Shown here piece by piece: positions 1-27,991 of a stretch of 27,991 nt of DNA; position 1 is the stretch's first letter; every line of letters begins with the position of its first letter. A model generated the notes under the pieces. That model was not told where the DNA came from and did no database searches. It saw nothing but the letters and a program-made list of their open reading frames with translations. The position numbers were made by a program, and so were the translations under genes. This DNA comes from a virus. The stretch is taken from the IMG/VR virus record IMGVR_UViG_3300024343_000093, positions 1 to 27,991 of that record. The stretch is one strand, 5' to 3'.

Positions 1-1
1 A

Positions 2-3000
2 GCAGCAGACGGAGTAAGAAGTACAGAAGGAACAGATGCAGACTCTCCATCTAAAAAGGGTATCAAGGCTGGTAAAGAAGTTGCAGACGGAATTATCCAA
101 GGAATGAAAGAAGGAGAAGCAGCAGTAACTACGCAGGCTTCGCAACTTGGAGATGCAGCAGTACCAACAGCAGCAGAAACACAAGCAAGAGTTGATAGGA
201 TGGATCTTGGTAACAAGGCGTTCTATGATGATCTCAATACCCCAGAGATGCGTGATGAAAGACAAATACTTAAGTCTCAAGATAGACAAAGAAGAAAACT
301 AGGCGCTACAGCAACAGTAGATTCTGTATCTGACACTCCAGTTTCTGCACAAACTTCATCTGTAACTGTTGCTTCATCAAAGAGGGTAGCAGAAGCAACA
401 ACGAAACTAGCAGTAAAAACTGAAGAAGCCGTGACTGCTCAATCACAAGTTGTTCAACAGATTAAAGATGAAAGCAGATCAAGAGTTACGATTAAAGGCA
501 ACACTGTTAATATTCAGAAGGCTAGGGAAGATGCTGATAAGGCTGAAAATGAAGCAGCGATTACAAGAGCAAGAGCAGCAGCCCTTGAAAAGGAGCAAGC
601 AAAGCAAAAGAAAACTGGATCTCCAACTACCATTACTGACGAGCAAGTTCTTGCTGCTAAAGAAAAGGCTAATGCTGCAGAACTAGAGTACGCAAGAGTA
701 AGACAAGAATTGGCAGAGCAGGGAATTACTGCAGCACAGCCAGGGGAAATGCAAGAAATTATTAATCAAGATCCAGTAAAGACTCCATCAAAGGTTAAAA
801 AGGCAGAAGAAATTATGTCTAACGGAACCGTTGAAGCAGGAGATGGAATGCGACGAATTGTTGACGGGACAAATGACACAGCAGACTCAACCCTATTAGT
901 TGCAGATCAAACAGGCGATCTTGCAGATGCAACTGGAGAAGCATTTATTACTCAAACAGGAAGCAATCAAAACCTACTAACGGCTTCTCAACTAGCAAGC
1001 GTAACTGCTGGAAATCTTGGTGATGTGGCTAATGCAACAGATCTAACAGGAAATGCTCAGCAAGATGTGCTTGAGTCAACACAGGCCATTGATGAACAAA
1101 ATAGAAAAATTGAAGAACATAAGCGAATGCAACTCAAGGTAATGCAAGAAGAGTTTGCTAGAAGAGAAGCAATTGCTAATGCTCCTGTAATACCAGAAGG
1201 AACTCAATCAGGGAATCCTGTACTGGGTCCAAATCCTATGGACAGATTAGAGGCCTACGACTATGCAATGGGTAGAGATCCAGGAACATATGGACCAGAT
1301 GATCTGGGAGAACAAGGATTCACAAGAGACCGAAAAGGTCGTATTGTTATGGATCCAGAAAAAGATGCTAAGGGAAAATATAATCCAACAAAGATGTCTT
1401 TGAAGCAAGTTAAAGAAAAGAAGCGTGGCATGCGTAGAGCAGCCGTTGGTCAGTTTTCTGGAAAAGTTTCAGGTGGACTTGGAACTGCAGCAATGGTTGC
1501 TGGTATGGCAGGAGCACCACCACAAGTTACAGCAGCACTTGGTACTGCAGCGACAGTAGCACAGTTTGCTCCAATGATTGCGGGGACTGGACCAATTGGT
1601 CTTGCAGTAGGAGCAGTAGTAGCATTAGGAGCAGCAGCATATCTAGTAAACAAACACTTTAATCAGGTGGCTGCAAAGGCAGCACAGTTCGCAAAAGACT
1701 TATCAGCAACTAGAGATGGATTAAAAGCAATAGGAGAAATGTCTGGCAAGGTTGGGTCTTCTCAAAAGATGGACAAGCGCAGATCAAAGACTCAGTATAC
1801 AAAATATACTGACGCTGTAAAGATTGATAATACTTTTGGCAAGAACTACATGGCTTCTGATATTGGTAAAAAAGAAAAGAAACTATTTAAAGAAAACATG
1901 GAAAAGTTTGGAAAGAGCAAAGCCGTTAGTGATCTAACTTTAAAACTTGCCACGGCTGTTGCAGATGGAGTTATTGATGCTGACCAAGCAAACAGTATTG
2001 CAGCAGGCCTTGCCTTACAACTTAAAGACACATCAATTGAAATGCAGGTTGTTGGTCAACTATCAATGATCCTTGGCCCAGACGGTAAAAATCTAAAAGA
2101 CAACCCAATGTCTACAAGGATCTTGCTTATGGGCAAGGCAAACCAAAGAACTGCAAAACTTGAAAAAGACATTTCTAAAAAGTCTGGGTTTGGAGAAAGT
2201 TCAAGAGAAGAAGTAGCACAACTTGCAGCCCTTGGCATGAACAATATGGAAATGGCTACTATGATGGCAGATCAAATTCAAGTAGAGTATGAGGCTGCAA
2301 AACAAAAATTAGAAACAGAGTTAGCATCAACAGCAAATGCACAAAAGAAACTGGAGATTGAACAACAACTTTCTGATCTTAATTCAGAGAATCTAAAAAA
2401 TTCTCAATTTATGAATGATCAAATCTTTTCTCAGATAATGAAAAATCAGCAGAGTTTTGATAAAGTCTGGAGCGGTTCTGTTTGGGGCAAGCAGGCTATG
2501 CGTGAAGATGCATTCTTTGATGCATCAAGATCACAAGTTACCTCAACCTATAAAGGAACAGACCAAGAAGATGCTGCTAAAAAGTTCTTAAATAAAACAG
2601 AGGCACTTTCAAATGATACAACCACTGGAAAGTATAACTCTAAGACTGGTGAGTATGTAAAGACTGGATTGGGTACTGCTCAAAATGCACAGAGGTTCCA
2701 GGCAAAGATGGAAATGCTTGTTGGAAGTAAAGTCTTAACTCCTACACAAGCAACAAGTTACATGGACCTATTTAGTGGCAAATTAAATGAGTTCGACTTC
2801 TTACTTAATGCTAGCATTAAAACAAAGGGAACAGCAAAAACTAAAGAGTTGTTTGATTCATTTGCAGGCTTCAAGAGTACAAAAGGAAGGCAGCAAGCAA
2901 CAAACATCATTACAGAAATGACAATGAGAAAGAAAGATCCAAAAGAATTTGATGCAATTATGGAAACTATCAGAAGCCTACAGGCTTTAGATGGAAATAC

Positions 3001-6000
3001 CATTGACTTTGAGATTTTGATTACAAAGGTTGGAATGAAGGGCCTTCAGAAAATCAGGAAAGAGCAAGAAGCAATCGAAAAAATAAAAGAAGCAGCAGAA
3101 AAAGAAGGCAAAAAATCTCTTGTTTCAAAAGATGCTACTGGAAAAGAAACTGTTGATCCACGAGTAGCAGGAGTTAGCGCAGATATTTCAGAAGGAATTG
3201 CTGCGTTACAGAAAAATGAAAAAAGGTTTACCGCATTTAAAAACGCAAGCACAGCAGCCCAAGCGGATTACTTACAGGCACTATCAGCAAATATTTTATG
3301 GGAATCAACCGCTAATGCTGCAGAGCGAGATGCAGATATTGCATTTATGGCAGAGCAGTATGCATTAGATCAAGCAATGACTCACAACTTCTCTACAACT
3401 AGCCAGCGATACATTGATCTAGTAGCACAGAAAATTGCAGACCTTAAGGCTTTAAGTCCAACAGAATATGCAGTTGAAAAAACTGGTATTTCATGGAACC
3501 CTGGTGTAACTTATACATCCCCACCACCAACAACAAGCAAGGGTCCTGGCACAGGTAGTGATCCTCTAGACTTCCTAGACGAACTTGCAATGAGAATTAA
3601 GAATGTTCGTGATGGCGCATTTGATGCAACTAAGCCTCTTCAATCAATGATTGCAGCCTTTACTAGCAAGAAAGCCAAAAAAGATGTATCAGCAATGTTT
3701 GACATGTTTGATGGCTTGCAACACAGATTACTTAAATTAAAAGTTCCACAAGAAATGAGAGACGTTATCTCTGGTATGAGTTCAGAAGAGTTTACAAAGT
3801 TCTCTAACTTGGGCAAGGGAAAGAATTTATTTACTTATGATAAATACACCTCTGGGCCAAACAAGGGTAAAGAAAAGCCAAAAACAAAGAAAAATATTAA
3901 GGGACTAACCAATGAAGGTAAGGCTGTTATGGCTACCTACCGTGAAGCAAATGTAGGTGCCTCACAACTAGTAAATAAAGAAACTGTTGTAAATGTTAAT
4001 GAACAAAAGAAGGCCATGAACATGCTCATGTCTGCTGGTCTATCAGCAAAGGATGCTTTAGCAGCAGTTGAAGATCAGTTAGTGGCATCGGCTATTGCTA
4101 ATGGTGCTATGGGAGAATCTGGAACTAAAGAGTTTAAAGAATACAAGAAGGCTATTGTAGAGGCTAATAGCGCTCTTGAAAGACAAGCCATTCTTCAAAA
4201 CTTAACTCAAAAGAATGCAGATTTTAAATTTTCCGTACAAGCCCAAGATTTTGCAAAAGCCTTTGCAGATGCAGGTCTATCTATTGAACAAATTAATGAA
4301 GTGCTTGAAGACCCACAACTTACTGGTCAACTTATAGACGATCTTAAAAATGGTAGAGTTGCTGCAGAACATATAAGAGACTACATAAACTCAATACCTA
4401 AAAGACTTGAAGTATCTTTGACGACTAAAATCAATTCAGGAGATCTAAAGGGCGGAGCAGAGCCAGGTCTTGAAATTGTTGATCAAATGTTTTCAATCCA
4501 AGAAGCACTAATCCGTGCAGGCGCTGCCGATGCTGCATCCGCAGCCAATGTTAAAATAATTGAAGAGAATGAGAAATTAATTGAACAAGAAGAAGCAAAA
4601 CTACGTGCTTTGCAAGAGACTCAAGTTGTAAGAGAAAGTCTTGCTGGAGTTTTAAAGGGTACTGCAGCAGGGGCTTTTGAAGGCACAAAAATGAATTATC
4701 AAGACCTACAGGATGCTGCTAAAGCAATGAGCGATCAAATTGAAGTAGCACAAAGAGACCTTGAAATGAATGCTGAGTACGGATCAAGAGCAATAGACGA
4801 TCTAAATGAAAGTGTAAACGATTTAAACAGAGACATGGAAATGAATAAGGACTGGGGTTCTAGAGCAGTTCAAGCATTACAAGATGAGTCAGGGGTCTTG
4901 TCACATGACTTAGATTTAATTAATAAGGCTGCAGAAGGTGTTAATGAAAAATACGATAAACAAGCAGAGGCCCTTCAAAAAGTTCAACAGATTAATCAAA
5001 ATATTCTTGCTTTGCAACAAGATCAATTAGACCTTGCTGGTGCTTTAACTTCTGGAGATATTTCTTCGGCAGCAAAGGCTGCTCAAAAGATGAGAGCCAC
5101 TGCTGCTGGACAATTTGCTTCAGGACAAACTGATGCACTTGAGCAAGCAAGAAAGAATTCTATAGACTCTCTAAAGAGTGGATCTGGAATGACAAGCAAG
5201 CAGATCCAAGACAGACAGTACGAGATTGCTGAAAAGATTTATAAGATGGAAACCCACCCTGATAAACTTAAAACGCAAAAGCAAATTCAAGAAACTCAAG
5301 ATAAGATTTATACTCTTGAAGAAAAGCGTAAACTCAAGATGGACGAAATTCAGAAAATTGAAGATGCTATTTATCTTGTTAATAAAGAACTTGCAAAAGA
5401 CGACGGGGCTATTGACAAGATAAACAGAAAACTAACTAGTTACAACACAGCCCTCAGCGATGCACAAAAAGCAATTGATAAGCAAGTGGCAGAGATTACG
5501 GTAATGGGTACTGATAAAAAAGGTTGGGATTTAGTAAAGACTAAGTTAGAGGCCTATGATCTTGCTAAGAATTGGGAAAGTGTAAAAACTAAGTTGGCTG
5601 GACTTCTTGCGTCTACTACTGCTATGGAAAAAGACTGGGGAAATATTCACAATTGGCTAGACCAGTTTATGAAGATGCCTGCTGATAAAAAAGTAAATAT
5701 TAATGTTATAACAAAGTATACCTATGAAGGAACTCCTCCTCCTGGAGCAGACAATGTAACTCTAGACGGCTGCCCTGAAGGAATGGTAGCAGATGCAAAT
5801 GGATGGTGTGTAAATGTTCACAAGGTTCTACCTTCTGGTACACCTAATTCATCAGGAACGCCAACGCCTTCACCAAGCAAGACTGCTTCTCCAACACCAA
5901 CAACTACGACTTCTCCAAAACCATCAACTACTTCAACACCAACAAAGAGTACAACATCGACCCCAACATCATCTGGAACACCAACACCAACACCGACTGG

Positions 6001-6709
6001 CCCAAAGGTCGGAGACACAAAGTATGTCGGTTCGATGTTAATGACATGGAATGGCACAATGTGGATGGATCAAGTTGCATATAATAATGCAAAGGTTGCT
6101 CCAAAAGTTGGAGAAACAAAGTATGTAGGTTCCGACCTAATGACCTGGAATGGTTCACAGTGGGTTACTCAAGTTGCATATAATGCTAAGAAGATTGCAG
6201 ATCAAAAGGCTAAAGACTTAGCAGAGAAAGTAGCAGCAGAACAAGCAAAAAATAGAGCACTTGTTGCAGCACTTGAGGCCAAGGCAGCATTAATTCCAAA
6301 ATCACGCACTAAGCCAGGAACTGGAACTTATCTTGGCGGAATGTTTATTCCACCAGTAACACAATATTTGCAACCAGGAACTGGAGTTGTAGTTAACGGT
6401 GTATTGAGAGATCCAGTATACAAGTATTCTGGAGGTTTGATTGGTATGACCCCACGTGGATCAGACACTGTTCCAGCAATGCTTACACCAGGAGAGTTTA
6501 TTATGAGCAAGTATGCTGTTGATAACTTTGGAGTAAATAACTTAAAGGCCATTAACAGCGGATCTACAAGTGTCGGTGGAGACTCAGTGTATAATTATAA
6601 CCTAACAGTAAATGCAAAATCTAATGCCAGCCCAGATGATATTGCAAGAACTGTTATGGCTCAGATCCAACAGATTGATTCACAAAGAATTCGGGGAGTA
6701 AGAATATAA
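2..6709 (+). CDS. Tail tape measure protein (5'-truncated by window)
   Basis: This protein sets tail length and helps DNA pass into the host. The reading frame is open to the first base of the window, so the true start lies upstream; the first internal Met is at 104, followed by 2201 residues. Counting from that Met: an Ala/Lys/Glu/Gln-rich, coiled-coil-like N-terminal part; a hydrophobic Gly/Ala-rich stretch at about 455-515 that could insert into the membrane; long helical regions with Gln/Glu-rich heptad-like segments; a 25-residue tandem repeat near 1551-1600; a Cys pair near 1890-1900; a Pro/Thr/Ser-rich linker at 1910-1967; and a duplicated 33-residue Trp-containing module. The end carries a Gly-Gly...Arg-Gly-Ser-Asp-Thr-Val-Pro-Ala-Met-Leu-Thr-Pro-Gly-Glu-Phe motif, common at tape measure C-termini. 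Size, hydrophobic segment and C-terminal motif are seen directly; the role follows from the family. The stop overlaps the next ATG by one base. Confidence 0.93.
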   Translation, partial: AADGVRSTEGTDADSPSKKGIKAGKEVADGIIQGMKEGEAAVTTQASQLGDAAVPTAAETQARVDRMDLGNKAFYDDLNTPEMRDERQILKSQDRQRRKLGATATVDSVSDTPVSAQTSSVTVASSKRVAEATTKLAVKTEEAVTAQSQVVQQIKDESRSRVTIKGNTVNIQKAREDADKAENEAAITRARAAALEKEQAKQKKTGSPTTITDEQVLAAKEKANAAELEYARVRQELAEQGITAAQPGEMQEIINQDPVKTPSKVKKAEEIMSNGTVEAGDGMRRIVDGTNDTADSTLLVADQTGDLADATGEAFITQTGSNQNLLTASQLASVTAGNLGDVANATDLTGNAQQDVLESTQAIDEQNRKIEEHKRMQLKVMQEEFARREAIANAPVIPEGTQSGNPVLGPNPMDRLEAYDYAMGRDPGTYGPDDLGEQGFTRDRKGRIVMDPEKDAKGKYNPTKMSLKQVKEKKRGMRRAAVGQFSGKVSGGLGTAAMVAGMAGAPPQVTAALGTAATVAQFAPMIAGTGPIGLAVGAVVALGAAAYLVNKHFNQVAAKAAQFAKDLSATRDGLKAIGEMSGKVGSSQKMDKRRSKTQYTKYTDAVKIDNTFGKNYMASDIGKKEKKLFKENMEKFGKSKAVSDLTLKLATAVADGVIDADQANSIAAGLALQLKDTSIEMQVVGQLSMILGPDGKNLKDNPMSTRILLMGKANQRTAKLEKDISKKSGFGESSREEVAQLAALGMNNMEMATMMADQIQVEYEAAKQKLETELASTANAQKKLEIEQQLSDLNSENLKNSQFMNDQIFSQIMKNQQSFDKVWSGSVWGKQAMREDAFFDASRSQVTSTYKGTDQEDAAKKFLNKTEALSNDTTTGKYNSKTGEYVKTGLGTAQNAQRFQAKMEMLVGSKVLTPTQATSYMDLFSGKLNEFDFLLNASIKTKGTAKTKELFDSFAGFKSTKGRQQATNIITEMTMRKKDPKEFDAIMETIRSLQALDGNTIDFEILITKVGMKGLQKIRKEQEAIEKIKEAAEKEGKKSLVSKDATGKETVDPRVAGVSADISEGIAALQKNEKRFTAFKNASTAAQADYLQALSANILWESTANAAERDADIAFMAEQYALDQAMTHNFSTTSQRYIDLVAQKIADLKALSPTEYAVEKTGISWNPGVTYTSPPPTTSKGPGTGSDPLDFLDELAMRIKNVRDGAFDATKPLQSMIAAFTSKKAKKDVSAMFDMFDGLQHRLLKLKVPQEMRDVISGMSSEEFTKFSNLGKGKNLFTYDKYTSGPNKGKEKPKTKKNIKGLTNEGKAVMATYREANVGASQLVNKETVVNVNEQKKAMNMLMSAGLSAKDALAAVEDQLVASAIANGAMGESGTKEFKEYKKAIVEANSALERQAILQNLTQKNADFKFSVQAQDFAKAFADAGLSIEQINEVLEDPQLTGQLIDDLKNGRVAAEHIRDYINSIPKRLEVSLTTKINSGDLKGGAEPGLEIVDQMFSIQEALIRAGAADAASAANVKIIEENEKLIEQEEAKLRALQETQVVRESLAGVLKGTAAGAFEGTKMNYQDLQDAAKAMSDQIEVAQRDLEMNAEYGSRAIDDLNESVNDLNRDMEMNKDWGSRAVQALQDESGVLSHDLDLINKAAEGVNEKYDKQAEALQKVQQINQNILALQQDQLDLAGALTSGDISSAAKAAQKMRATAAGQFASGQTDALEQARKNSIDSLKSGSGMTSKQIQDRQYEIAEKIYKMETHPDKLKTQKQIQETQDKIYTLEEKRKLKMDEIQKIEDAIYLVNKELAKDDGAIDKINRKLTSYNTALSDAQKAIDKQVAEITVMGTDKKGWDLVKTKLEAYDLAKNWESVKTKLAGLLASTTAMEKDWGNIHNWLDQFMKMPADKKVNINVITKYTYEGTPPPGADNVTLDGCPEGMVADANGWCVNVHKVLPSGTPNSSGTPTPSPSKTASPTPTTTTSPKPSTTSTPTKSTTSTPTSSGTPTPTPTGPKVGDTKYVGSMLMTWNGTMWMDQVAYNNAKVAPKVGETKYVGSDLMTWNGSQWVTQVAYNAKKIADQKAKDLAEKVAAEQAKNRALVAALEAKAALIPKSRTKPGTGTYLGGMFIPPVTQYLQPGTGVVVNGVLRDPVYKYSGGLIGMTPRGSDTVPAMLTPGEFIMSKYAVDNFGVNNLKAINSGSTSVGGDSVYNYNLTVNAKSNASPDDIARTVMAQIQQIDSQRIRGVRI
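4754..4903 (+). repeat. 25-residue tandem repeat in the tape measure protein
   Basis: Two adjacent 75-base units encode related 25-residue blocks, each opening with Arg-Asp-(Leu/Met)-Glu-Met-Asn and followed by (Tyr/Trp)-Gly-Ser-Arg-Ala-(Ile/Val) and a Leu-rich helical half. A weaker third copy may continue into the Asp-Leu-Asp-Leu stretch that follows. The units are diverged at the DNA level, so this is a structural protein repeat rather than a recent duplication. It probably forms a regular helical segment of the tape measure rod. Confidence 0.7.
5831..6004 (+). repeat. Pro/Thr/Ser-rich low-complexity linker coding region
   Basis: This stretch of the tape measure gene codes almost only for Pro, Thr, Ser, Gly and Lys, using repeated cca/aca/act/tct codons. 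It is a low-complexity, likely extended and flexible linker between the helical body, which ends in a short Cys...Cys segment, and the duplicated Trp-rich module downstream. The frame stays open and in phase throughout. The repetitive bases also produce spurious open frames on both strands here. Confidence 0.8.
6008..6205 (+). repeat. Duplicated 33-residue Trp-rich module in the tape measure protein
   Basis: Two contiguous 99-base units (6008-6106 and 6107-6205) encode near-identical 33-residue modules. Each has the pattern Val-Gly-(Asp/Glu)-Thr-Lys-Tyr-Val-Gly-Ser, then Leu-Met-Thr-Trp-Asn-Gly, then Trp, then Gln-Val-Ala-Tyr-Asn. The spacing of Gly, Tyr and Trp looks like a small beta-hairpin module of the kind found in wall- or sugar-binding proteins, but I cannot assign a family. 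It follows the flexible linker and precedes the conserved C-terminus. Confidence 0.85.
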
Positions 6710-7392
6710 TGGCAACAGCAGCATATATTAATGGTAGAAGAAAATACCAAAGACCACAGGCAATGCTATGGTCTGACAATCCTGGCACTCTTGTAGCCTC
6801 TCCAACAACTGCTTATCCTGATAGGAAAATGTATGTTCCAACTGGCTATGAGACAGGCTTTAATACCCCCGTAGGAACCGATACAAGCCTCATTAACGAG
6901 TTTTTAATCCTGTCAGATGATAATAGATCGGCCATAGACTTTAAGCCCTCTAGAATTGAAATACGTGAAAGAATGATCAATGGACGCATGAGGTCTTATC
7001 ACACTGCAGACAAACTACAGATTAGCACTTCTTGGGATATGCTACCATCAAGATCTTTTGCTATAAAACCAGATTTTAATGACGCTGGAAAATCAGACAT
7101 GACTGGACAAAGAGGTTTGGCTAATTATCCCGATATGGAATACACTACTGATGGTGGTGCTGGCGGAGCAGAGTTGTTTGAATGGTACAACAATCACCCA
7201 GGATCTTTCTGGGTATTTTTAGCCTATGACAATTATCCAAACTTTGGCAATGACGATGCTGCATACGGTCATCTAGATCAATATAACGAAGTGATAGAGG
7301 TTTTCTTTACTGACTTTTCCTACTCTGTTCAAAAACGTGGCGGGTATAAGCATGACTTTTGGAATGTTTCTGTATCGCTGGAAGAGGCATAA
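6709..7392 (+). CDS. Candidate distal tail / tail-tip structural protein
   Basis: A 227-residue protein encoded directly after the tape measure gene, the usual place for a distal tail (Dit-like) protein that joins the tube to the tip complex. The sequence is rich in aromatic, Asn and Asp residues with alternating strand-like segments (for example a Trp-Val-Phe-Leu strand near residue 168 and a Val-Phe-Phe-Thr-Asp-Phe strand near 204), consistent with a beta-rich virion protein. No signal peptide, membrane segment or catalytic motif is visible. The ATG shares one base with the tape measure stop, and the stop shares one base with the next ATG, so translation is probably coupled. The tail role is inferred from position and composition; the specific Dit assignment is tentative. 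Confidence 0.6.
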   Translation: MATAAYINGRRKYQRPQAMLWSDNPGTLVASPTTAYPDRKMYVPTGYETGFNTPVGTDTSLINEFLILSDDNRSAIDFKPSRIEIRERMINGRMRSYHTADKLQISTSWDMLPSRSFAIKPDFNDAGKSDMTGQRGLANYPDMEYTTDGGAGGAELFEWYNNHPGSFWVFLAYDNYPNFGNDDAAYGHLDQYNEVIEVFFTDFSYSVQKRGGYKHDFWNVSVSLEEA

Positions 7393-10300
7393 TGTTTCAA
7401 AATGAAGAACTTAAGAATCACCTAGAAACTAGTTCTGTTGTATCTACTCAGACTGCTGTGATTGCTGAATGGAATATGAACATTCCAACAAATATTTTTA
7501 CAATAGGAAACTATAGGTATAGACCCACATCAACGAAGCCATCCGATGTAAAATATACATCTCTTCCAAATACTTTTGATGCAAACGATGATGGTAATTT
7601 TTACAAAGGCGCTACAGATGCTGATGTATTAATTGATGGAGGATTTACTGATGCTGGAGCACCAACTACTTTAACAGTTCTTAAAGATAGAGTCAAGATG
7701 CTTTATTCTTTAGAAGATTGCTTTAGACCTTTCAGACCAAGGTCAGGAATTAATAAAGCAAGGTACATTCCTGGTTCATATATTCATAGCCCTAATGCTA
7801 ACATGGCTAGAAGACCTAGATATTACCTTTCAGATAAAAACGATAAGTTTAAATACTGGTCATCATATAGAACAGAGGGTACTTCAACGTACGGAATCTC
7901 TAGTAACAATATAGTCTCTGGCAGATACATAATTGAAGATGCGGTTCCGTTTGTTGTGTATAATGAAAAGATTCCAACAAATAGGCTAGTTATAAAGATG
8001 CAGACAAATGTTGGAGATATTGATCTTGGAACTTCCGATCCACTTTATGGAGATAACAATAGAACAGTTCCCAATAAGTGGAAGGTTCAATCATTAAAAG
8101 ATAATAATTGGGTAGACTTGTTTTCATTTAACGAGGGTACAAAAAGATCAGACGGAACAAATGTAATTAAGCATGATGGCTATGTAGAGTTATCTTATGG
8201 ATTAATCGTTCCAAGCAAGTATAAAGACATGTTTATTTACGCAGAGACTCTCCTGTCTGAAACATTAAAGCCAATTAAGGCAGTACACGGATATGCTTAT
8301 TTAATTAAATCAAGTGTATCAGATATTGGTGTTTTTCATATCTGGAATAAAGACAAGTGGGAATTATTTACTCCAGTTTATGGTTGGCAACTAGAAGAAG
8401 AGACGGTTGATAGACTGACTAACTTTGTAACAGATCTAACAAGCCCAATAGCCTACACCTTAGCAGCAGATGGAACTCAAAAATATAGAGAGTTTGAGTA
8501 TCTTAAAGGAGTTCGTATTGTTGTTGACAACATGGTAAAGGCAAATTCTTCATTTGATCTAATTGAAATTTCTCCAAGACTTACAGTAAACTTAACAGAC
8601 AAGGTTACAGATATCTCTGTAAAGAAGAGTGCATCAGATTTAGGAACTAGCGGTATGCCAGTTGGACAACTCTTGGCTTCAACAGGATCTTTGAGTCTTT
8701 TTGATTATGATGATTCTTTTAATCCAAATAATTCTTCTAGTATAATCAATAACTATATAACTAGGAATCTTCAAATAAAGATATATGACATTATCGTTAA
8801 TGTAGATGGGTATGATTATTTTGTTCCAATTAAAACAATGTACTCAGAAGGCTTTCCTACACTGGATAATAAAACAAAAAGAGTTGAGTTAAGTCTGCGT
8901 GACTTATACTTTTATTTTGAATCAACGCTAGCACCACAAACCCTTTCTACTGGAGTATCTTTAAGTTCTGCAGTTTCAATGCTTTTGGATTCTATTGGTT
9001 TTTCAAACTATGCTTTTAAGCGAGTTGCTGGCGAAACAGAAATCACAATCCCATATTTCCATATTCCACCAGAAACAAGTATTGCCCAAGTTCTGCAAGA
9101 TTTGGCGGTATCAAGCCAGACAGCAATGTTCTTTGATGAATACAATAACTTTATCATGATGAGTAAAAACTACATGATGCCTACAGAATTACAAAGAGCA
9201 ACAGATATAACTCTCTATGGATCAGCAGATTCTGAAGATACTGGGGTAGTTAGAAACAGCCAAACAAAACCCAAACTTGCAAACATTGCAGAGATTACTA
9301 CACAGGACAATCAACTATATAATAGCGGTAAGATTACTTATAGTTCAAAATACATTCAAAGATCTCTTGGTAGCATTAAGCAGGCTAGTTTAATTGATAA
9401 TGAACAGTCTTGGATATATAAGCCAGTCCTATTATGGGAAGTTTCTGGCGAGAGCAATACAAAGTCTGTTAATGGTGAGGTAGGAAACCAATCCACATAT
9501 GTTCTTAGTGCTATACCACTTAACTCAGATCTATCAGACACAAAGCCTTTTGTTTCAAATAATCAAATAAAAAATAACGTTATGGATTTTGGAGAAGGAG
9601 TTTATTGGATCACAAGATACAATGGATACTTCTATGCCAATGGAGAAATAATTAAGTATGATGCTGTTGAGTATAGCGTCCCAGGTGTTGGAAATGTTTG
9701 GATTAATAACGTTCAAGAGTATGAGTACTACTTTGCTAAACTTCCATTTAATGGAAAGATATATCCAACAGGCCTTGTAAGAATTTACTCTGAACCAAAC
9801 TATGAAGAGGTTCAGGGGGTTTTAAGATTAAAAAATGGAGAAGTTTCTAAGCATGGTAGAGGACAGTTTGGAACAACACCTGTTTATCATGTTGCTGGAT
9901 TAAACCCATATTGGGCAGATAATGCAAATGTTCGTGGTTGCACAATGAGAAGTGAGTTTTTATTTAATCCACTAAGAACCACTACTCTCACCAATGTAAA
10001 TTCAACGGGATCTACTCTTACAGTATCTTCTACCTCTTCTATTTCAGTAGGACAACAGTTGACCATGCTTAGTGGAACTGGAAAGTTATCAACAATACAA
10101 AAAACTTTAGTTATAGCAAAGCCAACAGAGACAACTTTGCTAGTTAGTCCAGCGCCTACCACTGCTCTTCTTGACGCAACTATTTATTTTGAGACTCTAG
10201 TTCCAACAACGATTGATGCTCCAGCAGGAATTAATAACACACTGGCTCAGCAAACAACAAGAAATGGAATTATTAAAAACTTCTTCGCTTCTAATTATAT

Positions 10301-11870
10301 TGAAGATTCAAAAGTAAGAGCAATGCTAAGTACTCAATCGGGAACTCTTCAATCTTCTGCTTTAGTCATGACTGGACCAGGGTTTACAAGTACAGAAAAG
10401 CCTAGAGATTTTGTTTCTTATGTTTATAAAAAATTAACAGATAAGTTTACTCATTTTGGAACCAGAATTAGAATAGTTGGAAAAATTGAGAATGACGCAT
10501 CTCGTGGACAAACCCCAGTAGGATCTACAGCATATTTTGTAATCCCAGGAACAACTCCAGACAAAGATATTAGTATCATTGGCGGTAGTGGTGGAATGGC
10601 AGTAATGATTAATCCAGAATCAAATAGTGGATATTATTTTGAAATTGTAGCCCTTGGTTCAAGTTCTTTGACTAGTGAAGAACAACAGAATGTAAACAAC
10701 TTGCTATTCTATAAAGTAGGGCAATCAGGCACAGACGCTGTTCCAACTATTCTTTGGCAAGGACTTGCAAATGTTATTGTTGATGATGGAAAGTTTACTG
10801 GTCAATATAGAATGGTTACTGAAGAAAATCCAACAGTCTATGATCTTGCTGTAGAGTATCAAGATATTGGAAGTTTTAGAAAGTTCTTCTTGTATGTAAA
10901 CAACAACTTGGTAGCCACGGCTATTGACGAAAACCCTATTAAAGCATACAATAATATGGCATTATTTACTCGTGGATCTTCCAGGGTAATGTTTGAAAAC
11001 ATCTATGCTATTACTAATAACTATAGTCAAAACACTGCTTTTGCCGTTAATACCCCAATCAATTCTATTTTTGGAGACACAGAAATAAACGTAAGTGAGT
11101 CTTTGAGAAAATATGCAATGAGTGGAGCAATCCAATCTACCTATCTTTCTGGAATAAGTTCTTCATCCCCACCCTCATATAATATATACTTTGAAGAGTT
11201 TGGCAGTATAATGAGAGAGGCAGCATCGTTTAATGTTAAATATGATAAAGCCTACCCAGCGCTTTACGCAAAGATGTCACCAACTTTTAATTCTATAAAA
11301 GGGTATACGGTTTCAGGATTTAGAGCAGGTTCGTATGGGGCAGAGTTTATGGTATTCAACGCAACCGACACCGCTTTAAGCCTAGATGAAACAACGGGTA
11401 ACTATTTAAGAATTCAAGGAATAACGTTTACACAGCAATCAAATAATGATTTAACTGTTGACGAGTATTTTTCAAAGAACTCTGACTTTACTGATCCACA
11501 ATTTGTTGGCTCAACGCTAGTGTCTTCTCCGTTTAAAATAAAGAAAGACTACGAAGACATTAAACTAAGCAGACTAACCTACGGAGTAAAAGACTTTGCT
11601 CTAACCGTCCCTTACCTTCAAACAGCAGACGATGCAAACGATCTTATGAAGTGGATGGTTTCAAAGGTAATGAAACCAAGGAAGTCAGTCGGAATAAAGA
11701 TTTTTTCTAACCCTACTATTCAATTAGGAGATATTGTTAATATAGACTACTTTGAAAATGGAATAGACAAGGTTGATTCAAAAGATAAACGCTTTGTAGT
11801 GTATAATATAGATTATTCAAAAAGTTTGCAGGGACCAAGCATGACCATTTACGTAAGTGAGGTAGCCTAA
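7392..11870 (+). CDS. Large tail-tip / baseplate hub-like minor tail protein
   Basis: A 1492-residue virion protein, starting at the ATG that overlaps the previous stop (TAATG). An in-frame start 33 bases upstream exists but lies inside the previous gene. The middle part (about residues 390-600) runs from a strand-rich segment with Val-Asn-Leu-Thr-Asp-Lys-Val into a Leu-Arg-Asp-Leu segment and an Ile-Ala-Gln-Val-Leu-Gln-Asp-Leu-Ala helix, as in hub (gp27/Tal-like) domains of tail tips. The C-terminus (about 1420-1492) has the Gln-Leu-Gly-Asp-Ile-Val-Asn-Ile segment often closing such hubs. Between them, about 960-1210 looks like a jelly-roll (LamG or concanavalin-like) region that could bind surface sugars. 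Near 865-940 sits a small Thr/Ser-rich beta module. No peptidase or muramidase motif was recognised. A central tip protein with host-contact insertions is inferred. Confidence 0.7.
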   Translation: MFQNEELKNHLETSSVVSTQTAVIAEWNMNIPTNIFTIGNYRYRPTSTKPSDVKYTSLPNTFDANDDGNFYKGATDADVLIDGGFTDAGAPTTLTVLKDRVKMLYSLEDCFRPFRPRSGINKARYIPGSYIHSPNANMARRPRYYLSDKNDKFKYWSSYRTEGTSTYGISSNNIVSGRYIIEDAVPFVVYNEKIPTNRLVIKMQTNVGDIDLGTSDPLYGDNNRTVPNKWKVQSLKDNNWVDLFSFNEGTKRSDGTNVIKHDGYVELSYGLIVPSKYKDMFIYAETLLSETLKPIKAVHGYAYLIKSSVSDIGVFHIWNKDKWELFTPVYGWQLEEETVDRLTNFVTDLTSPIAYTLAADGTQKYREFEYLKGVRIVVDNMVKANSSFDLIEISPRLTVNLTDKVTDISVKKSASDLGTSGMPVGQLLASTGSLSLFDYDDSFNPNNSSSIINNYITRNLQIKIYDIIVNVDGYDYFVPIKTMYSEGFPTLDNKTKRVELSLRDLYFYFESTLAPQTLSTGVSLSSAVSMLLDSIGFSNYAFKRVAGETEITIPYFHIPPETSIAQVLQDLAVSSQTAMFFDEYNNFIMMSKNYMMPTELQRATDITLYGSADSEDTGVVRNSQTKPKLANIAEITTQDNQLYNSGKITYSSKYIQRSLGSIKQASLIDNEQSWIYKPVLLWEVSGESNTKSVNGEVGNQSTYVLSAIPLNSDLSDTKPFVSNNQIKNNVMDFGEGVYWITRYNGYFYANGEIIKYDAVEYSVPGVGNVWINNVQEYEYYFAKLPFNGKIYPTGLVRIYSEPNYEEVQGVLRLKNGEVSKHGRGQFGTTPVYHVAGLNPYWADNANVRGCTMRSEFLFNPLRTTTLTNVNSTGSTLTVSSTSSISVGQQLTMLSGTGKLSTIQKTLVIAKPTETTLLVSPAPTTALLDATIYFETLVPTTIDAPAGINNTLAQQTTRNGIIKNFFASNYIEDSKVRAMLSTQSGTLQSSALVMTGPGFTSTEKPRDFVSYVYKKLTDKFTHFGTRIRIVGKIENDASRGQTPVGSTAYFVIPGTTPDKDISIIGGSGGMAVMINPESNSGYYFEIVALGSSSLTSEEQQNVNNLLFYKVGQSGTDAVPTILWQGLANVIVDDGKFTGQYRMVTEENPTVYDLAVEYQDIGSFRKFFLYVNNNLVATAIDENPIKAYNNMALFTRGSSRVMFENIYAITNNYSQNTAFAVNTPINSIFGDTEINVSESLRKYAMSGAIQSTYLSGISSSSPPSYNIYFEEFGSIMREAASFNVKYDKAYPALYAKMSPTFNSIKGYTVSGFRAGSYGAEFMVFNATDTALSLDETTGNYLRIQGITFTQQSNNDLTVDEYFSKNSDFTDPQFVGSTLVSSPFKIKKDYEDIKLSRLTYGVKDFALTVPYLQTADDANDLMKWMVSKVMKPRKSVGIKIFSNPTIQLGDIVNIDYFENGIDKVDSKDKRFVVYNIDYSKSLQGPSMTIYVSEVA

Positions 11871-12403
11871 TGGCAACTGACGCAACACCAAACTCTTTTG
11901 CTATGAGTGCAACCGAGCAAGCATTAGCACAAGCAGCAATAAAAATAGCCACACCAGCCCTGGTAGCATTAGGCAGTCCAACTCTAAACATAGAGTACAT
12001 GACAGACCTAATCTTTGAAGACATTGGTGGACAAGAACTAATTAATATCTCAAGAGGAGATATTATTAATGGTCAAAATATCATGTACCAGCCAATTAAA
12101 AATTTGACAAATATTCTGTTCCAATATAATCCACAGAATATATTAAAACTACAGGATACTTCAGCAACATACTTTAAGAATTTTCCAATAAGACTTGAAA
12201 CCAAGATCCCCAATTGTGGAACTGGGTTTGCATATGTAAGTGGACAGAGGGTTGACAACTGCAAGATAGTTTATATGGACAAAGATCCAAACTCAATCAC
12301 TTATGGAAGCATTATTATAGACTTAATCAATCTTCAATCAGATGAACAGGTAGAAGTGCAGGTGTTGTCTTCAGGGGCAATACTTAGTGATACAATATAC
12401 TAG
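11870..12403 (+). CDS. Minor tail / virion structural protein
   Basis: A 177-residue protein of unrecognised family in the tail cluster. Its ATG overlaps the stop of the hub-like gene by one base. The N-terminus is Ala/Thr-rich and helical, followed by an Ile/Asn/Gln-rich, likely beta part with two Cys residues about 13 apart near 133-146. It lacks a signal peptide or membrane segment. The position between the hub-like protein and the fibre-like proteins suggests a tip adaptor or base of a fibre; that is inference from order only. The end of the gene overlaps a possible -10 element for the next gene. Confidence 0.55.
   Translation: MATDATPNSFAMSATEQALAQAAIKIATPALVALGSPTLNIEYMTDLIFEDIGGQELINISRGDIINGQNIMYQPIKNLTNILFQYNPQNILKLQDTSATYFKNFPIRLETKIPNCGTGFAYVSGQRVDNCKIVYMDKDPNSITYGSIIIDLINLQSDEQVEVQVLSSGAILSDTIY
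12388..12396 (+). promoter_or_regulatory. Possible extended -10 promoter (TGATACAAT)
   Basis: An extended -10 match (TG, one base, TACAAT) lies over the end of the preceding gene. It is 16 bases before the ATG at 12413, with a ribosome site (AGGGGA) between. The best -35 candidate, TTGTCT at 12365, is spaced 20 bases away, which is too far, so activity would rest on the extended -10 alone. It coincides with one of the few real gaps between tail genes. Confidence 0.3.
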
Positions 12404-12412
12404 GGGAAAAAT

Positions 12413-13861
12413 ATGATAACTAACACTGGCAAAAGCATTATAGCAAAATACCTTGTGGGGCAGGCACCAGCCTATGCTTCTTACATTGCCATTGGCTGTG
12501 GGCCAATACCAATTAACTCAAATGCTACTCTGGGAGACTATTCTTCAAAAACTTCATTAGACTTTGAAATGTTTAGAGTTCCAATAACTTCACGAGGTTT
12601 TATCAATGAAGATGGAGTAAATAAAATTGTATTGACAGCAGAACTACCCACAGAAGAAAGGTATGAAATTTCTGAGGTAGGACTATATTCTGCTGGATCA
12701 AACCCTTCAGTTGGAGCATATGACAGCAAGACTGTCTATATATTTAATGATTCTGAAGGTTGGGAATATCACCCACAGAACAGTACGCCATCAACCATCT
12801 CTTCTATATTTGTTCCAATCGGAGGGGAGAGTGGATTAATCTCTGGAGAATATCCAATAAACACAACAACAAGAGCGTACGATTCTAACGGAACATTAAC
12901 AAAACTACCCGTGTTTAAAACAAGCGCAGACAATAAAACTTTTACTGATGAGGTAAGAATTAACAGATATGAAAGATCTAGATTTTTAAATAGCGTAATT
13001 CTTATTCAAGGAGATAACTCAGGACTATCTGTTGAAGTAGATGGAGGAATTAAAAGACTTAAGGTTCAGTCACAGTCAAACCACATTCACTTAACTGGAG
13101 CAAATTTAGACTTTAGCAAGAACGCCCCTTCAGATGAATTAAAACTAGCATTTTCTATAATAAGCAAAAGTCAACTAGTATCAGCACCAGCCCCAGATCG
13201 TGTTAGAATACTTTTTGAGTTTGCATCAAGTGATATTCATGGTGCAGGACAATGGGCAAGGTTTGAAGTAGACGTTGACGATACAGCCTTTGCAGCAACT
13301 AATCCAACAGAGGCATCAACAACTACTCATAACTTTACAACTAGCAGATATATTACAGTTGCTAAGCAACTACAAGATTTAAGAAAAAGTTCTGGGTTTA
13401 CTTGGGCCGAAGTCGATGTAGCAAAAGTTTATGTTTCTGTAATAAAAGGAACTGCTCTAGTTAGCAATAAAGCAGCAACTTCTACAACTGTAACTCTAAC
13501 AACATCCGCAACACACGGATTTAGTGTTGGTGATCAGATACTTGTTAATGGATTAGGAAACTCTGCAAGGTTTGACGGATTGTTTTCAATTACTGAAGTT
13601 ACACCTACTACTATCAAATATTTTAAAACAGGCTCAGTTGTTGCCTCAACTGCGGTTTCTCCAACAATAAGGATTGAATCTCCAAGTGATGACTACTATG
13701 TTGCTTTAGATGCATTTAGATTAGATAATAAATCACAAGCAAACCCCCTATATGGACTTACTGGATATTCTGTTATAAAAAACACTGGGGCAAGAACAAT
13801 AGTTAAAGATGCAAATACAACTAATTATGTTGAATTTAGATTTGGCATGGATGTAGTCTAA
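12413..13861 (+). CDS. Tail fibre-like protein
   Basis: A 482-residue protein with a good ribosome site (AGGGGA, six bases before ATG). The N-terminal 30 residues (Gly-Lys-Ser-Ile-Ile-Ala-Lys-Tyr then Ile-Ala-Ile-Gly-Cys-Gly) resemble the attachment domain of phage tail fibre or collar proteins. The middle (about 190-350) is strand-rich, like a jelly-roll carbohydrate-binding fold. Residues about 352-425 form a compact Thr-rich beta module with a His-Gly-Phe-Ser-Val-Gly-Asp signature, seen in other phage fibres. No enzyme motif or collagen-like repeat is visible. The protein probably projects from the tip and takes part in adsorption; the role is inferred from the N-terminal pattern and location. 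The stop overlaps the next ATG. Confidence 0.55.
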   Translation: MITNTGKSIIAKYLVGQAPAYASYIAIGCGPIPINSNATLGDYSSKTSLDFEMFRVPITSRGFINEDGVNKIVLTAELPTEERYEISEVGLYSAGSNPSVGAYDSKTVYIFNDSEGWEYHPQNSTPSTISSIFVPIGGESGLISGEYPINTTTRAYDSNGTLTKLPVFKTSADNKTFTDEVRINRYERSRFLNSVILIQGDNSGLSVEVDGGIKRLKVQSQSNHIHLTGANLDFSKNAPSDELKLAFSIISKSQLVSAPAPDRVRILFEFASSDIHGAGQWARFEVDVDDTAFAATNPTEASTTTHNFTTSRYITVAKQLQDLRKSSGFTWAEVDVAKVYVSVIKGTALVSNKAATSTTVTLTTSATHGFSVGDQILVNGLGNSARFDGLFSITEVTPTTIKYFKTGSVVASTAVSPTIRIESPSDDYYVALDAFRLDNKSQANPLYGLTGYSVIKNTGARTIVKDANTTNYVEFRFGMDVV

Positions 13862-14304
13862 TGGCAGACAGTGGCATCAAGAAAGCAATTATTTCAAAGG
13901 AAAAATTAGGAACAGTAATCGCGTCCAACGAATATGTTGTTCGATATAGAGTTGTTTCAGAAGATAAAAATAGGGCATCTCATTGGTCCCAAAACCATAT
14001 TGTGCTTTCCACACCTATTGAGACTGTTCTTGGAAATGTAAGCATCTCAAAAGAGAGCGTAAGCGTAACCTGGCAAAACCCAATACAAAGACCAGAATTT
14101 GATGTTTTTGTAGGTTTCAATAATGTTAGCCCAACATGGCATGGATCAACATTAACAAACACTTATCAGTTTATCAAAACAGGAACCCTGCCAGTAAGAG
14201 TCATAGTTCAGATAAAGTATACTGGCAATCTTAATAATGGTATATTCTCTAAAGAACTAAACTCTGATTTAGCGGTATATGATTCTGGACAGGTTCTGGT
14301 ATAA
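13861..14304 (+). CDS. Fibronectin III-like small tail protein
   Basis: A 147-residue protein whose ATG overlaps the preceding stop. The first half has a Tyr-Val-Val-Arg-Tyr-Arg-Val-Val-Ser-Glu-Asp strand typical of fibronectin type III or Ig-like modules. Later come a Val-Ser-Val-Thr-Trp-Gln-Asn-Pro segment (core Trp) and paired strands, so one or two FnIII-like sandwiches are likely. Such domains decorate phage tails and capsids and may bind weakly to cell-surface sugars. There is no signal peptide or catalytic motif. The structural role is inferred from fold type and from sitting between a fibre-like and a receptor-binding-like gene. A -10-like element for the next gene overlaps its last codons. 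Confidence 0.5.
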   Translation: MADSGIKKAIISKEKLGTVIASNEYVVRYRVVSEDKNRASHWSQNHIVLSTPIETVLGNVSISKESVSVTWQNPIQRPEFDVFVGFNNVSPTWHGSTLTNTYQFIKTGTLPVRVIVQIKYTGNLNNGIFSKELNSDLAVYDSGQVLV

Positions 14305-14305
14305 T
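14297..14305 (+). promoter_or_regulatory. Possible extended -10 promoter (TGGTATAAT)
   Basis: A perfect TATAAT with an upstream TG (extended -10) ends nine bases before the ATG at 14315. A transcript starting the usual six or seven bases downstream would have almost no 5' leader. No clear ribosome site precedes this ATG, which fits leaderless or near-leaderless expression, common in actinobacteria. No -35 match is evident. Confidence 0.4.
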
Positions 14306-14314
14306 AGAATAACC

Positions 14315-14752
14315 ATGTCAATCATCCCATTACCAGAACGAGGCCAACCACTAGATGTGACCTACATCTATCAACTTGCTAGTGCAGTAAATCAGTTAGC
14401 AACAACTACTCCTGCTACAGATAAGCGTGTTCACATTAATATAGGCGGTAGTGTAGACAATAAAAACATTAATGATTTAAGGATTGTGGCTTCCGAAGTT
14501 ACAATTGCAAAGCAGACAACTACAGCAGGGGAAGAGTTCACATTTCCTATCCCCTACCCATTTGAATTTAGACATAGACCAATCATAACTGCAACACCAG
14601 TAAACGTTAGAAATACTCCAGCAGGTAAAAATGTAACAGTTGTTCTTAATGATATAACTACATCTTCTGCTCAAGGAACTGTGCGATTTGGCACAAGCGG
14701 AGACCTATCTGTTGCCGTTCACATTCTTATAATGGGCATACCAAATCAATGA
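14315..14752 (+). CDS. Candidate receptor-binding / tail fibre tip protein
   Basis: A 145-residue protein. I start it at the ATG at 14315 (Met-Ser-Ile-Ile-Pro-Leu-Pro); an in-frame start at 14279 would run back into the previous gene. The N-terminal helix (Asp-Val-Thr-Tyr-Ile-Tyr-Gln-Leu-Ala) could be an attachment or trimerisation segment. The C-terminal 75 residues show alternating strands around a Phe-Pro-Ile-Pro-Tyr-Pro-Phe segment, ending in Val-His-Ile-Leu-Ile-Met-Gly-Ile, similar in pattern to H-type-lectin-like sandwiches at phage fibre tips. This is the last gene of the tail block. Receptor binding is inferred, not shown. Its stop is overlapped by the next ATG (ATGA). Confidence 0.45.
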   Translation: MSIIPLPERGQPLDVTYIYQLASAVNQLATTTPATDKRVHINIGGSVDNKNINDLRIVASEVTIAKQTTTAGEEFTFPIPYPFEFRHRPIITATPVNVRNTPAGKNVTVVLNDITTSSAQGTVRFGTSGDLSVAVHILIMGIPNQ

Positions 14753-14940
14753 TCAAGTGTATAAAATGCAGGTCCAGAATGTTTATTGATCGTCAATATA
14801 GTTCTGCTATGCACCTAGAAATGTATTGTTTGTATTGTGGATCAAGAAGATTTTTTAATCCACCTCAAAGTACTGCGGAGGGTAGATGGCTACTAAAAAA
14901 GGAACAATTGAGAGCGAAGGCTACAATCTCCTCCCTATAA
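14749..14940 (+). CDS. Small zinc-ribbon protein
   Basis: A 63-residue protein with two Cys-X2-Cys knuckles (Cys4/Cys7 and Cys27/Cys30), separated by about 20 residues. This is the spacing of a single zinc ribbon, followed by a basic tail. Its ATG overlaps the preceding stop (ATGA). The last 55 bases are shared in another frame with the start of the MerR-like gene, whose ribosome site lies inside this gene. Such ribbons usually bind nucleic acid or protein; the target is unknown. It marks the change from tail genes to regulatory and replication genes. Confidence 0.6.
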   Translation: MIKCIKCRSRMFIDRQYSSAMHLEMYCLYCGSRRFFNPPQSTAEGRWLLKKEQLRAKATISSL

Positions 14941-15428
14941 TTCCAGGGAATAAAAAAGTTTGGTTTTTAAATGGTAGTCTTGTTAGAATCCATCACTTAA
15001 ATAAATCTAACGGAATAATGTCTGTTTATAATATTACTAATGATCAAATTGAAAGTTGTTTAATTAGTGATTTTAAAAATAAAAGAGAACGAGCATACAC
15101 CGTAGGGCAGACTGCTGATTTAGTTAATCGTCACAAAAAGTATATGCCATCACTAATGAAACGAGGAGTCATCCCATTTCCAACGGGATCTCAAAAGGGT
15201 GGGGCTAGAGGATTTCAAATAAGATCATACTATTCAGAATCACAGGTAAGAGCCATACGTGATATACTTGCTTCATACCATATTGGTAGACCAAGAAAAG
15301 ATAAATTAATAACAAATGATATTACGCCTAGCAAACAAGAGTTGACACGTAGAATGGGCGATGGTATACTTACATATACGAGAACTGAAGATGGTCGATT
15401 CATTCCAATCTGGTCTGAATCTATTTAA
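14886..15428 (+). CDS. MerR-like helix-turn-helix DNA-binding protein
   Basis: A 180-residue basic protein. Residues about 70-130 form a MerR/excisionase-type winged helix: Ala-Tyr-Thr-Val-Gly-Gln-Thr-Ala-Asp-Leu-Val starts the helix-turn-helix, a Gly-Val-Ile-Pro turn follows, and an Arg-Ser-Tyr-Tyr-Ser-Glu-Ser-Gln-Val wing leads into the next helix. Just after it, His-Ile-Gly-Arg-Pro-Arg-Lys resembles an AT-hook. The N-terminal 60 residues are a small strand-rich domain of unknown role. The ATG is preceded by GGAGGG three bases away and lies 55 bases inside the zinc-ribbon gene. Placed between the tail and replication blocks, it is a candidate transcription regulator; no effector-binding domain is visible. 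Confidence 0.7.
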   Translation: MATKKGTIESEGYNLLPIIPGNKKVWFLNGSLVRIHHLNKSNGIMSVYNITNDQIESCLISDFKNKRERAYTVGQTADLVNRHKKYMPSLMKRGVIPFPTGSQKGGARGFQIRSYYSESQVRAIRDILASYHIGRPRKDKLITNDITPSKQELTRRMGDGILTYTRTEDGRFIPIWSESI

Positions 15429-15442
15429 CGAAGGGTATGAAG

Positions 15443-15649
15443 ATGGAAAATGATTTAACTAAGGTATCTGTAACACTGGGGTACACACTTAACCTAGGAA
15501 ACTTTCAATCACTAAGACTTGATCTTGGTATTGTAGATTCTAAGCGTGGTGACGAAAGCACAAACGATGCGTTTGAGCGTGTTTATAAATTTGTTGAAGA
15601 TAAACTTGCTGAAAAGATTAACGAAGCAAAGTCTGAAATCAACGAGTAA
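15443..15649 (+). CDS. Conserved small phage protein, unknown function
   Basis: A 68-residue protein. Two in-frame ATGs exist at 15437 and 15443; the second is chosen because AAGGG at 15431-15435 is seven bases from it but only one base from the first. The N-terminal half is strand-like (Val-Ser-Val-Thr-Leu-Gly-Tyr-Thr-Leu-Asn-Leu-Gly-Asn-Phe), and the second half is an acidic, Lys/Glu-rich amphipathic helix. I have seen this pattern among conserved hypothetical proteins of actinobacterial phages, but no function is known to me. It sits just before the replication genes and its stop overlaps the next ATG. Confidence 0.6.
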   Translation: MENDLTKVSVTLGYTLNLGNFQSLRLDLGIVDSKRGDESTNDAFERVYKFVEDKLAEKINEAKSEINE

Positions 15650-15957
15650 TGGCCGAACGCAAAGACCGAATGGCTTTGCTTTCACGCTACAGTAAACACC
15701 ATACTGCAAAGTATGAGCAAAAGCCATCACTAAATTTAAATGTAGAACAATGGGCAGCAGATGCCCTTATAGAGTCCTACGGCATGCCAATGCTGTATGA
15801 TTTGCTAGAGCACTATTTTAATGTAGCACAGACACCTACTTGGAATTATTTTGCATACAATGCAGAAAAAATATTGCAGGCACAAAGAGATAAACAACAA
15901 GATGACAAAGAGAGAGCAGAGCGTAGACGAATGGCAAAGGAGTGGCTAAGTGAATAA
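15649..15957 (+). CDS. Small helical protein before the helicase (possible loader)
   Basis: A 102-residue protein whose ATG overlaps the preceding stop (TAATG) and whose 3' end overlaps the helicase start by eight bases. It has a basic N-terminus, a core with Trp, Tyr and Phe (Gln-Trp-Ala-Ala-Asp-Ala-Leu-Ile-Glu-Ser-Tyr-Gly, then Thr-Trp-Asn-Tyr-Phe-Ala) and a long, highly charged C-terminal helix rich in Arg, Asp, Lys and Glu. There is no ATP-binding motif. Phage helicase loaders are often small, helical and encoded next to DnaB-type helicases, so this is a candidate loader or replication accessory protein. That reading is inference from gene order. Confidence 0.55.
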   Translation: MAERKDRMALLSRYSKHHTAKYEQKPSLNLNVEQWAADALIESYGMPMLYDLLEHYFNVAQTPTWNYFAYNAEKILQAQRDKQQDDKERAERRRMAKEWLSE

Positions 15958-17173
15958 TACAGAAGCAAAATTAATCTCTGCAGTCCTTAACGATAAGCAG
16001 GTTCACGTTCTTCTCCAAGCAAATGTGGATAACTTACTAAGAACCCACAACGATGTTTGGAACTTTATAAGAAACTATTTTGAGCATAATAAGTCTATTC
16101 CACCACTCGATCTTGTTGTAGACAAGTTTAGAGATTTTCAACCCATTGATGGAGTCGGTGCAACAAAACATCATCTTGAAGAGTTACAGTCAGAGTACCT
16201 CACTGATAGCCTAAAAGATATTATCCGAACTGCAGCAACCGAGATTCAGACTGGTAATGGTGGGGAGGCTCTTGACCAACTCATTACTAAGACATCTGAG
16301 TTAAAGAAAAACACTTCAGCAATCCGTGATATTGATGTAACTGATCTTCAGTCCGCAATAGCGTACTTTGAAAATTTAAAAGAGCAACAGGCTCTAGGTC
16401 ATGTTGGAATTAAAACCAACCTACCAGGATTTGATAACTACCTACCCTCTGGAATTATGCCAGGGCAGTTAGGAGTCTTCTTAGCATACCCAGGTATAGG
16501 AAAGTCATGGATGGCTCTATACTTCGCTGTACAGGCCTGGAAACAGGGTAAGACACCCCTTGTAATCTCCCTTGAGATGTCAGAGACAGAAGTTCGTAAC
16601 CGTGTATTTACAATCATGGGTGAAGGCTTGTGGTCTCATAGAAAACTCAGTAATGGTGAGATTGAAGTGGAAACCCTAAAGATGTGGCATGCTAAACATC
16701 TACAAGGTAAGCCAGAGTTTCACATTATTTCAAATGACCAAGGTGGCGAGATTAACCCCTCAGTCCTTCGTGGAAAGATTGATCAGTACAAGCCAGACTT
16801 TGTAATCGTTGACTACCTTCAGTTGATGGCTCCCAATCAGAAGTCAGATAATGAAACGGTACGAATGAAGAACCTTTCAAGAGAACTTAAACTAATGGCT
16901 ATTGGCGAAGAGGTTCCTATTATTGCTATCTCCTCTGCCACACCAGATGATGTTAATGATCTTAGTGGGGTTCCTACTCTTGGTCAGACTGCTTGGTCTA
17001 GACAGATTGCTTATGATGCTGACTGGGTTATTGCCCTAGGCCGTGCAACAAATAGTGATATCATTGAATGTGCTTTCCGTAAAAACCGTAATGGTTTTAT
17101 GGGAGACTTTCTAGTCCAAGTCGATTTTGACAAGGGATACTACAGATATAAAGACTTTGAGGATAAAAATTGA
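15950..17173 (+). CDS. dnaB: Replicative DNA helicase, DnaB-type
   Basis: A 407-residue RecA-fold ATPase that unwinds DNA 5'-3' at the replication fork as a hexamer. Residues 1-120 form a helical N-terminal domain. The ATPase core has Walker A Ala-Tyr-Pro-Gly-Ile-Gly-Lys-Ser (179-186), a Ser-Leu-Glu-Met segment (207-210) as in DnaB, and Walker B Val-Ile-Val-Asp-Tyr-Leu-Gln-Leu (285-292). The start is GTG at 15950, preceded by AAAGGAG six bases upstream inside the previous gene. It is shorter than bacterial DnaB (about 470), mostly at the N-terminus, as usual for phage versions. The primase and SSB genes follow, so this is the start of the replisome block. No fused primase domain is present. 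Confidence 0.92.
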   Translation: MNNTEAKLISAVLNDKQVHVLLQANVDNLLRTHNDVWNFIRNYFEHNKSIPPLDLVVDKFRDFQPIDGVGATKHHLEELQSEYLTDSLKDIIRTAATEIQTGNGGEALDQLITKTSELKKNTSAIRDIDVTDLQSAIAYFENLKEQQALGHVGIKTNLPGFDNYLPSGIMPGQLGVFLAYPGIGKSWMALYFAVQAWKQGKTPLVISLEMSETEVRNRVFTIMGEGLWSHRKLSNGEIEVETLKMWHAKHLQGKPEFHIISNDQGGEINPSVLRGKIDQYKPDFVIVDYLQLMAPNQKSDNETVRMKNLSRELKLMAIGEEVPIIAISSATPDDVNDLSGVPTLGQTAWSRQIAYDADWVIALGRATNSDIIECAFRKNRNGFMGDFLVQVDFDKGYYRYKDFEDKN

Positions 17174-17183
17174 CATAAGTAGT

Positions 17184-17189
17184 TATAAT
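17184..17189 (+). promoter_or_regulatory. Possible -10 element (TATAAT) for a leaderless GTG start
   Basis: TATAAT ends five bases before the GTG at 17195, so a transcript starting at the usual distance would begin at or next to the start codon. No ribosome site is visible upstream of this GTG, which supports leaderless translation. No -35 lies at 16-18 bases; a TTGACA at 17170 is only eight bases from the -10 and cannot pair with it. Confidence 0.4.
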
Positions 17190-17194
17190 ATGAT

Positions 17195-17521
17195 GTGCCT
17201 AATTATCACCATAAGCCAATTAAGAAGTTCTCTTTAGATGGAGTCATCCATGATGAAGCCTCTATTGGAAGATTAAAGATTGAATATATTAGGCTAGTAG
17301 TATCAGAAATGAGATTAAATGGATATGTGCCAAGGTTTGACATAGATCCAGATTTTACGATAGACTATAATGAAGTAAAGAAAAGTTTTTATTTTGCATT
17401 GACAGTACATGGAGTTCACGTAGGGAAAAGGAAAAGCGAATGGATATCAGGAATAGACGGCACCAAACCAATCTATATACAAAAGAGCAAATCAAAAGAG
17501 TCATTACAGGCTCAGGTCTAA
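17195..17521 (+). CDS. Conserved phage protein of unknown function
   Basis: A 108-residue protein between helicase and primase. The frame has a stop at 17186, so GTG at 17195 is the only reasonable start, and it lies just below a TATAAT box. The sequence is basic with mixed helix and strand: a His-His-Lys N-terminus, an Ile-Arg-Leu-Val-Val-Ser-Glu-Met-Arg helix, then strands ending in His-Gly-Val-His-Val-Gly-Lys-Arg-Lys. No catalytic or zinc motif is visible. Its last 82 bases are shared in another frame with the primase start. The location suggests a replication accessory role, but the family is not recognised and nothing in the sequence shows an activity. Confidence 0.55.
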   Translation: MPNYHHKPIKKFSLDGVIHDEASIGRLKIEYIRLVVSEMRLNGYVPRFDIDPDFTIDYNEVKKSFYFALTVHGVHVGKRKSEWISGIDGTKPIYIQKSKSKESLQAQV

Positions 17522-18384
17522 CTATTGAGTCAGAGGTCGACTCTGATTATATTCTTTTTTGCCCATTCCATAATAATAACCGTACGCCTGCAGGAGAAGT
17601 AGATAAAAATAACGGAACCTTCTTTTGTTTTTCTTGTCATAAAATTGCAGACCTAATTGAATTAGTAATGCACACAACTGGCAGAACCTACTTTGAGTCT
17701 ATTAGGTTTATTAAGAATAAAGAAACCCAGATGGATCTGGAAAAAGAAATTAACAAGCAACTATTCACAAAGCCAGAGTTTGTTCCGTTTGATGAGTTAA
17801 TTCTAAAAAGACTTTACAACAACCTTGTAACATCTGAAAGAGCAAAAGATTATTTTAGATATCGCAAACTAGAAATTTCTTCTTGGGCCAAGTTCTCTTT
17901 AGGCTATTCAGAAAAACAAGACATGGTCACTGTTCCAGTTCACAGTCCAGATGGAATTCCTTTAGGCTTTGTAGGCAGATCAGTTGAGGGCAAAGAGTTT
18001 AAAAATACCCCAGGACTTCCAAAATCAAAAACATTATTTAATTTACACAGAGTAAAGACAGCAGATAAGGTTTATGTGGTAGAGTCATCTTTTGATGCTA
18101 TCCGACTAGACCAGTGTGGATTCCCAGCGGTAGCAACACTTGGATCTAATGTATCCAATATACAAATAGAATTGCTTCAAAAATATTTCAATAACATTAT
18201 TGTTGTTGCAGATAATGATGAGGCAGGAGGAAATATGAAAACTAAGATAGTTGAAAAACTAGGTTCTCGTGTATCCGTTATCAAACTAGATAAACAATAT
18301 AAAGACATTGGCGATATGGGTGATGAAGAAATAAAGAAGTTAGACTTCCAGTTTGACAAATCCATACAGTCTATGCTAAACTAA
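17440..18384 (+). CDS. dnaG: DNA primase, DnaG-type (CHC2 zinc finger plus Toprim)
   Basis: A 314-residue primase that makes RNA primers for the polymerase. The N-terminal zinc finger has Cys41-X2-His44 and Cys63-X2-Cys66, the CHC2 pattern for template recognition. The Toprim catalytic domain shows Glu215 in Val-Val-Glu-Ser-Ser-Phe-Asp-Ala and the metal-binding Asp258-Asn-Asp260 in Val-Ala-Asp-Asn-Asp-Glu-Ala-Gly. It is far shorter than bacterial DnaG (about 600) because the C-terminal helicase-binding domain is missing, so contact with the helicase must differ. The ATG has AAAGG eight bases upstream. No other ATG or plausible start lies between it and the zinc finger, so the 82-base overlap with the upstream gene looks genuine. 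The SSB promoter lies in its last codons. Confidence 0.92.
   Translation: MDIRNRRHQTNLYTKEQIKRVITGSGLTIESEVDSDYILFCPFHNNNRTPAGEVDKNNGTFFCFSCHKIADLIELVMHTTGRTYFESIRFIKNKETQMDLEKEINKQLFTKPEFVPFDELILKRLYNNLVTSERAKDYFRYRKLEISSWAKFSLGYSEKQDMVTVPVHSPDGIPLGFVGRSVEGKEFKNTPGLPKSKTLFNLHRVKTADKVYVVESSFDAIRLDQCGFPAVATLGSNVSNIQIELLQKYFNNIIVVADNDEAGGNMKTKIVEKLGSRVSVIKLDKQYKDIGDMGDEEIKKLDFQFDKSIQSMLN
18353..18382 (+). promoter_or_regulatory. Strong sigma70-type promoter for the SSB gene
   Basis: A perfect -35 (TTGACA, 18353-18358) is followed after 18 bases by a -10 (TAAACT, 18377-18382) that also carries the extended TG (18374-18375). It overlaps the last codons of the primase gene. A start near 18389 would leave a leader of about 20 bases containing AAAGGAG (18397-18403), placed six bases before the SSB ATG. 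This is the best promoter in the window and would let SSB be made at a higher level than its upstream neighbours. Confidence 0.65.
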
Positions 18385-18409
18385 TACAAACAACACAAAG
18401 GAGAAATAT

Positions 18410-19063
18410 ATGAGCGTAATTAAGGGATTAAAAGATATCAACGCCCTGCTCGAAAAACCAAAGTATGAAGGAACAGGACAAAAAGTTCGTTGGGTCAAGT
18501 TGGCTGACGGACAATCTGCAAAGGTTCGCTTTGTAGAAGAACTAGATCAGGACTCAGCACACTACGCAGAGGCCCGTGGTCTTTCGGTTGTAGTTTCAGA
18601 ACACACAAATCCAAAGGACTATAAGCGCAAGGCTGCTTGTACCCAAGATTCAGAAGGCCGTTGCTTCGGCTGTGAAATGGCTCGTAAGGAACCAAAGTCT
18701 GGCTGGAGAGCACGACTTCGTTTCTATTGCAATGTCCTTATCAATGACGGAACAGAAGATGCTTACATCGCTGTTTGGTCACAAGGCATTTCAAAGCAGT
18801 CAGCATTCAACAACATTCGTGAGTATGCACTTGACACAGGTAGCATCTCAAACCTAGAGTGGAAGTTAAAGCGTAATGGTCAGGGAACTGAAACCAACTA
18901 CACACTTCTACCATCAAAGCCAGATGCAGAACCATTTGCATGGGATGGCTTTGAATACTTCAACCTAGAAAAGGTTGTTCGTGAAGTTCCATATCCAGAG
19001 CAAGAAGCATTCTACTTTGGGTTTGACACTCCATCTGTTACCAGCACAAATATTGACTGGTAA
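18410..19063 (+). CDS. Single-stranded DNA-binding protein, T4 gp32-like with zinc site
   Basis: A 217-residue protein that would coat ssDNA at forks and during recombination. The core looks like an OB fold with a zinc insertion: His65, Cys77, Cys85 and Cys88, almost the same positions and spacing as the His-Cys-Cys-Cys zinc site of T4 gp32. Around it are basic and aromatic residues (Trp-Arg-Ala-Arg-Leu-Arg-Phe-Tyr, Val-Trp-Ser-Gln-Gly) suited to ssDNA. The C-terminus ends Asn-Ile-Asp-Trp and is only mildly acidic. The gene has its own promoter and the best ribosome site here. Eleven of its twelve Arg codons are CGN (mostly CGT), unlike the AGA-rich tail genes, as expected for high expression. 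The fold is inferred from the zinc pattern; the function is likely but not certain. Confidence 0.75.
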   Translation: MSVIKGLKDINALLEKPKYEGTGQKVRWVKLADGQSAKVRFVEELDQDSAHYAEARGLSVVVSEHTNPKDYKRKAACTQDSEGRCFGCEMARKEPKSGWRARLRFYCNVLINDGTEDAYIAVWSQGISKQSAFNNIREYALDTGSISNLEWKLKRNGQGTETNYTLLPSKPDAEPFAWDGFEYFNLEKVVREVPYPEQEAFYFGFDTPSVTSTNIDW

Positions 19064-19066
19064 TTG

Positions 19067-22000
19067 ATGAACTACGTAGGCTTACACGTACACACCCATT
19101 ACTCCCTCTTTGACGGGATCGCTACTCCAGAAGAATACATTGACCGTGCAGTTGCGTTAGGGATGCCAGCCATTGCCATCACTGACCACGGTACTTTATC
19201 TGGGCATAGGGAACTGCATCGTATTGCAAAAGCGAAGGGTATTAAGCCTATACTTGGTGTAGAAGGCTATATGTGTCAAGATAGATTTGATACTAGAGAC
19301 AAGTCTGAAAGAGACGGGGATCTAGATTTAATTTATAACCATATAGTCCTTCTCGCCAAGAACCAAATTGGTCTAGAAAACTTAAACAAGATTAATGAGA
19401 TTGCGTGGACAGAAGGATTTTTTAAGAAGCCTAGGTTTGACTTTGAGATTCTTGAGAAGTATGCAGAAGGCATAATTGTAACTTCTGCATGTCCTAGCAG
19501 CGTACTAGTCAAGGCTCTTGAAAATAACGAGTTTGCCGTTGCTAAAAAGCATATTGAATGGTTTAAGCGAGTATTTAATGATGACTACTACATTGAGGTA
19601 ATGCCTCACAACCCTGCAGAAATTAACAAACAACTAATTGCACTAGCAGATGAGTTTGGCGTACAGGTTGTAGTTACCCCTGACTGCCACCACAGTTCAA
19701 CAGATCAAAAAGAAATTCAGGAGTTTAAACTACTTCTGAATACTCACGTCAAGATTGACAAAGAGCATACTTTTGAAAAGTCTAAGAAGCACCCAGACAT
19801 GATGAAGCGCCTAGACTATCTATATGGGGAAGACCGTCAGATTACATTTAATAAGTTTGACATTCACCTTCTTTCCTATGAAGAGATGAAGTCTGCTATG
19901 GAAGCACAAGGCATTGATCGTCCAGACATTTATTCCAACACAATATCTATTGCAGATAAAGTCGGGGACTATGGAATTCAAGAAGGAATGGATCTACTAC
20001 CAGTACAATATAAAAACCCAGATAAAGAATTAAAGACTCTTGCTATTGAAGGCTTGACAGAGCGTGGTCTTGAAAATAATAAAGAGTATCTAGATAGACT
20101 AGATGAAGAACTCAAAGTAATTAAAGATAAAAAGTTTGGTCCATACTTCTTGGTTGTTCGTAGCATGATTGCTTGGGCAAAGAAAGAAGGAATTATGGTA
20201 GGTCCAGGTCGTGGTTCTGCTGCTGGATCATTACTATGTTACACATTGGGAATTACAGACATTGACCCAATCAAGCACAAACTTCTGTTCTTTCGTTTTA
20301 TTAACCCAGACCGTAATGACTTCCCTGATATTGATACTGATATTCAAGATAACCGTCGTGAAGAAGTTAAAGATTATCTTGTTAGACAGTATAAGCATGT
20401 TGCGTCTATTGCTACTTTCCTTTCTTTTAAAGACAAGGGTGTAGTTCGAGATGTTGCACGAGTATTAAACATTCCGCTAACAGATGTTAACAAAGTTTTA
20501 AAAATGGTTGACACTTGGGAAGACTATTGTAGTTCTAAATCAACAAGAGAGTTTCGTGAGAAATATCCAGAGGTAGAAATTTATGGAGAGCAATTACGTG
20601 GTCGCATTAGGGGTACTGGTATTCACGCTGCAGGAGTTGTTACTAGTAAAGATCCAATCTTTAGGTTTGCGCCGATGGAGACTCGTTCTTCTACTGGATC
20701 TGACGATAGGATTCCAGTGGTTGCAGTCGATATGGAAGAGGCTGAGCGCATTGGCTTAATTAAGATTGATGCTCTTGGTCTTAAAACATTATCTGTTTTA
20801 CAAGATGCTATTCAGATTATTAAAGAGCGTGATGGAAAGACTATTGATCCATTAAATATTCCTATGGATGATGCTAATGTATATCAGATGCTTTCTGACG
20901 GATATACAAAGGGTGTGTTTCAGTGTGAAGCAGCACCATACACAAACCTACTGGTTAAAATGGGTGTAAAGAACCTTGCCGAGTTAGCAGCATCAAATGC
21001 ATTAGTTCGTCCAGGTGCTATGAATACAATTGGAAAAGATTATATTGAGCGTAAACATGGTCGTCAAAACATTGGGTATACTCATCAAGTACTAAAAGAA
21101 TTTACGGAGGAAACCTATGGTTGTATTCTTTACCAGGAACAAGTTATGCAAGCATGCGTATCGCTTGGCGGTATGTCCATGTCGGAAGCGGATAAAGTTA
21201 GAAAGATCATTGGAAAGAAGAAGGATGCTAAAGAGTTTGATGTATTCAAAGACAAATTTGTCAATGGTGCTTCTGCCTATATTAGTCCCAATTCGGCTCG
21301 TGATCTATGGCATGACTTTGAAGCGCATGCAGGATACTCGTTCAACAAGTCTCATGCGGTTGCTTACTCTACGCTCTCGTATTGGACGGCGTGGCTAAAG
21401 TATCATTATCCATTAGAGTTTATGTACTCACTACTAAAAAATGAAAAGGACAAAGATGCACGTACTGAATACCTTATTGAAGCAAAGAGAATGGGGATTA
21501 GTGTTAAACTTCCTCACATTAATGATTCGGATATCGACTTTAAAATTGAAGGAAAGGGCATTCGTTTTGGTTTGTCGGGCATTAAGTTCATATCTGACAA
21601 AATCGCAGAGAGGTATATTTCTGCTAGACCCTTTAATTCGTATGCTCAGTTGGAAGAGTTCACGTTTACAAAAGGAAATGGTGTCAACTCTAGAGCGCTG
21701 CAAGCGCTTCGAGTTATTGGCGCAGCCACATTTAATGACCAACCAAGAAACGAAAACGAAATAAAAGAAAATCTATACGAGTATCTAAATTTACCAGAGT
21801 TTAATCTTTCTGTTCCTTCTCACTATCATGCTTGGATTACACAGAATGAAGACTATGAAGAAAAAGGTTCTTTTATTCTTATGGGTATGGTAAAGAGTAT
21901 TAAGAGGGCCACGGGATGGTCAAGAGTAGAAGTTCTTGACAAGACTGGAAGCGTAGGTATCTTTGATGATGAGAATACTACCATTGAAGCAGGTACATCA

Positions 22001-22339
22001 TATATCATTCTTGCTAATGACAACAGGATTCTTTCTGCTGTCCCTGTTGATCAGATAAAGGGTTCAGATAGTGCTCTTATTAAGTTCTTGAATTATAAGA
22101 TGCTTCCATACAAAGATGATGACATGTTTGTGGTATCCTTTAAACCAAGGATTACAAAAACAGGAAAGAAGATGGCTTCACTTACACTTGCAGATTCTTC
22201 AAGGGATTTGCACTCAGTCACCGTATTCCCTACAACGTTTGCCAAAGCGTATATGAAACTTGAAGAAGGACATGTATATAAGTTTAGTTTTGGAAAGACT
22301 AAGGATGGCACAGTAATATTGGAGGATATCAATGCTTGA
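19067..22339 (+). CDS. dnaE: DNA polymerase III alpha subunit, PHP-DnaE type
   Basis: A 1090-residue C-family replicative polymerase. A TTG directly upstream is in frame, but ATG at 19067 is the natural start, four bases after the SSB stop. No clear ribosome site is seen, so coupling to SSB translation is likely. The N-terminal PHP domain keeps the full set of expected metal ligands (His7, His9, Asp16, His41, Glu66, His92, Cys142, Asp206, His208), suggesting an active metal-dependent proofreading exonuclease. The polymerase active site has Asp421 and Asp423 (Pro-Asp-Ile-Asp-Thr-Asp) and Asp568 (Ile-Lys-Ile-Asp-Ala-Leu-Gly). Thumb and fingers motifs such as Tyr-Gln-Glu-Gln-Val-Met and Phe-Asn-Lys-Ser-His-Ala follow, then a C-terminal OB-like part. 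It is slightly shorter than E. coli DnaE (1160). It replicates the phage genome with the helicase, primase and SSB encoded upstream. Confidence 0.95.
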   Translation: MNYVGLHVHTHYSLFDGIATPEEYIDRAVALGMPAIAITDHGTLSGHRELHRIAKAKGIKPILGVEGYMCQDRFDTRDKSERDGDLDLIYNHIVLLAKNQIGLENLNKINEIAWTEGFFKKPRFDFEILEKYAEGIIVTSACPSSVLVKALENNEFAVAKKHIEWFKRVFNDDYYIEVMPHNPAEINKQLIALADEFGVQVVVTPDCHHSSTDQKEIQEFKLLLNTHVKIDKEHTFEKSKKHPDMMKRLDYLYGEDRQITFNKFDIHLLSYEEMKSAMEAQGIDRPDIYSNTISIADKVGDYGIQEGMDLLPVQYKNPDKELKTLAIEGLTERGLENNKEYLDRLDEELKVIKDKKFGPYFLVVRSMIAWAKKEGIMVGPGRGSAAGSLLCYTLGITDIDPIKHKLLFFRFINPDRNDFPDIDTDIQDNRREEVKDYLVRQYKHVASIATFLSFKDKGVVRDVARVLNIPLTDVNKVLKMVDTWEDYCSSKSTREFREKYPEVEIYGEQLRGRIRGTGIHAAGVVTSKDPIFRFAPMETRSSTGSDDRIPVVAVDMEEAERIGLIKIDALGLKTLSVLQDAIQIIKERDGKTIDPLNIPMDDANVYQMLSDGYTKGVFQCEAAPYTNLLVKMGVKNLAELAASNALVRPGAMNTIGKDYIERKHGRQNIGYTHQVLKEFTEETYGCILYQEQVMQACVSLGGMSMSEADKVRKIIGKKKDAKEFDVFKDKFVNGASAYISPNSARDLWHDFEAHAGYSFNKSHAVAYSTLSYWTAWLKYHYPLEFMYSLLKNEKDKDARTEYLIEAKRMGISVKLPHINDSDIDFKIEGKGIRFGLSGIKFISDKIAERYISARPFNSYAQLEEFTFTKGNGVNSRALQALRVIGAATFNDQPRNENEIKENLYEYLNLPEFNLSVPSHYHAWITQNEDYEEKGSFILMGMVKSIKRATGWSRVEVLDKTGSVGIFDDENTTIEAGTSYIILANDNRILSAVPVDQIKGSDSALIKFLNYKMLPYKDDDMFVVSFKPRITKTGKKMASLTLADSSRDLHSVTVFPTTFAKAYMKLEEGHVYKFSFGKTKDGTVILEDINA

Positions 22340-22649
22340 TGATTTGTCTATAAAGTTACATGAAGTTGCAGTAGAAAAAGGTTTTTGGCCTGAAGAGGTT
22401 GATGACATTTTTATTGCTAAGCAGTGCATGATGATTGTTTCAGAAGTAACAGAAGTAATGGAAGCAATTAGAAAAGATAAGGGCGAAGAAGAAATAACAA
22501 AAGAGGTTGCTGATATTTTGATTCGTACTCTTGATCTATACGCAGGCTTGGTTGAGGCAGGGTATACTAAGTTATCACTTGATTATGCACTAAAAGAAAA
22601 AACACAATTTAATAAAACTAGACCAGAGAAGCATGGGGTAAGATTTTAA
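22332..22649 (+). CDS. mazG: MazG-like nucleotide pyrophosphohydrolase
   Basis: A 105-residue all-helical protein. The metal-binding pairs typical of MazG/all-alpha NTP pyrophosphatases are Glu38-X2-Glu41 and Glu58-X2-Asp61. The C-terminus ends in a His-Gly-Val-Arg-Phe segment, as in many short phage MazG-like proteins. Such enzymes hydrolyse NTPs or dNTPs to monophosphates and pyrophosphate. In phages they may adjust nucleotide pools or alarmone levels; the substrate here is not shown. GGAGG lies six bases before the ATG, and the gene overlaps the polymerase stop by eight bases and the recombinase ATG by one, so it is part of the same transcript. Confidence 0.85.
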   Translation: MLDDLSIKLHEVAVEKGFWPEEVDDIFIAKQCMMIVSEVTEVMEAIRKDKGEEEITKEVADILIRTLDLYAGLVEAGYTKLSLDYALKEKTQFNKTRPEKHGVRF

Positions 22650-23659
22650 TGTCAGTCACAGTAGAAGAAGCAATGGCACAATTAGATCCAAAATTAAGAA
22701 AGAAGTTAGGCACTGGAGTTGGTGTTAACTATGAGTACCAACCTACTCCAAGTTATGGCTTAAACCGTGCTCTGGGGGGTGGGCTTCCATATGGTAGACA
22801 AGTACTCATCTGGGGTTCAAAGTCGTCTGCAAAGTCCTCTATGTGCCTTCAAATGATTGCTCTAGCACAAGCAGAAGGAAAGTTGTGTGCATGGATTGAT
22901 TCAGAAATGTCATACTCAGAAGACTGGGCCAGAACTCTTGGGGTAGATCCAGAAAAACTAATCTACTCACAAGCAAGAACTATTAGTGATATGGTAGATG
23001 TTGGCGTTGGATTAATGAATGCTGGTGTTGACTTAATTGTGGTAGACTCTATTACATCAATGCTTCCCGCAATCTATTTTGAAAAAGATACAGATGAAAT
23101 GAAAGCATTGGAAAACACCAAACAGATTGGAGCCGAATCCCGTGACTTTAGTAACGCATGGAAAATGCTTAACTATGCAAACAATAAAGTTAAGCCAACT
23201 CTGCTTGTTCTTATTTCTCAGTCTCGTAACAATATCAATGCTATGTATACTAGCCAGCAGCCTTCTGGTGGTCAGGCTACTAAGTTTTATTCCTCATGTA
23301 TTGTTAAACTCTTTTCTTCAGAGTCAGACAATCAAGCGATTAAAGGCAAGATCAAGGTAGGAGATAAGTTAATTGAAGAAAAAGTTGGAAGAACTATTCG
23401 TTGGGAATTACAGTTCTCTAAAACCTCTCCAGGGTTCCAGTCTGGTGAGTATGATTTTTATTTTAGAGGTGACGATATTGGTCTTGATACCATTGGCGAT
23501 TTGGTTACTACCGCAGAACTAAATGGTATTGTAGAACGAACTGGTGCTTGGTACATCCTACCTGACGGATCAAAAGTTCAGGGCAAAGAAGCATTTATTA
23601 ATCGTGTTAGAGAGGATCTTGACTTGCAAGAATCAATCAAGTCTAAGTTAAATGGCTAG
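22649..23659 (+). CDS. RecA/UvsX-like recombinase
   Basis: A 336-residue RecA-fold ATPase for strand exchange. It would pair ssDNA coated by the phage SSB with homologous duplex. The core shows Walker A Gly56-Ser-Lys-Ser-Ser-Ala-Lys-Ser63, Asp-Ser-Glu (84-86, matching the RecA catalytic Glu) and Walker B Leu-Ile-Val-Val-Asp-Ser (129-134). A Leu-Ile-Ser-Gln-Ser-Arg-Asn-Asn segment (188-195) corresponds to the RecA motif ending in the signalling Gln and loop region. In Walker A the Gly before Lys is replaced by Ala; T4 UvsX also departs from consensus here, so this points to a UvsX-like phage recombinase rather than a dead enzyme. The long C-terminal domain of bacterial RecA is not obvious. TAATG overlap couples it to MazG; an eight-base overlap leads into the next gene. 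Confidence 0.9.
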   Translation: MSVTVEEAMAQLDPKLRKKLGTGVGVNYEYQPTPSYGLNRALGGGLPYGRQVLIWGSKSSAKSSMCLQMIALAQAEGKLCAWIDSEMSYSEDWARTLGVDPEKLIYSQARTISDMVDVGVGLMNAGVDLIVVDSITSMLPAIYFEKDTDEMKALENTKQIGAESRDFSNAWKMLNYANNKVKPTLLVLISQSRNNINAMYTSQQPSGGQATKFYSSCIVKLFSSESDNQAIKGKIKVGDKLIEEKVGRTIRWELQFSKTSPGFQSGEYDFYFRGDDIGLDTIGDLVTTAELNGIVERTGAWYILPDGSKVQGKEAFINRVREDLDLQESIKSKLNG

Positions 23660-23828
23660 TTATACAGTTTATACTGGAAAGTTTGTTTGCCATGAGTGCA
23701 AGGCAGAAGTTAAATCTTTAAGGCTTTATGCTGAGACAAAGACAATGACTTGGATGTGCCCAGCAAAACATTTAAGCACAGTCAAGTTTGGTAAGCAGAA
23801 ATGGAAGGGCAATGACAGAGAAGAGTGA
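23652..23828 (+). CDS. Tiny zinc-finger-like protein (58 aa)
   Basis: A 58-residue protein starting at ATG 23652, eight bases inside the recombinase gene, and ending 17 bases inside the resolvase gene. It carries Cys13-X2-Cys16 and, 20 residues later, Cys36-X3-His40, a plausible single zinc site. The rest is basic and aromatic (Met-Thr-Trp-Met-Cys; Lys-Gln-Lys-Trp-Lys). Tight overlaps with genes on both sides, and the fact that it fills the only space between them, argue that it is real. It may be a nucleic-acid-binding accessory factor for recombination; that is inferred from the zinc pattern and context only. Confidence 0.6.
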   Translation: MASYTVYTGKFVCHECKAEVKSLRLYAETKTMTWMCPAKHLSTVKFGKQKWKGNDREE

Positions 23829-24093
23829 GTCCAAGAGGATAGGTGCTAAGCAGCACAAGAACTCTGGTCGTAATACTCAAAAGGGAGATGCTTCCTGGAA
23901 AAACTTTGTCGTAGACTTTAAAGAAGTTGGAAAGTCTTTTACATTAAACAAAGAGGTTTGGGCAAAGGCTACAACCGATGCCATGAAGAACGGCAAGGAT
24001 CCAGCCATAGTAGTCGTAATGGGCGAGGGCAACTCTAAAGTAAGACTTGCTATAATTGAGATGAGTATATTAGAAGATCTAGTGGAGGAATGA
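23812..24093 (+). CDS. Holliday junction resolvase, Hjc-like PD-(D/E)XK nuclease
   Basis: A 93-residue protein that would cut four-way DNA junctions. The nuclease motif is Lys-Gly-Asp26 followed by Val-Asp35-Phe-Lys37, the PD-(D/E)XK arrangement. Next comes Gly-Lys-Ser-Phe-Thr-Leu and a helix, then a Pro-Ala-Ile-Val-Val-Val-Met strand, the order expected for small archaeal-type Hjc resolvases. The N-terminus is basic (Lys-His-Lys-Asn-Ser-Gly-Arg). The start is ATG 23812 (AAGGG just upstream); an in-frame TTG at 23788 is less likely. Asp rather than Glu occupies the middle catalytic position, and the spacing between acids is short, so activity is likely but not certain. It lies one gene downstream of the recombinase. 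Confidence 0.65.
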   Translation: MTEKSESKRIGAKQHKNSGRNTQKGDASWKNFVVDFKEVGKSFTLNKEVWAKATTDAMKNGKDPAIVVVMGEGNSKVRLAIIEMSILEDLVEE

Positions 24094-24398
24094 TGGAACA
24101 ACAGGTAACAACAATAGACATGATAAACGGCTTGGCAGAAATTGCTGACTATATGGAGGACGAAGAACTTACTACAGCCCTTACAATGATTGCTAAGTTA
24201 ATTATTAAACCAGACATTCCAATCAATGTCGCCCATGTTGAAATTGTAAGACTTCAGGCAATCGCTGCTAAGATGGCTTTTAAAGCAACTTGGATGGCAA
24301 ATGTTGATAAGTCAGATCGTGGAAAGAAGAATCTTTACTACACGGCAGCAGAGTCGTTAAACAATTTAGTATCTGCGTTAAAGTATATTACACGCTAA
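24093..24398 (+). CDS. Small helical protein, unknown function
   Basis: A 101-residue, mostly helical and acidic protein. Two adjacent ATGs occur at 24090 and 24093; the second gives a four-base distance from GGAGG (24084-24088) against one base for the first, so it is preferred. Its first base overlaps the resolvase stop. There are hydrophobic heptad-like runs (Leu-Thr-Thr-Ala-Leu-Thr-Met-Ile-Ala-Lys-Leu-Ile-Ile) but no membrane segment, since charges interrupt them, and no catalytic motif. The family is not recognised. It lies among recombination genes and is the last gene before a gap containing a promoter-like element. Confidence 0.55.
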   Translation: MEQQVTTIDMINGLAEIADYMEDEELTTALTMIAKLIIKPDIPINVAHVEIVRLQAIAAKMAFKATWMANVDKSDRGKKNLYYTAAESLNNLVSALKYITR

Positions 24399-24400
24399 TA

Positions 24401-24409
24401 TGCTATACT
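24401..24409 (+). promoter_or_regulatory. Possible extended -10 promoter (TGCTATACT) before nuclease gene
   Basis: An extended -10 (TG, one base, TATACT) lies in the 36-base gap before the nuclease gene, 25 bases upstream of its ATG. A second TATACT begins at 24410. The six-base arms TATGCT (24399-24404) and AGCATA (24426-24431) form an inverted repeat around the expected start, which might be a regulator site. No good -35 is present at normal spacing, and no strong ribosome site precedes the ATG. Confidence 0.35.
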
Positions 24410-24434
24410 TATACTAATAGAAACGAGCATAAAA

Positions 24435-25235
24435 ATGACAAAAAGTTTATTACAGCAGGTTATGATAAAGCAAGAGAAGGCTTCAGTCCATCCAATAGAT
24501 GTTGCTGGACTAACTGAAAAAATTCAGTCTGGCTATACTGTTAATCGAGTTGACAAACACACACAAAAGAAAACGTTTGCACCTTCAACAATTGCATATG
24601 GTCACGGAGAATGTCCAAGATATTGGTACCTAGCCTTCGATGGCCAAAACTTTCAAGATGATGCAACACCATTTAGCGCTGCAAACATGACTGCAGGAAC
24701 TAAATCTCACGAAAGAATCCAAGAAGCAATGGGTAATGTTCCAGACTTCCTTGTTGATTCAGAATTTAAAATTACTCATAATGATCCACCAATCTTTGGG
24801 TATGGGGATGTTATTGTTAATTGGCAGGGAGAAGAACTCCTTGGTGAAATTAAGACAATGATGAATGAAGGTTTTGAATATCGAAAGGCTCATTTAAAGC
24901 CTAAGACTGGGCACCTAGTTCAACTCTTAATCTACATGAAAATATTAAAGAAAGCCAAGGCAGTTCTAATCTATGAGAATAAAAATAATCATGAGATTTT
25001 AGTTTTGCCAGTAGAAGTAAATGATTATTATCGTCGGTGGGTAGACCAGACGTTTGAATGGATGAGATCAGTTCGTAAGGCTTGGGTCGACAGAACCCTA
25101 CCTGAAAAGAACTATCGATCCAATTCAAAGATTTGCAAATCATGTCCAATTAAACAGGCATGTGCAGACGCTGGCCCAGGAGTCTTTAAAATAAAGTCCA
25201 TGGAGCCTATAGATGAAGCATTGTCAATGGTGTGA
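24435..25235 (+). CDS. Cas4/RecB-like PD-(D/E)XK nuclease with Fe-S cysteines
   Basis: A 266-residue nuclease of the RecB/Cas4 group. Motifs in order: Gly-His-Gly-Glu-Cys60-Pro-Arg, His92 in Gly-Thr-Lys-Ser-His-Glu, Asp125 in Gly-Tyr-Gly-Asp-Val, Glu138-Ile-Lys140, Gln163-X3-Tyr167, and a C-terminal Cys234-X2-Cys237-X5-Cys243. Cys60 with the three C-terminal Cys residues matches the four-Cys iron-sulfur cluster of Cas4 and AddB-type nucleases. Such enzymes resect DNA ends to give ssDNA. Here it would supply ssDNA for the RecA-like protein and SSB encoded upstream, or process ends during replication. No CRISPR array or other cas gene is near, so a phage recombination role is far more likely than spacer acquisition. 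It has its own promoter-like element. Confidence 0.88.
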   Translation: MTKSLLQQVMIKQEKASVHPIDVAGLTEKIQSGYTVNRVDKHTQKKTFAPSTIAYGHGECPRYWYLAFDGQNFQDDATPFSAANMTAGTKSHERIQEAMGNVPDFLVDSEFKITHNDPPIFGYGDVIVNWQGEELLGEIKTMMNEGFEYRKAHLKPKTGHLVQLLIYMKILKKAKAVLIYENKNNHEILVLPVEVNDYYRRWVDQTFEWMRSVRKAWVDRTLPEKNYRSNSKICKSCPIKQACADAGPGVFKIKSMEPIDEALSMV

Positions 25236-25488
25236 TAACGTATTCACAACAGAAATAAAATACCAGATCTACTGTTCACAAGAATGTAGAGAAGGTGCAA
25301 CAAAAGAAAAAATTGCTGCACGGTACATAGTTGAAAGACGTCAAAAAAGAATAGGCAAAGAGAGAAAATGCAAATGTTGCGATGAATTGTTGTCTATATA
25401 TAATGACGAAAGTCTTTGTGTAAAGTGTAACATTAATCCAAAAGATGTAACAAAAGCATTAAAAGAAATTAAGGATAACTTAAAGTGA
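25213..25488 (+). CDS. Double zinc-finger protein
   Basis: A 91-residue basic protein with two Cys clusters. The first is Cys4-X2-Cys7 with Tyr-Cys21-X3-Cys25, similar in layout to FCS/MYM-type fingers. The second is Cys53-Lys-Cys55-Cys56 with Cys69-X2-Cys72. An Arg/Lys-rich helix lies between them and a Lys-rich helix at the end. The ATG is inside the nuclease gene with GGAG seven bases upstream, and the stop overlaps the next GTG (GTGA). DNA or RNA binding is likely from composition; the partner is unknown. It is encoded between two DNA-processing enzymes, so an accessory role there is plausible. Confidence 0.65.
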   Translation: MKHCQWCDNVFTTEIKYQIYCSQECREGATKEKIAARYIVERRQKRIGKERKCKCCDELLSIYNDESLCVKCNINPKDVTKALKEIKDNLK

Positions 25489-26078
25489 AACTAGCAGAGG
25501 CAATAGGGACTAAGGCTCCAAAAACTATTTGTGCTATAGACGCAAGCACCAATAGCCTTGCCTTTGCTTTGTTTGACACACAAGAAAAAACCTTGATTAC
25601 AATTGGTAAAATAAACTTTGAGGGAAAAGACACATATCAAAAAGTGATGGATGCTGGTAAAAAAGTAAAAGCATTTTTTGATATCTATGGTGGTTTTGAG
25701 GCAATAGTAATTGAGCACACAGTATTTATGAATAGCCCTAAGACTGCTGCAGACCTTGCTCTAGTCCAAGGGGCCATACTTGGATCTGCAGGGCAGACTG
25801 GAACAAAGGTTATTGGCAAGGTCTCTCCTATTACTTGGCAAAACTATATTGGTAATAAAAAGATTTCTAAGGATGAAAAGTTTTACATTAAAGCACAAAA
25901 CCCAGGAAAGTCTGACTCATGGCTAAAGACCTATGAAAGAAACCTTCGCAAAGAAAGAACAATTAAGTTTATTAATGTTCAATACGACAGAACTATTACT
26001 GATAATGATGTGGCAGATGCTTGTGGTATTGGGCACTGGGCTATGAAAAATTGGGGTAAAGCAATTGGAACAGAATAG
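25485..26078 (+). CDS. RuvC-like Holliday junction resolvase
   Basis: A 197-residue RNase H-fold endonuclease. The four acidic positions expected of RuvC-like resolvases are visible: Asp19 in Ala-Ile-Asp-Ala-Ser-Thr-Asn, Glu77 in Val-Ile-Glu-His, and Asp175 with Asp178 in Asp-Asn-Asp-Val-Ala-Asp-Ala-Cys-Gly-Ile. A basic middle part (about 125-160) could contact DNA. The start is GTG at 25485, overlapping the previous stop, with AAGGAT eight bases upstream. It would cut branched DNA before packaging. A second, unrelated resolvase-like gene lies about 1.4 kb upstream (23812-24093), so the two may act at different stages or on different branches. Confidence 0.85.
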   Translation: MKLAEAIGTKAPKTICAIDASTNSLAFALFDTQEKTLITIGKINFEGKDTYQKVMDAGKKVKAFFDIYGGFEAIVIEHTVFMNSPKTAADLALVQGAILGSAGQTGTKVIGKVSPITWQNYIGNKKISKDEKFYIKAQNPGKSDSWLKTYERNLRKERTIKFINVQYDRTITDNDVADACGIGHWAMKNWGKAIGTE

Positions 26079-26106
26079 CAGCCCTACTCAGTTAAAGGCA
26101 CACGCA

Positions 26107-26325
26107 ATGATTGAACATCTTATCTTACAGAATGCTGTAGAAATGTCAGGGATTGACAGTAAGACTGGTGAAATGCTATACTATATTACAGATAAACTAA
26201 AGACTGTAAACCCAAAACTATATAGAGAACTAAAGGGAGACTTTGAAAGAAGGATGTTTGAGATAATTGATAAAGGTCCTGAATCAATGCAATGGAAGTT
26301 TAATGCGGAGTTCTTTGATGAGTAA
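26107..26325 (+). CDS. Small conserved phage protein, unknown function
   Basis: A 72-residue helical, slightly acidic protein if started at ATG 26107, which has AAAGG eight bases upstream. The frame stays open upstream, and TTG at 26065 would add 14 residues and overlap the RuvC-like gene; I cannot exclude that start, because the added segment (Pro-Thr-Gln-Leu-Lys-Ala-His-Ala) looks protein-like. The core is Glu-His-Leu-Ile-Leu-Gln-Asn-Ala-Val-Glu, then Thr-Gly-Glu-Met-Leu-Tyr and Leu-Lys-Thr-Val-Asn-Pro. No catalytic motif or membrane segment is seen. It overlaps the HTH gene by eight bases. Function not recognised. Confidence 0.6.
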   Translation: MIEHLILQNAVEMSGIDSKTGEMLYYITDKLKTVNPKLYRELKGDFERRMFEIIDKGPESMQWKFNAEFFDE

Positions 26326-26470
26326 ACTATACACTAATGAACTTTGGCTAAAGAAAAGGTTTCATCTTGACAAGAAAACTCCTGATGAGATTGCAAAAGA
26401 GTGTGGAGTTACAGTAGAAACTATTTATGTATATCTGGCAAAATTTGGATTAAGGAGATCAAAGAGATGA
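26318..26470 (+). CDS. Small helix-turn-helix protein
   Basis: A 50-residue basic protein starting at ATG 26318, with GGAG seven bases upstream. An in-frame ATG at 26267 lies inside the previous gene and has no good ribosome site. Residues about 21-46 form a helix-turn-helix: Thr-Pro-Asp-Glu-Ile-Ala-Lys-Glu-Cys-Gly-Val-Thr-Val-Glu-Thr-Ile, followed by Tyr-Val-Tyr-Leu and a basic end. This resembles the DNA-recognition part of sigma factors and resolvases, but nothing else of those proteins is present. It may be a mini-regulator or bind near the packaging region. Its stop overlaps the next ATG (ATGA). Confidence 0.6.
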   Translation: MSKLYTNELWLKKRFHLDKKTPDEIAKECGVTVETIYVYLAKFGLRRSKR

Positions 26471-26592
26471 AAAAATTAAAGATATCATTAGCACTGGCTG
26501 TACTGGCAAGTGCGGTTGGAGTTAGTTATGCTCTATTTACACTAAGAGGAATGCCAGATACGTTTGATTGGGAAGAGGATGAAGATGAGTGA
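26467..26592 (+). CDS. Small single-pass membrane protein (41 aa)
   Basis: A 41-residue peptide. A short Lys-rich N-terminus leads to a hydrophobic helix of about 20 residues (Ile-Ser-Leu-Ala-Leu-Ala-Val-Leu-Ala-Ser-Ala), then a short polar part and a strongly acidic tail (Trp-Glu-Glu-Asp-Glu-Asp-Glu). This fits a membrane anchor with the acidic end outside, or an uncleaved signal peptide. AAGGAG lies nine bases before the ATG, and the ATG overlaps the HTH stop. Its role is unknown; it could be a membrane-acting peptide or a superinfection factor. It is too small and too isolated from a lysin to call a holin. Confidence 0.55.
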   Translation: MKKLKISLALAVLASAVGVSYALFTLRGMPDTFDWEEDEDE

Positions 26593-26827
26593 TAACCTAA
26601 ATATTACGGTTGACCAAGTAAATCATCCTGTTCATTACACTACAGATCCTTCTGGTGTTGAGTGTATTCAGATTACTCGTCATAGAAATTTTAATATTGG
26701 GAATGCCTTTAAGTACCTTTGGAGAGCGGGACTTAAAGATGAGTCCAAGACTATTCAAGACCTTGAGAAAGCAATCTTTTATATCAAAGATGAAATTAAT
26801 AGACTAGAGGGAAAGTATGTCAATTGA
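26585..26827 (+). CDS. DUF3310-family protein
   Basis: An 80-residue protein. ATG 26585 is preferred (GAGG six bases upstream); ATG 26579 and an earlier ATT-type start lie in the same frame. The sequence has the family pattern: Val-Asn-His-Pro-Val-His-Tyr near the start, Gly-Val-Glu-Cys-Ile-Gln-Ile, then Gly-Asn-Ala-Phe-Lys-Tyr-Leu-Trp-Arg-Ala-Gly-Leu-Lys and Asp-Leu-Glu-Lys-Ala. DUF3310 proteins are widespread in phages, often among nucleotide metabolism genes, and their activity is not established as far as I know. It overlaps the membrane peptide gene and the terminase small subunit candidate. Confidence 0.85.
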   Translation: MSDNLNITVDQVNHPVHYTTDPSGVECIQITRHRNFNIGNAFKYLWRAGLKDESKTIQDLEKAIFYIKDEINRLEGKYVN

Positions 26828-27350
26828 AGAAGACTTGGTTAAACACCAAGATCAGATTAATAATGTTGTAGAAGAATATTTAAAAGGTAATGACCCTACA
26901 CAGATCTCTAAAGATCTTGCTATACCAAGACAAAGAGTTGTTGCTTACATTGATGAGTGGAAGGTAAGTGCTTCTAACAATGCAGCAATCCGTGCTCGTG
27001 CTAAGGAGGCCTTGTCAGGCGCAGATGCCCACTACAGCAAATTGATTTCAAGATCTTACGAGGTTATGGATGAAGCATCTATGACTAATAATCTTAGTGC
27101 AAAGACTGCTGCAATTAAACTGGTTATGGATATTGAGTCTAAAAGAATTGATATGCTACAAAAGGCTGGACTGCTTGAGAATAAAGAATTAGCAGAAGAG
27201 ATGATGGAGATTGAGAATCGTCAGGAAGTTTTGATTGCAATTCTTAGAGATATTGCTTCTGAATATCCACAGGTTCGTGATGAGATCATGAGAAGACTTT
27301 CTACTATATCAAAAGAAAATGAAGTTATAACGGTAATAGCAGATGTATGA
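26817..27350 (+). CDS. Candidate terminase small subunit
   Basis: A 177-residue, almost fully helical protein placed directly before the large terminase gene. The N-terminus has a helix-turn-helix (Pro-Thr-Gln-Ile-Ser-Lys-Asp-Leu-Ala-Ile-Pro-Arg-Gln-Arg-Val, about 28-42), expected for binding the packaging site. A central helical region could form the oligomer ring, and an acidic C-terminal helix could contact the large subunit. GAGGG lies five bases before the ATG, inside the DUF3310 gene. It overlaps the large terminase gene by eight bases. The small-subunit role is inferred from HTH, helical make-up and position; the sequence itself carries no decisive motif. Confidence 0.7.
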   Translation: MSIEEDLVKHQDQINNVVEEYLKGNDPTQISKDLAIPRQRVVAYIDEWKVSASNNAAIRARAKEALSGADAHYSKLISRSYEVMDEASMTNNLSAKTAAIKLVMDIESKRIDMLQKAGLLENKELAEEMMEIENRQEVLIAILRDIASEYPQVRDEIMRRLSTISKENEVITVIADV

Positions 27351-27991
27351 TGAGTTTTTAGAAGTCCTTAAGGATAATAACTTTAGAGAGACTCCAGTAA
27401 ATGCTAAGGAGTTTGTTGAAGGTGAAGCATACTTAGGTCAGCCCCCATTATCACAAGTACAGTATGACATTGTAGAAGCAATGAGTCAAATCTATAGACA
27501 AGAAGATCTGGTTGATTTGATGGGCACAGAAGACGGAACCCGTTACTATAAAAAATATACTAAGAATGAGATTATCCTGCAACTTGGCAAGGGATCTGGA
27601 AAAGACTTCGTATCAACAGTAGCCTGTGCATATATAGTATATAAACTATTGTGCTTAAAGGAGCCAGCAAGATACTACGGAAAGCCTTCTGGAGACGCTA
27701 TTGATATTATTAACGTTGCGATTAACGCCCAACAAGCAAAGAACGTTTTCTTTAAAGGTTTTAAAAACAAGATTGAAAACTCACCTTGGTTTGCTGGTAA
27801 ATATAACTCTAAGGCTGAGAGTATTGAGTTTGAGCATGCTATTACTGTTTACTCTGGTCACTCAGAAAGAGAATCACACGAAGGATTAAACCTTTTAGTA
27901 GCAGTCCTTGATGAGATCTCTGGCTTTGCCCAAGATGTTGGAACTGGAAATGACCAAGGAAAAACTGCTGATAATATCTATAAGGCTTTCC
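27343..27991 (+). CDS. Terminase large subunit, 5' part (cut by window end)
   Basis: The first 216 residues of the packaging motor. The frame is open to the last base. The ATPase domain shows Walker A Leu-Gly-Lys-Gly-Ser-Gly-Lys-Asp (81-88) and Walker B Leu-Leu-Val-Ala-Val-Leu-Asp-Glu (184-191), with the catalytic Glu directly after the Asp. The Ala-Ile-Asn-Ala-Gln-Gln-Ala-Lys segment (126-133) matches the terminase motif between them. The nuclease domain lies beyond the window. The start at 27343 overlaps the small-subunit stop by eight bases, which is typical of terminase pairs. The motor pumps DNA into the procapsid and cuts the concatemer made by the replication and recombination genes upstream. 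Confidence 0.92.
   Translation, partial: MYDEFLEVLKDNNFRETPVNAKEFVEGEAYLGQPPLSQVQYDIVEAMSQIYRQEDLVDLMGTEDGTRYYKKYTKNEIILQLGKGSGKDFVSTVACAYIVYKLLCLKEPARYYGKPSGDAIDIINVAINAQQAKNVFFKGFKNKIENSPWFAGKYNSKAESIEFEHAITVYSGHSERESHEGLNLLVAVLDEISGFAQDVGTGNDQGKTADNIYKAF

Follow-up and report, generated by a model that had tools for sequence, protein, structure and literature searches.

What are two small Trp-containing modules doing just ahead of the C-terminus of a tape measure protein (TMP), given that TMPs are mostly regarded as rulers that occasionally carry an enzyme? The question arises from a 27,991-base virus record, the whole of which we call the window. It lies within a 92,289-base IMG/VR contig (ten of ten sampled 60-base words were exact and in register), in which the TMP frame has a full length of 3408 codons. 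The start of the frame lies to the left of the window; the residue numbers of the original prediction begin at ATG 104, and the true frame begins outside the window. The assignment of this giant frame as a TMP was upheld by profile matches to its N-terminal part, for which phrog_10030 was the best tape-measure PHROG (E=5.8e-91, read from L177) and Pfam PhageMin_Tail scored 95 bits against a cut-off of 33.2. Based on these matches the frame is a TMP. The phage itself is aquatic and its host is probably actinobacterial, the latter being considered likely because a WhiB gene lies on the 92 kb contig (one of seven among 12 records to give a match) and Corynebacterium was the sole positive among 14 control genomes.

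The Cys pair, Pro/Thr/Ser linker and two 33-residue modules that had been described before the conserved C-terminus are all present, with a linker of 59 residues. The features referred to below are as follows, all on the plus strand:

2..6709, plus strand: 3' part of the TMP, in a frame open at the left window edge (PHROG and Pfam matches)
5525..6424, plus strand: cassette site, bounded by a nearly invariant Trp in the last conserved helix and by the C-terminal anchor (alignment of relatives)
5771..5809, plus strand: Cys pair CPEGMVADANGWC, two short strands in the model
5825..6001, plus strand: Pro/Thr/Ser linker, 59 residues, 88% P/T/S/G, pLDDT mostly below 50
6002..6100, plus strand: module 1, 33 residues, VGDT..G...TWNG..W (DNA repeat, protein comparison and model)
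6101..6199, plus strand: module 2, 33 residues, modeled with three strands and one helix (pLDDT 89 in the nine-sequence run)
6170..6289, plus strand: long predicted helix continuing module 2 (AlphaFold2 model)
6425..6706, plus strand: conserved C-terminal anchor, 94 residues, containing GSDTVPAMLTPGEFIMSKYAV (invariant alignment columns)

Layout and predicted fold of the cassette

The two cysteines of the pair, with codons starting at 5771 and 5807, are the only ones in the 3408-residue TMP frame (residues 3097 and 3109 in stop-to-stop numbering). The modules that follow the linker had been called near-identical, which overstates their likeness, as only 24 of 33 residues (73%) are identical. 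At the DNA level they form a repeat with a spacing of 99 and an identity of 76%, and different codons are used at eight of the 24 residues identical between them. Among ungapped 33-residue self-matches within the window's part of the TMP, the two modules rank first, with a score of 136 compared with 48 for the best of 40 shuffles, and the repeat is therefore far beyond chance.

Single-sequence AlphaFold2 prediction of window positions 5756-6307 gave pLDDT values mostly below 50 for the linker and of 73-87, by ten-residue blocks, for the modules, each of which was modeled as three strands and a helix; only one of the five models was good (67.9, the rest scoring 52.2 to 43.8). For one module alone, prediction with a nine-sequence alignment gave a pLDDT of 89 (85-89 across five models). 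That alignment was composed of the two window modules and seven fiber-type modules and presupposes the kinship with fibers that is considered below, so the model depends on that kinship. In keeping with what the original prediction entailed, the modules are predicted by these models to be folded, not disordered, and the linker to be floppy.

Fold searches with the module returned no match at E<=0.001 in either the PDB or BFVD, and several of the top weak BFVD rows (E 0.05 to 0.3) were cyanophage fiber or fiber-like proteins. The lone row with Z>=2 from VIA-align 2, a 34-residue chain of a PhiKZ capsid entry (Z 2.6 over 26 residues), was set aside, and weak Foldseek rows for choline-binding repeats (E about 9) were judged to be at chance level. 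At the sequence level, comparison of the module with PDB sequences yielded nothing credible (one row, E=0.2).

A site of exchange between related phages

Relatives of the TMP C-terminal region were represented by the best 80 of 140 loci from one scan, together with two further scans. A frame with the anchor motif is present in all 80 loci; after removal of seven frames of less than 400 residues and 28 near-duplicates, 45 remained, including that of the window's phage (L002). Of the 30 invariant columns in the alignment of these 45, 29 are at or beyond residue 338 of the first row, and the distance from the last conserved helix to the anchor ranges from 96 to 328 residues.

To locate the variation along the protein we took the C-terminal 1,200 residues from each of 53 distinct frames, out of 98 that were long enough, and compared every pair (1,378 in all) in bins counted from the C-terminus. 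Among the 66 pairs whose identity is 60-99%, agreement is 91-93% over the final 80 residues, falls to 46-56% with 13-24% gaps at residues -121 to -320, and is back at 85% at residues -441 to -480. There is a milder, nearly gapless dip at -561 to -680, and 204 more distant pairs also show variability beyond -880.

The same stretch stood out in DNA comparisons of eight pairs chosen for their unlike cassettes, three of which set members of one group (L138, L141, and L142) against L039. The match breaks at the cassette site in all eight. Three of the pairs are close (89-96% DNA identity on both sides), and in these the cassette has been replaced wholly or in part. L050 and L056 are 89.2% identical over 5,121 positions before the cassette, then have 290 and 332 unmatched bases, respectively, followed by 95.7% identity over 6,709 positions. 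For L036 and L069 the values are 94.9% before and 89.5% after, flanking 165 and 102 unmatched bases, and for L014 and L023 they are 93.9% and 88.8%, flanking 232 and 250 unmatched bases. The L014/L023 swap was partial, since an inner stretch of 259 positions is still 78% identical; the linker is TP-rich in L014 vs. GGST in L023, the Cys-loop sequences differ, and L022 has the same stretch. The more distant pairs are L046/L053 (80.3% before, 86.5% after, with 606 unmatched bases in L046), L063/L138 (77.2 and 82.3%) and L138, L141, and L142 each against L039 (81.6 and 82.6%). Other pairs have kept their cassettes (L097/L100, 93%; L155/L157, 97%), and L155/L159 is the reverse of the usual pattern, the cassettes being 96% alike and the upstream TMP only 77%. 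The stretch before the conserved anchor is thus an exchange site in the TMP family of the window's phage. A second break in the DNA match, at 7121-7277 of L039 and 7454-7570 of L036 (about window 7500-7850), falls near the start of a 1,500-residue minor tail protein.

In its statement on TMPs, a survey of phage protein shuffling could confirm no genuine recent mosaicism (PMC10684548), while in the three close and five more distant pairs here one bounded stretch of the TMP has been replaced, wholly or partly, between matching flanks.

Contents of the site and origin of its modules

The site is filled in different ways. Based on motif patterns, Cys-pair repeats occur in 15 of the 45 cassettes and any cysteine in 17, leaving 28 with none; TP repeats are found in six and GP, GS, or GN repeats in five. 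LysM, a module known to bind cell walls, is present in four of the 45 by Pfam (E<=0.01; the motif pattern finds three) and not detected by Pfam in the other 41. Three cassettes (L014, L020, and L022) bear DxDxNGIPD repeats, which resemble calcium-binding thrombospondin type 3 motifs. WxGxxW also occurs in three, L002 included, and the stretches concerned in L024 and L054 have sequences unlike the window's module. The remaining Pfam rows in the relatives, among them DIRP (in five), TrAA12, and Terpene_syn_C_2, were taken as chance.

The original prediction had held that absence of the modules from all close relatives would count against it and, read literally, that is what we found, as the 33-residue module was detected in none of the other 44 non-redundant relatives. 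Its only close relatives in IMG/VR were on two contigs, both identical over the query; 16 pattern matches in GTDB contigs yielded none that was confirmed, and annotated phages gave nothing below E=0.3. This absence argues against an essential role for this particular module, yet the site before the anchor stays occupied in other ways in the relatives that lack it.

The distribution of cysteines is highly biased. In the 45 relatives there are 93 cysteines among 8,543 cassette residues vs. one among 76,132 residues outside, and that lone cysteine is a boundary effect in L058, which has eight in a slightly longer stretch. At the 0.81% cysteine content of the contig's other large plus-strand frames, some 600 would be expected outside the site. 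The count is even in all 17 of the cysteine-bearing cassettes. When the comparison was widened to 69 distinct frames, cysteines were present within 330 residues ahead of the anchor in 28, and their number was even in 27 of the 28; the exception is L142, with three cysteines in a 291-residue frame that starts after an in-frame stop. L148 has one cysteine far upstream of the cassette, and L162, which is outside the 69, has three in a 341-residue frame cut by the locus edge. Since the sequences are related we put no probability on these counts; the simplest reading of them is that the cassette cysteines form disulfide loops.

Similar motifs were seen elsewhere. Frames of 930-942 residues in L165-L167, L170, and L171 have a QGPCGPSRPYYNYYTGECVA-like Cys-loop as in the L039 TMP (94% over 31 residues between L165 and L039). 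We withheld the name tape measure from these frames of about 940 residues, as no PHROG match was found on scanning L165 and L166. A virion protein of Synechococcus phage S-SCSM1 (L398 2204-5056), annotated as an endolysin or lysozyme and encoded next to a gene annotated as tape measure, likewise contains the DTVPAMLTPGEFVMSK motif of the TMP anchor.

The original prediction likened the layout of the cassette to that of secreted wall-binding proteins and proposed contact with the cell wall or membrane. No wall-binding family reaches its Pfam cut-off on the window's TMP, there is no LysM above the Pfam cut-off in that protein, and DUF2510, with which the window's module has a WNGxxW core in common, scores only 18.8 bits (cut-off 24) over 14 profile positions. 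The likeness to wall proteins is weakened, the module resembling the N-terminal modules of phage tail fibers more closely than any wall protein found. The idea of contact gains some indirect support from the relatives, which have LysM above the cut-off and paired-cysteine loops at the same site. Scanned singly, the family TMPs of L063, L071, and L033 score 36.9, 36.8, and 36.6 bits for LysM against a cut-off of 20.9. Two TMPs of other types also have LysM near the C-terminus, L111 (41.5 bits, in a frame that has Pfam TMP_3 at 89.2 bits) and L127 (25.0 bits, in a frame that matches tape-measure PHROGs). The distance from LysM to the C-terminus is 171-182 residues in four family TMPs and 110-111 in the two of other types.

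A different tail-cluster protein begins with LysM modules that share 60-77% identity with the one in L063; it is the homolog of the protein encoded at window 11870-12403, which has no N-terminal LysM motif in the window's phage. This small protein, which has a FEDIGGQEL motif, bears an N-terminal LysM-type motif in L103-L110, L113, and L114, and likewise in L117-L122, L124, and L125; the LysM was confirmed by Pfam in L104. Judging from these sequences it is a second place for wall modules in other phages. Among 22 distinct loci with both genes visible, LysM is in the TMP in one, in the other protein in two, and in both in none. The occurrence of similar LysM modules in unrelated tail-cluster proteins suggests that these modules have been transferred between them. 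Elsewhere on the 92 kb contig there is a protein with a PASTA domain, which is a peptidoglycan-binding type, and a fibronectin type III domain (L175:12290-14332), and another that carries a major tropism determinant N-terminal domain (Mtd_N; L176:2802-4964).

A scan with TWNGxxWV returned at least 120 stretches, and 119 occurrences were in frames of at least 50 residues among the matches listed. Among these matches, after L274, which is the phage itself, the best were N-terminal modules of fiber-like proteins such as L276. We then considered the 18 positions outside the search pattern in a shuffle test, from which loci L272 to L274 were left out and which informs those other positions only, its input having been preselected by TWNGxxWV. 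The best of the 106 distinct contexts among the matches listed was equaled in one of 4,000 shuffled sets, and the best identity at the free positions in five of 4,000; the top four contexts were all of the fiber-like N-terminal type. These N-terminal modules (FPxSPxVGDTYxxNGxTWxWNGxxW) have spacing and residues as in the window's module, which differs from them in being duplicated, inside a TMP and followed by a helix. Supporting the relationship is phrog_13666, built independently of the present analysis, which matches overlapping profile parts in the window modules (E=1.5e-5) and L276 (E=4.1e-4). L276 also matches tail-fiber PHROGs, and the similar proteins found for it in annotated phages (E=1e-6 to 4e-3) come mostly from Synechococcus phages; some of these proteins are annotated as tail fibers and others as hypothetical. 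With an HMM built from the annotated-phage modules the window modules scored only 4.3 bits, which 29 of 3,000 shuffles equaled or exceeded (best 8.0), and an earlier version with two shortened seeds had the same outcome. A seed HMM from sequences chosen for their likeness to the module was circular and was not counted. Based on these comparisons it is likely, not proven, that the window's module is kin to the N-terminal modules of fiber-like phage proteins, and a bacterial wall protein is disfavored as its source.

Proposed envelope contact and its alternatives

No other single explanation does as well as envelope contact, given that some relatives have LysM in this slot, and we consider the prospects about even that this part of the TMP is a non-enzymatic cassette, open to exchange, that makes contact with the envelope. 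The conserved 94-residue C-terminus would anchor the TMP in the tail tip, and the cassette would be packed directly behind this anchor as small beads on a flexible linker, an arrangement that would suit a narrow tube. At infection the tip would open and the TMP would exit C-terminus first; the beads would be among the first segments of the ruler to reach the host wall or membrane, and might steady the emerging chain or channel there. Each lineage would equip the site with small modules of its own, such as LysM or Cys-loops, and the window's phage with a disulfide loop and two fiber-type Trp modules. A tail tip location of the TMP C-terminus in this phage is proposed by analogy to lambda, for which that location is described (PMC10721106). 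We infer the disulfides, the binding to wall or envelope, its timing, and any benefit of the cassette.

For the window's particular module the main rival is docking inside the virion, in which the Trp modules attach the end of the TMP to a tail-tip protein or fiber without host contact. The likeliest kin of the module favor this, both in the shuffle test and through the profile shared with L276, as N-terminal fiber modules may serve virion attachment, not host attachment. Against it are the low score given by the annotated-phage HMM, the LysM and Cys-loop cassettes that relatives hold at the same site, and the fact that the module was not found in the other lineages sharing the anchor; we regard docking as somewhat unlikely. 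In a further alternative the region is a neutral spacer, the stretch tolerating almost any insertion and the modules being recombination debris kept only for length and solubility. Many cassettes may indeed be plain spacers, since most have neither a Pfam LysM (41 of 45) nor a cysteine (28 of 45), and the wide range of lengths and the TP, GP, GS, or GN repeats are in line with this. A spacer does not account well for cysteines that are even in number and almost wholly inside the site, for the recurrence of LysM near the C-terminus in TMPs of different types, or for a module that is predicted to be folded, and as an explanation of the region we consider it unlikely. It is highly improbable that a cell-wall hydrolase domain of the TM4 or T5 type was missed by the sequence searches. 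The position of the cassette in the protein is the same as that of the T5 muralytic fragment, but no hydrolase domain was found by Pfam in three pieces that together span the TMP frame (P0001, L177:5830-9400, and L177:9400-13000). Modules of 33 residues are also small for a hydrolase.

TMPs with wall-active C-terminal cargo are already known, and the variation on them seen here is a bounded site that swaps small modules in which no enzyme was found. In the account of the T5 tail, a cleaved C-terminal fragment of pb2 forms a trimer with a muralytic domain in the hub cup, and release of this fragment to digest the wall is proposed (PMC10038345). The window's TMP would resemble T5 pb2 in that wall-active cargo separates the body of the ruler from a hub-held C-terminal piece; the cargo is an enzyme in T5, whereas in the window's TMP no enzyme was found by Pfam and the small modules are swapped between related phages. 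The tape measure of mycobacteriophage TM4 is described as having a peptidoglycan hydrolase motif that is dispensable for viability and aids entry (PMC1796659). It is, as the window's TMP probably is, a siphophage ruler with a wall-related accessory module and an actinobacterial host, but the TM4 motif is catalytic and the modules of the window's TMP are small, yielded no enzyme match and are located by the C-terminal anchor. Basilisk-like and related Bacillus phages and prophages are reported to have TMPs with LysM accompanied by a transglycosylase or M23 endopeptidase domain (PMC6145125). LysM in the TMP is thus shared with relatives of the window's phage, which differ in having small modules at an exchange site and no enzyme by Pfam in the stretches scanned. 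In the open-access literature that we searched we came across no bounded TMP exchange site combining small non-enzymatic modules with paired cysteines confined to it.

A further-reaching possibility, which we put forward tentatively, is that the TMP itself is a host-adaptation protein, the exchange site by the anchor swapping disulfide-stapled or LysM-type beads between related phages, so that adsorption would be followed by a second recognition step, with the emerging ruler having to hold the wall before DNA passes. If the cassette binds the host envelope, infection by these aquatic phages would depend in part on a piece that stays concealed within the tail up to entry, and the site would lend itself to testing what the TMP does in DNA delivery.
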